Below are positions 1 through 64,000 of a stretch of DNA of 64,000 nucleotides, in pieces. The first letter of the stretch is position 1. Each line of letters opens with the position of its first letter. The notes under the pieces were generated by a model that saw only the letters and a program-made list of their open reading frames with translations, searched no databases and was not told the origin of the DNA. This DNA is from Streptomyces europaeiscabiei (GTDB lineage Bacteria > Actinomycetota > Actinomycetes > Streptomycetales > Streptomycetaceae): assembly GCF_036346855.1 (NCBI RefSeq), contig NZ_CP107841.1, forward strand, positions 8,188,001-8,252,000. The letters run 5' to 3'. The position numbers and the translations under genes were made by a program.

Positions 1-12
1 TGTGGTGGCCAT
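1..12 (-). CDS. First codons of a further sulfur-operon gene, probably an ABC transporter component (partial)
   Basis: Only ATG GCC ACC ACA is inside the window, reading off its left edge. It is called a gene start because a strong ribosome binding site (AGGAGGTGACG) lies just upstream of the ATG and because it follows the substrate-binding protein gene on the same strand by 36 bases. From the usual order of Streptomyces sulfur operons, the next gene encodes the ATPase or permease of the same sulfonate importer. That identity is inference; no diagnostic residue is visible. Confidence 0.7.
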
Positions 13-48
13 GGTCGTCACCTCCTGGGAACTCATCGGACTACGCGG

Positions 49-1158
49 TTACTTGACGCCGAGACCGGCGTCGTCGACCTCGTCGTCGCCCTCGGCCTTG
101 AGGACCTTGTTGAGCAGCGTCAGGTCGTAGATCCCGTCGAGCTTCGGGTCCTCCAGCAGCCCGGCCTTGACCGCGTGGTCCGCCTCGGTCTGCAGGGTGG
201 ACGCCAGCGGGTCGTTGATGAACTGGATGGACTTCCACGCCGGGTCGAGCACGTCCGCCGGCAGCTCCTTGCCGGAGTCGGCCTTGAGCTGGGCGTTCGC
301 CGCGGCCTTCGCCTCGTCCGCGTTGGAGCCGATGAACGCGTTGGTCTTGACCGAGCCGCGCAGCACGGCCTCGACGACGTCCGGGTGCTCCTTCAGGAAC
401 TCCTGGCGCACGATGATGTTCGTGATCACGAACTTCTTGTCCGGCCACAGGTCGGCCTCGTCCAGCAGCACCTTCGCGCCCTCGGCGACCAGCTTGGACG
501 CGGTCGGCTCCGGCACCCAGGCGCCGTCGATGGCACCGGACTTGTAGGCGTCCGGGGCGACGGAGTTCTCCGTGCGGACCACGGACACATCGCCCTTGCC
601 GGTGTTCGCGTCGACCTTCCAGCCCTGCTCCGCGATCCAGTTGAGGAACGCCACGTCCTGCGTGTTGCCGAGCTGCGGGGTGGCGATCTTCTTGCCCTTG
701 ACGTCCTTCAGCGACTTGATCTTGTCCGGGTTGACGACGAGCTTCACACCGCCGGAGGCCGAACCGCCGATGATGCGCAGGTTGGCGCCGTCCGCCTTGG
801 TGTAGCCGTTGATCGCCGGGGAGGGGCCGATCCAGCCGATGTCGATGGAGCCGCCGTTGAGGGCCTCGATCTCGGACGGGCCCGCGTTGAAGGTCGTGTA
901 CTTCGCCTTGGTGGCGCCGAGCTCCTTCTGGAAGAAGCCCTTCTGGATGCCGACGAGAGCGGTGGCGTGGGTGAGGTTGCCGAAGTAGCCGATGTTGACG
1001 GTGTCGAGACCGTCGATCTTCTCGGCGCCGGCGGCGACCTTGTCGGTCTTGGCCTCCGTGGACTGGGAGCCGTAGCCGCAGGCGGCCAGGGCCAGCAGCG
1101 GGAGTGCGGTGAGGGCCGCGAAGGTACGCCGGAAAGCAGCGGAGCGGTGTGCAGGCAC
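49..1158 (-). CDS. Sulfonate/taurine-type ABC transporter substrate-binding lipoprotein
   Basis: The predicted product (369 residues) is the extracellular solute-binding component of a sulfonate/taurine importer (SsuA/TauA-like, NMT1/THI5-like fold). It should capture organic sulfur compounds outside the membrane. The N-terminus has an Arg-rich n-region, a hydrophobic stretch and a lipobox ending LALAAC, so it is probably lipid-anchored. Characteristic segments are IGYFGNLTHATALVG near the mature N-terminus and DIGWIGPSPAING in the ligand-binding lobe. The GTG at 1158 is preferred over the GTG 11 codons upstream because GAGAGG sits 10 bases before it. It follows cysN on the same strand and precedes another transporter gene. 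Placement in the sulfate operon supports sulfur scavenging. The exact ligand (taurine, alkanesulfonate, sulfate ester) cannot be read from the sequence. Confidence 0.9.
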   Translation of the reverse strand: MPAHRSAAFRRTFAALTALPLLALAACGYGSQSTEAKTDKVAAGAEKIDGLDTVNIGYFGNLTHATALVGIQKGFFQKELGATKAKYTTFNAGPSEIEALNGGSIDIGWIGPSPAINGYTKADGANLRIIGGSASGGVKLVVNPDKIKSLKDVKGKKIATPQLGNTQDVAFLNWIAEQGWKVDANTGKGDVSVVRTENSVAPDAYKSGAIDGAWVPEPTASKLVAEGAKVLLDEADLWPDKKFVITNIIVRQEFLKEHPDVVEAVLRGSVKTNAFIGSNADEAKAAANAQLKADSGKELPADVLDPAWKSIQFINDPLASTLQTEADHAVKAGLLEDPKLDGIYDLTLLNKVLKAEGDDEVDDAGLGVK

Positions 1159-1377
1159 GGGAGGTGTTCCTCTCGGAGGCCCGGCGGTCACGGTCTCTCA
1201 GGTCGTGGCCGGGAGGTCGGGTTTTCGTCTACGGCGGTGGGGGGTGAGGGCGCGCAAGCGGTGCGCGTACGTCATCGCACACATCGCGCGACTCCGCCCT
1301 GCCCGCTCCCGAGGGCGCCGCTGCCCACACGGCCGCCCTCCTTCGCGAACGTCGCGTAGAAGTCCTGGGGGTTCATG

Positions 1378-2712
1378 TCAGAAGTCCCACCCGTCGTCCT
1401 CGGCCTCGTCCTTGACGGGCTCCGGGGACGCGAACGACTCGCCGACCATGCCGGCGGTCAGCGTCGTGCCGTCGGAGGGGTCGATCAGGATGAAGGAGCC
1501 GGTACGGCGGGAGTCGGCGTACGAGTCGACCGGGAGCGCCTCCGCCGTGCGGATCTTCACCCGGCCGATGTCGTTCGCGACGAGCTGTCCCGGGTGCGGG
1601 TGCAGGGACAGGTCGTCGAGCGTCAGCCGGGACGGGATGTCCTTGACGATCGCCTTGACGGTGCGGGTGCCGTGCTTGAGCAGCACCCGGTGGCCCACGG
1701 TGAGCGGCTGGTCGGCGACATGGCAGACGGTCGCCTCGATGTCCTGCGTGGTCGCGGGCGCGTCCTTGCTGGGCACGAGCAGATCGCCGCGCGAGATGTC
1801 GATGTCGTCCTCCAGCAGGAGCGTCACCGACTGCGGGGTGTACGCCGCCTGGACCGGCTCGCCGAGAAGGTCGATGCCCGTGACCTTCGTCGTACGGCCG
1901 GACGGCAGCACGGTCACCGAGTCGCCGACGCGGAACGTACCGGCCGCGATCTGGCCCGCGTAGCCCCGGTAGTCCGGGTGCTCGGCGGTCTGCGGACGGA
2001 TCACGTACTGCACGGGGAGACGGGCGTGGCAGTGCGCCAGGTCATGGGCGACCGGCACGGACTCCAGGTGCTCCAGGAACGTCGGCCCGCCGTACCAGTC
2101 CATGTTGGCCGACGGCTCCACCACGTTGTCACCGGCGAGCGCCGAGATCGGGATGGAGGTGATCTCCGGGACGCCCAGCTCGGACGCGTACGCCGTGAAC
2201 TCCTCGGCGATCCGCGCGAAGACCTGCTCCTCGTACGCGACGAGGTCCATCTTGTTGACGGCCAGGACCACGTGCGGGACGCGCAGCAGCGCGGCGATCG
2301 CGGCGTGCCGGCGGGTCTGCTCGACGACGCCGTTGCGGGCGTCGACCAGGATCACCGTCAGCTCGGCCGTGGAGGCACCCGTCACCATGTTGCGGGTGTA
2401 CTGCACATGGCCGGGGGTGTCGGCGAGGATGAACCGGCGGCGCGGGGTCGCGAAGTAGCGGTACGCCACGTCGATGGTGATGCCCTGTTCCCGCTCGGCC
2501 CGCAGACCGTCGGTGAGCAGCGCGAGGTCGGGGGCCTCCTGGCCGCGGCTCGCCGAGACGCGCTCCACGGCCTCCAGCTGGTCGGTGAGGACCGACTTGG
2601 AGTCGTGCAGCAGCCGCCCGACGAGGGTGGACTTGCCGTCGTCGACGGAACCGGCGGTCGCGAACCGCAGCAGGGTGGTGGCCGAGAGCTCCTCGGCGGT
2701 GATCGTGCTCAT
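1378..2712 (-). CDS. cysN: Sulfate adenylyltransferase subunit 1 (GTPase subunit)
   Basis: CysN is the regulatory GTPase of ATP sulfurylase. It couples GTP hydrolysis to formation of adenosine 5'-phosphosulfate from ATP and sulfate, working with CysD in the cytoplasm. The 444-residue product has an EF-Tu-like G domain: P-loop GSVDDGKST at about 21-29, DTPGH at 98-102 and NKMD at 153-156, followed by two beta-barrel domains. It lacks a fused CysC kinase domain, and a separate cysC gene is present. The ATG lies 2 bases after the cysD stop codon, so translation is probably coupled. The C-terminus is acidic (EDDGWDF). Length is normal for the stand-alone form. Confidence 0.96.
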   Translation of the reverse strand: MSTITAEELSATTLLRFATAGSVDDGKSTLVGRLLHDSKSVLTDQLEAVERVSASRGQEAPDLALLTDGLRAEREQGITIDVAYRYFATPRRRFILADTPGHVQYTRNMVTGASTAELTVILVDARNGVVEQTRRHAAIAALLRVPHVVLAVNKMDLVAYEEQVFARIAEEFTAYASELGVPEITSIPISALAGDNVVEPSANMDWYGGPTFLEHLESVPVAHDLAHCHARLPVQYVIRPQTAEHPDYRGYAGQIAAGTFRVGDSVTVLPSGRTTKVTGIDLLGEPVQAAYTPQSVTLLLEDDIDISRGDLLVPSKDAPATTQDIEATVCHVADQPLTVGHRVLLKHGTRTVKAIVKDIPSRLTLDDLSLHPHPGQLVANDIGRVKIRTAEALPVDSYADSRRTGSFILIDPSDGTTLTAGMVGESFASPEPVKDEAEDDGWDF

Positions 2713-2714
2713 GC

Positions 2715-3653
2715 TTAGAAGTACCCCTCGCGCTTACGGTCTTCCATCGCGGCCTCGGACATCTTGTCGTCGGCACGGGTCGCGCCCCGCTCGGTGAGCC
2801 GGGAGGCGGCGATCTCGGTGATCACGGCGTCCAGCGTGGTCGCGTCGGAGTCGACGGCACCCGTGCAGGACATGTCACCGACCGTCCGGTACCGCACCTG
2901 CCGCTTCTCGACGGTCTCGCCGTCCTTGGGGCCGCCCCACTCGCCTGCGGTCAGCCACATGCCGGCCCGCTGGAACACCTCGCGCTCGTGCGCGAAGTAG
3001 ATCTGGGGGAGTGCGATGCCCTCGCGGGCGATGTACTGCCAGACGTCCAGCTCGGTCCAGTTGGACAGTGGGAACACGCGGACGTGCTCGCCGGGCGCGT
3101 GGCGGCCGTTGTAGAGGTTCCACAGCTCGGGGCGCTGACGGCGGGGGTCCCACTGGGAGAACTCGTCCCGCAGTGAGAAGACCCGTTCCTTGGCGCGTGC
3201 CTTCTCCTCGTCGCGTCGTCCGCCGCCGAAGACGGCGTCGAACTTCTCCGCCTGGATCTTCTCCGTCAGCGGCACGGTCTGGAGGGGGTTGCGGGTGCCG
3301 TCGGGGCGTTCCTTGAGCACTCCGCGGTCGATGTAGTCCTGTACGGAGGCGACGTGCAGGCGCAGTCCGTGCTCGGCGACGGTGCGGTCGCGGTACTCCA
3401 GGACCTCGGGGAAGTTGTGTCCGGTGTCGACGTGCAGCAGCGTGAAGGGGACCGCCGCCGGGGCGAACGCCTTCAGCGCGAGGTGCAGCATGACGATGGA
3501 GTCCTTGCCGCCGGAGAACAGGATCACCGGCCGCTCGAACTCACCCGCCACCTCACGGAAGATGTGGACGGCCTCGGACTCCAGCGCGTCCAGGTGGGAC
3601 AGCGTGTACGGGGTGCCGGTCTCCCCGGGGACGGCCGCGACGGTCGTCGTCAT
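2715..3653 (-). CDS. cysD: Sulfate adenylyltransferase subunit 2
   Basis: CysD is the catalytic subunit of the heterodimeric ATP sulfurylase, activating sulfate as APS. The 312-residue product has the PP-loop signature SGGKDS at about residues 47-52, the GGGRRDEEKARAKER segment, and the C-terminal MSCTGAVDS and KREGYF motifs typical of CysD. Its ATG overlaps the cysC stop codon (ATGA), and its TAA stop is 2 bases from the cysN ATG. The genes are therefore packed in the order cysC-cysD-cysN. Upstream in-frame codons were ignored because the overlap geometry fixes the start. Confidence 0.97.
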   Translation of the reverse strand: MTTTVAAVPGETGTPYTLSHLDALESEAVHIFREVAGEFERPVILFSGGKDSIVMLHLALKAFAPAAVPFTLLHVDTGHNFPEVLEYRDRTVAEHGLRLHVASVQDYIDRGVLKERPDGTRNPLQTVPLTEKIQAEKFDAVFGGGRRDEEKARAKERVFSLRDEFSQWDPRRQRPELWNLYNGRHAPGEHVRVFPLSNWTELDVWQYIAREGIALPQIYFAHEREVFQRAGMWLTAGEWGGPKDGETVEKRQVRYRTVGDMSCTGAVDSDATTLDAVITEIAASRLTERGATRADDKMSEAAMEDRKREGYF

Positions 3654-4195
3654 GCCAGACCCCTCTCGGTGAGCAGCTTGTGGACCAGCGCCGCGGACTC
3701 CTGGACCGTCTGGTCCTGCGACTCGATGCGCAGATCCGGGGTCTCGGGGGCCTCGTAGGGGTCGTCGACACCGGTCAGCCCGGAGATCTCCCCGGCCGCC
3801 TGCTTGGCGTACAGACCCTTCACATCGCGTTCGGAGCACACCTCGACCGGCGTCGCCACATGCACCTCGACGTACGCGGCACCGCTCGCCGCGTGACGCT
3901 TGCGGACCGCCTCGCGGCTGTCGGCGTAGGGCGCGATGACCGGCACGAGCGCATGGACGCCGTTACGGGCGAGCAGGTCGGCGAGGAAGCCGATGCGCTG
4001 CACGTTGGTGTGCCGGTCGGCGCGGCTGAAGCCCAGGTCCGCGGTGAGGAACTCGCGGATCTCGTCGCCGTCGAGGACCTCCACGAGGTGGCCGTCCTCG
4101 CGCAGCCGGCCCGCCAGCTCGTAGGCGATGGTGGTCTTGCCGGCACTCGGCAGACCCGTGAGCCAGACGGTGGCTCCGGTGGCTCCGGTCGTCAC
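3650..4195 (-). CDS. cysC: Adenylylsulfate (APS) kinase
   Basis: CysC phosphorylates APS to PAPS with ATP. The 181-residue product carries the P-loop GLPSAGKTT at about 14-22, then DGDEIREFL, HTNVQRIGFLADLL and the GLYAKQAAGEISGLTGVDDPYE segment diagnostic of APS kinases. The chosen GTG start has AGGAG six bases upstream; the frame stays open upstream but has no better site. The stop overlaps the cysD ATG. CysH here looks like an APS reductase that does not need PAPS, so CysC more likely supplies PAPS for sulfotransferases or runs in parallel. That last point is inference. Confidence 0.95.
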   Translation of the reverse strand: MTTGATGATVWLTGLPSAGKTTIAYELAGRLREDGHLVEVLDGDEIREFLTADLGFSRADRHTNVQRIGFLADLLARNGVHALVPVIAPYADSREAVRKRHAASGAAYVEVHVATPVEVCSERDVKGLYAKQAAGEISGLTGVDDPYEAPETPDLRIESQDQTVQESAALVHKLLTERGLA

Positions 4196-4305
4196 TTGGT
4201 TCTCCTGGTTCGTCGCGGGAGCACGGCCCCTCCCGGGGACGGTGTTCCCGACGGTGTCAGCTGTCTCGGCGGGCGCGGTGGCGTTCTCCGCGGGCCCTGC
4301 GGCGC

Positions 4306-5076
4306 TCACAGGTGCAGCCCGCACTCGGTCTTGGTGTTGCCCGCCCAGCGGCCGGCCCGCGCGTCCTCGCCCGGGGCGACCCGGCGGGTGCAGGGGGCGC
4401 AGCCCACGGAGGTGTAGCCGTCCATGAGCAGGGGGTTGGTGAGCACGCCGTGCTCGGTGACGTAGGCGTCCACGTCGTCCTGCGTCCAGCGCGCTATCGG
4501 GGAGACCTTGACCTTGCCGCGCTTGTCGTCCCAGCCGACGACCGGGGTGTTCGCCCGGCTCTCGGACTCGTCGCGGCGCAGGCCCGTCGCCCACGCGTCG
4601 AACCGGGTCAGGCCCTCTTCGAGCGGCTTGACCTTGCGCAGGAAGCAGCACAGGTCGGGGTCGCGGTCGTGCAGCTTCGGCCCGTATTCGGCGTCCTGCT
4701 CGGCGACCGTCTGACGGGGGGTGATCGTGATGACGTTGACGTCCATCACGGCCTCGACGGCGTCCCGGGTGCCGATGGTCTCCGGGAAGTGGTAGCCGGT
4801 GTCGAGGAACACGACGTCCACGCCGGGCCTGGCCCGGGAGGCGAGGTGCGCGACCACCGCGTCCTCCATGGAGGACGTCACGCAGAAGCGCTTGCCGAAC
4901 GTGTCCACGGCCCACTGGAGGATCTCCAGGGCCGAGGCGTCCTCCAGCTCACGGCCGGCCTGCTCGGCGAGCGCCTTGAGCTCGGCGCGCTTCGCCGCTT
5001 CCGGGTCCGCCGCGTCCTGCTCGGTCGCGTCCGGCAAGGACGCGGACGTATCGGAATCCGCCTGAACGGTAGTCAT
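4306..5076 (-). CDS. cysH: Adenylylsulfate (APS) reductase, iron-sulfur type
   Basis: CysH reduces activated sulfate to sulfite using thioredoxin electrons. The 256-residue product has the PP-loop fold (CVTSSMEDAVVAH, LDTGYHFPET). It also has the four cysteines that bind [4Fe-4S] in APS-type reductases: the CC pair at 143-144 and CxxC at 226-229. The catalytic Cys is in the C-terminal ECGLHL (252). Presence of the cluster cysteines argues for APS rather than PAPS as substrate. The ATG lies inside the stop of the upstream zinc-ribbon gene (ATATGA), with a GGAGGGGAT ribosome binding site. About 110 bases separate it from cysC, the largest gap inside the operon core. Confidence 0.95.
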   Translation of the reverse strand: MTTVQADSDTSASLPDATEQDAADPEAAKRAELKALAEQAGRELEDASALEILQWAVDTFGKRFCVTSSMEDAVVAHLASRARPGVDVVFLDTGYHFPETIGTRDAVEAVMDVNVITITPRQTVAEQDAEYGPKLHDRDPDLCCFLRKVKPLEEGLTRFDAWATGLRRDESESRANTPVVGWDDKRGKVKVSPIARWTQDDVDAYVTEHGVLTNPLLMDGYTSVGCAPCTRRVAPGEDARAGRWAGNTKTECGLHL

Positions 5077-5252
5077 ATGTGATCCCCTCCGCTTTCGGCT
5101 CGCTGAAGCCCCCGGGACAGCAGCCCGAGGAACTTCAACTGGAAGGCTCGATTGCAGGCCCCGCATTCCCACGCGCCGTGTCCCTCTTCGTTCGGGCGCA
5201 GGTCTTCGTCACCGCAGTAGGGGCAGTAGAAAGGGGCGGCTCGCTCACTCAC
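5073..5252 (-). CDS. Small zinc-ribbon protein between sir and cysH
   Basis: A 59-codon gene starts with GTG at 5252 and ends with TGA at 5073. It begins MSERAAPFYCPYCGDEDL and contains two CxxC pairs (CPYC and CGAC) about 20 residues apart, the pattern of a zinc ribbon. The start overlaps the sir stop (GTGA) and the stop overlaps the cysH ATG, so it is translationally locked between two catalytic genes. A GAGG site precedes it. Streptomyces sulfur operons commonly have a small protein at this position, but I know of no assigned function. Possible roles are metal or cluster handling, or a redox partner for sulfite or APS reductase. These are guesses from context. Confidence 0.85.
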   Translation of the reverse strand: MSERAAPFYCPYCGDEDLRPNEEGHGAWECGACNRAFQLKFLGLLSRGLQRAESGGDHI

Positions 5253-6940
5253 GACAGAGCCTCCTCAGAAGCACGGGTGACCCAGGCGGCGAAGCGCTCG
5301 CCGTCCTCGCGCTCGTCCTGGAACCGCTTGAGCACGCGCTCGACGTAGTCGGGGAGTTCGTCGGAGGTGACCTTCAGGCCGCGTACCTTGCGGCCGAACC
5401 CGGCCTCAAGGCCGAGTGCGCCGCCCAGGTGCACCTGGTAGCCCTCGACCTGTTCGCCCGCGTCGTTCAGGACGAGCTGTCCCTTGAGACCGATGTCCGC
5501 CACCTGGATACGCGCGCAGGCGTTCGGGCAGCCGTTGATGTTGATGGTGATCGGCTCGTCGAACTCCGGGATACGGCGCTCCAGTTCGTCGATCAGCAGG
5601 GAACCGCGCGCCTTGGTCTCGACGATGGCGAGCTTGCAGTACTCGATGCCGGTGCAGGCCATGGTGCCGCGCCGGAACGGCGACGGGTTGACCGTGAGGT
5701 CCAGCGCCTCCAGGCCCGCGACGAGCGAGTCGACCTGCTCCTGGGTGACGTCGAGCACGATCATCTTCTGCTCGACGGTGGTGGCGACCCGGCCGGAGCC
5801 GTGCGCCTCGGCGAGATCGGCGATCTTCGTCAGTGTCGTGCCGTCCACGCGGCCGACGCGCGGGGCGAACCCGACGTAGTACCGGCCGTCGTTCTGCGGG
5901 TGCACTCCCACGTGGTCGCGCCAGCGCGCCACCGGCTGGTCGGGCGCCGGTCCGTCGACGAGCTCGCGCTTGAGGTACTCGTCCTGAAGGACCTGGCGGA
6001 ACTTCTCCGTGCCCCAGTCGGCGAGCAGGAACTTCAGCCGGGCACGGGTGCGCAGCCGCCGGTAGCCGTAGTCACGGAAGATCGAGATGACGCCCTCGTA
6101 CACGTCCGCGACCTCGTCCAGCGGCACCCACGCGCCGAGCCGCTGCCCGATCTTCGGGTTGGTGGACAGACCGCCGCCGACCCACAGGTCGAAGCCGGGG
6201 CCGTGTTCGGGGTGGCGGACACCGACGAACGCGATGTCGTTGATCTCGTGCGCCACGTCGAGCAGTGGCGAGCCGGAGATCGCCGACTTGAACTTGCGGG
6301 GCAGGTTCGAGAAGTCCTTGTTGCCGATGATCCGCCGCTGGATCTCCTCCATCGCGGGTGTGCCGTCGATGATCTCGTCCGCGGCGATCCCGGCGACGGG
6401 CGAGCCGATGATCACACGAGGGGTGTCACCGCAGGCCTCGGTGGTGGACAGGCCGACGGCCTCCAGCCGCTCCCAGATCTCGGGCACGTCCTCGACCCGG
6501 ATCCAGTGGTACTGGACGTTCTGCCGGTCGGTGATGTCGGCGGTGCCGCGCGCGAACTCCTGCGAGATCTCGCCGATCACCCGCAACTGCTGGGTGGTGA
6601 GGCGTCCGCCGTCGATCCGCACCCGCAGCATGAAGTACTTGTCGTCCAGCTCCTCCGGCTCCAGGATCGCGGTCTTGCCGCCGTCGATCCCGGGCTTGCG
6701 CTGGGTGTACAGCCCCCACCAGCGCATCCGGCCGCGCAGGTCGTTGGGGTCGATCGAGTCGAAGCCGCGCTTCGAGTAGATCGTCTCAATGCGTGTCCGC
6801 ACATTGAGACCGTCGTCGTCCTTCTTGAACTGCTCGTTGCCGTTCAGCGGGGTGAAGTGTCCCGCGGCCCACTGGCCCTCACCACGGTGACGGCTCACCT
6901 TGCGGCGGGGCGTGGCGGGGTTCTGAGGGGTGGCGGCCAT
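5249..6940 (-). CDS. sir: Ferredoxin-dependent sulfite reductase (nitrite/sulfite reductase family)
   Basis: Sir reduces sulfite to sulfide with six electrons from ferredoxin, using coupled siroheme and [4Fe-4S] centres. The 563-residue product has the duplicated ferredoxin-like/NIR_SIR organisation: an RQNVQYHWI siroheme segment near 139-147, the Cys ligands C429 and C435 (CTGIEYC), and C471 and C475 (CPNAC). The ATG at 6940 has GAAGGA nine bases upstream and is preferred over an earlier in-frame codon. It is the first large gene of the operon and follows a Cys-rich-context leader peptide. The family also includes nitrite reductases; the cys neighbours make sulfite the likely substrate. Confidence 0.95.
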   Translation of the reverse strand: MAATPQNPATPRRKVSRHRGEGQWAAGHFTPLNGNEQFKKDDDGLNVRTRIETIYSKRGFDSIDPNDLRGRMRWWGLYTQRKPGIDGGKTAILEPEELDDKYFMLRVRIDGGRLTTQQLRVIGEISQEFARGTADITDRQNVQYHWIRVEDVPEIWERLEAVGLSTTEACGDTPRVIIGSPVAGIAADEIIDGTPAMEEIQRRIIGNKDFSNLPRKFKSAISGSPLLDVAHEINDIAFVGVRHPEHGPGFDLWVGGGLSTNPKIGQRLGAWVPLDEVADVYEGVISIFRDYGYRRLRTRARLKFLLADWGTEKFRQVLQDEYLKRELVDGPAPDQPVARWRDHVGVHPQNDGRYYVGFAPRVGRVDGTTLTKIADLAEAHGSGRVATTVEQKMIVLDVTQEQVDSLVAGLEALDLTVNPSPFRRGTMACTGIEYCKLAIVETKARGSLLIDELERRIPEFDEPITININGCPNACARIQVADIGLKGQLVLNDAGEQVEGYQVHLGGALGLEAGFGRKVRGLKVTSDELPDYVERVLKRFQDEREDGERFAAWVTRASEEALS

Positions 6941-7109
6941 GGGTGTATGTCCTTCGGGAAAGGCGGGTAAGCGGCTCTGAGCTGCGCCGGCGCGCGCATG
7001 CGGGCACACGCGTGCAGCGTGTGCGGCGCCTGCGCGTCCTTGCGCGGGCTGAAACAGAGGAGGGTGCGGCGCTGTTGCCCGGGGTCGTCCAACCCCTCGC
7101 GGTCGGGCG

Positions 7110-7193
7110 TCAGCTCACCGGACAGATGGCGCTGGACATGCGGCCGAGGTCGACGTGGCGCCGACTCACCAAGGCAATTCCAGTTCCAGACAT
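7110..7193 (-). CDS. 27-residue leader peptide upstream of the sulfate assimilation operon
   Basis: An ATG at 7193 opens 27 codons ending at TGA 7112-7110. The peptide contains the block SRRHVDLGRMSSAIC near its C-terminus and begins MSGTGIALV. It closely resembles the short actinobacterial leader peptides with an RRHVD...SSAxC core that occur 5' of sulfur genes and are thought to sense cysteine supply through ribosome stalling or release. It lies 169 bases before sir on the same strand. No strong Shine-Dalgarno precedes it. The conserved-looking core and position support it more than its length does. The regulatory role is inferred from family and context. Confidence 0.8.
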   Translation of the reverse strand: MSGTGIALVSRRHVDLGRMSSAICPVS

Positions 7194-7255
7194 GACGGAA
7201 GCGTGTCACGGCTCTTTAGACCGAGTCCACCATCATCCATATTCCGGACAGGGAT

Positions 7256-7272
7256 GTCTCGCATGTCGAGAC
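7256..7272. promoter_or_regulatory. Inverted repeat upstream of the cys leader (candidate operator)
   Basis: GTCTCG-CATGT-CGAGAC is a perfect 6-base inverted repeat with a 5-base spacer, 63-79 bases upstream of the leader-peptide ATG. It sits between the cys operon and the end of the GNAT gene, where the operon promoter should be. A sulfur- or redox-responsive repressor or activator site is plausible; no regulator is identified. Confidence 0.4.
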
Positions 7273-7285
7273 GATGTGATGTGGG

Positions 7286-7867
7286 TCATGGTGTGGAAGC
7301 GGCCGCGCCGGGCCAGGGCCCCGGCGCCGGAGCGTCCGCCTCCTCGGTCACCTTGGTGTCGAACAGGGTGAACCCCCGCCGCAGGTAGTTCCCCATGGCG
7401 TGCTCGCCGTCCCGGGTGCAGGTGTGCAGCCAGACCCGCTTGGTCGGCGGCAGCCCCGGCCACCGCTCGGCGAGGTCCCAGGCACGGGCCGTCCCGTACG
7501 ACAGCAGGTGCCCGCCGATGCGCCGCCCCCGGAACGCCGGGATCAGCCCGAAGTACGCGATCTCCACGACCCCGTCGTCCTGCGGCTCCATCTCCACATA
7601 GCCGGCGGGCGTACCCCGGTCGTAGGCGACCCAGCTCTCCACGCCCGGCCGGCCCAGGTGCTCCTGCCATTGCTCGTACGACCACGACAGCCGGTCGATC
7701 CAGCGGATGTCACCGCCGACGGAGGCGTACAGGAAGCGGCTGAACTCGGGGGAGGGGACCTCGGCGCGCACGATACGGACGTCGTCGCCCTCGGGTGCGG
7801 CGGCGGGAAGCAGATCGCTCGGCGAGGTCTGCTCCAGGGACCAGGTGGTGACGGGGCTGCTGCTCAT
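7286..7867 (-). CDS. GNAT-family N-acetyltransferase
   Basis: The 193-residue product matches the GNAT fold, which transfers an acetyl group from acetyl-CoA to an amine. Visible parts are the beta-4/alpha-3 segment EIAYFGLIPAFRGRRIGGHLL, with the R-G-x-R-x-G-G pyrophosphate-binding loop, and a C-terminal region with WLHTCTRDGEHAMGNYLRRGF typical of the acetyl-CoA exit strand. Length is normal for a single-domain GNAT. It ends just upstream of the cys operon promoter region and is co-directional. Substrate is unknown; a role in sulfur metabolism is not indicated beyond position. Confidence 0.88.
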   Translation of the reverse strand: MSSSPVTTWSLEQTSPSDLLPAAAPEGDDVRIVRAEVPSPEFSRFLYASVGGDIRWIDRLSWSYEQWQEHLGRPGVESWVAYDRGTPAGYVEMEPQDDGVVEIAYFGLIPAFRGRRIGGHLLSYGTARAWDLAERWPGLPPTKRVWLHTCTRDGEHAMGNYLRRGFTLFDTKVTEEADAPAPGPWPGAAASTP

Positions 7868-7937
7868 GGCCCCAGGGAATCACGGGGCCCGGCCCGCCTC
7901 CAAGGCCGGGCCGGGTCGCCCTGTCGGGCCGGTCGCC

Positions 7938-9389
7938 CTAGTCCAGCGCGCCGTCGACGTCCGACAGCTTCACCGCGTAGAGCACGCGCTCCGGGATGGG
8001 GTCGGTGAGCGTCCACACCTCGCCGGTCTCCGGTGAGTAGGACAGGGAGGCGGTGTGCCGTCCCCAGCAGGCGTACGAGCGGAGGTCGGACTTCTGGTCG
8101 GCCTTGTCCGGCGCGCACCTGGCGGCCTCGGAGCCGTCCTCGTCCTGCCGCCAGAGCGTGCCGTGCCGGTCGGACTCCTCGGCGGCCTGGTCGACGTACC
8201 AGTTCCCCTTGTGGGCGAGGACCCCCCGGACACCGGTGGCCCCCGTCTCGTACGCCTCGGTGGCGACGGCGGCGCTCTCGCGGCCGGTGGTGGTGAGCAG
8301 GCCGGTGCGGTCGGCGGTGATGTCGAGGGCGTAGCGCCAGACGCGGGCGGGTTCATCGCGGCCGGGCCGGAACCGCTCGTTCGCGACGACCGTGGGTGGT
8401 GTCGACGTCCGGTCGAGGGAGAGCGAGCCGAAGCAGGGCACCGAGTCGTTGTCGCGCGCGTCGCAGCCGCGGCCCGCCGGTGGACTGTAGGCGGCGACAG
8501 CGGGCAGCGCGTACCGGTAGTGGTGGGCCGACCAGCCGTCGCCCACCCTGCCGATCGCGTCGCTGTCGGTCACGTCGGCGCGGAGGAAGCGGGCCAGGTC
8601 GAACACGTACAGGGAGTCGTCCCGCTGTCCGCGGCTCTGCGGGCCCCGCGCGGTGACGATCAGCTTGTCCTCGTACCAGGCCATGCCGCCGAGCCGGGAA
8701 CGCAGGCCCTCGAAGCCCTGTCCGCCGGTGGTCGGCACGACCAGCAGGACCCATCGGTACCTGAGGTTCGCGGGGTCACTGGCGTCGACGAAGGCGACCC
8801 GGGCGAGCCCTTCGTCGTCGACGGCGCCGACGTCGGTGCCGTCCGCACCGGTATTACCTGCGCCCGTGTGGTCCGCACCCGTGGTGCCGGCCTTCGTCGA
8901 GTCGGCGCCGGGCGTGCCGCTCCCGACGTCGCTGTGCGTCCAGCCGGCCGCGATGACCCGGTTGTTCCGGGACGTGGTGACCGAGCCGGGGACCCACCTG
9001 TCGTTGACCGCGTCGCCCGGCTCCCAGCAGTACGCCCGCGACGTCACCGGCTCGACGGGCAGATTGTCCTTCTCGGTGCTGAAACAGTCGCCCTCGTTGC
9101 GCATCGCGTGGTTCGCGCTGCGCAGTACCTCGTCGACGCCGACCCCGCCACCCATCTCGCGGGCCAGGGTGTTCAGCCCGGTGCTGTCGGTGAGGGTCTC
9201 CCTCAGCTGCAGCCTGCCCAGCTCGGCGGCCGAGGTGATGGAAGAGAGCGCGCCCGGTGTCTCACCGCCTGCCGCCTGCGATGTACTGATCAGCGTCGCC
9301 GCCGCCGTGAGGGCCAGCGCGGTCCCCGCCAGGGACGCGCGCAGCACACGTCCCCTTCTGCGTCGACGGTGCCTGCCGCGGTGCTGCAT
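7938..9389 (-). CDS. Secreted protein of unknown function
   Basis: The 483-residue product starts with an unusually basic n-region (HRGRHRRRRRGR), a hydrophobic core (SLAGTALALTAAATLIS) and a probable Ala-containing cleavage site, so it is likely exported. The mature part includes a degenerate low-complexity stretch of TGADxTxAG-like repeats and then strands rich in Trp and Tyr (VTARGP, LYVFDLARF, TLWRQDEDGSE), suggestive of a beta-propeller or similar. The ATG at 9389 follows GGGAGG. I do not recognise the family. It stands alone, flanked by a GNAT gene and a regulator on the same strand. Confidence 0.75.
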   Translation of the reverse strand: MQHRGRHRRRRRGRVLRASLAGTALALTAAATLISTSQAAGGETPGALSSITSAAELGRLQLRETLTDSTGLNTLAREMGGGVGVDEVLRSANHAMRNEGDCFSTEKDNLPVEPVTSRAYCWEPGDAVNDRWVPGSVTTSRNNRVIAAGWTHSDVGSGTPGADSTKAGTTGADHTGAGNTGADGTDVGAVDDEGLARVAFVDASDPANLRYRWVLLVVPTTGGQGFEGLRSRLGGMAWYEDKLIVTARGPQSRGQRDDSLYVFDLARFLRADVTDSDAIGRVGDGWSAHHYRYALPAVAAYSPPAGRGCDARDNDSVPCFGSLSLDRTSTPPTVVANERFRPGRDEPARVWRYALDITADRTGLLTTTGRESAAVATEAYETGATGVRGVLAHKGNWYVDQAAEESDRHGTLWRQDEDGSEAARCAPDKADQKSDLRSYACWGRHTASLSYSPETGEVWTLTDPIPERVLYAVKLSDVDGALD

Positions 9390-9582
9390 AAAACCTCCCG
9401 GGGACGGCCAACTGCCTACCAAGACCAAGATCTTGACGGAGAGGCAGGTGGGGCGGCCTGGCAGCGATGCTACGGCAGTGGGACACGTGTCACACCGAGG
9501 TCCCGAGAAATGCAGGGAGATCCCTCACCCCGAGGCCATGATCCGTTCACCGGGACGGGGGTCGAACGTGTTCGGCATGGGC

Positions 9583-10926
9583 TCAGGGGCCCGGCTCGGC
9601 CCTCTCGTGTCCCGAAGATCCTTCGCCCGGGAACCGGTCACCCGCAGTGGTGCCCCGTGCCCGTACCACCCCCGGCGCCACCGAGTGCGGGAACAGGTCC
9701 AACGGGGTTTCGGGGAGGAGGACTTCGACGTCGGCCCGTTCGGTGAACCGGTACGGGCGGTGGTCGAGGAAGGTACCGAGATAGCGGCGTACGCGGGACA
9801 TCTCGGCGCGGACGGTGACGGTGCGGGCGGGGTCGCCGAACATGTCGTCGGCGAGGGCGGAGGCGCTGCGCCCGCCGCGGTGGAGGGCGAGCAGGTACAG
9901 GAGTTCGGCGTGGCGGGGGGTGAGCTCATGGGTCCAGGAGCCCGCGCAGCCGACGACGGTGACGGTCCAGCGGCGTGGGTGGGAGACGTCGAGGGTGATG
10001 TGCGTGGCGGTCGGGGCGGGCGCGGCGTCCGCGGTGGGGCGTATCAGCCATCCGGCGGGCAGCGGGTCGACGGTGCACAGGCCGAGCGCGGGGAACCAGC
10101 AGCAGCCGGGGGACAGGGACTTGGGGAGGGCCACCCGGCTGGTGTACGGCATGCCGGTCACGGCGGCGGTCCAGCCGTCCGGGTCGACGGCGACCGCGCG
10201 GCCGCCGATACGGGCCAGGACCGGGGCCGCCACCGCGCGCAGCTGTTCGAGCGAGGTCAGGTGCAGGTCCCGTAGACGGGCCTCGGCGAGTTTGGCGACC
10301 GAGTCGACCAGGGCGAGGGTGGAGGGATGCAGGGTCTCCAGGGGGCCGCTGATGTCCACCGCGCCGAGCAGCCGGCCGTCGCGCGGGTCGGTGATGGGGG
10401 CGCCGGTGCAGGTCCAGGGGTGCAGGGCGCGGACGAAGTGCTCGGCGGAGAAGACCTGCACGGCGCGGCGGGAGACGAGGGGCGTACCGACGCCGTTCGT
10501 GCCGACCGTCTCCTCGCGCCAGTCCGCGCCGATCCCGAGGCCGTGCCCGTCGGCCTTGCGGAGCACGGCCGTACTGCCCTCGCGCCACAGCACCCGGGCG
10601 TCGGCGTCCGCGACCATCATGATGTGCTGCGTGGTGTCCGCGAGGGAGAGCAGCCCCTCGCGGAGCACCGGCAGGACGTGGCGGAGCCGTGAGGTCCGGC
10701 GGCGGCGCTCGACCTCGTCGCGGCCGAGGAGGTCGGACCGGAAGTCGTGGTCGGGGTCGATGCCGCTGTGCGCCATGCGGCCCCAGGACTCGCGGATCGC
10801 GGGGCGCGGGGCGGGTTTCGAGGGCCGGCCGTCGAGGACGGAGGCGCGTGCCTCGCCGAGAACCCGGGCCGCTCGGGCGGCGTCCGTGGCGGTGAGCCGC
10901 GCGACTTCCATCGGCGAGTGCGGCAC
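9583..10926 (-). CDS. GAF-domain transcriptional regulator
   Basis: The 447-residue product looks like a one-component regulator. A long N-terminal region (about 50-210) resembles the GAF sensor part of AcoR-like regulators: RESWGRMAHSGIDPDHDF, ETVGTNGVGTPL and FSAEHFVRALHPWTCTGAPI. There is no sigma-54 AAA+ domain. A C-terminal segment (LTPRHAELLYLLALHRGGRSA...) has the shape of a winged-helix DNA-binding domain. The GTG at 10926 has GGAGG five bases upstream and is preferred to the ATG five codons later. The same frame stays open far upstream into the next gene, which is incidental. It may control the adjacent dehydrogenase or a distant aldehyde/alcohol gene. Confidence 0.82.
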   Translation of the reverse strand: MPHSPMEVARLTATDAARAARVLGEARASVLDGRPSKPAPRPAIRESWGRMAHSGIDPDHDFRSDLLGRDEVERRRRTSRLRHVLPVLREGLLSLADTTQHIMMVADADARVLWREGSTAVLRKADGHGLGIGADWREETVGTNGVGTPLVSRRAVQVFSAEHFVRALHPWTCTGAPITDPRDGRLLGAVDISGPLETLHPSTLALVDSVAKLAEARLRDLHLTSLEQLRAVAAPVLARIGGRAVAVDPDGWTAAVTGMPYTSRVALPKSLSPGCCWFPALGLCTVDPLPAGWLIRPTADAAPAPTATHITLDVSHPRRWTVTVVGCAGSWTHELTPRHAELLYLLALHRGGRSASALADDMFGDPARTVTVRAEMSRVRRYLGTFLDHRPYRFTERADVEVLLPETPLDLFPHSVAPGVVRARGTTAGDRFPGEGSSGHERAEPGP

Positions 10927-11068
10927 TCGTTCCTCCCCGGCAGGCCGCTCGCTCCTCGGCCCCTGGTGGCCGTGGCAGCCGGGTCTGCGCGACGGCGTTG
11001 ACTGCGGGTTCACAGTCTGCCGCTCTTCGGCCACGGAGGGACACACTCCGGGCACAGAGCGCAGACGA

Positions 11069-11086
11069 GTTGCAACCCCCTGCAAC
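11069..11086. promoter_or_regulatory. Inverted repeat GTTGC-N8-GCAAC upstream of the GAF regulator
   Basis: GTTGC AACCCCCT GCAAC lies 143-160 bases before the GAF regulator start, in the short region between it and the upstream dehydrogenase. It is a plausible autoregulatory site, but 5-base arms can occur by chance in 320 bases. Confidence 0.3.
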
Positions 11087-11171
11087 CCTGGCGAACCGCC
11101 GCACGCTCCTTGAAACTTGTTCAACGTCGCCCTGTGCGGCGTGTGCGCTCCGCTCAGAAGGGGCCCGAGAA

Positions 11172-11209
11172 GCGGGGGTGGTGCCGTGTCGGCGCAGCAC
11201 CACCCCCGC
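11172..11209 (-). terminator. Hairpin terminator after the acyl-CoA dehydrogenase gene
   Basis: Perfect 13-base arms GCGGGGGTGGTGC (11172-11184) and GCACCACCCCCGC (11197-11209) with a 12-base loop lie about 40 bases past the stop of the minus-strand dehydrogenase. No T-run follows, as is usual in Streptomyces. It separates that gene from the GAF regulator. Confidence 0.75.
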
Positions 11210-11249
11210 GTCGGACCACCCGAAAGAGGGCACGTGGCCCGGGCGGAAC

Positions 11250-12893
11250 TCAGCTGACCGGACGCGCCCGTTCCACCACCGACGCCAGGTCCAGCGTGTG
11301 GGGCAGTGTGCCGAAGGCCGTGCCCCGGTCGCCGCCCAGCCGGGAGGCGCAGAACGCGTCGGCGACCGCCGGGGGCGCATACCGCACGAGGAGCGCCCCT
11401 TGCAGGACGAGGGCGAGTCGCTCCACGAGCCGGCGCGCGCGGGCCTCGATGCCGTCCAGATCGGCGAGTTCGGTCAGCAGGTCCTTGATCGCGCCGTCGA
11501 GCCGGTGGTCTCCGCCCCGGGCCCGGCCCACCTCCCGCAAGTAGGCGTCCAAAGCCTGCGGTTCGCGCCGCAGTGCGCGCAGCACGTCGAGTGCCTGCAC
11601 GTTTCCGGCCCCCTCCCAGAGGGAGTTGAGCGGGGACTCGCGCAACAGGCGGGGCATGCCGGACTCCTCGACATAACCGTTGCCGCCGAGGCACTCGGCG
11701 GCCTCCACCACGAGCGGGGCGCAGCGCTTGGTCACCCAGTACTTGGCGACCGGCACCGCCAGCCGCAAGAACGAGCGTTCGTTCTCGTTGCCCGCCTCCG
11801 CCGCGTCGTACGCCGAGGCCACACGCAGCGCGAGCGTCGTCGCCGCCTCCGACTCCAGCGCGAGATCCGCGAGGACGTTGCGCATCAGCGGCTTGTCGAT
11901 CAGCCGCCCGCCGAACGCCTCCCGGTACGAGCAGTGGTGCACCGCCTGCGCCACCGCCTGCCGCATCAGCGAGGCCGCGCCCAGCGCGCAGTCCAGCCGG
12001 GTGGCCGCCACCATCCCGATGATCGTGCGCACCCCCCGCCCCTCGTCCCCGACCCGGCGCGCCCACGTTCCGTCGAACTCGACCTCGGCGGAGGCGTTCG
12101 ACCGATTGCCCAGCTTCTCCTTCAGCCGCTGGATGCGGAACACGTTCCGCGACCCGTCGGCCAGCACCCGGGGCACCAGGAAACAGGTCAGTCCGCCCGG
12201 AGCCTGCGCCAGCACCAGGAACCCGTCCGACATCGGCGCCGAGCAGAACCACTTGTGGCCGGTCAGCTCGTACGTTCCGTCCTCGGCCAGCGGCCGCGCC
12301 GCGGTGGTGTTGGCGCGTACGTCGCTGCCCCCCTGCTTCTCGGTCATGCCCATCCCGAAGAGGGCGCCGGCCTTCTGGTCGGCGGGCCGCAGGTCCCAGT
12401 CGTAGAGCGTGGACGTCAGCCGAGGTTCCCACTCGGCGGCGAGCGCCGGGTCCGTGCGCAGGGCGGGTACCGCCGCGTGGGTCATGGACAGCGGGCAGCC
12501 GTTGCCGGCCTCGACCTGGGTCCAGACGACGAACGCGGCGGCTCGCCGCACATGCCCGCCGGGCCGTGTCCAGGCCGCCGTCAGCCCCGCCGAGACCCCC
12601 TTGCCGAGCAGTCGGTGCCACGACGGATGGAACTCCACCTCGTCCACCCGGTGCCCGTACCGGTCGTACGCCCGTAGCTTCGGCGGATTCTCGTTCGCCA
12701 GCCGCCCCCACTCCTGCACCTGCGCGGAGCCCGCCGCACGCCCGAACCCCGTCAGTTCGTCCCGGGCCTCGTCCAGCAGCTCCGGCGCCAGATGCCGGTC
12801 GACCGCCTCCGTCAGGACCTGGTCGGCGGCGAAGACGTCGTAGTCCACCAGGGGCGGAGCCTGATTGGTCACTTCATGGGTGCGGGCTGCCAT
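11250..12893 (-). CDS. AidB-like acyl-CoA dehydrogenase
   Basis: The 547-residue product is an FAD-dependent acyl-CoA dehydrogenase of the AidB type. It begins NQAPPLVDYDVFAADQVLTEAV, as AidB proteins do, and continues with GMGMTEKQGGSDVRANTT and GHKWFCSAPMSDGFLVLAQA (FAD/substrate segment). It has a LGGNGYVEESGMPRLLRESPLNSLWEGAGN motif and an extra C-terminal helical domain. At about 545 residues it fits AidB (about 540) rather than ordinary acyl-CoA dehydrogenases (about 380). AidB is linked to alkylation response in E. coli, but many actinobacterial members are simply annotated as dehydrogenases. The real substrate is unknown. It is monocistronic, with its own terminator. Confidence 0.88.
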   Translation of the reverse strand: MAARTHEVTNQAPPLVDYDVFAADQVLTEAVDRHLAPELLDEARDELTGFGRAAGSAQVQEWGRLANENPPKLRAYDRYGHRVDEVEFHPSWHRLLGKGVSAGLTAAWTRPGGHVRRAAAFVVWTQVEAGNGCPLSMTHAAVPALRTDPALAAEWEPRLTSTLYDWDLRPADQKAGALFGMGMTEKQGGSDVRANTTAARPLAEDGTYELTGHKWFCSAPMSDGFLVLAQAPGGLTCFLVPRVLADGSRNVFRIQRLKEKLGNRSNASAEVEFDGTWARRVGDEGRGVRTIIGMVAATRLDCALGAASLMRQAVAQAVHHCSYREAFGGRLIDKPLMRNVLADLALESEAATTLALRVASAYDAAEAGNENERSFLRLAVPVAKYWVTKRCAPLVVEAAECLGGNGYVEESGMPRLLRESPLNSLWEGAGNVQALDVLRALRREPQALDAYLREVGRARGGDHRLDGAIKDLLTELADLDGIEARARRLVERLALVLQGALLVRYAPPAVADAFCASRLGGDRGTAFGTLPHTLDLASVVERARPVS

Positions 12894-13037
12894 GACAGGA
12901 ACCTACCCGTCGGCATCGCATCGTCACGGCGACGCTCACCGGTGTCCGGCGGGGAGGAGCCCGACGGGCCGGTGTCTCGCGGGCAGGAGTCCGGCGCCGG
13001 ACCGGAGCGGGCCGGCGCCCGACTCACGGAGGCCGGC

Positions 13038-14048
13038 TCAGACGGGCGCCGCCAGCTCGCCCGTCCCCAGTTCCCCCGTTCCGAACTCCTCCTCCGGGTC
13101 CAGTACGGCCTCCCCGTACTGTTCCAGCGGCCAGCCCGGCCGGTAGACGGTGTCGAGATAGCGCTCCCCGAGGTCCGGGGAGATCGCCACCGCCGTGGTG
13201 TCGGGCGAGCCGTTGCGGGCCAGCCACTCGCCGGCGCCGCTGACGACCGTGCCGGTGGAGCCCCCGAAGAGGAAGCCGCGCCGGGCCATGCGGTGGCAGG
13301 CCCGTACGGTGTCGATCTCCTCCACCCGGACGACGTCGTCCACATAGGACGCGTCGAGCAGCGCCGGGGTCACGCTCGTGCCGAGCCCCGGGATCATCCG
13401 GCGGCCCGGCGCCCCGCCGAACGCGACCGAACCGACGCTGTCCACGGCGACGATCCGCACCCGGCGCCGCCGCTCCCAGAACCACTGGGCGCAGCCCATC
13501 AGCGTCCCCGAGGTGCCGACCCCCACGAACAGCACGTCCAGACGCGGGAACTGCCGGGCGATGGCGGGCGCGGTGGTGCGGTAGTGCGCCTGCCAGTTCG
13601 CCTGATTGGTGTACTGGTCGAGCCACACGTACCGCTGGTCGGTGGCGCACAGCGCACGGACGTACGCGATCCGGGCGCCGAGGAAACCCCCGTGCGGGTC
13701 CGGCTCGGAGATGACGTGGACCCGGCTGCCCAGCGCCTCGATCATGCGCCGGGTCTGTGGATTGCACCGGGAATCGGTCACGCACAGAAACCGGTAACCC
13801 CGGCTCGCCGCGATCATGCTCAGCGCGACGCCCAGATTGCCGGACGACGACTCGACGAGCGTCGAGCCCGGCCCGATACGTCCTTCCCGTTCGGCGGCCC
13901 GCACCATCTCGGACGCGGCCTTGACCTTGATCGAGCCGGCGAAGTTGAATCCCTCGCACTTCAGGAAGAGCCCGTGTCCGACGACCTGGCGCAGATCGAC
14001 GTACAGCTCCTCCTCGTTGAAGTCCGTGGGAACGGATATGACTGGCAC
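13038..14048 (-). CDS. sbnA: SbnA-like N-(2-amino-2-carboxyethyl)-L-glutamate synthase
   Basis: The product (336 residues) is a PLP enzyme of the cysteine synthase fold. Lys41 in GSIKVKAA is the likely Schiff-base lysine, with ESSSGNLG at 66-73 and the phosphate-binding loop GVGTSGTLMG. In staphyloferrin B biosynthesis SbnA joins O-phosphoserine and L-glutamate to give N-(2-amino-2-carboxyethyl)-L-glutamate, the precursor of L-2,3-diaminopropionate. Assignment to SbnA rather than CysK rests on the ESSSGNLG/SIKVKA motifs and above all on the adjoining SbnB gene. The GTG start follows AGGGGGG. It is the last gene of the five-gene NRPS set and lies 48 bases after sbnB. Confidence 0.85.
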   Translation of the reverse strand: MPVISVPTDFNEEELYVDLRQVVGHGLFLKCEGFNFAGSIKVKAASEMVRAAEREGRIGPGSTLVESSSGNLGVALSMIAASRGYRFLCVTDSRCNPQTRRMIEALGSRVHVISEPDPHGGFLGARIAYVRALCATDQRYVWLDQYTNQANWQAHYRTTAPAIARQFPRLDVLFVGVGTSGTLMGCAQWFWERRRRVRIVAVDSVGSVAFGGAPGRRMIPGLGTSVTPALLDASYVDDVVRVEEIDTVRACHRMARRGFLFGGSTGTVVSGAGEWLARNGSPDTTAVAISPDLGERYLDTVYRPGWPLEQYGEAVLDPEEEFGTGELGTGELAAPV

Positions 14049-14095
14049 TGCGGCCCCCCTGGTTGTGCAATGTCGTACTCGCTGTGCCCGGCCGC

Positions 14096-15139
14096 TCAGC
14101 CGTGGCGGCGCAGCTCGTGGAAGAAGTCGTCCACGACCCGTAGTCCGCCGGAGCGGACCACCTGCTCGTGAACATGACCGCCGACCGCGAGGTCGAGGAC
14201 CCCGAGGCCGAAGGGCGAGAAGATCACCGGCCGGTCCGCCGGCACGGTCGCCCGGCCGGTGAGGACGGAGTGGAGCGTCCCGTCGAGGAAGTCCCGTGCG
14301 CCGGTGAGCTGTTCGGTCAGGTGCGGTGAGGTGTCGGCCTTGAGGCAGTGCTCGACGTCGTCGACGAAGTTCGCCGACGCGAGCAGCACCTCGGGCGCGA
14401 GATCGCGCAGCGACACGTGCAGCACCAGCGGGTTGTGGGCGAACCACTTCGGTTCACGGATGTGCGGCTCGCCCGCGATCGTGGCGAGGACCACCAGGTC
14501 GCTCGCCCGGATCACGTCCTCGGCGCTGTCGTACATGCTCACCCGCCCGTCCGCGCCGGACCGCTCCAGGTACCCCCGGAACCCCGTCGCGCTGTCCGCG
14601 GACAGGTCGTGCACCCCCACCTCCTCGAACGCGAAGCCGGTCGCCGCGAGGAACGTGTGGATGTACCGGGCGATCAGGCCCGTGCCGAGGAAGCCGACCC
14701 GCGTCGGGCGCGGCGCCCCCCGGCGCGCGTCGCTCAGCCGGTCGGCCGCCAGCGCCGCCGACGCGGCCGTCCGGGTGGCGCTGATGATGGAGGCCTCCAG
14801 GCATGCGAACGGATAGCCGGTGGCGTGGTCGTTGAGGATCAGTACGGCGGAGGCGCGCGGCAGCCCGCTCGCCGTGTTCTCCGGGAAGCTGGAGACCCAT
14901 TTCAATCCGTCCACCTGGAACTTCCCGCCCAGTGAGGCGGGCAGCGCGATGATCCGCGAGGACGGGCGGTCGGGGAAGCGGAGGAAGTACGACGGCGGAT
15001 TGACCGTGTCGCCCGTGTCCCCGTCCCCGTGCAACAGGTAGGCGGACTCGACCAGTTCGACGATCTCCCGTTCCCGGCCCCGCAGGGCCTGCTGCACCTG
15101 GGCGCCGGAGATCACGGCGAAACCCGGAACCTCGGTCAT
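14096..15139 (-). CDS. sbnB: SbnB-like dehydrogenase, 2,3-diaminopropionate biosynthesis
   Basis: The 347-residue product belongs to the ornithine cyclodeaminase/mu-crystallin family. It has a Rossmann motif GTGLIARY at about 152-159 and the N-terminal PPSYFLRFPDRPSSRIIALPASLGG segment typical of SbnB. SbnB oxidatively hydrolyses the SbnA product with NAD, releasing L-2,3-diaminopropionate and 2-oxoglutarate. Its ATG overlaps the stop of the upstream oxygenase gene (ATGA), indicating coupled translation. The pairing of SbnA and SbnB next to an adenylation-domain gene strongly predicts a diaminopropionate-containing product. 2-Oxoglutarate, released here, is also the co-substrate of the coupled oxygenase. 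Confidence 0.88.
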   Translation of the reverse strand: MTEVPGFAVISGAQVQQALRGREREIVELVESAYLLHGDGDTGDTVNPPSYFLRFPDRPSSRIIALPASLGGKFQVDGLKWVSSFPENTASGLPRASAVLILNDHATGYPFACLEASIISATRTAASAALAADRLSDARRGAPRPTRVGFLGTGLIARYIHTFLAATGFAFEEVGVHDLSADSATGFRGYLERSGADGRVSMYDSAEDVIRASDLVVLATIAGEPHIREPKWFAHNPLVLHVSLRDLAPEVLLASANFVDDVEHCLKADTSPHLTEQLTGARDFLDGTLHSVLTGRATVPADRPVIFSPFGLGVLDLAVGGHVHEQVVRSGGLRVVDDFFHELRRHG

Positions 15140-16221
15140 CGGAAGCTCACCTCGTCCTTCGAGCCGGAGTCGTGCGTGTCGGAGTGCTGTGTGCCCGGCC
15201 GCTGTGTGTCGCAGGGCCGTGTGCCGGAGTGCTGCGTGCCGCAGTCGGTCGGCCGTACCGGGTCCGCCAGGCCCACCAGCACCTCGCGCGGTCCCTCGAA
15301 GGGCTCACGGCTGTGGGCGCAGCGGATGTTGTCGACGAGAAGCAGGTCACCGGGCCGCCACGGTTCGCGGACGGTGTGCGCCTCGTAGACCTCGTTGAGC
15401 GTCTCGACGACATCGGCGCCGATCGGATCGCCGTCGCCGTAGCGGGTGTTGAAGGGCAGCCCGTCGGCCCCGTACATGTCCACCAGGTACTCGCGCACCT
15501 CGGCGTCCATGGTCCATTCGTTGAGGAACGCGATCTGGTTGAACCAGCAGCGGCGGCCGGTCACCGGATGCCGCAGGACGGCGGCGCGCCGCTGCCGGGT
15601 GTGCAGGGACCCGTCGGGCTGCCAGGCGAACTCGATGGAGTGGGCCCGGCAGTAGGCCTCGACGACGTGCCGGTCGTCGGTGCCGAACGCCTCGGCGATC
15701 GACGCGCCGATCTCGTCGTTGTACGAGCGGGTGAGCAGCCAGCCGTCCCGCTCGAACCGCTTGGTCAGCTCCGTCGGCAGCGCCGCCAGTACGGCCTCCG
15801 CGTCGGCGACGCCGGTCGCCCCGCCCCGCCCGGCGGCTTCCAGGCAGGCGAACAGCATCAGGCCGGGGAACTCCCGTGTGTAGCTCAACTCGTGGTGCAT
15901 GCACATCGGTTGGGTCGACGGCCAGGCCGTCGAGGAGTACACCCCGTCCGGGTACGTCCGCCGGGGCGCGAAGGCCTCCTTCTCGATCATCAGTGTGTCG
16001 GTCAACCCGCGGAAGACCGCGCCGACCTCGGCCGCGTCCCGCAGCCCGAGACCGCGTACGAGGACCGAGCCGTGCTCGGCGACGGCGGCACGCAGGGCGT
16101 CCCGCCGCTCGGCCGCCCACAGGGGGGCGGGTTCGGCGGGGGAGACGGCGAGGAGCGGCGGCCTGCCGGGCGATGTCTCGATGCCCGGCGGGAGAAGGGG
16201 AGTCGAGTTCGACGGGGGCAT
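15136..16221 (-). CDS. Fe(II)/2-oxoglutarate oxygenase, TauD/clavaminate synthase-like
   Basis: The 361-residue product is a TauD/TfdA-superfamily oxygenase. Proposed iron ligands are His109 and Glu111 (MCMHHELSY) and distal His303 (DNIRCAHSREPF), with a downstream Arg for 2-oxoglutarate. The His-x-Glu rather than His-x-Asp pattern is that of clavaminate synthase and VioC-type amino acid hydroxylases. The likely job is beta-hydroxylation of an amino acid, free or carrier-bound. The C-terminal 35 residues are a low-complexity Gly-Thr-Gln-His-Ser-rich tail. The ATG follows AAAGGA by seven bases, and the stop overlaps the sbnB start. Substrate assignment is inference. Confidence 0.85.
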   Translation of the reverse strand: MPPSNSTPLLPPGIETSPGRPPLLAVSPAEPAPLWAAERRDALRAAVAEHGSVLVRGLGLRDAAEVGAVFRGLTDTLMIEKEAFAPRRTYPDGVYSSTAWPSTQPMCMHHELSYTREFPGLMLFACLEAAGRGGATGVADAEAVLAALPTELTKRFERDGWLLTRSYNDEIGASIAEAFGTDDRHVVEAYCRAHSIEFAWQPDGSLHTRQRRAAVLRHPVTGRRCWFNQIAFLNEWTMDAEVREYLVDMYGADGLPFNTRYGDGDPIGADVVETLNEVYEAHTVREPWRPGDLLLVDNIRCAHSREPFEGPREVLVGLADPVRPTDCGTQHSGTRPCDTQRPGTQHSDTHDSGSKDEVSFR

Positions 16222-16262
16222 CGCCCCGTCCTTTCGACGGCGCCCGGCGGATCGGCGGCGGT

Positions 16263-18743
16263 TCAGGAAGCCCACGACGGCCTCCCCACGGTGCCGGCGG
16301 TGTGCGCGACGGCCCTCGTGTCGATCAGCCCGGCCAGCTCGGACAGGACCGGGTGCCCGGTCACGTCCTTGGGGGACACCGCCCGCTCCAGGGCGATCGC
16401 GAGCTTCACCGCCGACAGCGAGGTGCCACCCCGGTCGAAGAAGTGGTCGCGCCGGCCGATGCCGGCCCGCGGCACACCGAGCACCTCGGCCCACGCGGCA
16501 GCCAGCCGCTCCTCGGTCGGCGTCGCCGGCGGTTCGCCCGACGTGCCCTCCATCGCGTCGAGTTCCTCGGCCAGCGCCGTCAGCGTCCGCCGGTCGATCT
16601 TGCCGTTGCCGGTCAGCGGCAGGCTCTCGCGCCAGTGGAACACCGACGGCACCATGTACGCCGGCAGTGAGTCCGCCAGCCGGCCCCGCAGATCCTCGGC
16701 CGCGAGCGGCCGGCCGGAGTGGAAGGCCACCAGCCGCGCGCCCCTGGCGACGACCACCGCGCCGTCCCGCACCCCCGCCACCTTGAGCAGTGCGTTCTCC
16801 ACCTCGCCGATCTCGATACGGAAGCCGCGCACCTTGACCTGGGTGTCCCGGCGGCCGAGGAACTCCAGCTTGGCGTCGGGCCGCCAGCGCCCGTGGTCCC
16901 CGCTGCGGTAGAGCCGCTCGCCGGGCCGGTACGGGTCGGTGGTGAAGGCCCGTGCGGTGCGTTCGGGGTCGTTGACGTAGCCCCGCCCGACACACACCCC
17001 GGAGAAGACGATCTCCCCCGGAGCGCCCAGCGGCACGAGGGAGAGGTGTTCGTCGACGACGTACACACGGACGTTGCGGACCGGACGGCCCAGGGGCACC
17101 CGGCCCCCCTCCGGAGCCCGGTCCATCACCTCGTGGTTGGTGTCGTCCGAGGTCTCCGTCAGCCCGTAGGCGTTGACCAGGGGTATCCCCGGCTCGCTTG
17201 CGAACCAGCGCTCCGCCAGCTCCTGCTTCAACGCTTCCCCGGTGACCGACACCCGGCGCAGCGCGGGCAGTTCCCGGGGGTGCTGCTCCAGATGCGCGAG
17301 AACCGCTTCGAGGTACGACGGCACGACCTGGACCACGTTCGCCCGGCCGTCGGCGATCCGGTCGACGAACCGTCCGACGTCCAGGATCACCTCCTGCTCC
17401 ACCAGGAGGGTCCGACCACCGGCCAGGGGGCCGGCCAGCAGCTGCCACAGGGAGATGTCGAAGCACTGGGGCGCGGTCTGCGCGACGACGTCCCCCTCGC
17501 CGATGCCGAGGTCGTCGAGCTTGGCGTGGAGATGGTTGAGCATCCCGGCGTGCTCGCACATCGCGCCCTTGGGCTCGCCCGTGGAACCGGACGTGAAGTA
17601 GATGTACGCGAGCCGGTCCGGCGTGATCTCCATACCGAGGTCGGAGTCCGGGTGGGCCTCGTCGTACGCGTCCTCGACGAGCAGCCGCTGCACCCCGGGC
17701 AGCGCGGACAGGGCCCGGTCCAGTGCGGCCGTGCTGCCCCGCTCGGTGAGCACCAGCTCGCAGCCGGCGCGGGCGAGCGTGGTGGCGACGCGTTCGGCGG
17801 GGAAGTGCGGCTCGACGGGCAGATAGGCGCCGCCCGCCTTGAACACCGCGAGGACGGCCGCCATCCAGTCGAGGTTCCGCTCGGTCACCACCGCGACGAC
17901 GCCCTCGTGACCGAGTCCCCGGACCAGCAGTGCCCGACTGAGCTGGTTGGCACGGGAGTTGAGTTCGCGGTACGTCCAGCGCCGGTCGCCGTGGACGGCC
18001 GCGACCGCGTCCGGGTGCGCCACGACGCGCTGCTCGAACAGCTCGTGCACCCGGCGGTCGGGAAGTTCGCGGTGCGGTCCTGCCAACCCGTCGAGCTGGA
18101 ACCGGAGTTCGTCGTCCGACACCAGACTTCGTCGTCCGTGCTCGGCGTCCGGCTCGGCGGCCAGCAGGGTGAGGGCGGTGACGTGGTACCCGGCGATCCG
18201 GGCCGCGCCGTCCTCGTCGAGCACGTCCGTGCGGTACCGCAGCCGCAGCGCCGGACCGTCGTCGCGGTGCACCAGTCCCACCCGCAGGACCACGTCCTCG
18301 TCAAGGTCGCCGTCGCCGCCGCTCGTGTCGAGCACCGTCTCGAACGGCGGCTCGCTGAGGCCGAGTTCGTGCCGCAGGGCGTCCACCGGGTAGCCGGCGT
18401 GCGTCAGCAGCTCCGTGGTGACCCGGTGGGTGTGCCCCAGCAGCGCGCGCCAGGTGTCGCCGGGCGCGGTGGTGAGCCGGCACGGCAGTGTGCGGCCGTC
18501 CTCCAGCCAGCCGGTGGTGACCTCGCCCTCGCCCGACAGCGCGGCGAGTACCTTCGCATGGGCGGCGAGCAGCGCGGCCGTTCCGTCCGAAGCGGTCAAC
18601 AACCGCTCTGGTAGAGCCACTTCGTAGGCGGCGACCCCCTTCGCCGGATCGGCGCTCCACCGTGGGACCACGGTCCGCCCTCCGGCGGTGAGCACCTCGT
18701 GCCAGTACTTCCGGGCAGCGTCGCCCGACTCCGACAGATCCAT
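16263..18743 (-). CDS. NRPS: condensation-domain remnant, adenylation and carrier domains
   Basis: The 826-residue product activates an amino acid as the adenylate and loads it on its own carrier domain. Residues 1-215 look like the C-terminal half of a condensation domain with no HHxxxDG motif. The adenylation domain follows (about 225-705), with FTSGSTGEPKG near 383-393, NAYGLTE near 524-530, YRSGDHGRW and GNGKIDRR. A carrier domain has Ser775 in GGTSLSAV for phosphopantetheine. Aligning by eye to GrsA gives the pocket residues D429, I430, W433, Q472, S499, T501, A525, D533, D534 and the motif Lys. Two adjacent acids would suit a basic side chain such as diaminopropionate. No thioesterase or epimerase is present. 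It starts 14 bases after the upstream membrane gene ends. Confidence 0.9.
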   Translation of the reverse strand: MDLSESGDAARKYWHEVLTAGGRTVVPRWSADPAKGVAAYEVALPERLLTASDGTAALLAAHAKVLAALSGEGEVTTGWLEDGRTLPCRLTTAPGDTWRALLGHTHRVTTELLTHAGYPVDALRHELGLSEPPFETVLDTSGGDGDLDEDVVLRVGLVHRDDGPALRLRYRTDVLDEDGAARIAGYHVTALTLLAAEPDAEHGRRSLVSDDELRFQLDGLAGPHRELPDRRVHELFEQRVVAHPDAVAAVHGDRRWTYRELNSRANQLSRALLVRGLGHEGVVAVVTERNLDWMAAVLAVFKAGGAYLPVEPHFPAERVATTLARAGCELVLTERGSTAALDRALSALPGVQRLLVEDAYDEAHPDSDLGMEITPDRLAYIYFTSGSTGEPKGAMCEHAGMLNHLHAKLDDLGIGEGDVVAQTAPQCFDISLWQLLAGPLAGGRTLLVEQEVILDVGRFVDRIADGRANVVQVVPSYLEAVLAHLEQHPRELPALRRVSVTGEALKQELAERWFASEPGIPLVNAYGLTETSDDTNHEVMDRAPEGGRVPLGRPVRNVRVYVVDEHLSLVPLGAPGEIVFSGVCVGRGYVNDPERTARAFTTDPYRPGERLYRSGDHGRWRPDAKLEFLGRRDTQVKVRGFRIEIGEVENALLKVAGVRDGAVVVARGARLVAFHSGRPLAAEDLRGRLADSLPAYMVPSVFHWRESLPLTGNGKIDRRTLTALAEELDAMEGTSGEPPATPTEERLAAAWAEVLGVPRAGIGRRDHFFDRGGTSLSAVKLAIALERAVSPKDVTGHPVLSELAGLIDTRAVAHTAGTVGRPSWAS

Positions 18744-18757
18744 CTCTTTCCCCCGAT

Positions 18758-21268
18758 TCACCGTGATCCGGTGGTCTCCGTCGCCGGGTTCCCGCCCCAG
18801 CGCGCGTGCGGCGGCACCTCCTCGCCCTTCATCAGGAAGGAGTCGGCCGCGAGCGCGGCCCCCTCGCCCAGCACCACGCCGTAGTGGACGAACGCCTGGA
18901 CCTCCAGCGTGCTGCCGGCGCCGATCGTGACGTGGTCGGACTTGAAGGTGCCGTCCTCCTGCGAATGTGCCTGGATCTTGCTGCCGGCCGCGAGCGTGCA
19001 GTCGTCCCCGACGGCCGTCAGCGTCCGCTCGGTGATGAACACCCCGTCGTCGAAGACCCGGCGCCCGATCCGCACCCCCAGCAGCCGCCAGACGAGGCTC
19101 TTGTACGGCGTGCCGTTGAGTACCTCCAGGTGTTTGTCCGGCAGTTTCCACAGCCGCTCCTGCCGCCAGAAGACGGGGTCGTAGATGGAGCACAACCGTG
19201 GCCGCAGCGGCCGGAAGCGGGTCAGGGACCGTTCCACGAGCGTGTAGTAGAGGACGGTGAACACCAGCGCAGCCAGGGGCAGCGCGGCGAGCGCGAGCAG
19301 TCCCGTGATGCCGTCCCCGCGCCCGTACAGGTCGAAGGCCGTGAAGCCGAGCAGGGTGAGCGCGAAGGTGTGCAGCCAGCGCAGGAACAGGAACAGTCCC
19401 ATCGAGCGCAGGTTGAAGCGGTTCTTCGCGGCGAGCCGCCGGTGCAGTTCCTCGCCTTCGCGCAGATGGTCGAAGCGGCTGTCGCGCTCCACCGAGCGGG
19501 GGATCTCGAAGGGCGGCGAGCCGAGCAGCCCGACCCCTTCGCGGATCTCGCCGTCGAGCGGGACCAGGACCTTGGTGGCCAGCAGGCAGTTCTCGCCGGT
19601 GCGGCCGCCGACCGGGTAGGCGATTTGGTTGCCCAGGAAGTTGTGCCCGCCGATCGCCGTCCGGGACACCCGGAACGACGTGGCGGAGTAGTCCGCGTTC
19701 ATGACCGACAGCCCGTCCGCGACCATCGTGCCGCTGCCGACCTTCACCAGGTACGGCGTCTCGTGCTGCACCGCGGTGCCGAAGTTGGACCCGGTCTGGT
19801 CGACGCGCGAGAGGTCGTACCCGAGGGCCTTGAGGCAGGGGACGATGTACGAACTGTCGCCGCACAGCCAGGTGAAGAACCCGAGGTTGGTCAGGCGGGC
19901 GATCGCGCGGTGCACCGAGTAGTGGAAGCCGTACAGCGGATAGGTGCGGTCCGGCTTCACCAGCGGGCGCAGCAGCCGCGGTACGACGAACACGACGACG
20001 GCCCCCACGACGATCGAGCCGCCGAACAGCGCGAGCGACAGGGCCATCGCCTCGACGTGGAAGCGCGCCGTGGAAAGGTGCTGCGACGCCGGGTCGAGCA
20101 GGGTGTCCAGCTCGGGCGCGGCGGTGAGCAGCAGATAGGCGCCGCCGACGGTCAGCGGTATGTACAGCAGCAGGGTCTGGAGCAGGGCGGCGAGCCCGTA
20201 TCCGGCCCGCCGGAGTGTGCCGCACGGGAGCGGGGCGACCCGGATGTGGTCCACGTCCGTGCGTCGGGCCGGTGAGCCGTGCCAGCTCTCCGCGGCGGGG
20301 ACCGACTCGTCGGCGCGCAGGGCGGAGGAGTGACCGAGCTGGGAACCGTCGCCGATGGCGGTGCCGATGTCGAGGACGGTGTGCTCGCCGACGAAGACGT
20401 CCCGGCCGAGGGTCACGGGGCCGGTGCGGATGCGTCCGCCGCGTGCCCGGTAGCAGAGGAAGGAGGAGTCCTTGCGGATGACCGTGCCCGCACCGATCGT
20501 CAGCAGGTCGGTGCAGACCGGGACGGTGCGGCTGAGGATTGTGACGCCCGGTCCGATGCGGGCGCCGAGGGCCCGCAGGTACAGCACGTACAGCGGGTTG
20601 CCGACGAACAGGATCATCGGGCTGGTGTGCAGCAGCGACTTGACGATCCAGAACCGCAGATACGCCGGGCCCCACACGGGGAACTCCACGGGCTGCCACC
20701 GCCCGATCAGCAGCCATTTGGCGGCGACCGGCAGGGTGCACAGGGCGAGGAGGGCGAGCGCGCCGAAGACGGCCGACCGCAGGTAGATCTCGGCGATCCC
20801 CGAGGCTTCCGCCACCCACTCGTACCCCTGTACGTATCCAGAGGTGGCGAGCAGGCAGTAGCCGACGAAGAGGAGCAACTGCAGCGCTCCGCACAGGGTG
20901 TAGCGGAACGTGTTGCCCGGGGGCACGGGCCCGGCGGGCACCGGCGGGGCGGCCGGCGACGCCGGCGCCTCGGTCAGCGCGGCGGCGAGGCTGCGGACCG
21001 TCGGGTGGCCGTAGACGTCCCGAATGGACACCGACGGCAGATCGGGGTGCTTCCTGACGCGGGCGCAGAAATGTGCCATCGTCAGCGAGTTGGCACCGAG
21101 GTCGTCGAAGAAATTGCTTTCTATGGGCACATGTTCGACTCGTGCGACGCCGGCCAGAACTTCGGCCAGAAGTCGCTCGATGGCGGTGTACGATTCCGCC
21201 GCGTCCGGTTCGGCCGCCTGGACCTCGCCCGGATTTTCCACCACGTGTCGTGGCGCTGGCAATGTCAT
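18758..21268 (-). CDS. Carrier domain fused to a Pls-like polytopic membrane protein with three beta-helix domains
   Basis: The 836-residue product starts with a phosphopantetheine carrier domain (about 25-100, Ser61 in DDLGANSLT). Pairs of hydrophobic helices then alternate with three hexapeptide-repeat left-handed beta-helix domains (GPGVTILSRTVPVCTD..., VGSGTMVADGLSVMNADYS..., VGDDCTLAAGSKIQAHS...). This is the layout of the 'NRPS terminal domain of unknown function' and of the C1-C2-C3 tandem domains of epsilon-poly-L-lysine synthetase (Pls), which form isopeptide bonds at the membrane. In Pls the adenylation domain is on the same chain; here it is encoded by the next gene. It is the first gene of the operon, with GGAG eight bases upstream. 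A role as peptide ligase, possibly with export, is inferred from Pls. Confidence 0.88.
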   Translation of the reverse strand: MTLPAPRHVVENPGEVQAAEPDAAESYTAIERLLAEVLAGVARVEHVPIESNFFDDLGANSLTMAHFCARVRKHPDLPSVSIRDVYGHPTVRSLAAALTEAPASPAAPPVPAGPVPPGNTFRYTLCGALQLLLFVGYCLLATSGYVQGYEWVAEASGIAEIYLRSAVFGALALLALCTLPVAAKWLLIGRWQPVEFPVWGPAYLRFWIVKSLLHTSPMILFVGNPLYVLYLRALGARIGPGVTILSRTVPVCTDLLTIGAGTVIRKDSSFLCYRARGGRIRTGPVTLGRDVFVGEHTVLDIGTAIGDGSQLGHSSALRADESVPAAESWHGSPARRTDVDHIRVAPLPCGTLRRAGYGLAALLQTLLLYIPLTVGGAYLLLTAAPELDTLLDPASQHLSTARFHVEAMALSLALFGGSIVVGAVVVFVVPRLLRPLVKPDRTYPLYGFHYSVHRAIARLTNLGFFTWLCGDSSYIVPCLKALGYDLSRVDQTGSNFGTAVQHETPYLVKVGSGTMVADGLSVMNADYSATSFRVSRTAIGGHNFLGNQIAYPVGGRTGENCLLATKVLVPLDGEIREGVGLLGSPPFEIPRSVERDSRFDHLREGEELHRRLAAKNRFNLRSMGLFLFLRWLHTFALTLLGFTAFDLYGRGDGITGLLALAALPLAALVFTVLYYTLVERSLTRFRPLRPRLCSIYDPVFWRQERLWKLPDKHLEVLNGTPYKSLVWRLLGVRIGRRVFDDGVFITERTLTAVGDDCTLAAGSKIQAHSQEDGTFKSDHVTIGAGSTLEVQAFVHYGVVLGEGAALAADSFLMKGEEVPPHARWGGNPATETTGSR

Positions 21269-21825
21269 TGAATTTCTCCGCGACAGGTATTGCGATGGAA
21301 GGCGCCCGGGGGTGAACGGGACGGCGCGCGGAATGACAGTAGGAGAGGGGATGGAAAGCGGTGACGCGTGTGGCGGAATGGATCAGGCCTGTTCGGAGCC
21401 TGGACGAATCCCTCGGGGTGTGCTGTGCCGGCACCTTGGACGGGTGGGTTCAGCGGAATGCAATCCGGATTCTTTCGGCACATTCGGGAACGGGTCAAGG
21501 GAGGTTGGGCGATTGACGCTTTCCCGCCCCTTTGTCGATCCCCTCCGGTCTGTCGGACCCGGGCCCGTACGCCGCCTCAGCGGGGAACTTTCCAAAGAGA
21601 CGGTACAAACACACCCGAACGTTCCGCTTCCAGCCACTCAATGATTCGGCCAGCAAGTTCATGACAGAAAAGGCGATTCGGAATCACCTTTGGTTTCTGC
21701 TGGGTTTCCCTTTGTTTGCTGCCCCGTGACGCGACCGGAGGGAAGCGTGCGCCGCACGCGGACCATGTCGCGGCCGACGGCACCGGGAGGTGAGGGCGGC
21801 ACGCGCAGGCGGATACCTTTAGGGC
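21269..21825. other. Divergent intergenic region of the NRPS operon and yihY-family gene
   Basis: About 560 bases contain no convincing gene. The region must hold the promoter of the leftward NRPS operon. I see no TTAGGTTAGG-type iron box, which argues weakly against a siderophore. The part near 21600-21720 is less GC-rich than its surroundings. At the right end TACCTT sits seven bases before the yihY-family GTG, suggesting a leaderless transcript. Confidence 0.5.
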
Positions 21826-22950
21826 GTGCAGCCAGCAAGTCAGTCACCCCCACCGTCGGAGAGCCCCCATGGGCGTCTCCACCGCGCGCGTGCCCTCTAC
21901 CGGGACGTGTCCAAGCGCAGGACCGCCTGGCTGCTGCTGAAGGACACCGTCAACTCCTGCATCGAGTACCGCATCCTGGGCCTCGCGGCCGAGGCGGCGT
22001 TCTTCTCGCTGCTCTCCGTGCCGCCGCTGCTGCTCAGCATGATCGGCCTGCTCGGCTACGTCGACGACTGGACCGGCGCGGACACCATCGCCAGCCTGGA
22101 GCTCAACCTCCTGGAGGCCTCGCGCACCGTCCTGTCCGAGAAGGGCGTCGCGCAGATCGCGCAGCCGATCCTGGACGACGTGATGAAGGGCGGTCGCCCC
22201 GACGTCATCTCCATAGGCTTCCTGTTCGCCCTGTGGTCCGGGTCCCGCGCGGTGAACGTCTTCATCGACACCATCACCGTCATGTACGGCCTCGACGGCG
22301 TCCGCGGCATCGTCAAGACCCGTCTCATGGCGTTCCTGCTCTTCATCGTGGCTCTGCTGATCGGCTCGATCGCCCTGCCGCTGATGGTTGCCGGGCCCGA
22401 CGCCGTCGTCCGGATGGTCCCGTGGTCGACGACCGTCGTGCAGGTCCTCTACTGGCCCGTCGTGATCGTGCTGTCCATCGTCTTCCTGACGACGCTGTAC
22501 CACGTGTCAGTCCCGGTCCGCTCCCCCTGGGTCGAGGACGTACCGGGTTCCCTCGTGGCCCTCGGCATGTGGGTCCTGGGCAGCTTCCTGCTCCGCATCT
22601 ACCTCACCAGCACGGTCGAGGGAGCGACGATCTACGGCTCCCTCGCCGCCGCGGTCGCCGTCCTCCTCTGGATCGGCGTGGGCGCCTTCGCCGTCCTCGT
22701 CGGCGCCGCCGTCAACGCGGCCATCGACCGTGTCTGGCCCGCCGCGGCCACCGCCGCGGCCCGCGCCGCCAACGAGCGCCTTCGCGAGGAACAGGCCGCC
22801 GAGTACGTCGCCCGCGCCGCCGCCGCCCGCTCCCACGACCCCGAAGACCCCGACATGCCCTCCGAGTTCCCGGAACGCTGGTCCCGCTTCCTGCCGCCGG
22901 AGGACGTGACGTCGAGGCTGCGGTCGCCGGTGAAGAAGGGGGAGGACTGA
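21826..22950 (+). CDS. YihY/BrkB-family inner-membrane protein
   Basis: The 374-residue product has an N-terminal cytoplasmic segment, then the BrkB-family core with about six membrane helices (LGLAAEAAFFSLLSVPPLLLSMIGLLGY, VISIGFLFALWSGSRAVNVFIDTI, FLLFIVALLIGSIALPLM and so on) and a charged C-terminal tail. The family is widespread; its function is unsettled and the older 'RNase BN' name is wrong. The chosen start is a GTG with no Shine-Dalgarno but with TACCTT at -10-like distance, so leaderless translation is possible. A later in-frame start cannot be excluded. The stop is only a few bases from the right-end hairpin of a decayed TnpB element. Confidence 0.88.
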   Translation: MQPASQSPPPSESPHGRLHRARALYRDVSKRRTAWLLLKDTVNSCIEYRILGLAAEAAFFSLLSVPPLLLSMIGLLGYVDDWTGADTIASLELNLLEASRTVLSEKGVAQIAQPILDDVMKGGRPDVISIGFLFALWSGSRAVNVFIDTITVMYGLDGVRGIVKTRLMAFLLFIVALLIGSIALPLMVAGPDAVVRMVPWSTTVVQVLYWPVVIVLSIVFLTTLYHVSVPVRSPWVEDVPGSLVALGMWVLGSFLLRIYLTSTVEGATIYGSLAAAVAVLLWIGVGAFAVLVGAAVNAAIDRVWPAAATAAARAANERLREEQAAEYVARAAAARSHDPEDPDMPSEFPERWSRFLPPEDVTSRLRSPVKKGED

Positions 22951-22951
22951 C

Positions 22952-23620
22952 ACGCTCCTCGTCCTGCAGGACGAGGATTCTGGCCTTCCTCGGCTGGTTG
23001 CTGTGCCGCTGCGCGGCACGGTTTCCGGTGGGGAATCCGTGGCTTCCTGTTTCTTCGCGCTGTGCCGGGATTGCTCCTGGTCGTACCGGCGCTCCGCAGG
23101 CTGATGCCGCCAGTCCGGCGGCCGTTTTCACGTTGATCGCGGCGTTGGTGTCCCGGTCGTGGACGGTGCCGCAGGCGGTGCAGGTCGATTCCCGTACGTT
23201 CAGGGGTTTGGGGGCCCGTCCACAGTGCCGCAGGTGGAGCAGGTCTGGGAGGTCTGGGAGGTCTGGAAGGCGGGGTGAACCGGCCGATCTTCACCGGAGT
23301 GCGCCCGTATCGGGCGGCCTTGTACTTCAGCATGCCGATGAACGATGACCATCCGGCGTCGTGCACGCGTCGCGCAGGGACTGCTGGAGGACGACCGCGG
23401 AGACCTCACCCAGCCAGGACCGCTCCGGCGTCCGTTGTGCCTCGATGATCAGCTTCCGGGACAGCTGACCGGCCGTCGGGAACGGCTGCCCGGCTGCGCG
23501 GGCGTCCTCGCGGATACGCGCGGCGTCGTTGAACACGACGCGGGCGGACCCGAACGCCCTGGCCGGCGCGGCCTGCTGAGCGGCGTCGGGGTACAGCCTG
23601 AAGGCGTACCGGAGCTGCAT
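22952..23620 (-). pseudogene. tnpB: Decayed TnpB (IS200/IS605 OrfB) gene
   Basis: Starting at the ATG 23620 the reading frame MQLRYAFRLYPDAAQQ... FGSARVVFNDAARIREDARAAGQ is a clear TnpB N-terminus, but it ends after about 100 codons. In other frames come AGWSSFIGMLKYKAARYGRTP, then TCSTCGTVDGP (first zinc-knuckle cysteines), then KTAAGLAASACGAP (the normal TnpB C-terminal region). A large internal deletion has removed the RuvC core, and at least two frameshifts follow; one coincides with a triplicated GAGGTCTGG. The gene cannot make an active nuclease. No TnpA is nearby. The element lies directly downstream of the yihY-family gene. Confidence 0.85.
22956..22977. repeat. 22-base perfect palindrome at the TnpB element's right end
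   Basis: The self-complementary sequence TCCTCGTCCT/AGGACGAGGA around a central GC lies at the C-terminal end of the TnpB remnant, six bases after the yihY stop. IS605-type elements carry such a hairpin at the right end, where the guide (omega) RNA scaffold also derives. It may now serve as the yihY transcription terminator. Confidence 0.75.
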
Positions 23621-23629
23621 GACGATCAC

Positions 23630-23946
23630 ACTAGGTACATCGAACCCACGTCGTCATCGGGAACGTGTGGGCGACCCGTCACCGTCAGGAAGGAAGCAGG
23701 GCCCGGCACCGCCGGAGCGCTACCGTGGCAGTCCGTGTCGCGGCACGAGAATCGCCTCATCCCCGACCTGAAGGCCGAAACACCGCGAATGATTCCGGGA
23801 GCCGTGTCCTGCCACGGCACGGAGGAGCGATGTCCCGTTCCTGCCGCTGGGCACCGGCGGGCTTCTGAGAGGCGCGGGCGAGTGGTGCACGGTGATTCGC
23901 TAGGCAACAAACAGCAGGGCGGCCCCGGAGGCGTAGCCTTTTTGGT
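23630..23946. other. Non-coding stretch between the TnpB remnant and the AraC gene
   Basis: No credible gene is seen in these 317 bases on either strand. The left part would hold the left end of the insertion element but no terminal structure is obvious. At the right end TAGCCT (23934-23939) lies seven bases before the GTG of the AraC-family gene, a candidate -10 box for a leaderless transcript. Confidence 0.45.
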
Positions 23947-24657
23947 GTGTATCTGGAAAGGGCGTCTCGGCTGGGTGGTGGGGCCGTCGTGTGGACGAAC
24001 AGCCCCGGTGGCCCGGTCGGGTCCGGCTCAGGTTCCGGCTCCGGGCGGGTTCTGCCGGACGGGTGCATGGATCTGCTGTGGAGCGACGGGCGGCTGATGG
24101 TCGCAGGGCCGGACACGCGGGCGTACGTCACCGAAGGGGCTCCGAGCAGTTGGGCGGGCCTCCGGTTCTATCCGGGTACCGCGCCCGCCTTTCTCGGTGT
24201 GCCCGCGCACGAGTTGCGTGACCGGCGGGTGGAGCTGGCCGAGCTGTGGTCCCCGGCGGTCGTGCGGCGGCTCACCGCGCGGGTGAACGCGGCGGGTGAT
24301 CCGGCGAGCGGGCTGGAAGAGGTGGTCCTGGAGCGGGCGGCCGAGGTGGCGCGGCCCGACCCGGTGCTGCGGCAGGTCGTCGCCGCCCTCGACGCGGGGC
24401 GGCCCGTCGCGGCGACCGCCGACGAACTCGGGCTCGGGGCACGGCAGTTGCACCGCAGGTCACTCGCCGCGTTCGGGTACGGGCCAAAGACCCTCGGGCG
24501 GGTGCTGCGGCTGCAACGGGCGCTCGCGCTAGCCCGGGACGGGGTGCCCTTCGCCGAGACGGCGGCCCGGACCGGGTACGCCGACCAGGCACATCTGGCG
24601 CGTGACGTACGGGAGTTGGCGGGGCTGCCGCTCGGCGCGCTGCTCGGCGGACGGTAG
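23947..24657 (+). CDS. AraC-family transcriptional regulator (DUF6597-type N-terminus)
   Basis: The 236-residue product combines an N-terminal sensor part, with the [10 protein letters not shown] and [22 protein letters not shown] motifs common in DUF6597-type AraC proteins, and a C-terminal AraC double helix-turn-helix (about 145-235: [39 protein letters not shown], then [25 protein letters not shown]). A Gly-Ser-rich run follows residue 20. The GTG start has no ribosome binding site and may be leaderless. It converges on a VOC-family gene, a frequent arrangement for this regulator type; the regulator may control that neighbour. Confidence 0.87.
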
Positions 24658-24719
24658 CGGGCCCTGGCGGGGTGCCGGGCTACTCGGTAGCGGGCCTGGC
24701 AGGGTGCCGGGCTACTCGG
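24655..24719. repeat. Tandem duplication of about 32-33 bases between convergent genes
   Basis: Two near-identical copies of GTAGCGGGCC(C)TGGC-GGGTGCCGGGCTACTCGG lie end to end. The first overlaps the AraC stop codon and the second overlaps the VOC stop (TAG read as CTA). They differ by one inserted base and one substitution. Confidence 0.75.
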
Positions 24720-25116
24720 GAGCGGGCGTCGGCAGCGGTGCGAAGAGGTCGACGCCGTTGCCGTCGGGGTCGAGGACCACGGCGTACCGCTGGCCCCACA
24801 CCGCGTCCCACGGCTTGAGTTCGCCGCGGTACCCGGCGTTCACCAACTCCTCGTACACCGCGTCGACTTCGGCCGGACCCTCGCACAGCAGGGCCAGTCC
24901 GGCACCACCGCCCGTTCCCGGGTGATAACCGGGGTGGAAGGAGCGGATGGTCTCCTCGGTGTCGAGCAGCAGCCGCATCCCGCCGGGCAGTGGGGCCTCT
25001 GCGTGCGGTTGGTTCTCGGCGCCCTCCGGGAAGGCGAAACCGAGTCGGCGGTAGAAGGCGACGGAGGCGGCCATGTCGGTGGTCACCATGCCGATCGCGT
25101 CGAGTCGTGGAGTCAT
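24712..25116 (-). CDS. VOC (glyoxalase/bleomycin resistance) family protein
   Basis: The 134-residue product has the paired beta-alpha-beta-beta-beta units of the vicinal oxygen chelate fold: RLDAIGMVTTDMAASVAFYRRLGF at the start and AVVLDPDGNGVDLFAPL at the end. Members are dioxygenases, glyoxalases or binding proteins for toxic compounds. The usual metal residues are only partly evident, so it could be a binder. The ATG at 25116 is used; the frame is open upstream into the simple repeat but without a start signal. It faces the AraC regulator tail to tail. Confidence 0.85.
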   Translation of the reverse strand: MTPRLDAIGMVTTDMAASVAFYRRLGFAFPEGAENQPHAEAPLPGGMRLLLDTEETIRSFHPGYHPGTGGGAGLALLCEGPAEVDAVYEELVNAGYRGELKPWDAVWGQRYAVVLDPDGNGVDLFAPLPTPAPE

Positions 25117-25230
25117 ACGGCCACCGTAGGCGGGCTGTCGTGGACCGGTCTTGAAGGAATCGGACACGGGCGCGGGCACGGGGGCGGGCGCGGATACGGG
25201 CACGGGCACCTGCGCCCGTCGTTGGTAGCC

Positions 25231-25300
25231 GCCGCCCGCCGCCCGCCGCCCGCCGCCCGCCGCCCGCCGCCCGCCGCCCGCCGCCCGCCGCCCGCCGCCC
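25231..25300. repeat. Ten perfect copies of the heptamer GCCGCCC
   Basis: The 70 bases are GCCGCCC repeated exactly ten times. The unit is not a multiple of three, so changes in copy number would shift any frame crossing it. It lies upstream of both the VOC gene (25116, minus) and the lipoprotein gene (25438, plus), in their shared promoter region, and next to degenerate GGCACGGG-like repeats. Confidence 0.95.
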
Positions 25301-25369
25301 GTCGGTCCTCCTCCGTCATGCGATTCGCCCGGCCCTCTCCAGCTCCCATGGTGGGAAAGGGCCGTGTGG

Positions 25370-25381
25370 GCAAGCGCTCTC
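25370..25381. promoter_or_regulatory. GCAAGCGCTCTC box upstream of the lipoprotein gene
   Basis: The AAGCGCT core resembles boxes at 29581 (before the LacI regulator) and 60459 (between rhamnogalacturonan genes). It lies 57-68 bases before the lipoprotein ATG. The right half is imperfect, so this is the weakest of the three. Confidence 0.3.
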
Positions 25382-25437
25382 ACAAGAACGGACTCTTTGG
25401 CTCACCTGTGGAACAACTGTGCGGCAGGATATGGGGC

Positions 25438-26103
25438 ATGCACATGCCTCGTACCGCACGTGTTCTGCTGCCCCTGGCGTTGCTGCCGCTGCTGCTCACA
25501 GCCTGCGGGACCGAGAAGGTCGTGGTCGCGGGCCGCGAGCCTCTGGTGCCGGCCCCCGACCGGGCGGAGCTCCATGCTCGGGCCGAGGCGCTGGGCCTCG
25601 CGCCGGGGCTCGTCTATGTCACCGAGGCCCCCGGATTCACGCTGGCCCGGCAGTCGGTGGGTGTGTACGGCGCCGACGGTTTCTCCGCCGCGTACTGGTC
25701 CCGGAAGAACAGCGCCCAGCTCCTGCTTCTCGTCGACCGCGGCACGATGACCGCCGGGAGCTGCCCCGAGCGGCCGCTCGGCCAGGGCACCGGCGAGGCG
25801 GTCGGCTGCGAGCGCGACGGGGACGCCTGGTACCGCACCTCGGCGGGACAGCACGAGTACGCCGTGCCGGAGGACGGACACCTCGTCCGGATCAGCGCCG
25901 CCACGGCCGCGGTGGACCGAGACACCCTGCGGGCCGCCGCCCTCGCCGCGCGCCGCCCCACCGACGCCGAACTCGCCGTTCTCCTCCCGCCCCGCCACCA
26001 TGACAAGCCCCCGCCCCCGCCCGACGGCATGCCGATCGAACGCGGTGACCTGCCCCCGGTGGGCGACGGAGCACCGAACAACGAGGTGGGCACGTCGGGC
26101 TGA
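25438..26103 (+). CDS. Secreted lipoprotein of unknown function
   Basis: The 221-residue product has a short signal peptide ending in the lipobox LLLTAC (Cys near 21), so it should be anchored to the outer face of the membrane. The mature part has YVTEAPGFTLARQSVGVYG, two conserved-looking cysteines (GSCPERP and VGCERDG) that could form a disulfide, and a Pro-rich C-terminus. Two ATG codons six bases apart are possible starts; AGGAT lies upstream. I recognise no family. It converges on the LtaS-like gene, with a shared terminator between. Confidence 0.75.
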   Translation: MHMPRTARVLLPLALLPLLLTACGTEKVVVAGREPLVPAPDRAELHARAEALGLAPGLVYVTEAPGFTLARQSVGVYGADGFSAAYWSRKNSAQLLLLVDRGTMTAGSCPERPLGQGTGEAVGCERDGDAWYRTSAGQHEYAVPEDGHLVRISAATAAVDRDTLRAAALAARRPTDAELAVLLPPRHHDKPPPPPDGMPIERGDLPPVGDGAPNNEVGTSG

Positions 26104-26182
26104 GCCCCCGCGTCGCAGCACTTGGAGCGGTCCCACGGGCGCTCCCGCCCCCGGAGCACGAACTCACGGCATGAACTGCTGC

Positions 26183-26210
26183 GGGGCGGATCGCCTGAAC
26201 GATCCGCCCC
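26183..26210. terminator. Bidirectional hairpin terminator
   Basis: GGGGCGGATCG and CGATCCGCCCC form an 11-base perfect stem with a six-base loop, between the convergent lipoprotein and LtaS-like genes. Confidence 0.85.
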
Positions 26211-26231
26211 GAGGGCATACGCGACCGACGA

Positions 26232-28250
26232 TCAGGACGTGCCGCCCGGCTGCTGCGGGCCGAACGCCGTCATGAAGCGGTCGCGGAACTTGTCCATCCG
26301 CCACACCGGAGTGTTGTCGGCGGGCTTGAGACCGTCCGTCCAACCCCAGTCGGAGATCTTCTCCAGCACCTCGGGGTCCTGGGCGACGATCGAGACCGGC
26401 ACGTCATGGCTGGGGTTGTCGCCGGTGACCGTCTTGTTGGGCTGGTGGTCGCCGAGGAAGATCAGGACGGTGTCCTTGGAGCCGTACTTGGCGACGTAGT
26501 CGACGAGACTTGTCACCGAGTACTGGATCGACTTGCGGTACTCGTCCCGCACGGCCAAGGGATCCTTCCAGACCTCCGTGGGGTCCTTGCCCTCGGCCTT
26601 CTGCAGCGAGTGGTAGATCGACCCGTCGCCGACCTGGTCCTCGGGAATCGTGCTCGGGATCGGCGCCCACGGGTTGTGGCTGGAGGTCAGGATGATCTCC
26701 GCCATCATCGGCTCGCGGTCCTTCTTGCCGTGCTCCAGCTCCTCGAAGGCCTTCAGCGTGTACTGGTCGGGCATGGTGGACCAGCTGAACTTCGGTCCCT
26801 TGTAGCCGAGTTGGTCGGAGTCGTAGATGTGGTCCAGGCCGAAGTACTTGCCTTCCGGCCAGGCCATCTGGGTGCCCGGAACGATGCCGACCGTGCGCCA
26901 GGCGCCGGTGCGGCGGAACGCCTCGGTCAGGGTGAGACGGTCGCTCGCGACGAGGTGGGAGTAACGCGACTGGTTCTTGATCCACAGACCCGACAGGAAC
27001 GTGGAGTGCCCCAGCCAGCTGCCGGCGCCCGTGATGGGGGAGCGCAGCCAGCCGCTCTGCGACGCGTACCCGGCGTCCTTCAATGCCTGCGTCTTCTCCG
27101 AGAGCGTCTCGCTGAGTGGCTCACCCATCCGCGGGTCGTCGATCGCGGAGCGGCCGTAGCTCTCGATGAACGTGATCAGTACGTCCTTGCCGCGCAGCCC
27201 CGTCAGCAGTTGGTCGGGCGGCACGTCCGCGAAGGCGTCCACCGCCGACTGCTTGCGGAACGCCTCCCCGTCCTTCAGTCCGTCGCCCACCGACTCGATC
27301 CGGTTCTCCACGAGCGTCGCCGCGCTGTGCGAGGCCACCGGTACGTCGGACACCTCCAGCGTCAGTGTCGAGCAGGTGATCCACGCGGTCCCCAGGACGA
27401 GCAGCGTACGGCTCGCCGTGTGCCGGTGGCGCGCCATCAGCCGGCTGATCCGCACGACCGCCAGCGTCATCAGCACCGGCAACGCCAGCGCCAGCACGAT
27501 CACCCCGACCGTCGCGGCCTGCGCGGCCGCGCCGCCGAGCGAGTCCTTCATGAACGACTGCGCGTCGTCCAGCAGGATCCAGTCCAGCACCAGGTCGAAC
27601 GGGCGGTCCAGGGTCCAGTACGACCCCATGTCCAGCACCTTGACGATCGTCAGCAGCCCGAGCAGCACCCCGACCACCACCACCGCCACGCGCCGCGCCT
27701 TCGCCGGCAGCACGAGCAGGAGTCCCGCCACGAGGATCCCTTCGGCCGGGATCCGCAGGAAACGTCCGAACCCGATGTCGGTGACATCGTTCGGCACGAG
27801 CAGCGCGAACATGACGAGTGCGACGGCCAGCCCACTCACGGTCCAGGCGACGGCCCGCGCGGCCCGGGGGTGCTCGACACGCCAGCCGGACGGTGCGGCC
27901 GGGGGTTCGGGGGAAGGCTCGCCAGGGGGTTGCTCGCCTGCGGTCGGCCCCGATGCAGGTGTCAATGCCGGTGCCGGTGCCGTCGTCGTCGCCGGTTGGG
28001 GTGCCGGCCCTGCGTCAGCCTCCGGCTCGGACTTGTCCTTCTGAACGGGCTTCGGCTTTGCCGCTTCGGTCTCGGCCTTGGCTTCGGTCGCTGCTTCCGG
28101 CTCTGGCTCTGGCTCTGCCGCTGCCTTCGCTCCCGCGTCCGGCGAAGTCTCTTCCGACGTCGGCTCCGGAGGGGCGGCTTCCTCAGGGGCTTCGTCGTCG
28201 TCCGGTGCCGGTGTCGGTCCCGGAAGCTGCGGAGAGCGTATGTGAGACAA
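26232..28250 (-). CDS. LtaS-like membrane sulfatase/phosphotransferase
   Basis: The 672-residue product has a disordered Glu/Pro/Ala-rich cytoplasmic N-terminus (about 1-125), a block of five membrane helices (about 130-320) and an extracytoplasmic alkaline-phosphatase-fold domain (about 350-660). In the latter, ITFIESYGRS supplies the first metal ligand, GSWLGHSTFLSG the nucleophile region, and FLGDHQP the last metal site. LtaS-type enzymes transfer phosphoglycerol to cell-envelope polymers; Streptomyces homologues may decorate teichoic or teichulosonic acids. The start is TTG with AAGGA eight bases upstream. The acceptor is unknown. Confidence 0.85.
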   Translation of the reverse strand: MSHIRSPQLPGPTPAPDDDEAPEEAAPPEPTSEETSPDAGAKAAAEPEPEPEAATEAKAETEAAKPKPVQKDKSEPEADAGPAPQPATTTAPAPALTPASGPTAGEQPPGEPSPEPPAAPSGWRVEHPRAARAVAWTVSGLAVALVMFALLVPNDVTDIGFGRFLRIPAEGILVAGLLLVLPAKARRVAVVVVGVLLGLLTIVKVLDMGSYWTLDRPFDLVLDWILLDDAQSFMKDSLGGAAAQAATVGVIVLALALPVLMTLAVVRISRLMARHRHTASRTLLVLGTAWITCSTLTLEVSDVPVASHSAATLVENRIESVGDGLKDGEAFRKQSAVDAFADVPPDQLLTGLRGKDVLITFIESYGRSAIDDPRMGEPLSETLSEKTQALKDAGYASQSGWLRSPITGAGSWLGHSTFLSGLWIKNQSRYSHLVASDRLTLTEAFRRTGAWRTVGIVPGTQMAWPEGKYFGLDHIYDSDQLGYKGPKFSWSTMPDQYTLKAFEELEHGKKDREPMMAEIILTSSHNPWAPIPSTIPEDQVGDGSIYHSLQKAEGKDPTEVWKDPLAVRDEYRKSIQYSVTSLVDYVAKYGSKDTVLIFLGDHQPNKTVTGDNPSHDVPVSIVAQDPEVLEKISDWGWTDGLKPADNTPVWRMDKFRDRFMTAFGPQQPGGTS

Positions 28251-28452
28251 CCCGAAGGTCCTTCCCTGTGGAGCATGTGGAGCTCAGTGCTGGTGGAACG
28301 GAGTGGGCCGGGGACGGCGGGACCGCCGGAACACCCGGTGGGCCATTGCTATGCGTACGGTCCCACGACGCCAACCGTTCACCCGCACTCAGGGTCTTCG
28401 CAACCACTTGACCGAACCCAAACGCACCCGTCGCCCACCCGCGTCCACCTGC

Positions 28453-29493
28453 TCAAGCCGGGCGCAGCGCCCCCGTACTGGACCGTTCCACCAGCCGCGT
28501 CGACAACTCGGTGCGCATTCCCTCCGGTTGGTCGCCCTCCATCATCCGCACCAACAGCCGGAGCGCGGTCTGGGCCATCTCCGAGAGCGGCTGGCGGATG
28601 GTGGTCAGGCCGGGAGTCGCCCAGCGGGCCTCGGGAAGGTCGTCGAAGCCGACCACACTGATGTCGTCCGGCACCCGCAGCCCCCGCTCGGCCAGCGCCT
28701 CGTACACCCCGAGGGCCATCTTGTCCGAGCAGACGAACACAGCGGTCGGAGGTTCGGGGAGGTCGAGCAGTTGGAGCATACGGTGGCGGGCGGTGGTCTC
28801 CATGAAGTTGCCGTAACGGACGTACTCCGGCCGGTACGGGATACTCGCGGCCGTCAGCGCCGAGCGGTAGCCCGCCACCCGGTCGCTGCTGCACATCTTC
28901 CGCCGGTACCCGGCGATCACCGCGATCCGCTTGTGGCCCAGGGCCAACAGGTGGTCGGTGGCGGTCATCCCGCCCTGCCAGTTGGCCGCGCCCACCGACA
29001 CCACGCCGGCCGGCGGTTCCAGGACCGGGTCGATCAGCACGAACGGGATGCGGTGCTGGGTGAGCCAGGAGTACTGGGCGGGGGACAGCTCGGCCAGGTT
29101 GAACAGCACGCCCGCCGAGCCCCGTGCGGTCAGCTTGTCGAACCAGCCGCGTTCGGGGCGGGCGCCCTGGCTACGGGTCAGGCCGGCCGAGACCACGACC
29201 TCCAGGCCGGCGTCGTGGGCGGCCTGCTCGACACCGTGCAGTACCGCGCCCGACCAGGAGCTCTCCAGAGAGTGCACCACCAGGTCGACCATGCGCGGCG
29301 GCTTCGAAGCCTCGAACCGGGGTCGGCGGACATAGCCGAGCCGGTCCAGCGCCTCGGTGACCCGGCGCCTGGTCTCCGGGGCCACGTCCTCCCGGCCGTT
29401 GACCACCTTCGAGGCCGTCGGTACGGACACCCCGGCCTCGCGCGCCACCACCGCCAGCGTCGGCCCGGCCGTCGCGCTTCCGCCCCGCACCAT
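28453..29493 (-). CDS. LacI-family transcriptional regulator
   Basis: The 346-residue product has the LacI helix-turn-helix and hinge (TLAVVAREAGVSVPTASKVVNGREDVAPETRRRVTEALDRLGY, about 11-55) and a periplasmic-binding-protein-like effector domain (VDLVVHSLESSWSGAVLHGVEQAA... VVGFDDLPEARWATPGLTTIRQP). It should bind a palindromic operator and respond to a sugar or oligosaccharide. The ATG at 29493 has GGTGGAG upstream. It precedes no gene directly, and its promoter region carries AAGCGCTT and TTCGAA palindromes that recur in the glycan locus, which suggests autoregulation and control of those genes. The effector is unknown. Confidence 0.93.
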   Translation of the reverse strand: MVRGGSATAGPTLAVVAREAGVSVPTASKVVNGREDVAPETRRRVTEALDRLGYVRRPRFEASKPPRMVDLVVHSLESSWSGAVLHGVEQAAHDAGLEVVVSAGLTRSQGARPERGWFDKLTARGSAGVLFNLAELSPAQYSWLTQHRIPFVLIDPVLEPPAGVVSVGAANWQGGMTATDHLLALGHKRIAVIAGYRRKMCSSDRVAGYRSALTAASIPYRPEYVRYGNFMETTARHRMLQLLDLPEPPTAVFVCSDKMALGVYEALAERGLRVPDDISVVGFDDLPEARWATPGLTTIRQPLSEMAQTALRLLVRMMEGDQPEGMRTELSTRLVERSSTGALRPA

Positions 29494-29530
29494 CGCGACT
29501 CCACCTCTCAGGGCCCCGTCCCGAGGGCCG

Positions 29531-29594
29531 GTGTGAAATTTTCGAACAGCGTCGCCTGCACGTCGGAAGTCCGAACCGCGTAGCAAGCGCTTCC
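29531..29594. promoter_or_regulatory. Operator-like palindromes before the LacI gene (proximal set)
   Basis: GTGTGAAATTTTCGAACAG (29531-29549) and TAGCAAGCGCTTCC (29581-29594) lie 38-101 bases upstream of the LacI ATG. The first shares GAAATnTTCGAAC with a site at 56003; the second shares GCAAGCGCTT with the complement of 60459-60471. Both are of the size LacI proteins bind. Confidence 0.5.
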
Positions 29595-29657
29595 TACGGT
29601 AAGCCCAACTCAACACGGCGGGAAGAAGCAGGGATTCACAGGACCGTACTGGTCAAA

Positions 29658-29677
29658 ACTTTCGAAACTTCGAACAA
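29658..29677. promoter_or_regulatory. TTTCGAAA/TTCGAA palindrome cluster upstream of LacI (distal)
   Basis: ACTTTCGAAACTTCGAACAA contains TTTCGAAA and an overlapping second TTCGAA. It lies 165-184 bases from the LacI start, next to a TTGACC (read on the minus strand), and resembles the sites at 29531 and 36939. Confidence 0.45.
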
Positions 29678-29882
29678 GTGGGGCTCTGTCGGGGTTGGGC
29701 CGGGGAGTGAGGTGCGGGCGGGCCTACCGAAGGCCGAGGACAGTCACAGGTTTGAGGCACAGTTTCGAGGCACAGTTTTGAGGCGCACGGCTGTGATGGG
29801 CCGGAGGCCGGGGTCAGGCGGGGACGGCATCCGCCACGGGCCGCAGGGCGGGGTGAGTACGGAGGAGTGCGGTTCTTCGATC

Positions 29883-29913
29883 GGGTGCGGGCCCGGTGAC
29901 CGGGCCCGCACCC
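29883..29913 (-). terminator. Strong hairpin terminator of the GH43/ABC operon
   Basis: GGGTGCGGGCCCGG and CCGGGCCCGCACCC form a perfect 14-base stem with a TGA loop, about 46-76 bases downstream of the minus-strand GH43 stop codon. Confidence 0.85.
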
Positions 29914-29958
29914 GCGGTACAGCCGGCCCGGAATCCCGTGCCCGCCCGTCCTCGCCCC

Positions 29959-31823
<1,865 letters not shown>

Positions 31824-31827
<4 letters not shown>

Positions 31828-32804
31828 TTCAGTGCCCCCAGCGTCACGCCCGACCGCCAGTAGCGGCGCATCGCGGTCATCATGATCGCCAGCGGGACGA
31901 TGGAGAGCAGGGCACCGGTCAGGACCAGGCTGGTCAGGTCGATGCCGGATTCGAGGCGCTTGCCGGTCCAGTTGTAGAGGCCGAGGTTCAGGGTCCAGTT
32001 CTCCTCGCCGCGCAGGACGGTGAGGGGGAGGAAGAAGGCGTTCCAGGTGTTGACGAAGGCCAGCAGGAAGACCGTCGCACCGCCCGTGGTCATCATCCGC
32101 AGCACGATGCTGAAGAAGATCCGCAGCTCACCGGCGCCGTCGATACGGGCCGCCTCCAGCAGTTCGAAGGGGATCGTCGCCTCGGTGTAGACCTTCGCCA
32201 GATACACGCTGAAGGGGTTGATGAGGCAGGGGATCAGCATCGCCCAGGGGGTGTCGACCAGGCCGATCTCCGAGAACATCAGGTACAGCGGGAGCGTGAG
32301 CAGGGCGATCGGGATCAGGAACGAGCCCACCACGCACGCGAACACCACACCCCGGCCGGGGAATTCGAAGCGGGCCAGGCCGTAACCGGTTGCCAGCGCG
32401 ATCAGCGTGCCGCCGAGGGAGCCGACACCGGCGTACAGGAACGAGTTGGCGGTCCAGCGCAGGAAGATGCCGTCCTCGTAGGTGAACAGCTGGTGCAGGT
32501 TGTCCCAGAGGTGCATGCCGGAGAACCACAGGCCGTTGCTCTGGTACAGCCCCACCCGGTCCTTGGTGGCGGCGACGATCAGCCACCACACGGGGAACAG
32601 GCTGTAGACGCTCGCCAGGATCAGGCCGAGCAGGATGAACCGCTGGCCGCCGCGCCCGCGCGAGGCGGCGTCGGGGCTCATGATCCGCCGCACGGGAGGC
32701 ACACCGGAACTCCCATACTTACCGGACTTACCGGACTTACCGGGCATCTGGGAAGTCTCGGACGTCCCGTGATTCTTGGGGGAGCCGGTGGTGGTCGTGG
32801 CCAT
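31824..32804 (-). CDS. Carbohydrate ABC transporter permease (MalG-like)
   Basis: The 326-residue product is one of two membrane subunits of a sugar importer (MalG/CUT1 type). After a disordered N-terminal segment with GKSGKSGKYGSSG repeats there are six membrane helices. The EAA loop EAARIDGAGELRIFFSIVLRM contacts the shared ATPase (probably MsiK, encoded elsewhere; no ATPase gene is here). The start shares one base with the stop of the MalF-like gene (TGATG), and the stop overlaps the GH43 start. Confidence 0.93.
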
Positions 32805-33688
32805 CAGTCGACCTCCTTCGAGGTCAGCCGGTAGAAGAGGAGGGAGGCGACGCCGAGGATCAGGGCGAGGAGCACCGACAGGGCGGCGGCGTAGTGGTAG
32901 TTGCCCGCGTTGAACGCCTGGTTGTAGATGATCATGATCGGGGTGAAGGCGTCGTCGACGGTCTCCGGGGTGATGTTCCGGAACAGTGCCGGCTCGTTGA
33001 AGATCTGCAGCATCTGGATGATGGAGAGCAGACCGGTCAGGACCAACGCCCCGCGCACGAACGGGATCTTGACGCTCAGCGCGATCCGCGCCTCGGAGGC
33101 ACCGTCGAGGCGGGCGGCCTCGAACAGTTCGCGGGGTACGCCCTGGAGCGCCGAGTAGATGATCACCATGTTGTAGCCGATGCCGTGCCAGGTGAGGAGG
33201 TTGCCGATGGACGGCCACACCATGGAGGGCGCGAAGAAGTTCCAGTCGAACCCGAAGAGGTCGCCGATCGGGGTCAGCGGGCCCACCTCGGGGCTGTACA
33301 GGTTGATCCACACGATCGCCGCGACCACGCCCGGGATCATGTACGGGACCAGCAGCACGATCCGGAAGCGGTTCGCGGCCTTCGACGTGAGCGCGTCCAG
33401 GCACAGCGCCAGGACCAGACTGACCAGCAGCATGAACGGGATCTGGACGCAGGCGAACAGCACCACCCGCAGGATGGAGCCCATGAACGCCGAGTCCGTC
33501 AGCCCGAGTCGGTAGTTTTCGAACCCGGAGAACTCCCGGGTCGCGCCGCCGAGTCCGAGCCCGGACTGCTTCTCCTGGAACAGCGACTCGTGGATCGCGT
33601 ACCCGATGGGCAGCAGATACAGGAAGACGAATCCGAGCTGGAAGGGCACCGTGAACGCGGCACCCTTCCAGCGCTGGGAGCGAATCAT
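32804..33688 (-). CDS. Carbohydrate ABC transporter permease (MalF-like)
   Basis: The 294-residue product is the partner permease of the sugar importer, with six helices and the EAA motif EAARLDGASEARIALSVKIPFV. The ATG at 33688 lies 11 bases after the binding-protein stop codon, so the order is binding protein, MalF, MalG, GH43. The first helix (FTVPFQLGFVFLYLLPIGYAI) starts near residue 10, confirming the start. Confidence 0.93.
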   Translation of the reverse strand: MIRSQRWKGAAFTVPFQLGFVFLYLLPIGYAIHESLFQEKQSGLGLGGATREFSGFENYRLGLTDSAFMGSILRVVLFACVQIPFMLLVSLVLALCLDALTSKAANRFRIVLLVPYMIPGVVAAIVWINLYSPEVGPLTPIGDLFGFDWNFFAPSMVWPSIGNLLTWHGIGYNMVIIYSALQGVPRELFEAARLDGASEARIALSVKIPFVRGALVLTGLLSIIQMLQIFNEPALFRNITPETVDDAFTPIMIIYNQAFNAGNYHYAAALSVLLALILGVASLLFYRLTSKEVD

Positions 33689-33699
33689 CGGGAGATGCC

Positions 33700-35040
33700 T
33701 CAGCCCTTGACGTTGATACCGCGCGACTTGAGGTCCTTGACCGTCCACTCCTGCATGTGCGCGAGCAGATCGGTGACCTTCTGCTTCTTGCTGACGACCT
33801 TGCCCCACTCGCTCTGCAGCTCGGTGAACATGGCCGTCCAGTCGGGGCCGTAGACCCAGTCGGTGGTCACCGTGCCCAGGCTGTCCGTGACGACCTTCTT
33901 GCCGGGCTCGTAGTGGTCGCCGAGCAGCTTCTCGGAGATCGCCTCGGTCACATAGGAGTCACTGTCGGCGAGCGCCGGCATGACACCGCTGCCCGTCTCC
34001 GGGCTCGCCATGGACTTGACCGCGCCGGTGTCGGTGGACAACCACAGGGCCGCCTCGGCGGCCTGCTTCTTGTACGCGCACTGCTCGGTGACCAGGTTCA
34101 TGCCACCGCTCTGGTTGGTGCCGGCCGGCGTCTTGGCCGTCTCGCCCTTGTACGTCGGCCACGGTGTGAGCGCCCACTTGCCGAAGGAGTCGGTGAAGTT
34201 CTGCACCATGCCGGACATCTGCCAGGTGGAGATCTGGCGGGTGACCGTGCCGCCCTTGTCGTAGTTGCGCTGTACGGCCGCGTAGTCGGCGAAGGAGAGT
34301 TTGGAGTTGAGGTCGTTGTCGATGATCTGCTGGATCACGTCGGCGGCCTTGAGGCTGCCCTCGTCCTGGAAGTCCACCTTCCAGGAGTCGCCGTCGATCG
34401 CGTACCAGTGGGCCCCGGCCTGCATCGCGAGCACCTCCAGGGTGCTCGGGTCCTCACCGGCGTAGTTGGTGATGTGGATGTCGTGCTTCTTCAGGACCTT
34501 GCCGGCGGCGATGAAGTCGTCCCAGGTCGCGGGCGCGTCGAGGCCGTACTTCTCGAAGACGTCGGTGCGGTAGATCGTGAAGGCGGGCGCCGCGCTCGTG
34601 GGGACGCCGTAGACCTTGTCCTGCACCTGGACCCCGGCCCACGCGCCGGCGTTGAACTTGTCCTTGCTCGGCCCTACGTACTCGGTGATGTCGGCGAGCG
34701 CGCCCTGCGACACCCACGTCGTCACGTACTCGGCGGTGTTCTGCAGCAGACACGGGGCGTTGCCCGCCTTCACCGCGTTGCTGAGCTGCTTCTGCATGGT
34801 CAACTGGTCGGTGACCTTGGTGTACTTGAGCTGGACGTCCTGGTGGGAGGCGTTGAACGCCTTGACGAGGGCCTCCTGGCCGTTGGCCCAACCCCAGAAG
34901 GGGAGGGTGACCGGTCCGGAGGCCCCGGAGGAACCGTCGTCGCCCGAGTCCGAGCCGCCGCACGCGGCGAGCAGACCTGACAGCGCCACACTCGCGACGG
35001 CGACGCGGGCGAACCTTCTCCGGGGGCTGATGGAGTTCAT
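33700..35040 (-). CDS. Carbohydrate ABC transporter substrate-binding lipoprotein
   Basis: The 446-residue product is a family 1 extracellular solute-binding protein. Its signal peptide ends in the lipobox GLLAAC (Cys about 27), followed by a flexible Gly/Ser/Asp linker. The ligand-binding region has LPFWGWANGQEALVKAFNASH and a Trp-rich C-lobe (WKVDFQDEG, WALTPWPTYKGE). It is the first gene of the operon, with AAGGA upstream of ATG. The linked GH43 enzyme and LacI regulator suggest a pentose- or galactose-containing oligosaccharide as ligand; that is inference. Confidence 0.93.
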   Translation of the reverse strand: MNSISPRRRFARVAVASVALSGLLAACGGSDSGDDGSSGASGPVTLPFWGWANGQEALVKAFNASHQDVQLKYTKVTDQLTMQKQLSNAVKAGNAPCLLQNTAEYVTTWVSQGALADITEYVGPSKDKFNAGAWAGVQVQDKVYGVPTSAAPAFTIYRTDVFEKYGLDAPATWDDFIAAGKVLKKHDIHITNYAGEDPSTLEVLAMQAGAHWYAIDGDSWKVDFQDEGSLKAADVIQQIIDNDLNSKLSFADYAAVQRNYDKGGTVTRQISTWQMSGMVQNFTDSFGKWALTPWPTYKGETAKTPAGTNQSGGMNLVTEQCAYKKQAAEAALWLSTDTGAVKSMASPETGSGVMPALADSDSYVTEAISEKLLGDHYEPGKKVVTDSLGTVTTDWVYGPDWTAMFTELQSEWGKVVSKKQKVTDLLAHMQEWTVKDLKSRGINVKG

Positions 35041-35156
35041 CGTACGGTCATCCTTCGAGACGTAGACGATCGCGGAAGTGGGGGAGCGCGAGGGGTGGCT
35101 CGGTGGGGCGACGGCGAGCGAGGCGGACCGTCAGCTCGGGTCTCGGGGCCCCTGCG

Positions 35157-35212
35157 AAACGTTGTAGTAAACGGTTGCTGTGAAACGTAGGTCGCCCGAT
35201 CGGCTCACGCAA
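35157..35212 (-). promoter_or_regulatory. Promoter of the sugar ABC/GH43 operon with repeated AAACG operators
   Basis: On the minus strand TTGCGT (35212-35207) and TACGTT (35189-35184) are spaced 17 bases, a good vegetative promoter. Three AAACG elements (35157, 35169 and 35183 on the plus strand) overlap the -10 box and the start region, a suitable place for repression. The binding-protein ATG is about 115 bases downstream of the first. Confidence 0.55.
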
Positions 35213-35517
35213 GAGCGCAACGACAAATTGTTACGCCGGATTGTCGGTGGGGTTGCCGGAAGCCGTCGTTCGGTGGCCGTCGAGTGGCGAGGTGTGCCCA
35301 GGTCAGAGGTGTGCCGTTCGGGACGTCCGAGCCGTCGCGGGCGTGGCGCTCGCGGCAGCGTGGCGTGAAAACGTTTGTGGTCAGGCTCATGCGCGGTGAG
35401 GTGCGGTGTGCGGAGGAGTGCCACGGAGGGGCGTACGGCGTACGGAGGCGCGGGGTGGCGCGGCGACACACGGTGCGCGAAGGGCGTGCGCCGTGTGGGC
35501 GGGCGAGGCGGCAGGGT
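35213..35517. other. Intergenic region between the ABC operon promoter and the hydroxyacid dehydrogenase
   Basis: About 305 bases downstream of the dehydrogenase stop contain no gene I can support. A GTGTGC-rich, GGGCG-rich stretch at 35380-35510 shows no clear hairpin. Confidence 0.4.
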
Positions 35518-36531
35518 TCAGGCGACCCGGGCCAGGTCCGTGTGCCGGACCTCGTGGGCGGGCGGCAGGCCCGAGGCAAGACGCTCCAGCTCCTCGACGA
35601 CGGTACGGCCGAGGCGCTCCAGCTCGTTGCCGAGGGAACCCGCGATGTGCGGGGTGAGGAAGACGTTGGGGAGGTTGTAGAGCGGGGAGCCGACGGGCAG
35701 AGGCTCGGGTTCGGTGACGTCCAGGACGGCGTTGAGCCGGCCGGAGAGCAGCTCGTCGGTGAGCGCGTCCGGGTCGACCAGGGCGCCCCGGGAGGTGTTG
35801 ATGAGGACGCCGCCGTCCCGGATCAGCGCGAGTCCGCCGCGGTCGAGCATGCGGTAGGTCTCGGGGATGTCGGGGGCGTGGAGGCTGACGATGTCGCTGG
35901 TGCGCAGCAGGTCCCCCAGTGCCATCGGCTCGGCGCCCAGCGCGGCGGCCCCCGCCGTGTCGACGTACGGGTCGTAGAGCGAGACGGCGAAGTCGAACGG
36001 CTTCAGCAGTTCCAGAAGCCTGCGGCCGACCCGCGAGGCCCCGATGACCCCGACCCGGCGGCCCACGTTGCCGATGGCCGCGGTCTCGGCGGGTGAGGGG
36101 TAGGTGTGCGTCTGCCGGAAGCGTTCGCGCTGGTCGAAGGTGTCCTTGCCGGCCAGCAGAATCATCGCGAGGGTGTACTCGGCGACCGGAAGCGCGTTGC
36201 CGGCCGCAGCGCTGGAGACGGTGACCCCGGCGTGCCACAGGGCCTCGCCGACCAGTGCGCGGACGGAGCCCGCGGCGTGCAGGACGGTGCGCAGCCCGGG
36301 CGCCGCCGTCAGCACGTCCGCGTCGAGATGCGGGCAGCCCCAGCCGGTGATCAGCACCTCGGCCCCGGCCAGCGTGGAGGCGGCGCCCGGATCGGCGAAG
36401 TCCCGTACGACGAACTCGGGGTCGATCTCGGCCACTTGCCGCAGCCGTGCCATGAGCGGCGGCGGGAAGAGCAGGGGCAGATGCACCGGATCCATGGCGA
36501 ACACGGCTCGCGTCGACTGGGCGCTGGGCAT
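35518..36531 (-). CDS. D-isomer specific 2-hydroxyacid dehydrogenase family protein
   Basis: The 337-residue product is an NAD(P)-dependent 2-hydroxyacid dehydrogenase. It has the catalytic-domain N-terminus, the NAD-binding segment NVGRRVGVIGASRVGRRLLELL (Gly-x-Gly replaced by GASRVG), the catalytic-Arg region LINTSRGALVD, Glu in DVTEPEPLP and His in TPHIAGS. Members reduce 2-keto acids or oxidise sugar-acid-derived hydroxyacids. The ATG at 36531 has AGGAG close upstream. It is likely monocistronic with an operator-like palindrome before it. Position amid glycan genes suggests metabolism of uronic-acid breakdown products; not proven. Confidence 0.88.
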   Translation of the reverse strand: MPSAQSTRAVFAMDPVHLPLLFPPPLMARLRQVAEIDPEFVVRDFADPGAASTLAGAEVLITGWGCPHLDADVLTAAPGLRTVLHAAGSVRALVGEALWHAGVTVSSAAAGNALPVAEYTLAMILLAGKDTFDQRERFRQTHTYPSPAETAAIGNVGRRVGVIGASRVGRRLLELLKPFDFAVSLYDPYVDTAGAAALGAEPMALGDLLRTSDIVSLHAPDIPETYRMLDRGGLALIRDGGVLINTSRGALVDPDALTDELLSGRLNAVLDVTEPEPLPVGSPLYNLPNVFLTPHIAGSLGNELERLGRTVVEELERLASGLPPAHEVRHTDLARVA

Positions 36532-36589
36532 GACTCTCCTGGAGGGCTGGGGGTGGACACGCAGGCTGCTGCGGGAGCGGTTCAGTTCT

Positions 36590-36603
36590 AGAAAACGTCT
36601 TCT
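36590..36603. promoter_or_regulatory. AGAAAACGTCTTCT palindrome before the dehydrogenase
   Basis: AGAA-A-ACGT-C-TTCT is an inverted repeat with one mismatched pair around an ACGT centre, 59-72 bases upstream of the ATG. It has the size of a LacI-family operator. Confidence 0.45.
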
Positions 36604-37230
36604 ACCGTAGGTCCGGGGTCGATCGGCGGTCAATCGTCGTGATCGGGTGACGGGTATGGAAAGAGGTTGAGGATTGTCAGTAAATGGGGTGTTTTGGGCG
36701 TCCGTGAGGCTGAGTGGCGCGCGAGACCTGGGCGAGCCCGGCTCTGCGGGGAGGGGGCTGTCGCCGTGGGCGGGCGCGAGCCGACTCGGGGAACGGTGGG
36801 ATCGCTCACCCCCCTGCCGGTGCGCCGACAGGCTGGAGTCATTCGTCGGCGCCGCTGACCTGCATCATTCACGCCCGTCGGGTGATCGCCCGTGGGCTCC
36901 GAGGGGGGGGTCCGGGCGGGTTCCGGGCCTTACGCAGAGTTTCGAAAACTGGTTCACACCCTTGACGCGGTGTGCGGGCAGGCACAAGCTCTGCCCGTCG
37001 ACCGATAGAAACCGATTGTTGCCCGTCGGTGTCGCCCGGCCGTGCCACCTCACCGGTTGTCGCTCCCGAAGGTGAGGTGTCCACGCGTATCCGTGCGGGT
37101 GGCGCCCCGAGCCGACCGTTCCCACGTTCGCCGTCACCGGGATGCCCAGGTCGAGGATCGAGCGAGTCCCGCGCCGTCCCCGTCATCGCATGCGCCGCAC
37201 CCACATCCCCTGCACATAAGGAAGTCGCTC
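36604..37230. other. Long divergent regulatory region before the GH28-like gene
   Basis: About 630 bases without a supported gene. GTTTCGAAAAC (36939-36949) is a TTTCGAAA palindrome like those near 29540-29677. It lies 12 bases upstream of TTGACG (36962-36967), a possible -35 box whose -10 partner is unclear. A run of eight G residues lies near 36903-36910. Confidence 0.5.
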
Positions 37231-39072
37231 ATGTCCGACACCCAGGGCTCCGGTCCGTCCCGGCGTACCCTCCTCCAGGCCGCCGGCGCCACGGCAGCCG
37301 CGTACTCCCTGCTCGGAACGGCCACCGGCACCGCGAGCGCGGCCGACAGCCCGCAGGCCGACGGACCGCGGACCGACAGCCCGCAGACCGACGGACCGAA
37401 GGCCGACCGGCTGGTGGTGTACCCCGTCCCGGTCGGACTGCCGCTGAACGCGAGCTTCTCCGTCAGGGCCCGTACACCCGGCGGCGCATGGCAGTCGGTG
37501 CCCGTGCTGCGAGCCCGTACCAAGACCATCAACGAGAAGACCGGCGCCGGCGTCGTCCGCAGCTCCTCGGTCGCGGGCCTCGACTTCCAAGGCACCGTGG
37601 AGGTCCAGGTCACCTCCTCGAAGGGCGCCGTCCCCTCGGCGCGCATCCGCCCGGTGTCGTACGACATCGCACACGAGGCCGTCGGCGACACCATCACCTT
37701 CAGCCTCACCGAGCCGCGCAACCTGTCCATCGAGATCGGCGACGCCGACGGCGGCGCGTTCGACCTCTACGACAACCTCCATCTGCACGCCAACCCGATC
37801 GAGAAGTGGCGGCCCGAGGAGGACGACCCGGACGTCATCTACTTCGGACCCGGCATCCACACCGTCACCGACAACGTGGTGAAGGTGCCCAGCGGGAAGA
37901 CGGTGTACCTGGCCGGCGGCGCGGTGCTCAAGGCGCGGGTGGAGTTCAGCCATGTGGAGAACGCCCGGCTGCTCGGCCGGGGCATCATCCATGACTCGGA
38001 CGCAGCGACCCTGGTGGCGTTCTCCAGGAACATCGAGATCGACGGCATCCTCGCCCTCAACCCCAAGACCGGCTACTCCTGCACCATCGGCCAGTCGCAG
38101 CAGGTCACCGTCCGCAACCTGCACTCCTACAGCTTCGGCCAGTGGGGCGACGGCATCGACGTGTTCAGCAGCGAGGACGTCCTGATCGAGGGCGTCTTCA
38201 TGCGCAACAGCGACGACTGCATCGCCATCTACGCCCACCGCTGGGACTACTACGGCGACTGCCGCAACGTCACCGTCCGGAACTCCACCCTGTGGGCCGA
38301 CGTCGCCCACCCGGTGAACATGGGCACCCACGGCAACCCCGAGAAGCCCGAGACCATCGAGAACATCGTCTTCAGCAACATCGACATCCTCCAGCACCGC
38401 GAACCGCAGGTCCTCTACCAGGGCTGCTTCGCCCTCAACCCCGGCGACAGCAACCTCATCCGGAACGTCCGCATCCAGGACGTCCGCGTGGAGGACTTCA
38501 CCTGGGGCCAGCTGCTCAACATGCGCGTGATGGCCAACCGGTACAACGCCTCCCCGGGCCGGGGCATCGAGGACGTGTACGTCCGCAACCTGACGTACGA
38601 CGGCACGCACGCCTCCACGGCCATCCTGACCGGCTACGACGCGGACCGGCCCATCAAGAACCTGACCTTCCAGAACCTGACGGTCAACGGCACGGTCGTC
38701 CACGACAGGATGAAGAAGCCCGGCTGGTACCTGACGACCGACATGGTCCCGATGTTCGCCAACGAGCACGTCCAGAACCTCCGCTTCCTGGACGCCGACA
38801 CGGCGGCCGCCACCACGGCCCCGGAGATCACCAGCGCGGGCGAGGTCACCGCCACCAAGAAGCAGGTCCTCAACCACCTCGTCACGGCGACCGGGCTCCC
38901 CACGTCGTTCGCCGCGGAGGGTCTGCCCAGGGGCCTGAGCATCGACACGAGGACGGGCCTGATCTCCGGTGTCCCGTCCCGCCGCCCCGGCTCCTGCACG
39001 GTCACCGTCTCGGCCACGAACAGCGCCGGTACGGCCACCAAGTCCGTCAAGTTCACCGTGCGGCACCCGTAG
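37231..39072 (+). CDS. Secreted GH28-like right-handed beta-helix glycoside hydrolase
   Basis: The 613-residue product has a Tat-type signal (SRRTLLQAAGATAAAYSLLG). An N-terminal beta-sandwich (about 60-200) precedes a parallel beta-helix (about 205-530), which carries the GH28-like catalytic aspartates in WGDGIDVFSSEDV and RNSDDCIAIYAHRW and a NMGTHGNPE turn. A small Ig-like domain (about 540-613) ends the protein. GH28 enzymes hydrolyse polygalacturonan and rhamnogalacturonan. The beta-sandwich plus helix layout is also that of GH49, so dextranase-type activity is an alternative. AAGGAAG precedes ATG by eight bases. It starts a three-gene set with two alginate-lyase-family proteins. Confidence 0.82.
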   Translation: MSDTQGSGPSRRTLLQAAGATAAAYSLLGTATGTASAADSPQADGPRTDSPQTDGPKADRLVVYPVPVGLPLNASFSVRARTPGGAWQSVPVLRARTKTINEKTGAGVVRSSSVAGLDFQGTVEVQVTSSKGAVPSARIRPVSYDIAHEAVGDTITFSLTEPRNLSIEIGDADGGAFDLYDNLHLHANPIEKWRPEEDDPDVIYFGPGIHTVTDNVVKVPSGKTVYLAGGAVLKARVEFSHVENARLLGRGIIHDSDAATLVAFSRNIEIDGILALNPKTGYSCTIGQSQQVTVRNLHSYSFGQWGDGIDVFSSEDVLIEGVFMRNSDDCIAIYAHRWDYYGDCRNVTVRNSTLWADVAHPVNMGTHGNPEKPETIENIVFSNIDILQHREPQVLYQGCFALNPGDSNLIRNVRIQDVRVEDFTWGQLLNMRVMANRYNASPGRGIEDVYVRNLTYDGTHASTAILTGYDADRPIKNLTFQNLTVNGTVVHDRMKKPGWYLTTDMVPMFANEHVQNLRFLDADTAAATTAPEITSAGEVTATKKQVLNHLVTATGLPTSFAAEGLPRGLSIDTRTGLISGVPSRRPGSCTVTVSATNSAGTATKSVKFTVRHP

Positions 39073-39087
39073 GAACAGGAGACATCT

Positions 39088-42000
39088 GTGCTTCCCCTCA
39101 GCAGACGGTCGTTCCTCGGCGCGGCAGGCTTCACGGCCGTGGCCGGACCCGGACTCCTGTCAGCCTCCGCCTCCGCCACGACAGCGTGGGCCGGTTCCGC
39201 CGGAGCGACCCGCGCCTTCAGCCACCCGGGCCTGCTGCACACCGCGGCCGATCTGGACCGGTTGAAAGCGGCAGTCGCCGCCGAGGAGCCGCCGATCCAC
39301 GACGGCTATCTGACGTTCGCCGCCCACGCCCGTTCCAAGTCGACGTACACCGTCCAGAACACCGGCCAGGTCACGTCCTGGGGGCGCGGCCCGAGCAACT
39401 TCATGGGGCAGGCGGTCGCCGACTCGGCCGCCGCCTACCAGAACGCGCTGATGTGGTGCGTGACGGGTGTGCGGGCCCACGCGGACAAGGCGCGGGACAT
39501 CCTCGACGCATGGTCGTCGTCCCTCACGACGATCACGGGCGCCGACGGACCGCTCGGCGCGGGCCTGCAGGCCTTCAAGTTCGTCAACGCCGCCGAACTG
39601 CTCCGGCACACCGGCTACGACGGATGGGCGGCCTCCGGCATCGCCCGCTGCGAGCGGTCGTTCCTCGACGTCTGGTATCCGGCGGTCTCCGGCTACATGC
39701 TGTACGCCAACGGCAACTGGGATCTGACGGCCATTCAGACCGTGCTGGCCATCGGCGTGTTCTGCGAGGAACCCGTCCTCTTCGAGGACGCGCTGCGCTT
39801 CGCGGTGGCGGGCGCGGGCAACGGCGGCGTCCCGGGCCGGATCGTCACCGCCGCCGGCCAGGGCCAGGAGTCCGGCCGCGACCAGGGGCACGAGCAGCTC
39901 GCCGTCGGCCTGATGGGCGACGCGGCGCAGGTGGCCTGGAACCAGGGCGTCGACCTGTGGGGCTTCGACGGCCACCGTCTGCTGGCGAACGCCGAGTACG
40001 CGGCCCGCTACAACCTCGGCGGCGAGGTCCCCTTCACGCCCGACCTGGACCGCACCGGCAAGTACGTCAAGAAGACCGTCTCGGCCGTCGGCCGCGGCAA
40101 CCTGCCGCCGGTCTACGAGATGTACCACGCCCACTACGCCGGGGTGCGCGGCCTCGACGCCCCCGCCACCGAGGCGGCCCTCTTCCGGGGCACGGCAGGT
40201 GCCCGCGTGGTCGAGGGCGGCAACGACGACCTGCCCGGCTTCGGTACCTTCGCCTACGCCGGGGCGACAGCCCCCGCGTCGACTCCCGCGCCGAAGCCTC
40301 CGGCCGGGGTGACGGCGGTGGGTGACCGCAGGGCGGTGACCGTGGCGTGGCTGCCGTCGGCGTGGGCCACCGGGTACGCCGTGCGGCGGGCCACCCGCCC
40401 CGAGGGCCCGTACGAGAAGGTCGCCACCGGGCTCGACGAGCCGACGTACACCGACACGGACGTGCGCGCGGGCCGGACGTACCACTACACCGTCACCGCC
40501 GCCAACGCCGAGGGAACCAGTGGCGCCTCGCGCCCGGCCGCCGCCTGCGCCGGTCTTCCCGGGCCCTGGGTCGGCCAGGACCTGGGGACCGTGCGGATCC
40601 CCGGCTCCGCCACGTTCGACGGCGAGAGATTCGTGCTCACGGCGAGCGGTACGGCGGACACCTGCCGCGTGGCCCATCTGCCGCTGCGCGGCGACGGCAC
40701 GGTCACCGCAAGGATCGTGTGGCCGCTCAGCTCCCAGTACTCCAAGATCGGCGTCACCCTCCGCGACTCGCTCGACGCGGGCGCCGCACACGCCTCGATG
40801 CTCATCCAGGGGCTGCCGCTGCACACCTGGAGCGGTGTGTGGAGCGTACGGAGGACGGTCGGCTCGGAGATCTCGGCGACCGGCAGTACGCCCGTGCCGC
40901 CCTCCCAGCAGCAGGCCATCACCACGTCCGCCGCCTTCCCGATCTCCGCTCTGGGCGCGCTGCCGGAGTCGGCGACCCCCCTGGAGGCCCCGTACGTCGA
41001 GGGCGCGGGCGACGGCTACCGGCTGCGCGCCCCGTACTGGGTGCGGGTGACCCGCAAGGGCCGTCGCTGCACCGGGGCGATCTCCCCGGACGGCACCCGC
41101 TGGACCGAAGTCGGCACCACCGAGGTCGAGTTGGGGCGCACCGCGTACGCGGGGCTGGTCCTCACGTCCTGTCTGGGCGTGGACGAGGAGTACGCCGAGA
41201 CCGGCACCGGGGCGTTCGACAACGTCGCCGTCGTGTCGGCCGCAGGGGGAGAGGTCTGGTCGGTGGCCCGTCCTGACTGGCGGGTCACCGACCTCGGGGC
41301 GACCGCCGGTGCCGACGCGGTCGAGCTGGCCTGGACCGATCCAGACCTCTCCGGCCGCTACGAGGTGCTGCGCGCCACGCGAGCCGACGGTCCCTACCGG
41401 GCGATCGCATCGGATGTCGCCCCGGTGGGCTTCGGCGCCCGCCTGCGGTACGCGGACGCCACCGGCGCTCCCGGCAGGACGTACCACTACGTCGTCACCC
41501 GGACGAACACCGGCGGACGCGGCCCACGCTCGAAGCCCGCCGCCGCGGCGATGCCGACCCCCTCCGCGCCCCGACTCACTTCCGCTGCCACGGCGTTCGC
41601 CAACAAGGGCGATGTGTTCCAGCACCTGATCCGTGCCTCGCACGAACCCGTACGGTTCACCGCGAGCGGACTCCCCGACGGCCTCCGCGTCGACAGCCGC
41701 ACCGGCCTGGTCTCCGGAACCCCCACCCGGACCGGCGAGTTCACCGTCACCACCACCGCGGGCAACGCGGCGGGCGACGGAACCGGCACGCTCAGCCTGA
41801 CCGTCGGCACACCACCGCCCGCCCCCTGGACCTACGGCGACCTCGGCGACCCGGTCCTCGACGACCGGCGGTTCGGAACCCTCGGCGTGGTCGCCGTCCG
41901 CACCCCCGGCAGCACCGCGTACGAGGATGACGGGACCTTCGTCGTGCGCGGCGCCGGCGTCGACCTGACCGTCAACAACCAAGCGATGACAGGCCAGTTC

Positions 42001-42426
42001 GTCAGGCAGCCGATCACCGGGGACTGTGAGGTCACCGTCCGGCTGGACTCCCGTACCGGGACCGGTGCCGACCGGGTCGGGCTGCTGATGGCCAAGTCGC
42101 TCTCGCCGTTCGATCAGGCGGCCGGGGCGATCGTCAGCGGCGGGACGAGCGCCCAGCTCATGCTCCGCACGACCGTGGCCGGACGGTCGGCTTTCACCGG
42201 CGACGCCACGGTCACCACCCCCTGTCTGCTGCGGCTGAAGCGAAACGGGACCGTCTTCGCCGCAGCGGTCTCCACGGACGGCGGTGTCACCTTCACCCCC
42301 CTCGCCGAGGGAGAGATCCCCGGCTTCGGTGACGCCTCCTACCACGTGGGTCTGGTGGTCTGCTCCCGCAGCCCGCTGGCCCACGGCACCGCGCGATTCA
42401 GCGAGGTGAGCATCACCCCCACATGA
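39088..42426 (+). CDS. Large secreted multidomain protein with alginate-lyase-family catalytic domain
   Basis: The 1112-residue product has a Tat-type signal (SRRSFLGAAGFTAVAG). An alginate-lyase-like alpha/alpha toroid domain (about 45-390) contains AAYQNALMWCVTG, NWDLTAIQTVLAIG, GQESGRDQGHEQ and YHAHYAGVRG. A chain of beta domains follows: fibronectin III-like (about 395-485), a large beta-sandwich (about 490-710), a second fibronectin-like (about 730-820), an Ig-like repeat (about 825-910), and a second large beta-sandwich (about 920-1110). Such proteins cleave uronate-containing polysaccharides by beta-elimination; with pectin genes around it, the target may be a glucuronan or galacturonan. 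The GTG start has AGGAG six bases upstream. Confidence 0.82.
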   Translation: MLPLSRRSFLGAAGFTAVAGPGLLSASASATTAWAGSAGATRAFSHPGLLHTAADLDRLKAAVAAEEPPIHDGYLTFAAHARSKSTYTVQNTGQVTSWGRGPSNFMGQAVADSAAAYQNALMWCVTGVRAHADKARDILDAWSSSLTTITGADGPLGAGLQAFKFVNAAELLRHTGYDGWAASGIARCERSFLDVWYPAVSGYMLYANGNWDLTAIQTVLAIGVFCEEPVLFEDALRFAVAGAGNGGVPGRIVTAAGQGQESGRDQGHEQLAVGLMGDAAQVAWNQGVDLWGFDGHRLLANAEYAARYNLGGEVPFTPDLDRTGKYVKKTVSAVGRGNLPPVYEMYHAHYAGVRGLDAPATEAALFRGTAGARVVEGGNDDLPGFGTFAYAGATAPASTPAPKPPAGVTAVGDRRAVTVAWLPSAWATGYAVRRATRPEGPYEKVATGLDEPTYTDTDVRAGRTYHYTVTAANAEGTSGASRPAAACAGLPGPWVGQDLGTVRIPGSATFDGERFVLTASGTADTCRVAHLPLRGDGTVTARIVWPLSSQYSKIGVTLRDSLDAGAAHASMLIQGLPLHTWSGVWSVRRTVGSEISATGSTPVPPSQQQAITTSAAFPISALGALPESATPLEAPYVEGAGDGYRLRAPYWVRVTRKGRRCTGAISPDGTRWTEVGTTEVELGRTAYAGLVLTSCLGVDEEYAETGTGAFDNVAVVSAAGGEVWSVARPDWRVTDLGATAGADAVELAWTDPDLSGRYEVLRATRADGPYRAIASDVAPVGFGARLRYADATGAPGRTYHYVVTRTNTGGRGPRSKPAAAAMPTPSAPRLTSAATAFANKGDVFQHLIRASHEPVRFTASGLPDGLRVDSRTGLVSGTPTRTGEFTVTTTAGNAAGDGTGTLSLTVGTPPPAPWTYGDLGDPVLDDRRFGTLGVVAVRTPGSTAYEDDGTFVVRGAGVDLTVNNQAMTGQFVRQPITGDCEVTVRLDSRTGTGADRVGLLMAKSLSPFDQAAGAIVSGGTSAQLMLRTTVAGRSAFTGDATVTTPCLLRLKRNGTVFAAAVSTDGGVTFTPLAEGEIPGFGDASYHVGLVVCSRSPLAHGTARFSEVSITPT

Positions 42427-42467
42427 GCGGCCCCCGGGAAAGGGCACACACCCTCTCCCGGAGCCGC
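42427..42467 (+). terminator. Imperfect hairpin between the two lyase genes
   Basis: GCGGCCCCCGGGAAAGGG, loop CACACA, CCCTCTCCCGGAGCCGC starts right after the stop codon. With small mismatches it makes a long stem. It could attenuate transcription or stabilise the upstream mRNA. Confidence 0.6.
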
Positions 42468-42495
42468 CCGATCCTCCATGGACTGGAGAGGCACG

Positions 42496-43755
42496 ATGAG
42501 CCGCACTTCCCCCCACCCGAGCCCCGAAGACAACCCCCACGAGGGCGAGTTGAGCCGCCGCGGTCTGCTGAGGACAGCCGGCGGTCTGAGCGCCGGCCTC
42601 GCGCTGGGCGCCGCCTTGACCGCCACGACGGCGGAGGCGGCCCCGGCCGCCTTCACCCATCCCGGCATGCTGCACGCCTACGGAGAACTCAACCGCGCCA
42701 AGGTGCGGGTGGCCGCCGGAGACGACCCGTGGCTGTCCGGCTGGAACCGTCTGACGGCCAACTCCCACTCCGCGAGCACCTGGACGCCCAACCCGCAGGC
42801 CACGATCATCCGCGGTGGAACGGGCCAGAACTACGGCATCCTCTACAACGACATCCACGCGGCGTACCAGAACGCGCTGCGCTGGAAGATCGCCGGCACC
42901 ACCGCCAACGGTGACGCGGCGGTCCGTATCCTCAACGCCTGGTCGTCGACGCTCACCGGCGTCACCGGCAACGCCGACCGGTTCCTGGCCGCCGGGATCT
43001 ACGGCTACCAGTTCGCCAACGCCGCCGAGCTGATGCGTGGCTACAGCGGGTTCGACCTGGACCGGTTCAGGACGATGATGCTGAACGTCTTCTACCCGCT
43101 CAACAACCAGTTCCTGAACAACCACAACGACGCCTGCATCACCAACTACTGGGCCAACTGGGACCTGTGCACCATGAACTCGATCCTCGCGATCGGGATC
43201 CTGTGCGACGACGGCGCCAAGTACGACCAGGCCGTCACCTACTTCAAGACCGGCGCAGGCAACGGCTCCGTCGCCCATGCCGTCCCGTACCTCCACACCG
43301 ACTCCGCCGGCCACGCCCTCGGCCAGTGGCAGGAGGCCGGCCGCGACCAGGCGCACAGCGTCATGGGCATCGGTCTGATGGGCGCCTTCTGCGAGACGGC
43401 GTGGTCGCAGGGAGACGACCTGTACGGCTACGACGGCAACCGGTTCATGAAGGGCGCCCAGTACGTCGCCAAGTACAACCTCGGCCAGGACGTGCCCTTC
43501 ACCGGCTACACCTGGGGCACCGGCCAGAACTGCGCCCAGCAGACCCACACCGCCGTCTCCTCCGCGAGCCGGGGCCAGCTCCGCCCGGTGTGGGACCTCG
43601 TCCACTACCACTACGCACGGCGCCGGGGCCTGTCCGTCCCGTACATCACCGCCATGGCCGAACAGATCCGCCCCGAGGGCGGTGGCGGCGACTACGGCTC
43701 GGCCAGCGGAGGCTACGACCAGCTGGGCTTCGGCACCCTGATGTACGCCAGATAG
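42496..43755 (+). CDS. Secreted single-domain alginate-lyase-family protein
   Basis: The 419-residue product is a paralogue of the catalytic domain of the preceding protein. It has a Tat-type signal (SRRGLLRTAGGLSAG) and the same landmarks: DIHAAYQNALRWKIAG, NYWANWDLCTMNSILAIGILCDD, GQWQEAGRDQAHSVMGIGLMG and YHYARRRGLSVPYI. It lacks the accessory beta domains. Conserved His, Arg, Asn and Tyr in these blocks are candidate catalytic residues for beta-elimination. The ATG follows GAGAGG; an in-frame ATG six codons earlier is possible but has no site. The 3' end lies in an 18-base tandem repeat. Confidence 0.82.
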   Translation: MSRTSPHPSPEDNPHEGELSRRGLLRTAGGLSAGLALGAALTATTAEAAPAAFTHPGMLHAYGELNRAKVRVAAGDDPWLSGWNRLTANSHSASTWTPNPQATIIRGGTGQNYGILYNDIHAAYQNALRWKIAGTTANGDAAVRILNAWSSTLTGVTGNADRFLAAGIYGYQFANAAELMRGYSGFDLDRFRTMMLNVFYPLNNQFLNNHNDACITNYWANWDLCTMNSILAIGILCDDGAKYDQAVTYFKTGAGNGSVAHAVPYLHTDSAGHALGQWQEAGRDQAHSVMGIGLMGAFCETAWSQGDDLYGYDGNRFMKGAQYVAKYNLGQDVPFTGYTWGTGQNCAQQTHTAVSSASRGQLRPVWDLVHYHYARRRGLSVPYITAMAEQIRPEGGGGDYGSASGGYDQLGFGTLMYAR

Positions 43756-43812
43756 CCCCTGTATGTCAGATGGCCCGTGTACGTCAGACGGCCCGTGTAC
43801 GTCAGACGGCCC
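43741..43812. repeat. Four 18-base tandem repeats over the end of the lyase gene
   Basis: Units of the form (A/C/G)TGTA(C/T)G(C/T)CAGA(C/T)(A/G)GCCC occur four times; the last two are identical. The first contains the codons Met-Tyr-Ala-Arg and the TAG stop; the later units change TAG to TGG or CGG. Confidence 0.9.
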
Positions 43813-43927
43813 GCCGTCCCCCGAACGGCCGTCAAAGGCCCGGCACGACCGGAATACCGCGAAGGGATGTGGTGCTCTGAGGTGAACGACGGTTCACGAG
43901 CGGGCGGGCGTGAGGAGCTGGTGCGCG

Positions 43928-45529
43928 ATGACGGCAGGCCGGCAGGGCCCCGTGGTCAGGACGCCGTACGGGAACGTACGCGGCACGTACGAGCACGGGG
44001 ACGGCTACGAGGACGGGATCGCGGTCTTCCGGGGCATCCCGTACGCGGCCCCGCCCTTCGGCCCCCGCCGGTTTTGCCCGCCCTCCCCGCCCGAGCCCTG
44101 GGCGGGGGTGCGTGACGCCGTCGCCTTCGGGCCGACGCCCCCGAAACCGCCGTACTCGGAGGCGTTCGCCCGCTATCTGTCGGACCCCGTCGTCCCGGGC
44201 GACGACTGCCTCAACCTGAACGTGTGGACGCCGGAGCCGGGCCGCGGCGCCCGCCTGCCGGTCATGGTCTGGATCCACGGCGGCGCCCTCACCCGGGGCT
44301 CGTCGGCGGTCCCGGTCTACGACGGCGCCGCCTTCGCCCGCGACGGTGTGGTGCTGGTGTCCCTCAACTACCGGCTGGGTGTGGAGGGTTACGGCCTCTT
44401 CCCGGACACACCGCCCAACCGCGGGCTGCTCGACCAGCTGGCCGCCCTGGAGTGGGTGCGGGAGTCGATCGCCGGGTTCGGCGGCGACCCGGACCGGGTG
44501 ACCCTGTTCGGCCAGTCGGCGGGCGCCATCAGCGTCGGCGCGCTGCTGGCCGTCCCCCGCGCGCGGGGTCTGTTCCGGCGGGCCGTGCTGCAGAGCGGGC
44601 CGCCCGAGGCCTTGGACCGGGACAAGGTGCGTCGCATGGTCCGCCGGATGGCCACCCGGCTGAAGGTACCGGCGACCGCCGCGGCCTTCGCGGTCGTGGA
44701 CCGGTCCACTCTCGTCGAGGTGCAGGCCGAGGTCGGCCGCCTCAGCAGCCCCGTGCTGGGTGGCCCCGCCTTCGGCGTCGTCGTCGACGGCGACCTGCTG
44801 CCCACCGACCCGCTGGAGGCACTGACCGAGCACGGCGCGGCCCCCGGAATCGACCTCCTCATGGGCTGGACCCGTGACGAGCACCGGCTCTGGCTCGTCC
44901 CCGGCGGCCTCCAGGAGCGCGTCGACCGACTCGGCACGGTCGCCCTGGCCGGCGCCCGCGCCCGCTGCCACTGCGGCCCCGAGCTGCCCCGCGGCTACCG
45001 CGACCTCCACCCCGACAGGGGTACCGCCGACCTGGTCGGCCAACTCGTCACCGACCATCTCCTGCGCGTCCCCCTGCTCCGCCTGGCGGACGCCCGCATC
45101 GGCCAGGACCGGTCCTACCTCTACGAGTTCGCCTGGCCCTCCGGCATCCCCGCCCTCGGCTCCTGCCACGCCCTCGAACTCGGCTTCGTCTTCGACACCG
45201 GTGCCACCCCCGCCTCCGCCAAGCTCGCCGGCGGGAACGCCCCGCGCGGCCTCGCCACCGCCATGCACACCGCCTGGGTCCGCTTCGCGACGGACGGCAC
45301 CCCCGGCTGGCCCGCCTGGGACCCCACCCACCCGGTCCGCGTCTTCGGCACCCCGGACGACTCGCACGCCCCGGACGGCATCCGGACGGCCTTCGGCCCC
45401 TACGACCCCGAACTCGCCCTCTGGGACGCGGACGCCAGGCGCCCCCGGAGGGTCCAGGGCGCGGGCACCTTCGTCACCTCCGGCGGAGGCCCACGTCCGG
45501 CCCTGCGCCGCTTCCGCCGAAGTCCGTGA
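43928..45529 (+). CDS. Type B carboxylesterase
   Basis: The 533-residue product is a carboxylesterase/para-nitrobenzyl esterase-like alpha/beta hydrolase. It shows [14 protein letters not shown], the EDCLNLNVW equivalent DDCLNLNVW, the oxyanion segment [12 protein letters not shown], the nucleophile elbow GQSAG with Ser197, and a C-terminal His in [13 protein letters not shown]. No signal peptide is seen, so it is probably cytoplasmic. Substrate is unknown; de-esterification of plant-wall oligosaccharides or general xenobiotic esters are both possible. The ATG chosen follows GAGGAG by ten bases; an in-frame ATG six codons earlier is an alternative. Confidence 0.9.
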
Positions 45530-45560
45530 GGAGGGATGTCCATCCGCGATCCGAGCCGGG

Positions 45561-46307
45561 CTAGGAGCCGGGCTCGGCTGCGCCGTCCGCGGGCGTCGGG
45601 TGTTTGGTGTGGAGGACCTCGCGGGCCTGTTCCGCGGCGCGGCGGGTGTTCTCGCTGACGAAGTCGAGGAAGCGGGCGACGTTCTCCAGGCGGGCGGCGG
45701 CGGGAGTGCCGGTGCCGAGGACGCCGACGCCCTGACGGGCGACCTCGACGACCTGGGCGATGGCGCGGGCGCTCGCCATCATCGACTGGTACCAGACGTC
45801 GTCGTCGACGATGTAGCGCTCGCGGCGGCGTTCGCCCTGTTCCCGGCGGACCATGCCCTGGCTGTCGAGGAACGTGATCGCCTTGGAGATGGACGCCGGG
45901 CTGACCTGGAGGCGCTGGGCCAGTTCGGACGCGGTGAGGCTGCCGCTGTCGGTGAGGGTGAGGCAGGCCATCACCCGGGCCATCATCGTGGGCATGCCCG
46001 AGGCCATCATGACGGTCGTGAACGTCTCTTCGTACTCGCGTACGGCTTCGGCGTCGCGCCCGTGAGCCTGCTCGGGTGCCTGCGCCTCGCGGGGGGTGGT
46101 CCGGCGGCGGCGGTGGGCGCGGCGTTCGGTGGCGCGGTGGGCCATCTCGGCACGGTAGGCGGTGGGGCCGCCGTTGCGCATCACCTCGCGCGTGATCGTC
46201 GAGGTCGGACGATCGAGGCGTCTGGCGATCTCCGCGTAGGCGAGGCCGTCGGCCAGCCCCAGCGCGATCTGCTGGCGTTCCTGCTGAGTGAGCCTGCCTC
46301 CCGGCAT
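45561..46307 (-). CDS. MarR-family regulator with an IS30-like N-terminal HTH
   Basis: The 248-residue product has two DNA-binding parts. Residues 5-60 (LTQQERQQIALGLADGLAYAEIARRLDRPTSTITREV) match the HTH_38 module of IS30 transposases. Residues 115-185 (LTASELAQRLQVSPASISKAITFLDSQGMVRREQGERRRERYIV) form a GbsR/MarR winged helix, followed by helices for dimerisation. GGAG lies six bases before ATG. It is divergent from the DUF4097-DrrAB operon, and the shared intergenic region is full of GCAAC/GTTGC elements that it probably binds. It likely represses the efflux genes and itself. Confidence 0.88.
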   Translation of the reverse strand: MPGGRLTQQERQQIALGLADGLAYAEIARRLDRPTSTITREVMRNGGPTAYRAEMAHRATERRAHRRRRTTPREAQAPEQAHGRDAEAVREYEETFTTVMMASGMPTMMARVMACLTLTDSGSLTASELAQRLQVSPASISKAITFLDSQGMVRREQGERRRERYIVDDDVWYQSMMASARAIAQVVEVARQGVGVLGTGTPAAARLENVARFLDFVSENTRRAAEQAREVLHTKHPTPADGAAEPGS

Positions 46308-46363
46308 CGCTGTCTCCTTCGTGCTCCGTGGTACGCCCACCATAGCGTTCACCCTCATTTCAT

Positions 46364-46485
46364 TGCAACGCATGCGTGAGAGCTGTTGCGTTAGCTTCAA
46401 GCTCGTTGCAACAATTTATCGGCCATCACCTGCAATAACTGTGTCGATGCGCAACGTGCATGTTGCTAGAAGTGTGAATGCAACG
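46364..46485. promoter_or_regulatory. Clustered GCAAC/GTTGC operators between MarR gene and DUF4097 operon
   Basis: Elements are TTGCAACGCATGC (46363), GTTGCG (46384), the palindrome GTTGCAAC (46405-46412), TGCAATAAC (46431), the inverted repeat GCAACGTGCATGTTGC (46451-46466) and TGCAACG (46479). This density in about 120 bases, in a locally AT-richer stretch, points to a multi-site operator for the divergent MarR protein. Confidence 0.65.
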
Positions 46486-46528
46486 TAGCTTTTCCATCGT
46501 TCGAAACAACGACTCGAAGGAGAGCACG

Positions 46529-47200
46529 ATGCAGAAGTTCGACACCCCCACCCCGATCTCCGCCGTGCTGAACATCCCGGCCGGACGCGTGCGGTTCATC
46601 GCCGCCGACCGGACCGACACCACCGTCGAGGTCCGGCCCGCCGACGCCGCCAAGGGCCGCGACGTCAAGGCCGCCGAGCAGACCACGGTCGACTACCGCG
46701 ACGGGGTGCTGCGGATCCAGGCCCCGGAGGCGAAGAACGAACTCTTCGGCCCCTCCGGAACCCTGGAGGTGACTGTCCAGCTGCCCGCCGGCTCCCGGGT
46801 CGAGGCGAAGGCGGCCGCCGCGGAGTTCCGCGGCGTCGGGCGGCTGGGCGACGTCGTCATCGACGGCGCGCACGGGCAGGTCAAGCTCGACGAGGTCGCG
46901 AGCGCCCGCCTCACCCTCCTGGCCGGCGACGCTCTGGTCGGCCGTCTGGACGGCCCCGCCGACATCACCAGCGGCAAGGGCGACCTCCGCGTCACCGAGG
47001 CCGTGCGCGGCACCGTCACCCTGCGCACCGGGCACGGCGAGATCTCCATCGGCGCCGCCGCCGGGGTCTCGGCCTCCCTGGACGCCGGCACCTCCTCCGG
47101 CCGGATCCGCAACGCGCTCAAGAACACCCAGGGCGCCGCGGCCCAGCTCGACATCCACGCGACCACCGGCTACGGCGACATCACCGCACACAGCAACTGA
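46529..47200 (+). CDS. DUF4097-family beta-strand repeat protein
   Basis: The 223-residue product is a DUF4097-type protein, a predicted right-handed beta-helix of short repeats (RVRFIAADRTDTTVEVRPAD, GELSIG-like HGEISIGAAAGV, SSGRIRNALK). It has no signal peptide or membrane anchor. Such genes often sit beside DrrA/DrrB-type transporters and MarR or PspC regulators, but their role is unclear; 'putative adhesin' is the family label. The ATG follows AAGGAG; an in-frame ATG 17 codons upstream overlaps the operator region and is less likely. It is the first gene of the efflux operon. Confidence 0.85.
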   Translation: MQKFDTPTPISAVLNIPAGRVRFIAADRTDTTVEVRPADAAKGRDVKAAEQTTVDYRDGVLRIQAPEAKNELFGPSGTLEVTVQLPAGSRVEAKAAAAEFRGVGRLGDVVIDGAHGQVKLDEVASARLTLLAGDALVGRLDGPADITSGKGDLRVTEAVRGTVTLRTGHGEISIGAAAGVSASLDAGTSSGRIRNALKNTQGAAAQLDIHATTGYGDITAHSN

Positions 47201-47227
47201 CCAGCAGCGTCGACAAGGAGCACTCCC

Positions 47228-48178
47228 ATGACGAACCCGGCCATCGCGGCGAACGGGCTGCGCAAGTCCTACGGAGACAACGTCGTCCTCGACGGCATCG
47301 ACCTGACCGTGCCCGAAGGGACGATCTTCTCCCTGCTCGGCCCGAACGGCGCCGGCAAGACCACCGCCGTCAAGATCCTCTCCACTCTCATCTCTCCCGA
47401 CCCCGGCTCCGGCGAGCTCCGCGTCGGCGGCCACGACCTTGCCGTCGACCCGCAGGCGGTGCGTGCCGCGATCGGTGTCACCGGGCAGTTCTCCGCCGTC
47501 GACGGCCTGATCACCGGCGAGGAGAACATGCTCCTCATGGCGGACCTGCACCACCTGTCCAAGCCCGAGGGGCGACGCGTCACGGCCGAACTCCTGGAGC
47601 GTTTCGACCTGGTGGAGGCCGCGGGGAAGCCCGCCTCCACCTACTCCGGCGGCATGAAGCGCCGCCTCGACATCGCCATGACCCTGGTCGGCGACCCGCG
47701 GATCATCTTCCTCGACGAACCCACCACCGGCCTCGACCCCCGCTCCCGCCACAACATGTGGCAGATCATCCGCGAACTCGTCACCGGCGGCGTCACCGTC
47801 CTCCTCACCACCCAGTACCTGGAGGAGGCCGACGAACTCGCCGACCGCATCGCGGTGTTGCACGACGGAAAGATCGCCGCCGAGGGCACCGCCGAGGAAC
47901 TCAAGCGGCTCGTCCCCGGCGGGCACGTCCGGCTCCGCTTCACCGACCCGGCCGCCTACCGGTCCGCCGCCTCCACGCTGCGCGAGGCGACCCGGGACGA
48001 CGAGGCCCTCGCCCTGCAGCTCCCCAGCGGCGGCACCCAGCGCGAACTGCGCTCCGTACTCGACCAGTTGGACTCCGCCGGCATCGAGGCCGACGAACTC
48101 ACCGTGCACACCCCCGACCTCGACGACGTGTTCTTCGCCCTGACCAGCACCGACCAGCCCAAGGAGACCGTCCGATGA
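47228..48178 (+). CDS. DrrA-type ABC transporter ATP-binding protein
   Basis: The 316-residue product is the ATPase of a daunorubicin-resistance-type exporter. Visible are the Walker A GPNGAGKTT (38-46), signature YSGGMKRR, Walker B IIFLDEPTTGLD and the H-loop region TTQYLEEADELADRI, with the DrrA C-terminal extension (LHTPDLDDVFFAL-like VHTPDLDDVFFALT). AAGGAG precedes the ATG. The stop overlaps the permease start. It probably exports a hydrophobic compound; the MarR regulator suggests induction by a toxic ligand. Confidence 0.95.
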   Translation: MTNPAIAANGLRKSYGDNVVLDGIDLTVPEGTIFSLLGPNGAGKTTAVKILSTLISPDPGSGELRVGGHDLAVDPQAVRAAIGVTGQFSAVDGLITGEENMLLMADLHHLSKPEGRRVTAELLERFDLVEAAGKPASTYSGGMKRRLDIAMTLVGDPRIIFLDEPTTGLDPRSRHNMWQIIRELVTGGVTVLLTTQYLEEADELADRIAVLHDGKIAAEGTAEELKRLVPGGHVRLRFTDPAAYRSAASTLREATRDDEALALQLPSGGTQRELRSVLDQLDSAGIEADELTVHTPDLDDVFFALTSTDQPKETVR

Positions 48179-48960
48179 GCACCTTCTCCCTCGCCGTGCG
48201 CGACTCGTCCACGATGTTGCGCCGCAACCTCCTGCACGCGCGCCGCTACCCCTCCCTCACCCTGAACCTGCTCCTGACCCCGATCATGTTGCTGCTGCTC
48301 TTCGTCTACATCTTCGGAGACGTGATGAGCGCGGGCATCGGCGGCAGCGACCGCTCCGACTACATCGCCTACATCGTTCCGGGCATCCTGATGATGACCA
48401 TCGGCGGCACCGTCGTCGGGACCGCCGTGTCCGTCTCCACCGATATGAACGAGGGCATCATCGCCCGCTTCCGTACCATGGCGATCCACCGCGGTTCCGT
48501 CCTGATCGGGCACGTCGTCGGCAGCGTGCTGAGTTGCGTCGCCAGCGTGGTCCTCGTGGGCGCGGTCGGTGTGGCCATCGGCTTCCGCTCCACCGATGCC
48601 ACGGTCCTGGAGTGGCTGGCGGCCTTCGGGCTGCTCGCGCTCTTCTCCCTGGCGCTCACCTGGATCGCGGTCGGCATGGGCCTGTCCAGCCCGAACGCCG
48701 AGGCGGCCGCCAACAGCGCGCAGCCGCTGATCCTCCTCCCGCTCATCTCCAGCGCGTTCATCCCGGCCGACACGATGCCGGGCTGGTTCCAGCCGATCGC
48801 CGAGTACCAGCCCTTCACCCCGGCCATCGAGACCCTGCGCGGTCTGCTGCTCGGCACCGAGATCGGCCACAACGGCTGGCTCGCCCTCGCCTGGTGCCTG
48901 GGCCTCGCGGTGCTCGGCTACTTCTGGTCGGCCTCGAAGTTCAACAGCGACCCGAAGTAA
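48175..48960 (+). CDS. DrrB-type ABC transporter permease
   Basis: The 261-residue product is the membrane partner of the preceding ATPase (ABC-2 type). It has six hydrophobic helices, including LTLNLLLTPIMLLLLFVYIFG and IVPGILMMTIGGTVVGTAVS, and the conserved segments MNEGIIARFRTMAIHRGSVLIG and AEYQPFTPAIETLRGLLLG. Its ATG overlaps the ATPase stop (ATGA). Confidence 0.94.
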   Translation: MSTFSLAVRDSSTMLRRNLLHARRYPSLTLNLLLTPIMLLLLFVYIFGDVMSAGIGGSDRSDYIAYIVPGILMMTIGGTVVGTAVSVSTDMNEGIIARFRTMAIHRGSVLIGHVVGSVLSCVASVVLVGAVGVAIGFRSTDATVLEWLAAFGLLALFSLALTWIAVGMGLSSPNAEAAANSAQPLILLPLISSAFIPADTMPGWFQPIAEYQPFTPAIETLRGLLLGTEIGHNGWLALAWCLGLAVLGYFWSASKFNSDPK

Positions 48961-49240
48961 CCGCCATGACACCGCGGGCCACCTCCCGCAACCCGTCCCA
49001 CCTCCCGCAACCCGTCCCACCACAGGGCGGCGTACCCGACACGGCGTCGGCGTGCGCCGCCCCGTTCGTCCGCAGGTCGTCCGCGGGGCAGATGCGGACA
49101 CCGAGTTCCCAAGCCCGAGCGCGGCGGGACGCGCCCCCGCCCCGCCCCCGCCCCGCCATCGCTCCAACGCTCGGAAGCCCTCTCCCTGCGTCTTCAGCCC
49201 TGCGCGGTCAGGCCCTGCGTCTTCAGTCCTGCGTCTTCAG
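48961..49240. repeat. Repeat-rich convergent intergenic segment
   Basis: Two copies of CACCTCCCGCAACCCGTCC lie near 48979-49020. CTGCGTCTTCAG occurs three times (49186, 49215 and 49229), and the last contains the mmuM stop codon. A CGCCCC-rich stretch lies between. No coding signal is present. Confidence 0.75.
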
Positions 49241-50190
49241 CTCAGCGCCTTCGCGATCGCCGAGATCGCCTCGGGCCCCACCCGGCAGCACCCGCCGATC
49301 AGCCGGGCCCCTGCCGCCCGCCACCCCTCCACCTGCGCGGCGGTGAACGTCGACCGCCCGGTCCAGGCCCGCGCGGACGCGTCCCAGGTCTCGCCGCTGT
49401 TCGGGTAGACGACGACCGGCTTGCCGGTGACCCGGACGGCCGTCTCGATCGCGCCGTCCACGTCGTCGGGCGAGCAGCAGTTCACGCCCACGGCGACGAC
49501 CTCCTCGGCGTCGGCGGCGAGCGCGAAGGCCTCCTCCAGCGGCTGCCCGGCGCGGGTGCGGTCGCCGGCGACGGTGTACGACAGCCAGGCGGGCACGTCC
49601 AGGCCACGGATCGCCCGCAGCAGCGCCTCGGCCTCGTCGGTGTCCGGAATCGTCTCCAGGGCCAGGACGTCCGGGTGGGCGGCGGCCAGCGCCTCGATGC
49701 GGGGCCGGTGGAACCCTTCCAACCCGGCGACGCTCAGCCCGTACCGGCCCCGGTACTCGGAGCCGTCGGCGAGCATCGCTCCGTACGGGCCGACCGAGGC
49801 GGCCACCAGCAGAGGGCGCGAGCCGCCCCCCGCCTTGGCCGCCACCGCCGCGTCCACGGCCAACTCGACACTCAGGGACATGAGTTCGGTGGCCCGCTCC
49901 CGTCGGATGCCGCGCTTGGCGAAGCCCTCGAAGGTGGCCTGGTAGCTGGCGGTGATCGCCACGTTCGCGCCCGCCTCGAAGTAGGCGAGATGGGCCTCGG
50001 TGATCGCCTCCGGGTGCTCCACGAGCAGCCGCGCCGACCACAGCTCGTCACTGAGGTCGTGCCCGGCGGACGCCAGCTGGTTGGACATACCGCCGTCGAG
50101 GACGAGGGTCTCGGCGGCGAGGGCCGCGGCGAAGGGGCCGACGGGAGGACCGGGGACGTGGGGGAAGCTGCCGGGTGCGTTGCTGGTCAT
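49237..50190 (-). CDS. mmuM: Homocysteine S-methyltransferase
   Basis: The 317-residue product transfers a methyl group from S-methylmethionine to homocysteine, giving two methionines. Zinc ligands are Cys238 (GVNCCSP) and the Cys301-Cys302 pair (LIGGCCRVGP), as in MmuM and other homocysteine methyltransferases. The barrel signature begins with LVLDGGMSNQLASAGHDL. It is divergent from an amino-acid permease, recalling the E. coli mmuP-mmuM pair that imports and uses S-methylmethionine. Cobalamin- or folate-binding domains are absent. Length matches the family. Confidence 0.93.
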   Translation of the reverse strand: MTSNAPGSFPHVPGPPVGPFAAALAAETLVLDGGMSNQLASAGHDLSDELWSARLLVEHPEAITEAHLAYFEAGANVAITASYQATFEGFAKRGIRRERATELMSLSVELAVDAAVAAKAGGGSRPLLVAASVGPYGAMLADGSEYRGRYGLSVAGLEGFHRPRIEALAAAHPDVLALETIPDTDEAEALLRAIRGLDVPAWLSYTVAGDRTRAGQPLEEAFALAADAEEVVAVGVNCCSPDDVDGAIETAVRVTGKPVVVYPNSGETWDASARAWTGRSTFTAAQVEGWRAAGARLIGGCCRVGPEAISAIAKALS

Positions 50191-50253
50191 GCCGACGACG
50201 GTAGTCGAGCCGCGGAGGCGGGAACACTCGATTGTGTCCAGTCCATGAACAGA

Positions 50254-50284
50254 TTGACCACCATGTGGAACGCGGCGGTACGAT
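50254..50284 (+). promoter_or_regulatory. Candidate promoter of the amino-acid permease
   Basis: TTGACC (50254-50259) and TACGAT (50279-50284) are separated by 19 bases, slightly long. The permease ATG is 45 bases after the -10 box. Confidence 0.5.
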
Positions 50285-50328
50285 CACGCCCTCCCCGTCC
50301 CCGCCCCGCCCATCCCCCGGGAACCGCC

Positions 50329-51777
50329 ATGACCACCACCAGTACCCCCGAGGCCACCGAGCCCGAACCGGCCCCGGCCACGGAATCCGGGACCACCCCG
50401 GCACCCGAGCCCGGCACGAGCGCGGCGGCCCCGGGCCGCAAGTTCGGCCTCGCGGCGGCCACCGCCCTCGTCATGGGCAACATCATCGGCGGCGGCATCT
50501 TCACCCTCCCCGCCGCCGTCGCCCCCTACGGCACGGTCAGCCTGCTCGCCTTCGCCGTCCTGTCCGTGGCCGCCGTCCTGCTGGCGCTGCTCTTCGGGAA
50601 GCTGGCCAGGCGCAGCCCGGTCACCGGCGGCCTCTACGTCTACCCGCGCGACGCCTTCGGCCCCTTCGCGGGCTTCCTGTCGGCCTGGTCGTACTGGACG
50701 ATGTGCTGGGTCAGCATCGCCGCGCTGGCCGTCGGCGTCGTCGGTTACGTCGACGTCCTGATACCCCTGGGCGACAGCAAGGTCGTCCTCGCGCTGGTGG
50801 CCCTGGCCGCCCTGTGGCTGCCGGCCGCCGCGAACTTCGCGGGCACCCGCTACGTGGGCGCCGTGCAGATCGTGTCCACCGTGCTGAAGTTCGTGCCGCT
50901 GCTGCTGGTCGGCACCATCGGCCTGTTCTTCATCGACACCGACAACTACGGCCCCTTCAACGCCTCCGGCGAGAGCGCCCCCGGCGCGCTGGCCGCCGCT
51001 GCCGCCCTCCTCCTCTACAGCTTCCTGGGCGTCGAGTCGGCCGCCGTCAGCGCCGGCGAGGTCCGTGACCCGGAGCGCAACGTGGGCCGCGCCAGCGTCC
51101 TCGGCACGCTCGCCTCCGCGCTGGTCTACATCCTCGGCACGGTCGCCGTGTTCGGCCTGGTCCCGCACAAGGAACTCGTCGAGTCGGGGGCGCCCTTCGC
51201 CGACGCGGTCAACTCGATCGCCGGCGGCACCTGGGGCGGCACGGTGATCGCGCTGGTCGCCGTCGCCTCGATCGTCGGCTGCCTCAACGGCTGGGTCCTG
51301 CTCAGCGCCCAGATGCCGTACGCCGCCGCCCGCGACGGCCTCTTCCCGAAGCCCTTCGCCCGAGTCGGCAAGGGCGGCGTCCCCGGCTTCGGCGTCCTCG
51401 CCACCGCCGTCCTCGGCACGCTCCTCATCGTCGTGAACTACGCGGACGACCCGGAGACCGCCTTCCGTGTCCTGGTGCTCATCACCACGTTCACCGGCTG
51501 CGTCCCGTACCTGCTCTCCGCGGCCGCCCAGCTGTACTGGCTGGCCCGGGGCACCCGCGAGCGGGTCCGTCCCGCCGGACTGGTCCGCGACCTGATCGTC
51601 GCCGCCCTCTCCTTCGCCTTCTCCTTCTGGCTGATCGCCGGCGCCGGCTACGCGGCCGTCTACCAGGGCGCCCTGTTCCTCTTCGCGGGCATCCCGGTGT
51701 ACGTGTGGCTGCGGGGGCGGCAGGAGGGGGCCGAGCGAGCGAGCGGCACCGAGGACACGGCGGACGCCACCGCCTAG
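50329..51777 (+). CDS. APC-superfamily amino-acid permease
   Basis: The 482-residue product has a Pro/Thr/Glu-rich cytoplasmic N-terminus (about 1-38) and about twelve membrane helices. The first includes the APC hallmark MGNIIGGGIFTLP, helix 6 has LLLYSFLGVESAAV, and SAGEVRDPERNVGRA follows it. This is the arginine:ornithine/basic amino-acid antiporter-like or cationic branch in general appearance. Neighbouring mmuM makes S-methylmethionine a possible substrate. The ribosome binding site is weak. No partner gene follows; a hairpin terminator lies just downstream. Confidence 0.92.
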   Translation: MTTTSTPEATEPEPAPATESGTTPAPEPGTSAAAPGRKFGLAAATALVMGNIIGGGIFTLPAAVAPYGTVSLLAFAVLSVAAVLLALLFGKLARRSPVTGGLYVYPRDAFGPFAGFLSAWSYWTMCWVSIAALAVGVVGYVDVLIPLGDSKVVLALVALAALWLPAAANFAGTRYVGAVQIVSTVLKFVPLLLVGTIGLFFIDTDNYGPFNASGESAPGALAAAAALLLYSFLGVESAAVSAGEVRDPERNVGRASVLGTLASALVYILGTVAVFGLVPHKELVESGAPFADAVNSIAGGTWGGTVIALVAVASIVGCLNGWVLLSAQMPYAAARDGLFPKPFARVGKGGVPGFGVLATAVLGTLLIVVNYADDPETAFRVLVLITTFTGCVPYLLSAAAQLYWLARGTRERVRPAGLVRDLIVAALSFAFSFWLIAGAGYAAVYQGALFLFAGIPVYVWLRGRQEGAERASGTEDTADATA

Positions 51778-51787
51778 ACACACCGAA

Positions 51788-51816
51788 CCGGCGGGCCCCG
51801 GAACGGGACCCGCCGG
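51788..51816. terminator. Bidirectional hairpin terminator
   Basis: CCGGCGGGCCCCG and CGGGACCCGCCGG form a 13-base stem with one C-A mismatch and a GAA loop, between the convergent permease and I36-type genes. Confidence 0.85.
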
Positions 51817-51828
51817 TCACCCGCTGGA

Positions 51829-52272
51829 TCAGCAGGAAGCCTGCCAACGGTGGGAGCGGATCCTGGCGTTGAAGTCGTTGTCGAAGCCGCCGTTCTGCCC
51901 GAAGCAGTAGCGGGTGCCGCTGTAGTTGGCGCCCGTGTAGAGGACGACGTAGTTGTACGAGGACGACGTGCCGCGGTTCCAGACGGACCTGACGTTCTGG
52001 GTGTCGGACCACGAACACTGGATGCTGCCGCTCCACCAGTCCGGATCGGAGTTGGTCCAGGCACACCGGCTGCCCGTCCCGTTGATGCCGGTCCAGACGC
52101 ACACGTCTCCGGTGTCGCACTCCCACGCCTGCGGTGCGGCACTTGCGGAACTCGGTGCGATCAGGCCCAGGGAGGCCGTGGCGACGGTGAGGGCCGCGGC
52201 GGCGAGGGCCCTGCGGATCCGACGGCGCCCGCGGCTCGGCTTCTGGTCGTGCTCCTGCTCGTACGAGGACAT
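51829..52272 (-). CDS. Secreted peptidase inhibitor I36-family protein
   Basis: The 147-residue product has a basic n-region and a typical secretory signal (RALAAAALTVATASLGLIAPSSASA), then about 100 residues with the I36/crystallin-like pattern. There are six cysteines and repeated aromatic motifs: WECDTGDVCVWTGINGTGSRCAW, QNVRSVWNRG, LYTGANYSGTRYCFGQNG. Members are small secreted proteins, some inhibiting metalloproteases (SMPI). The ATG follows AAAGG. It ends against the permease terminator. The real target is unknown. Confidence 0.82.
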   Translation of the reverse strand: MSSYEQEHDQKPSRGRRRIRRALAAAALTVATASLGLIAPSSASAAPQAWECDTGDVCVWTGINGTGSRCAWTNSDPDWWSGSIQCSWSDTQNVRSVWNRGTSSSYNYVVLYTGANYSGTRYCFGQNGGFDNDFNARIRSHRWQASC

Positions 52273-52492
52273 CCCATGGCCTTTCTTGTGGTCGATGCCG
52301 TGACCCGTGGCGGGCGTCGGCACGCGACCGCTCGAACAGCACGGCGGTCGGCGTGCGACACCGCACCCCCGAATGTGTCAACGGGCCTACGGCTGGCGGG
52401 AATTCATGTTCCCGGCCCGGCATGCCACTGTCATGCTCATGCGAGTCTGCTGACACTTCGCAGGCCGACCACGAGGGCCCACGGAGAACCGG

Positions 52493-53482
52493 ATGCTCCG
52501 CTTTCATTTCATGTCCGAGGACCTGACCAAGGTCAGAGTGGCGACCGAGCCGCACGCGCTCTGGGAGATCGCGGTCAGTCTGCACCGGCTCCAGACCCGC
52601 GAAGGACGCTGGGCCTACGCGCCCTGGTTCCGTACCGCGTGTGCCTCGTTGCGCCGGGCCGGGCTCGAACGGACGGTGAAGACCTTCCTGGTGCCGCTCT
52701 TCCCGCGCGCCAGCTACTTCCCGGACTTCCTGACACCACCCGAGGGCACCCAAGGACTGGCTGCCGGGCTGGAGGCCGTTCTGGCGACGCCGCGCGAGCG
52801 GGTCGTGCGCGAGGTCGACGCGCTCACCCGGACCGTCGGCGCCCCGGCCTGGGTCCGCCGGCTCGCCGAGCGGGACATGCGTGAACAACTCGTGGACGCC
52901 CTGCGCGCCTACCACCGGGCAGTGATCGCCCCGCACGAGGAGCACATCCAGGAACGCCTGTACGCCGAGCGGGCCCGCCACGCGCGCACCCTGTTCCACG
53001 CCGGCACCGAGGGGCTGCTGGCCGGGTTGGGGCCCACGATCCGCTGGCGGCCACCGGTCCTGGAGATCCATCCGTACCCGGACCACCGCGACGTCCACCT
53101 CGCAGGGCGGGGGCTGCTCCTGATCCCCTCCCACTTCTGCTGGAACGCGCCCATCGCCCTGGCCGACCCCGGACTCCCGCCCGTGCTGCTCTACCCCCTC
53201 CACCACCGGCCGGCGACGTCCCCGGACGCGGGTTCCCCGCCGCTGCACGCGCTGCTCGGCCCCACCCGCGCCGCCATCCTCAGAGCCAGCGCGTCCGGCT
53301 CCACCACCACCGAGGCCGCCCGCCGGGCCGGTGTGACCCCCACGACGGCGAGCCATCACACCGGAGTACTGCGCGACGCCGGCCTGATTGCCAGCCACCG
53401 CCACGCCAACACCGTCCTGCACACCCTGACCCCACTCGGCGCCGCCCTGCTGGACCACAAGTCCCGGCAGGCGGCTGAGTAG
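52493..53482 (+). CDS. ArsR-like winged-helix transcriptional regulator
   Basis: The 329-residue product has a long N-terminal domain of unknown fold (about 1-235), with LWEIAVSLHRLQTREGRWAYAPWFR and RHARTLFHAGTEGLLAGLGPTIRW, and a C-terminal ArsR-type winged helix (about 245-325: LLGPTRAAILRASASGSTTTEAARRAGVTPTTASHHTGVLRDAGLI). This reversed layout with a large N-terminal part is common in Streptomyces 'ArsR' proteins and lacks the metal-binding ELCVCDL box. GGAG lies upstream of the ATG. It is divergent from the I36 gene, which it might regulate. Confidence 0.87.
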   Translation: MLRFHFMSEDLTKVRVATEPHALWEIAVSLHRLQTREGRWAYAPWFRTACASLRRAGLERTVKTFLVPLFPRASYFPDFLTPPEGTQGLAAGLEAVLATPRERVVREVDALTRTVGAPAWVRRLAERDMREQLVDALRAYHRAVIAPHEEHIQERLYAERARHARTLFHAGTEGLLAGLGPTIRWRPPVLEIHPYPDHRDVHLAGRGLLLIPSHFCWNAPIALADPGLPPVLLYPLHHRPATSPDAGSPPLHALLGPTRAAILRASASGSTTTEAARRAGVTPTTASHHTGVLRDAGLIASHRHANTVLHTLTPLGAALLDHKSRQAAE

Positions 53483-53719
53483 ATGTTCCTTGATCTCTGG
53501 CCGTGAGGTGCGTGCGCCTGAATGATCTGAGTTGTGGCCGGCGGGACGGCTCGGCGGTACTCATGGGCTGATCCGGTCAACTGGAGTTGGCCGGCGCCAC
53601 GGGTTCAAGAACACCTTGAAGAGGGCTGACAGCGGCCCGGCGGACGGGGTCGGGCGGACGCCGACCCCCGTACAGCGACCGCCCGACCGTCACACGTCCC
53701 GCGTGGTGAGAGTTCCGTC

Positions 53720-55906
53720 TCAGCTCGCGGCGGCGTGCCTGCCGCCTCCCCGCCGGTTGTTCCTGCGGCGCCGGGTCATCGGCACCAGCAGCCCGGAGAG
53801 ACCACCGAGGGCCAGCGCGTACGGCCACCAGCCCAGGCCGCTGTCGGCGGAGGCGCTCGCGTTCTGCGTACGGGTGACCCGGGCGCCGGAACCGGAGCCG
53901 GCGCCCGAGGCGGCCTTGACGGCCGGTGACGGGTTCGCCTTCGCCGCCGTCAGCACGACGTCGTTGCCGTCGCCGCCCCGGTAGCTGATCCGGTACGTGT
54001 TGTCGGCGAGCCTCACCTTGGCGCCCTCGCGCAGTCCGGTGAACGTCCCGGTGTTCCGGCCCTTGCCCCGGTGGTCGATCACGGTGATCCTCTCGCCGGG
54101 CCCGCCGACGGCGGCCAGCGCCGCGAAGTCCAGCCCACCGGCCAGCCGCACCGCCCCGTTCACTTTCAACGGTCGCTCGCGCAGCACCAGTTCGCCCTTC
54201 TCGGCCTGGGTGTAGCCGCCGGTCACCGTGAGTCCGGCCACGACCACGCCCGCGTTGGTCACCGACCCCTGCACCGTGCCCCGGCCGGACAGCGACCTGG
54301 TCACCTTCAGCCCGGCCGTGCCCACGTCGAGCTTCGCCCCGGCGGTGGTGAGCCGAACGGCCCGGCTGTGGGCGAGAGTCGCCCCCGAGCGGAGCGCCAG
54401 CGTGCCCTTGGTGACGGTCGTCGCCCCGGTGTACGTCACCGCGCCGCCCGTCAGTGTCGTGGTGGCCGTGCCCGACTGGACGAGCGAGCCGCTGCCGCCG
54501 ACTCGCGGCAGGGTCACGGGCTTCGAGGTGTTCCGGATGATCAGCGAACCGTTGTTGACCACCTTGCAGAGGTCGCCCTTGGTGTACAGGCCGCCGTCGC
54601 CGCCTGACCTGCCGCTGCCCAGCCGCAGCACGGCGCCCTTCTCGACGGTCGTCGAGCCGTCGTAGTACTGGACGGCGGCGAAGGTGACGTCGTTGCCCTT
54701 CGTCCCCTTGACGACGATGTCCCCGGCGCCGGGCGCGGCCAGTGTGTCGTGGAAGCGGCCGCCGCCGATGGGGGCGCCCAGGGTGACCGGCCCGTTGTAG
54801 TCGAAGGTGAGCAGTGAACGGGAGCGCGCGGCGAGGAGGTTGATGTAGACGGTCTGGGCCGTGCCCGGCATGAAGATCTTGTTCGTGGTGCCGTCGCCCC
54901 ACTGGACGTTCGCGCCCTTGATGTTGGTGCCGCGCTTGTTGACGTTCTTCCGTGCGGGCGTCCAGTTCAGGGCGGGGTCGCTCAGCGAGGGGTTCCTGTC
55001 TCCGCCCTGGTCCGACCAGCTGTACTGGCCGGTGAGGATCACCCGGCTGCCGGGCCTGGACTGGACGTTGATGTCGCTGCCGTACTCGCGCTGGTAGAAG
55101 TCCATGCCCTGGGTGACGGTCCGCCCCAGCGGGGTGTCCACGGTCCAGGTGCCCTGGTTGAGGACCTTGCGCGCGTTCGGCAGGGAGGTCGCGAACTCCG
55201 GACGGCCGGCGTTCACCTGCGTGCCGTTGTCGATCACACCGGTGAAGGGATGGGTGCCCGACAGGTCCCAGGTGGCCCACAGGAACCTCGGCTGGCTGAC
55301 CAGGCCGGAGCCGCTGATGGTCCCCAGGTTGTACTGGACGTTCTTCAGGGCGAGCCGCAGGGTGCCGTCGACCCGGATGTTGTTCTGGTTGAGCCGGAAC
55401 GCCGGGGTGCCGTACGGGTAGTGGCCGATCACCCCGGTCGAACCGCTGTCGCCGTACTGGAGGGTCGCGCCCTTCGCGACGGTCACGGCCGGCGGGTCCG
55501 GGTTCGTGGTGGTGACGTAGGGGTGGTTCCCGCCGAGTGTCCTCACGCTCTGCCGCTGCCGGGACTTCGGCAGGGTGAAGTCGCTGTCCCGGGTGAGGAC
55601 CAGAGTCCCGGAGCCGCGCACGGTGAGCGTGCCCGTGCCGCTGAACACGCCGTCGTACGTGGTCGTCCCGGACGGCACGGTCACCACCGTGTCCCCGGCG
55701 AGCGTCACGTTCCGCCCGGCCAGTACGTCGGAGGTCGCGTCGCGGGGGCCGGCGGCGGTCGCGGTCGGGGCACCGAGCATCAGGGCGGTGACCGCCAGGG
55801 CTCCGGCGGCCGCCGCTGTCTTGTGGGGTTGGCTGCGCACGACATCGGAGACGGTCGGGGGGCCACCCCGATAACAGAAACTTCGCGAAGTCCGGGTTCT
55901 ACCCAT
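53720..55906 (-). CDS. Surface beta-helix protein with autotransporter-type strand repeats
   Basis: The 728-residue product has an N-terminal signal peptide (TAAAAGALAVTALMLGAPTATA). A long repetitive beta region (about 55-670) follows, with GTLTVRGSGTLVLTRDSD, TGATTVTKGTLALRSGATL and GVVVAGLTVTGGYTQAEKGELVL, the 'autotransporter-associated beta strand' pattern. It ends with a Pro/Ala/Gly/Ser stalk, one membrane helix (WWPYALALGGLSGLLVPM) and a basic tail RRRRNN. It has no translocator barrel, as expected in a Gram-positive. It is likely tethered to the outside of the membrane and could bind or process polysaccharide. The ATG follows AGGA by eight bases. It is divergent from a GH43 gene. Confidence 0.82.
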   Translation of the reverse strand: MGRTRTSRSFCYRGGPPTVSDVVRSQPHKTAAAAGALAVTALMLGAPTATAAGPRDATSDVLAGRNVTLAGDTVVTVPSGTTTYDGVFSGTGTLTVRGSGTLVLTRDSDFTLPKSRQRQSVRTLGGNHPYVTTTNPDPPAVTVAKGATLQYGDSGSTGVIGHYPYGTPAFRLNQNNIRVDGTLRLALKNVQYNLGTISGSGLVSQPRFLWATWDLSGTHPFTGVIDNGTQVNAGRPEFATSLPNARKVLNQGTWTVDTPLGRTVTQGMDFYQREYGSDINVQSRPGSRVILTGQYSWSDQGGDRNPSLSDPALNWTPARKNVNKRGTNIKGANVQWGDGTTNKIFMPGTAQTVYINLLAARSRSLLTFDYNGPVTLGAPIGGGRFHDTLAAPGAGDIVVKGTKGNDVTFAAVQYYDGSTTVEKGAVLRLGSGRSGGDGGLYTKGDLCKVVNNGSLIIRNTSKPVTLPRVGGSGSLVQSGTATTTLTGGAVTYTGATTVTKGTLALRSGATLAHSRAVRLTTAGAKLDVGTAGLKVTRSLSGRGTVQGSVTNAGVVVAGLTVTGGYTQAEKGELVLRERPLKVNGAVRLAGGLDFAALAAVGGPGERITVIDHRGKGRNTGTFTGLREGAKVRLADNTYRISYRGGDGNDVVLTAAKANPSPAVKAASGAGSGSGARVTRTQNASASADSGLGWWPYALALGGLSGLLVPMTRRRRNNRRGGGRHAAAS

Positions 55907-55947
55907 GGGTTCGTTCCTGTGAGCTTGTGTTCGTCTCGCCCGACCCG

Positions 55948-55976
55948 TTGACCTCGGCGTAACACGCCCTTACCTT
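55948..55976 (+). promoter_or_regulatory. Promoter of the GH43 pair
   Basis: TTGACC (55948-55953) and TACCTT (55971-55976) are separated by exactly 17 bases, a good vegetative promoter about 110 bases before the GH43 ATG. Confidence 0.6.
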
Positions 55977-56002
55977 TTCGCCGTTCGGAATGACTGATCT
56001 TG

Positions 56003-56018
56003 TGCGAAATGTCGAACG
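56003..56018. promoter_or_regulatory. TGCGAAATGTCGAACG operator-like site
   Basis: It lies 27 bases after the -10 box of the GH43 promoter, a repressing position, and shares GAAATnTCGAAC with the site before the LacI gene at 29531-29549. Confidence 0.5.
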
Positions 56019-56084
56019 AATCTGTTTTCTTTTGTGTCCCCCCGCGTCCCCCCACGTGCAACACCCTGCAGAGAGGCAGCCCAC

Positions 56085-57203
56085 ATGCCCCGCGAGCACG
56101 AACTTCCCGAACCTCCCCACCGGCGCCTGCTTCTGAAGGGGGCCCTGGCCGCCGGCGCCCTCACCGCCCTGCCCGCCGGCGTCGCCAGGGCGTCCACGTC
56201 CCCGGCACCCACGTCCCCGGCACCGACGTCCCGGCCGGCCACCTCCCGGCCGCCGTACGTCAATCCGCTGGTCCGCAACCGCGCCGACCCGCACATCAAC
56301 CGGCACACCGACGGCTTCTACTACTTCACGGCGACCGCGCCCGAGTACGACCGGATCATCCTGCGCAGATCCCGCACCCTGCGCGGACTGTCGACGGCCG
56401 ACGAGTCCGTCATCTGGCGCAAGCACGAGGCGGGCGCGATGGGCGCGCACATCTGGGCGCCGGAGATCCACCGCATCGACGGCAAGTGGTACATCTACTT
56501 CGCCTCCGCGCCCGCCGAGGACATCTGGGCGATCCGCATCTGGGTCCTGGAGAACTCCCACCCCAACCCCTTCAGGGGCACCTGGGTCGAGCGCGGGCAG
56601 CTGAAGACGGCCTGGGAGACCTTCTCCCTGGACGCCACCACCTTCACCCACCGGGGTTCGCGCTATCTCGCGTGGGCGCAGCACGAGCCCGGAATGAACA
56701 ACAACACCGCGGTCTGGCTGTCGAAGATGGCCGACCCGCTGACCCTGACGGGACCTCAGGTGCGGCTCACCACACCCGAGTTGGACTGGGAGGTCATCGG
56801 CTTCAAGGTCAACGAGGGGCCGTCGGTCATCAAGCGCGACGGCCGGCTCTTCATGACGTACTCGGCGAGCGCGACCGACTTCAACTACTGCATGGGCCTG
56901 CTGACCATCGACGCGGACGCCGACCTCATGGACCCCGCCAACTGGTCGAAGTCTCCGACACCGGTCTTCACCAGCAACGACACCACCAAGCAGTACGGGC
57001 CGGGCCACAACAGCTTCACCGTCGCCGAGGACGGATGCACCGACGTCCTCGTCTACCACGCCCGCCAGTACAAGGACATCGTCGGCGACCCGCTCAACGA
57101 CCCCAACCGCCACACCCGTATCCAGCGCCTCGGCTGGAAGCCCGACGGCACCCCCGACTTCGGAGTCCCCGTAGCCGACACATCCACCACGAGCACCGAG
57201 TAA
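56085..57203 (+). CDS. Secreted GH43 enzyme, arabinofuranosidase-like
   Basis: The 372-residue product has a twin-arginine-like signal (HRRLLLKGALAAGALTALPAG) and a Ser/Pro/Thr linker with TSPAPTSPAPTSRPATSRP repeats. A single GH43 propeller follows, with base Asp in NRADPHINRHTDGFYYFTA, HIWAPEIHRIDGKWYIYF and acid Glu in VNEGPSVIKRDGRLFMTYS. The pattern fits the exo-acting arabinofuranosidase/arabinanase branch of GH43. It would release arabinose from pectic arabinan or arabinogalactan side chains. GAGAGG precedes ATG by eight bases. The next gene, 11 bases downstream, is another GH43, so they form an operon. Confidence 0.88.
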   Translation: MPREHELPEPPHRRLLLKGALAAGALTALPAGVARASTSPAPTSPAPTSRPATSRPPYVNPLVRNRADPHINRHTDGFYYFTATAPEYDRIILRRSRTLRGLSTADESVIWRKHEAGAMGAHIWAPEIHRIDGKWYIYFASAPAEDIWAIRIWVLENSHPNPFRGTWVERGQLKTAWETFSLDATTFTHRGSRYLAWAQHEPGMNNNTAVWLSKMADPLTLTGPQVRLTTPELDWEVIGFKVNEGPSVIKRDGRLFMTYSASATDFNYCMGLLTIDADADLMDPANWSKSPTPVFTSNDTTKQYGPGHNSFTVAEDGCTDVLVYHARQYKDIVGDPLNDPNRHTRIQRLGWKPDGTPDFGVPVADTSTTSTE

Positions 57204-57214
57204 GGAGAGCTGAG

Positions 57215-58627
57215 ATGAGACGTGCGTACGCGATGCTCCTCGCGCTCTGTCTGGCGCTGGCAGGCGCCCTCGTCACCGCCGGCCCCGCCCAGGCGGCGGC
57301 GCAGACCGTTCCCAACGGCACCCAGTTCACCGACAGCGCCGGCAACGCCCTGCACGCCCACGGCGGCGGGGTCATCAAGGTCGGCTCGTACTACTACTGG
57401 TTCGGCGAGAACCGGAACTCCGACAACACCTTCCGGTACGTGTCGGCCTACCGCTCCACGGACCTGAAGAACTGGGAGTTCCGCAACCACGTCCTGACCG
57501 AGGCCACGGACCCCGAGCTGGCGACCGCCAACATCGAGCGGCCGAAGGTGATGTACAACGCCTCCACCGGCAAGTTCGTGATGTGGATGCACAAGGAGAA
57601 CGGCACCGACTACAGCGAGGCCCGCGCGGCCGTCGCCGTCTCCGACACCGTCGACGGCAACTACACCTGGCAGGGCAGCTTCCGCCCGCTCGGCACCCAC
57701 ATGTCCCGTGACATCACCGTCTTCGTGGACACCGACGGCACCGGCTACATGATCTCGGCGGCCCGCGAGAACTACGACCTCCAGATCTACCGGCTCACCG
57801 CCGACTACACCGGCATCGCCGCCCTCGTCGCCGACCCCTGGCACGGCGGCCACCGCGAGGCACCGGCCCTGTTCAAGCGGGGCGGCGTCTACTTCATGCT
57901 GACCTCGGGCGCCACCGGCTGGAACCCCAACCAGCAGCAGTACGCCACCGCCACCAGCATCGCGGGTCCCTGGACGGCCATGGCCAACGTCGGCGACTCC
58001 ACGACCTTCGGCTCGCAGACCGCGTACGTCCTCCCCGTGCAGGGCACCTCGACCACCTCCTACCTCTACATGGGCGACCGCTGGGGCAACTCCTTCGGCG
58101 GCACGGTCAACGACTCCCGCTACGTCTGGCTGCCGCTGACCTTCCCGACCTCCACCACGATGTCCATGTCCTGGTCGCCCGAGGTCACCGTCGACACGGC
58201 CACCGGCACGGTCAGCGGCACCAGCGCCACCTACAACACGCTGATCGCCCGCCACTCCGCCAAGTGTGCCGATGTCACGAGTCAGTCGCTGTGGCCGGGC
58301 GCCCAGATCAAGCAGTACACCTGCAACGGCGGCAACAACCAGAAGTACTGGTTCAAGTCCGTCGGCAGCGGCTACTACCAGCTGATGACCCGTCACAGCA
58401 CCCTGTGCGTCCAGGAGAACGCCAACACGGTCACCCAGGAGAAGTGCAACTCCTCGTCCACCGGCCAGCAGTGGTCGCTGACCACCTCGGGCAGCTACGT
58501 CAAGGTCGTCTCCCGCGCGAGCGGTGAATGCCTGGACGTGAACGGCGCGTCCACCGCCGACGGCGCCGCGATCATCACGTACACGTGCAACAGCGGGACG
58601 AATCAGCAGTGGACGCGCGGAACATGA
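57215..58627 (+). CDS. Secreted GH43 exo-beta-1,3-galactanase-like enzyme with ricin-type CBM13
   Basis: The 470-residue product has a Sec signal (AMLLALCLALAGALVTAGPAQA). The GH43 catalytic domain (about 30-330) carries LHAHGGGVIKVGSYYYWFGENRN, NIERPKVMYNASTGKFVMWMH and HREAPALFKRGGVYFMLTSG, matching GH43 subfamily 24. Those enzymes remove galactose from the beta-1,3-galactan backbone of arabinogalactan proteins, bypassing side chains. A ricin/CBM13 trefoil (about 340-470) has three QxW-type repeats (NQKYW, GQQW, NQQW). Subfamily 24 enzymes lack the usual base Asp, consistent with the absent DP motif here. It is the second gene of the operon, with AAGGAG upstream. Confidence 0.88.
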   Translation: MRRAYAMLLALCLALAGALVTAGPAQAAAQTVPNGTQFTDSAGNALHAHGGGVIKVGSYYYWFGENRNSDNTFRYVSAYRSTDLKNWEFRNHVLTEATDPELATANIERPKVMYNASTGKFVMWMHKENGTDYSEARAAVAVSDTVDGNYTWQGSFRPLGTHMSRDITVFVDTDGTGYMISAARENYDLQIYRLTADYTGIAALVADPWHGGHREAPALFKRGGVYFMLTSGATGWNPNQQQYATATSIAGPWTAMANVGDSTTFGSQTAYVLPVQGTSTTSYLYMGDRWGNSFGGTVNDSRYVWLPLTFPTSTTMSMSWSPEVTVDTATGTVSGTSATYNTLIARHSAKCADVTSQSLWPGAQIKQYTCNGGNNQKYWFKSVGSGYYQLMTRHSTLCVQENANTVTQEKCNSSSTGQQWSLTTSGSYVKVVSRASGECLDVNGASTADGAAIITYTCNSGTNQQWTRGT

Positions 58628-58634
58628 CGGTGTC

Positions 58635-60332
58635 TCAGCTCAGGAGGTCGATCGCGTCGATCGACGTCCCCGCGCTGAGATAGGACGTCGCCCCCGAACC
58701 GCTCACCACGTTGATCTTCAGCACGTTGTACTGACTCGTGTCCGACAGCCAGGCGGACGCCGGGACGCTGTAGGTGAACGTGTGGTTGTTGCCCCGGTAG
58801 GACCCGTTCGTCAGCGACCGGGTGTTCGGCTGGGTGGGCGGGGAGGGGATCGCCGAGGTCCAGGTGTCGTTGACGACGACCTGCGGCCGGCCGTTGGCGT
58901 AGGCCGTCGTCACACCGATGCGCAGGGTGTGGGCGGCGGCGGCCTGCGCGGCGGTCAGCCGGAAGTACACGAGGAGACCACTGTTCACGTCCTTCCAGAG
59001 GTAGCAGGGGAAGCCCGAGGTCTCGGTGCCGCTGCCGATGACCACATTGCCGGTCCAGGCGGCGGCCCGGACGTCCGAGGGATGCGCGTACGTCATCAGG
59101 TCGGCGTTCTTGAAACCGCTCGGCGTGCCGTTCCAGTCGTTGATCCGCCAGATCGTGCCCGCGTTGGACGGGTCGTTCGAGGACGGGACCGCGATCGAGT
59201 TCAGCGTCGTCGTACCCCCCGCGGTGACCGTCACCGAGGTTGTGTACACCGCCAGCTCACCCTTGAAGACCGTGAGCGTGTACGTCCCCGGCAACACCCC
59301 GGAGACGGAGAAGTAGCCGTCCGACGCCCGAGCCGAACCCCAGTACTGCGCGGCCGAGTTGGCGAGCCCGACCGTGTACGCGTACGACGTGTTCCGGCCC
59401 GTGATGCCGACGCCCGCCACCCGGCCCCGCCCGCTCGCGGAGACGTACCCGCTCAGGCCGAGCGAGTCCGCCCACGACGTGGTCAGCGTGCCCGGGAACA
59501 GCGACGAGGAGGGCGCCCCGCCGTCCGTGAAGGCGATGACGTACGGGCCCTGGAGGCCGAACCGCTGCTCCTCGGTCTGGTTCTGGCCGTAGTACAGGAT
59601 CTCGTAGAGGCCGCCGCCGTCAGCGCTCTGGTGGCGCAGCAGGGAGCGGTAGAAGGGACCGCCGGACGCCTTCTCGTGGTTGCTGCGGACCATCCACAGG
59701 CCCACGCTGCCGGTCGTCCAGCCGACGTAGTCGTAGTCCATCACCCGGAGCTTGGAGTAGTGCTTGGAGCGGGTCTGGCCGTCGGACTTCGCGAAGACGT
59801 CCGAGGCCTCGATGGTGGTGGGTGCGTAGGTGTAGGAGTCGGGCTGGTCGTTGAGGAAGAGGCCCGCCTTCACGCGCACGATGTAGCGGGTCGCCGAGAC
59901 CGAGGTGTCGGCCTTGTTGGTCCACAGGTAGATGTTGTTCTCGCCGCTGCGGGCCGCGTAGTAGTGCCTCAGCGTGCCGTAGGTGACGGAGACGAGGATC
60001 GTCGAACCGGACTGTCTGATGGTGACCGTGGAGCTGCCGAGGCCGGACTCGATGTGCGAGTTCATGCCGCCGTAGCCCTGGTACTCCGTGCCCCGGTAGA
60101 CGAGCGAGGACAGGTCGCCGTTGCTCTTGCGGACCTTGAAGACGAGGCTCGCGCCGGTGTCGATCACGTAGTTGGTGCCGTCGTCGGTGTAGCCGAAGGC
60201 CGCGGCGCGGGCGGTGCCGGCCAGCGGCCCGGCGAGCGCGGCTCCGGCGGCCGTGGCGGCGGTGCCGACGACGAAGCCGCGGCGGCCCAGGCCGGGAGCG
60301 GTGACGGTCGGTCTGTCGGTGGATTCGGACAT
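58635..60332 (-). CDS. Secreted rhamnogalacturonan lyase, PL4-like
   Basis: The 565-residue product has a Tat-type signal (GRRGFVVGTAATAAGAALAG). A large N-terminal beta-sandwich (about 45-330) resembles family PL4: FGYTDDGTNYVIDTGASLVFKVRKSNGDLSSLVYRGTEYQGYG, YIVRVKAGLFLNDQPDSYTYAPTTIEASDVF and YYGQNQTEEQRFGLQGPY. A fibronectin-like domain (about 335-410) and a C-terminal jelly-roll carbohydrate-binding domain (about 415-565) follow. The enzyme cleaves the rhamnose-galacturonate backbone of rhamnogalacturonan I by beta-elimination. GAGGAGG precedes the ATG. It is divergent from an acetylesterase gene and seven bases from the convergent galactanase gene. Confidence 0.88.
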   Translation of the reverse strand: MSESTDRPTVTAPGLGRRGFVVGTAATAAGAALAGPLAGTARAAAFGYTDDGTNYVIDTGASLVFKVRKSNGDLSSLVYRGTEYQGYGGMNSHIESGLGSSTVTIRQSGSTILVSVTYGTLRHYYAARSGENNIYLWTNKADTSVSATRYIVRVKAGLFLNDQPDSYTYAPTTIEASDVFAKSDGQTRSKHYSKLRVMDYDYVGWTTGSVGLWMVRSNHEKASGGPFYRSLLRHQSADGGGLYEILYYGQNQTEEQRFGLQGPYVIAFTDGGAPSSSLFPGTLTTSWADSLGLSGYVSASGRGRVAGVGITGRNTSYAYTVGLANSAAQYWGSARASDGYFSVSGVLPGTYTLTVFKGELAVYTTSVTVTAGGTTTLNSIAVPSSNDPSNAGTIWRINDWNGTPSGFKNADLMTYAHPSDVRAAAWTGNVVIGSGTETSGFPCYLWKDVNSGLLVYFRLTAAQAAAAHTLRIGVTTAYANGRPQVVVNDTWTSAIPSPPTQPNTRSLTNGSYRGNNHTFTYSVPASAWLSDTSQYNVLKINVVSGSGATSYLSAGTSIDAIDLLS

Positions 60333-60399
60333 GGGGGTCCTCCTCGGGTGGTGTGGGGGGAGTGCGGGTGATTCGGAAGGGTGACAGTTGAATCGTTTT

Positions 60400-60417
60400 C
60401 GCGAAAGGGCTTTCGCG
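60400..60417. promoter_or_regulatory. Perfect palindrome CGCGAAAGGGCTTTCGCG
   Basis: Eight-base perfect arms (CGCGAAAG/CTTTCGCG) around GG lie in the 192-base divergent promoter region of the rhamnogalacturonan lyase and acetylesterase genes. Size and position fit a dimeric repressor site. Confidence 0.6.
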
Positions 60418-60458
60418 GCACGGAAGTTGGTAATCATGTGAATACGTGCTGACATCTA

Positions 60459-60471
60459 GAAAGCGCTTGCC
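60459..60471. promoter_or_regulatory. GAAAGCGCTTGCC operator-like box
   Basis: The complement GGCAAGCGCTTTC matches TAGCAAGCGCTTCC before the LacI gene (29581). It lies 54-66 bases upstream of the acetylesterase ATG. Confidence 0.55.
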
Positions 60472-60524
60472 AAACGATGTACCGTCCAGCCGCCGGGCCT
60501 TGTCATTCCTCGGGAGGAGCCGCA

Positions 60525-61571
60525 ATGAGACGTTTCACCATCGCCGCGCTGACAGTGGCGACGACCCTGGGCGCCGTGCTCACCGCCGTGCCGGCCGAGG
60601 CGGACTCGGGTCGGCCCGTGCTGGGCTTGGAGAACTGCGTCGCGAACGTCTGCCACTTCGACGTCCCCGCCGGCACCTACGACGTGAGGGTCCGCCTCGG
60701 AGGTGAGAGCGCGGCGAGCACGAGGATCACCGGCGAGACGCGCCGCACCTTCCTGGCGGAGACGGCGACGGACGCCGGCGAGCACGTCCGCCACACCTTC
60801 ACCGTCGACGTCCGCACCCCCGAGGGTGAGCCGACCGGCGCCGACGGCACCGCCGGCCTGGACCTCGTCATCGGCGGCTCGGCGCCCGCCCTCGCCGACA
60901 TCCGGGTGACCCCCTCCAAGGGGTCCCGCCAGATCTTCCTCGTCGGCGACTCCACGGTCTGCGACCAGCCCGGCGACCCGTACTCCGGCTGGGGCCAGCA
61001 GCTCCCGCAGTACCTGAGGAAGGGCGTCTCGGTCGCCAACCACGCCGACTCCGGCGAGAGCACGGTGTCCTACCTCGCCGACCCGCGGCTGTGGGCCACC
61101 GTCCAGCCGCGGATCCAACGCGGCGACCTGGTCCTGATCCAGCTGGCCCACAACGACAAGCAGACCGACGAGGCCACCTACCGGGCCAACCTCGAAACCC
61201 TGGTCGCGGGCGTCCGCGAGAAGCGCGGCAAGCCGGTCCTGGTGACCCCCATCGTCCGCCGCTGGTTCAACTCCGACGGCACCCTGAACAACAACACGGC
61301 CCTGCTGGTCAACGGCCTCGGCGTCGATCACCCGGCGGTCACCCGCTCGGTCGCCGCCGCCCACGACGTGCCCCTGATCGACCTCACCGCGAAGACGAAG
61401 GCGCTGGTGGAGTCCCTGGGCACCGAGGGCTCCAAGGCGCTCTACCTCTACAACGAGAAGCGCGACAACACCCACACCTCGGTGCACGGCGCGACCGTCT
61501 ACGCCGACCTCGTCCGCGACGAACTCGTCGCCCAGGGTCTGGTGCCCGAGGGGAAGACCAGGGTGGGATAA
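60525..61571 (+). CDS. Secreted rhamnogalacturonan acetylesterase (GDSL/SGNH, CE12-like)
   Basis: The 348-residue product has a Sec signal (IAALTVATTLGAVLTAVPAEA) and a short N-terminal beta domain (about 30-130). The SGNH hydrolase part has nucleophile Ser143 in FLVGDSTV, Gly in ANHADSGEST, Asn210 in QLAHND, and Asp314/His317 in EKRDNTHTS. This is the layout of rhamnogalacturonan acetylesterases, which remove acetyl groups from galacturonate so that the lyase can act. GGGAGGAG lies before ATG. It is divergent from the lyase gene with shared palindromic operators. Confidence 0.9.
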   Translation: MRRFTIAALTVATTLGAVLTAVPAEADSGRPVLGLENCVANVCHFDVPAGTYDVRVRLGGESAASTRITGETRRTFLAETATDAGEHVRHTFTVDVRTPEGEPTGADGTAGLDLVIGGSAPALADIRVTPSKGSRQIFLVGDSTVCDQPGDPYSGWGQQLPQYLRKGVSVANHADSGESTVSYLADPRLWATVQPRIQRGDLVLIQLAHNDKQTDEATYRANLETLVAGVREKRGKPVLVTPIVRRWFNSDGTLNNNTALLVNGLGVDHPAVTRSVAAAHDVPLIDLTAKTKALVESLGTEGSKALYLYNEKRDNTHTSVHGATVYADLVRDELVAQGLVPEGKTRVG

Positions 61572-61667
61572 GACCCCTGGGGCGTTCCGACCGGAACCGG
61601 GGCGCCCCAGGTCTGTACGCGGGAGGGCTCGGGGGTGCGGGTTGTACGGCGGGTGCGGGTGGGTGAG

Positions 61668-61695
61668 GGCTGGTCGCGCAGTTCCCCGCGCCCCT
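61668..61695. repeat. Copy of a common Streptomyces intergenic motif
   Basis: GGGCTGG followed by TCGCGCAGTTCCCCGCGCCC matches, from memory, a short sequence found many times between genes in Streptomyces chromosomes. Function is not known to me. Here it lies between the acetylesterase and DUF2264 genes. Confidence 0.6.
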
Positions 61696-61774
61696 CGAAG
61701 GACCAACCCCCATCCACCCGCAGATGACGAACTCACCCGGCCACCCCCGAACTCCCAGCCAGAAAGCGCACCAC

Positions 61775-63523
61775 ATGCCCTCCCAGCCCCAGGACGACCG
61801 CACCCTCAGCCCGTACACCGGCTACACCCGAGCCCACTGGGAGGCGGCAGCCGACTCGCTGCTGGCAGCAGTCGAGCCGTACGCGACCGCCGACGGAGCG
61901 CTGTACTACTTCCCCGGCGACCGCACCAGCTGGACGGGCCGGCTCTCCGACGGACTGGAGGGATACGCCCGTACGCTGCTGCTCGCCGCCTTCCGCCGCG
62001 ACGAGAAGGCGCTCGCGCGGTACGCGGACGGCCTCGCGGCCGGAGTGTCCGGCGTCTGGCCCCGTATCGAGGACCGCAGCCAGCCCCTCGTGGAAGCCGC
62101 GTCGATCGCCTTCGCGCTGCGCATCACGCGGGAGGTGCTCTGGGACCGGCTCGACGACGGCGTCCGGCAGCGGACGGCGGCCTGGCTCGCCGACGCGCTC
62201 ACCGCCGAACCCTGGCCCTGCAACTGGGAGTTGTTCCCGGTCACGGTCGGCGGCTTCCTCGAAGAGATCGGCCATGAACCGGAGCTGTCCCGCCGGGTGA
62301 TCGACCAGCGGCTCGACCGTATCGAGCAGTGGTACCTCGGCGACGGCTGGTACACCGACGGCGACGGCCGCAAGTTCGACTACTACAACGGCTGGGCCAT
62401 GCACCTCTACCCGGTCCTGCACGCCTGGCTCGCGAACGACGAACGCCTCCTGGCCCGCTACGGCGACCGCCTGTCGGCCCATCTCGCCGACTACGCGCGC
62501 CTGTTCGGCGGCGACGGCGCCCCCCTGCACCAGGGCCGCTCCCTCACCTATCGCTTCGCGACGACCGTCCCGCTGTGGCTGGGCGCCCTCACCGGCCGTA
62601 CGCCGTTGTCGCCGGGCGAGACGAGGCGGCTGGCGTCGGGCGCGCTCAAGTACTTCCTCGACCGGGGCGCGGTCGACGAGCGGGGCCTGCTGTCCCTGGG
62701 CTGGCACGGCCCCGACCCGGCAGTCCTGCAGGGCTACTCGGGCCCCGCCTCCCCGTACTGGGCCAGCAAGGGCTTCCTCGGCCTGCTCCTGCCGCCCGAC
62801 CACGAGGTGTGGACGGCGACGGAGGAGCCGGGACCGGTGGAGCGGGAGGACGAGCTGCGCCCCGTGGGGCCGCCCAACTGGCTGCTGCAGTCGACGCGTT
62901 CGGACGGCCTGGTCCGCCTCCACAACCACGGCAGCGAGGACGTCCGCTACGACCCGTTCTACACCCGGCTCGCGTACTCGACGGTGACGGAGCCCGTGCC
63001 CCTCGCGGAGCCCGCCGAGGCGTACGACAACAGCGTGACCGTCGGCGGCGACGCCGGCCGCGTCGGCATCGAGCCGCTGGGCGTGGGGGAGGGCTGGGCG
63101 GCCTCCCGGCACTCGGTCGGTGAGACAGGCGCGCGGGTCACGAGCCTTGTGGCGGCCCGGGGTGCGGTCGAGGTCCGGGCCCATCTGGTGACGGACGCAT
63201 CCCCCGGCACCCCGGTGCGGATCACGGGATGGGCGGGGGCGGAGGGTGTCCGCGCGGAGCTTCTCCCGGGGCACGGCCTGTCGTCGGACACGGACGGACC
63301 GGGGCTCGTCGGCCGGACCGGAGAGGGAGCGACCCTCTTCGTCGCCGTCGCCCGCCTCACCGCCGACCCCGTCCCCCTGCCCCTCCCGGAGCTGGTCTCC
63401 GTGGAGGTGCGGGGGGTGTACGAGGTGTCCGTCAACTGGGCCAACGGCGAGCGGGCCCAGTTCGTGTTCACGGCGTCAGACGGGCTACCTTCAGCGTCTT
63501 CGTGGTCGGTGACGCCCCGTTGA
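61775..63523 (+). CDS. DUF2264-domain protein, possible beta-glucuronidase (GH154-like)
   Basis: The 582-residue product has no signal peptide. Residues about 15-350 form the DUF2264 alpha/alpha toroid (GYTRAHWEAAADSLLAAVEPYATADGALYYFPGD, WPCNWELFPVTVGGFLEEIG, GWYTDGDGRKFDYYNGWAMHLYPVLHAWL, GRSLTYRFATTVPLWLGAL). The remainder is a beta-rich domain. To my knowledge DUF2264 overlaps GH154, where a Bacteroides member removes glucuronate from arabinogalactan side chains. The arabinogalactan-type neighbours fit that. Without a signal it would act on imported oligosaccharides. The ATG at 61775 is chosen over one 17 codons earlier because AGAAAG lies upstream. Its last 56 bases overlap a convergent gene. 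Confidence 0.8.
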   Translation: MPSQPQDDRTLSPYTGYTRAHWEAAADSLLAAVEPYATADGALYYFPGDRTSWTGRLSDGLEGYARTLLLAAFRRDEKALARYADGLAAGVSGVWPRIEDRSQPLVEAASIAFALRITREVLWDRLDDGVRQRTAAWLADALTAEPWPCNWELFPVTVGGFLEEIGHEPELSRRVIDQRLDRIEQWYLGDGWYTDGDGRKFDYYNGWAMHLYPVLHAWLANDERLLARYGDRLSAHLADYARLFGGDGAPLHQGRSLTYRFATTVPLWLGALTGRTPLSPGETRRLASGALKYFLDRGAVDERGLLSLGWHGPDPAVLQGYSGPASPYWASKGFLGLLLPPDHEVWTATEEPGPVEREDELRPVGPPNWLLQSTRSDGLVRLHNHGSEDVRYDPFYTRLAYSTVTEPVPLAEPAEAYDNSVTVGGDAGRVGIEPLGVGEGWAASRHSVGETGARVTSLVAARGAVEVRAHLVTDASPGTPVRITGWAGAEGVRAELLPGHGLSSDTDGPGLVGRTGEGATLFVAVARLTADPVPLPLPELVSVEVRGVYEVSVNWANGERAQFVFTASDGLPSASSWSVTPR

Positions 63524-64000
63524 GGGCGGTCGTGTAGGACGGGGTGACGGGGGCGTAGGCCCAGGTCAGCGTCCCGTCCTTCAGGACGGCGATGTCACCG
63601 GAGATCCGGGCCTTGACGACCTTGTCGGCGCCCTGGAGCTTGCCGCTCCAGTCGACGAGGCGGAAGTGGGTGCCGCTGAAGGTGCCGGTGCAGGTGCCGC
63701 TCGCGCACTTGGCGTTCTTCAGGGTCTCGTAGGAGACGAGGAGCCGGTTCTCGCCGTACGGGGCGACACGCACGTTGACGTGCTCGGTGCCCTTGGCGGA
63801 GGTGAGGTACACCGGCTTGCCCGAGGGCGTGTTGCGGTTCTTGAGGAACGCGACGGCGACCTGGTGGGTGCTGGTCCTCGGCTTGACCGTCCAGCCCCGC
63901 CCGCTGGAGTCGTCCGGGTTCTTCTTGGCGGAGGCGGCGCCGCGCGAGGCGAAGGCGGTGGCGTAGCGGCCGGTGGAGGACTTCACGATCTCGCCCGTGC
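63468..64000 (-). CDS. C-terminal part of a protein extending beyond the window, probably secreted
   Basis: At least 176 codons are open to the right edge and end at 63468; the start is outside. The visible part has TGRYATAFASRGAASAKKN, HQVAVAFLKNRNTPSGKPVYLTS, HVNVRVAPYGENRLLVSYET, a CASGTCTG pair that could form a disulfide, and GDIAVLKDGTLTWAYAP. The alternation suggests beta-propeller blades. I do not recognise a family. Its 3' end overlaps the convergent DUF2264 gene by 56 bases. Confidence 0.7.
   Translation of the reverse strand, partial: TGEIVKSSTGRYATAFASRGAASAKKNPDDSSGRGWTVKPRTSTHQVAVAFLKNRNTPSGKPVYLTSAKGTEHVNVRVAPYGENRLLVSYETLKNAKCASGTCTGTFSGTHFRLVDWSGKLQGADKVVKARISGDIAVLKDGTLTWAYAPVTPSYTTALNGASPTTKTLKVARLTP

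What the first reader, a model, noticed from the sequence alone, without database searches (positions are those of the whole stretch)
13038..21268. Split Pls-like nonribosomal system with its own diaminopropionate pathway
Five co-directional genes encode SbnA- and SbnB-like enzymes, an Fe/2OG oxygenase, an adenylation-carrier protein, and a carrier domain fused to a membrane protein with six helices and three beta-helix domains. The last two together contain the parts of epsilon-poly-lysine synthetase, but the adenylation domain is on a separate chain and there are two carrier domains. There is no thioesterase, epimerase or dedicated exporter. A (hydroxylated) diaminopropionate homopolymer or short isopeptide-linked product is the simplest prediction. 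Pls-like poly-diaminopropionate synthetases are known, but I do not know of this split, oxygenase-containing form.
Basis: partly seen in the sequence, partly recalled or inferred. Interest (0 to 1): 0.88.

Follow-up and report, generated by a model that had tools for sequence, protein, structure and literature searches.

The report
Split diaminopropionate polymer synthetase with oxygenase
Five neighbouring genes in a potato-scab-type Streptomyces look like a machine that makes the small diamino acid diaminopropionate, oxidises it on a carrier and joins it up at the membrane; the set is common in Streptomyces but its product is unknown.

Summary
Five minus-strand genes (13038-21268) encode SbnA, SbnB, an Fe/2OG oxygenase, an adenylation-carrier (A-T) protein and a carrier fused to the Pls/PosA terminal domain (T-Pls). 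Of 53 split T-Pls loci fetched from Streptomyces genomes, 49 have the same A-T neighbour and 45 all five genes; at least 46 of 150 sampled species carry T-Pls with this A-T. "Split Pls" is half right. The membrane part is Pls-like; its nearest one-chain relatives have the Phe/Glu pocket reported for poly-diaminopropionate/-butyrate synthetases. The A domain is not Pls-like: its pocket, DIWQSTADDK in 71 of 71 loci, lacks the Glu reported for such synthetases, and the protein begins with half a condensation domain. The A-T and oxygenase pair also occurs without T-Pls in 17 other loci. 23 of 49 relatives keep a thioesterase that the window lacks. One genome fuses T-Pls, A-T and oxygenase into one 2327-aa frame. 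Most likely the A-T protein loads diaminopropionate, the oxygenase modifies it on the carrier, and T-Pls condenses it into a short isopeptide oligomer. Substrate, oxidation and product are untested. New variant of a known kind.

The parts
18758..21268 (-). T-Pls: N-terminal carrier (about 20975-21172) plus Pls/PosA terminal domain (about 18782-20896), 836 aa
   Evidence: TIGR02353 771.5 bits, cut-off 423.1; PP-binding 34.8 bits; model with six long helices in three pairs
16263..18743 (-). A-T protein: C-terminal half of a condensation domain (about 18060-18743), adenylation domain (about 16599-18038), carrier (about 16323-16511); start ATG read
   Evidence: AMP-binding 266 bits, PP-binding 39 bits; weak Condensation match to the C-terminal half only; pocket DIWQSTADDK
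15136..16221 (-). TauD-type Fe(II)/2-oxoglutarate oxygenase (ATG read)
14096..15139 (-). SbnB-type diaminopropionate synthesis dehydrogenase; its start overlaps the stop of the oxygenase gene
   Evidence: TIGR03944 396 bits, cut-off 326.9
13038..14048 (-). SbnA-type PLP enzyme (GTG start read)
   Evidence: TIGR03945 391.8 bits, cut-off 349.95
21269..21825 (.). intergenic region to the divergent BrkB/YihY-like gene, with well-conserved blocks and no iron-box match
   Evidence: alignment of 9 sequences, mean column identity 87%; 0 matches to the iron-box pattern in the window

Best explanation
A two-chain, oxygenase-containing relative of poly-diaminopropionate synthetase. SbnA and SbnB make L-2,3-diaminopropionate (Dap) from O-phosphoserine and glutamate (or serine and ornithine, as reported for S. 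albulus). The stand-alone A-T protein activates Dap and loads its own carrier. The TauD-type oxygenase oxidises carrier-bound Dap (a hydroxylation, or a desaturation). The unit is then moved to, or separately loaded onto, the second carrier at the N-terminus of T-Pls, whose membrane domain joins it by isopeptide bonds to a growing chain and may help it leave the cell. Where a thioesterase is fused to the A-T protein (not in the window) it clears or releases the unit. Shown: the genes, domains, conservation, pocket residues and natural fusions. Inferred: Dap as substrate, on-carrier oxidation, loading between chains, oligomer as product.
For: Five genes kept together in 45 of 53 split T-Pls loci from Streptomyces genomes; 3 of the 4 A-containing exceptions are cut by a contig end. 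No sixth gene family recurs widely: among the 40 largest families those shared by BrkB-flanked and other loci are in at most 5 of 71 loci, which suggests that the five are a sufficient unit. Natural fusions: one 2327-aa frame holds T-Pls, A-T and oxygenase (L079), and A-T runs into the oxygenase in 4 of 86 loci (L062, L079, L092, L105). The pocket code is DIWQSTADDK in 71 of 71 T-Pls-linked A domains (the two sets of loci partly repeat species): acids at positions 8 and 9, with the Trp at position 3 of serine pockets (recalled), suit a short diamino acid. In 17 further loci without T-Pls the oxygenase lies next to an A domain of this kind; the pocket is the same (13) or nearly the same (3) in the 16 that could be read; 7 of the 17 also have SbnA and SbnB, 8 another kinase and PLP-enzyme set. 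Of 57 positions invariant in ten one-chain synthetases, 42 are kept in at least 95% of 72 split proteins. The nearest one-chain relatives (L080, L088, about 50% identical) have codes beginning D-F-E; the PosA paper says that PDAP/PDAB synthetases have Phe at position 2 and that the Glu is conserved in all (PMC10522769). Dap polymerisation by a one-chain member is reported for S. albulus PDAPs (PMC4668381).
Against: No product is known. The A domain has never been assayed to my knowledge, and no paper in the library holds its code. Free beta-hydroxy-Dap would be an unstable hemiaminal (chemistry, recalled), so either the beta-amine is acylated first or the oxidation is of another kind. Four of 53 T-Pls loci lack this A domain (L064, L066, L070, L072), and one operon lacks the oxygenase and SbnB (L063), so the oxygenase is not indispensable. 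A thioesterase on 23 of 49 A-T proteins would be odd for a long polymer. A D-F-E pocket is not confined to the nearest kin: L091 has one too (DFEYFGTVTK) at 28% identity to the window. The oxygenase family also lies next to A domains with other codes (L108-L110). Only 47 of 122 positions invariant in eight more distant one-chain proteins are kept in the split ones. Two carriers and no complete condensation domain leave the transfer step unexplained.
Confidence: 0.5

Rival explanations
1. The operon makes a small molecule: the A-T protein and oxygenase make a modified Dap, and T-Pls forms only one or two amide bonds (for example to free Dap), giving a dipeptide-like antibiotic or signal.
For: 23 of 49 A-T proteins have a thioesterase, usual for short or monomeric products. 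In 20 other fetched loci the oxygenase family lies beside A domains without T-Pls, where it would supply single residues. S. albulus poly-Dap is itself short, 0.5-1.5 kDa (PMC4668381).
Against: The terminal domain keeps most of the conserved core of the one-chain polymerases (42 of 57 positions), and the characterised members named in the papers read make polymers or oligomers.
Confidence: 0.3
2. T-Pls passes the activated Dap unit to a cell-envelope acceptor, as the D-alanylation (Dlt) system does with D-Ala; the operon decorates the surface with positive charge.
For: Separate A-T and membrane-bound carrier protein; no exporter; wide distribution in the genus. The A domain gives a DltA match (255 bits, below the 476-bit cut-off), as NRPS A domains commonly do.
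Against: The membrane protein is of the Pls/PosA family, not the MBOAT family of DltB (recalled). The oxygenase and the thioesterase have no place in such a scheme.
Confidence: 0.08
3. Unmodified poly-Dap is the product, and the oxygenase acts only on a few units or on something else.
For: PDAP is known from S. albulus (PMC4668381); L063 keeps T-Pls, A-T and SbnA without the oxygenase.
Against: The oxygenase is present in 47 of the 49 A-containing split loci; of the other two L075 is cut by the contig end and L063 truly lacks it. It shares a frame with A-T in 4 of 86 loci, and it follows the same kind of A domain outside this operon.
Confidence: 0.12

Closest known systems
Poly-L-diaminopropionate synthetase (PDAPs) of Streptomyces albulus PD-1 (PMC4668381; abstract and Results sections read)
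   Same: Dap from SbnA/SbnB-like enzymes; carrier followed by the same kind of terminal domain with three tandem parts; no classical condensation or thioesterase domain
   Different: One chain with its own A domain; the Dap genes are reported not to lie close to pdaps; no oxygenase is mentioned in the parts read
Delta-poly-L-ornithine synthetase PosA and epsilon-poly-L-lysine synthetase (PMC10522769; abstract, sections 8, 10, 11, 13, 14 and passages read)
   Same: Terminal domain with six helices and three beta-helix parts; carrier before it
   Different: A domain in the same chain with Asp and Glu at positions 1 and 3 of the code; here Asp and Trp
NRPS side pathways in which an A-T protein, an oxygenase and a thioesterase make a modified amino acid (for example beta-hydroxyhistidine in nikkomycin; recalled, no call)
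   Same: A-T protein with an oxygenase, and a thioesterase in 23 of 49 relatives
   Different: Here the cassette is tied to a Pls-type membrane domain with its own carrier
At3g21360 clavaminate synthase-like protein (1y0z)
   Different: Plant protein; no link to NRPS known to me

Membership tests
Pls/PosA cationic homopolyamino acid synthetases | Terminal domain TIGR02353 over its cut-off | tested here: met
   771.5 bits against 423.1; 42 of 57 positions invariant in ten one-chain members kept in at least 95% of 72 split proteins
Pls/PosA cationic homopolyamino acid synthetases | A domain, carrier and terminal domain in one chain | tested here: not met
   Two chains in the window. One relative, L079, is a single frame but in the order T-Pls, A-T, oxygenase
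Pls/PosA cationic homopolyamino acid synthetases | Glu at position 3 of the A-domain code, which binds the side-chain amine (PMC10522769) | tested here: not met
   Trp at this position in 71 of 71 T-Pls-linked A domains; Glu in 10 of 10 one-chain proteins read the same way
Pls/PosA cationic homopolyamino acid synthetases | Six membrane helices in three pairs around three beta-helix parts | tested here: inconclusive
   Six long helices in three pairs; the second beta-helix stretch has low confidence
Pls/PosA cationic homopolyamino acid synthetases | Product is an isopeptide-linked homopolymer | not testable with these tools
   Needs chemistry
SbnA/SbnB diaminopropionate pathway | Both family models over their cut-offs, adjacent genes | tested here: met
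   TIGR03945 and TIGR03944
Fe(II)/2-oxoglutarate oxygenases (TauD fold) | His-x-Glu/Asp...His metal triad and the Arg for 2-oxoglutarate (motif recalled) | tested here: met
   His112, Glu114, His306, Arg315 in 34 of 34; fold match to 1y0z
Canonical NRPS elongation module | Complete condensation domain with HHxxxDG (motif recalled) | tested here: not met
   Only the C-terminal half matches Pfam Condensation (E 0.043 in the window, 0.00022 in L024, 3.4e-06 in L010, all under the cut-off, profile from about 189 on); no HHxxxDG seen in the 230 residues

The most novel reading that the evidence does not exclude
A new class of bacterial isopeptide polymer: oligo-diaminopropionate in which every unit is oxidised while bound to a carrier, made by a Pls-type polymerase that has lost its own A domain and is fed from outside by an NRPS-derived A-T and oxygenase cassette; it is common in Streptomyces and switched on in a scab pathogen near potato tubers.
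Probability: 0.35. Interest if true: 0.8.

Novelty: new variant of a known kind. Interest (0 to 1): 0.62.

Why it matters
The Pls/PosA polymerases described in the papers that I read carry their own A domain. Here evolution seems to have separated the polymerising part and paired it with an interchangeable loading-and-oxidising cassette, which makes the open question of how the terminal domain forms and releases chains testable with a separate soluble A-T protein and membrane protein. The operon's core is in at least 46 of 150 sampled Streptomyces species, yet its product is not known to me. In S. scabies the SbnB protein C9YUJ1, which I take to be this operon's, is among the proteins reported as overproduced with potato microtubers (PMC11479980, passages), so the product may matter in a crop disease.

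Tried and rejected

Thioesterase counts use a tblastn threshold of 80 bits (23 of 49 loci); L061 and L071 have weaker pieces and were counted as without; Pfam confirmed the domain in L010 only. The 22 loci of genome contigs (20 with all five genes, 7 with thioesterase; in L007 and L009 the contig ends within the operon) partly repeat the same species as the G genomes, judged by equal contig lengths, so the two sets must not be added. Split matches in G145 and G142 were not fetched. Of the 94 oxygenase matches listed I fetched 20 places. In the protein search only 120 of 4860 matches were shown; those 120 list a carrier and no AMP-binding domain.
Full report
What is there. The window lies in a 10.95-Mb Streptomyces genome; its nearest named relative by this locus is S. 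europaeiscabiei (96-97% identity for the two large proteins). Five genes lie on the minus strand, from T-Pls (21268-18758) through the A-T protein (18743-16263), the TauD-type oxygenase (16221-15136) and SbnB (15139-14096) to SbnA (14048-13038). Family models place them firmly. The neighbours, an AidB-like acyl-CoA dehydrogenase and a BrkB/YihY-like membrane protein, lie beside the operon in 21 and 24 of 71 compared loci, but in the others the flanks differ, so they are not part of it.

How widespread. In 150 Streptomyces species genomes TIGR02353 rings over its cut-off in 81. The matches fall into one-chain forms (open frames of about 1300-1400 aa and more) and split forms (about 810-1150 aa). 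I fetched 53 loci around split forms, L079 counted among them: 49 have the same A domain next to T-Pls, 45 have all five genes, 47 of the 49 have the oxygenase, 23 have a thioesterase at the end of the A-T protein. Of the four loci with A but not all five genes, L039, L057 and L075 are cut by a contig end; L063 lacks oxygenase and SbnB and is followed by acetate kinase and pyruvate kinase. L064, L066, L070 and L072 have T-Pls without this A domain; the four genomes they come from each also hold a locus with it. The 49 loci come from 45 genomes; with the window's own that is at least 46 of 150. In 22 loci of the named collection (all Streptomyces), 20 have all five genes. Over 296 genomes of the phylum, T-Pls at E up to 1e-60 is found in 5: three of the same genus and two others, whose pieces also carry this A domain (pockets DIWQSTADDK and DIWQSTTDDK). 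In five loci SbnA is divergent, upstream of T-Pls (L043, L045, L060, L063, L067).

The A domain is not a Pls A domain. Its pocket reads DIWQSTADDK in 71 of 71 T-Pls-linked loci, while ten one-chain synthetases read DAESIGTVVK (seven, lysine-like) or begin D-F-E (L080, L088, L091). The PosA paper reports Asp at position 1 and Glu at position 3 as conserved in all these synthetases, with Ala (lysine), Met (ornithine) or Phe (PDAP/PDAB) at position 2 (its supplementary table was not seen). The alignment that gave my codes reproduces this pattern for the one-chain proteins, which is a check of the positions. The first 230 residues of the A-T protein match only the C-terminal half of the condensation domain, weakly in the window and more clearly in L010 and L024; in some relatives this half is largely gone (L047, L048, L052, L056). 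So the A-T protein probably descends from an ordinary NRPS module.

A cassette that travels. A search with the oxygenase in 200 genomes of the family found it or a relative in 74 (E up to 1e-60). I fetched 20 of the less similar places. In 17 of them (L092-L107, L111; 48-62% identity) the oxygenase lies next to an A domain of the same kind and no T-Pls was found within the stretch; the pocket could be read in 16: DIWQSTADDK in 13, DIWQATCDDK in 3. Seven of the 17 also carry SbnA and SbnB (in L107 in broken frames); L095 has a remnant of SbnB and L093 neither; eight show another set, which in L098 is a GHMP kinase, an ATP-grasp ligase, an argininosuccinate-lyase-like protein and a PLP enzyme of the SbnA/cysteine-synthase kind, below the SbnA cut-off. 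For the other seven I go by the listing, where each shows the same kinase-like stretch; L103-L105 differ in the rest. I read that set as another route to a 2,3-diamino acid (recalled from pacidamycin-type pathways). That the same pocket seems to go with two different supply routes for 2,3-diamino acids is the best evidence for the substrate. In the last three places (L108-L110, 45-47%) the oxygenase lies in a large NRPS cluster; the stand-alone A domain beside it has a glutamine-like code (my reading).

Fusions. In L079 T-Pls, A-T and oxygenase share one uninterrupted frame of 2327 aa; in L062, L092 and L105 A-T runs into the oxygenase without a stop (4 of 86 loci for A-T with oxygenase, 1 of 73 for T-Pls with A-T). 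A sequencing error, or a second start inside the frame (L062 has a Met just before the oxygenase), cannot be excluded, but the four cases point the same way: these enzymes work together.

The polymerase part is kept. Of 57 positions invariant in ten one-chain proteins, 42 are kept in at least 95% of 72 split ones. Positions conserved on both sides include Arg205, Arg431, Asp518, Asn547, Glu704, Gln766, His768, Asp772 and Glu816. Against eight one-chain proteins without the two nearest relatives the figure is lower, 47 of 122. In the tree the split proteins form one group with 84% SH-aLRT, next to the one-chain L080 and L088 and far from the lysine-type proteins. L080 and L088 have the Phe/Glu pocket reported for PDAP/PDAB; so has L091, which is distant (28% identity). 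The plain reading is that the polymerase of a poly-Dap or poly-Dab synthetase lost its A domain and was paired with the cassette; the direction of this change is inferred.

A link to the plant. S. scabiei 87.22 (L014) has a single SbnB match, in this operon. A proteomics paper (passages read) reports C9YUJ1, an SbnB homologue close to an sbnA homologue and an NRPS gene, among S. scabies proteins overproduced with potato microtubers; six proteins of the secondary-metabolism group were at least twofold higher with both cultivars. That C9YUJ1 is this operon's SbnB is my inference from the single copy. I did not see the supplementary table.

Verdict. The find is real, widespread and, as far as eight searches of the open literature show, undescribed. 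It works like a Pls/PosA synthetase in its second half, but as a whole it fails two features of that family that I tested (one chain; Glu in the pocket). The most likely product is a short isopeptide oligomer of oxidised diaminopropionate; a dipeptide-like small molecule is the main rival.

Noticed in passing
G000:C1:2167551-2169581 (L076), outside the window: The window's genome also holds an ordinary one-chain Pls-type synthetase with a lysine-like pocket (DAESIGTVVK), so two different TIGR02353 systems coexist.
   Followed up: partly
L072:38-6144: A split T-Pls followed by an oxygenase, an AMP-binding protein with another code and a separate carrier instead of the usual A-T protein: a third kind of partner.
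   Followed up: partly
L064, L066, L070: Split T-Pls genes with no A domain found in the fetched stretch, in genomes that each also carry a locus of the usual kind (L034, L039, L035); they may be fed from the other locus.
   Followed up: partly
L097-L100, L103-L105, L111: The same A-T and oxygenase pair with a GHMP kinase, ATP-grasp ligase, lyase and PLP enzyme (tested in L098), and in L098 a methylaspartate-mutase-like protein below its cut-off: apparently another set of peptide clusters with another diamino acid route.
   Followed up: partly
window 21269-21825: The region upstream of T-Pls has well-conserved blocks in nine aligned sequences; a possible regulatory site, not identified.
   Followed up: no
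window 7938-9428 and 9926-11380: Two long open frames downstream without any Pfam or NCBIfam match; one or both may be the wrong frame.
   Followed up: no
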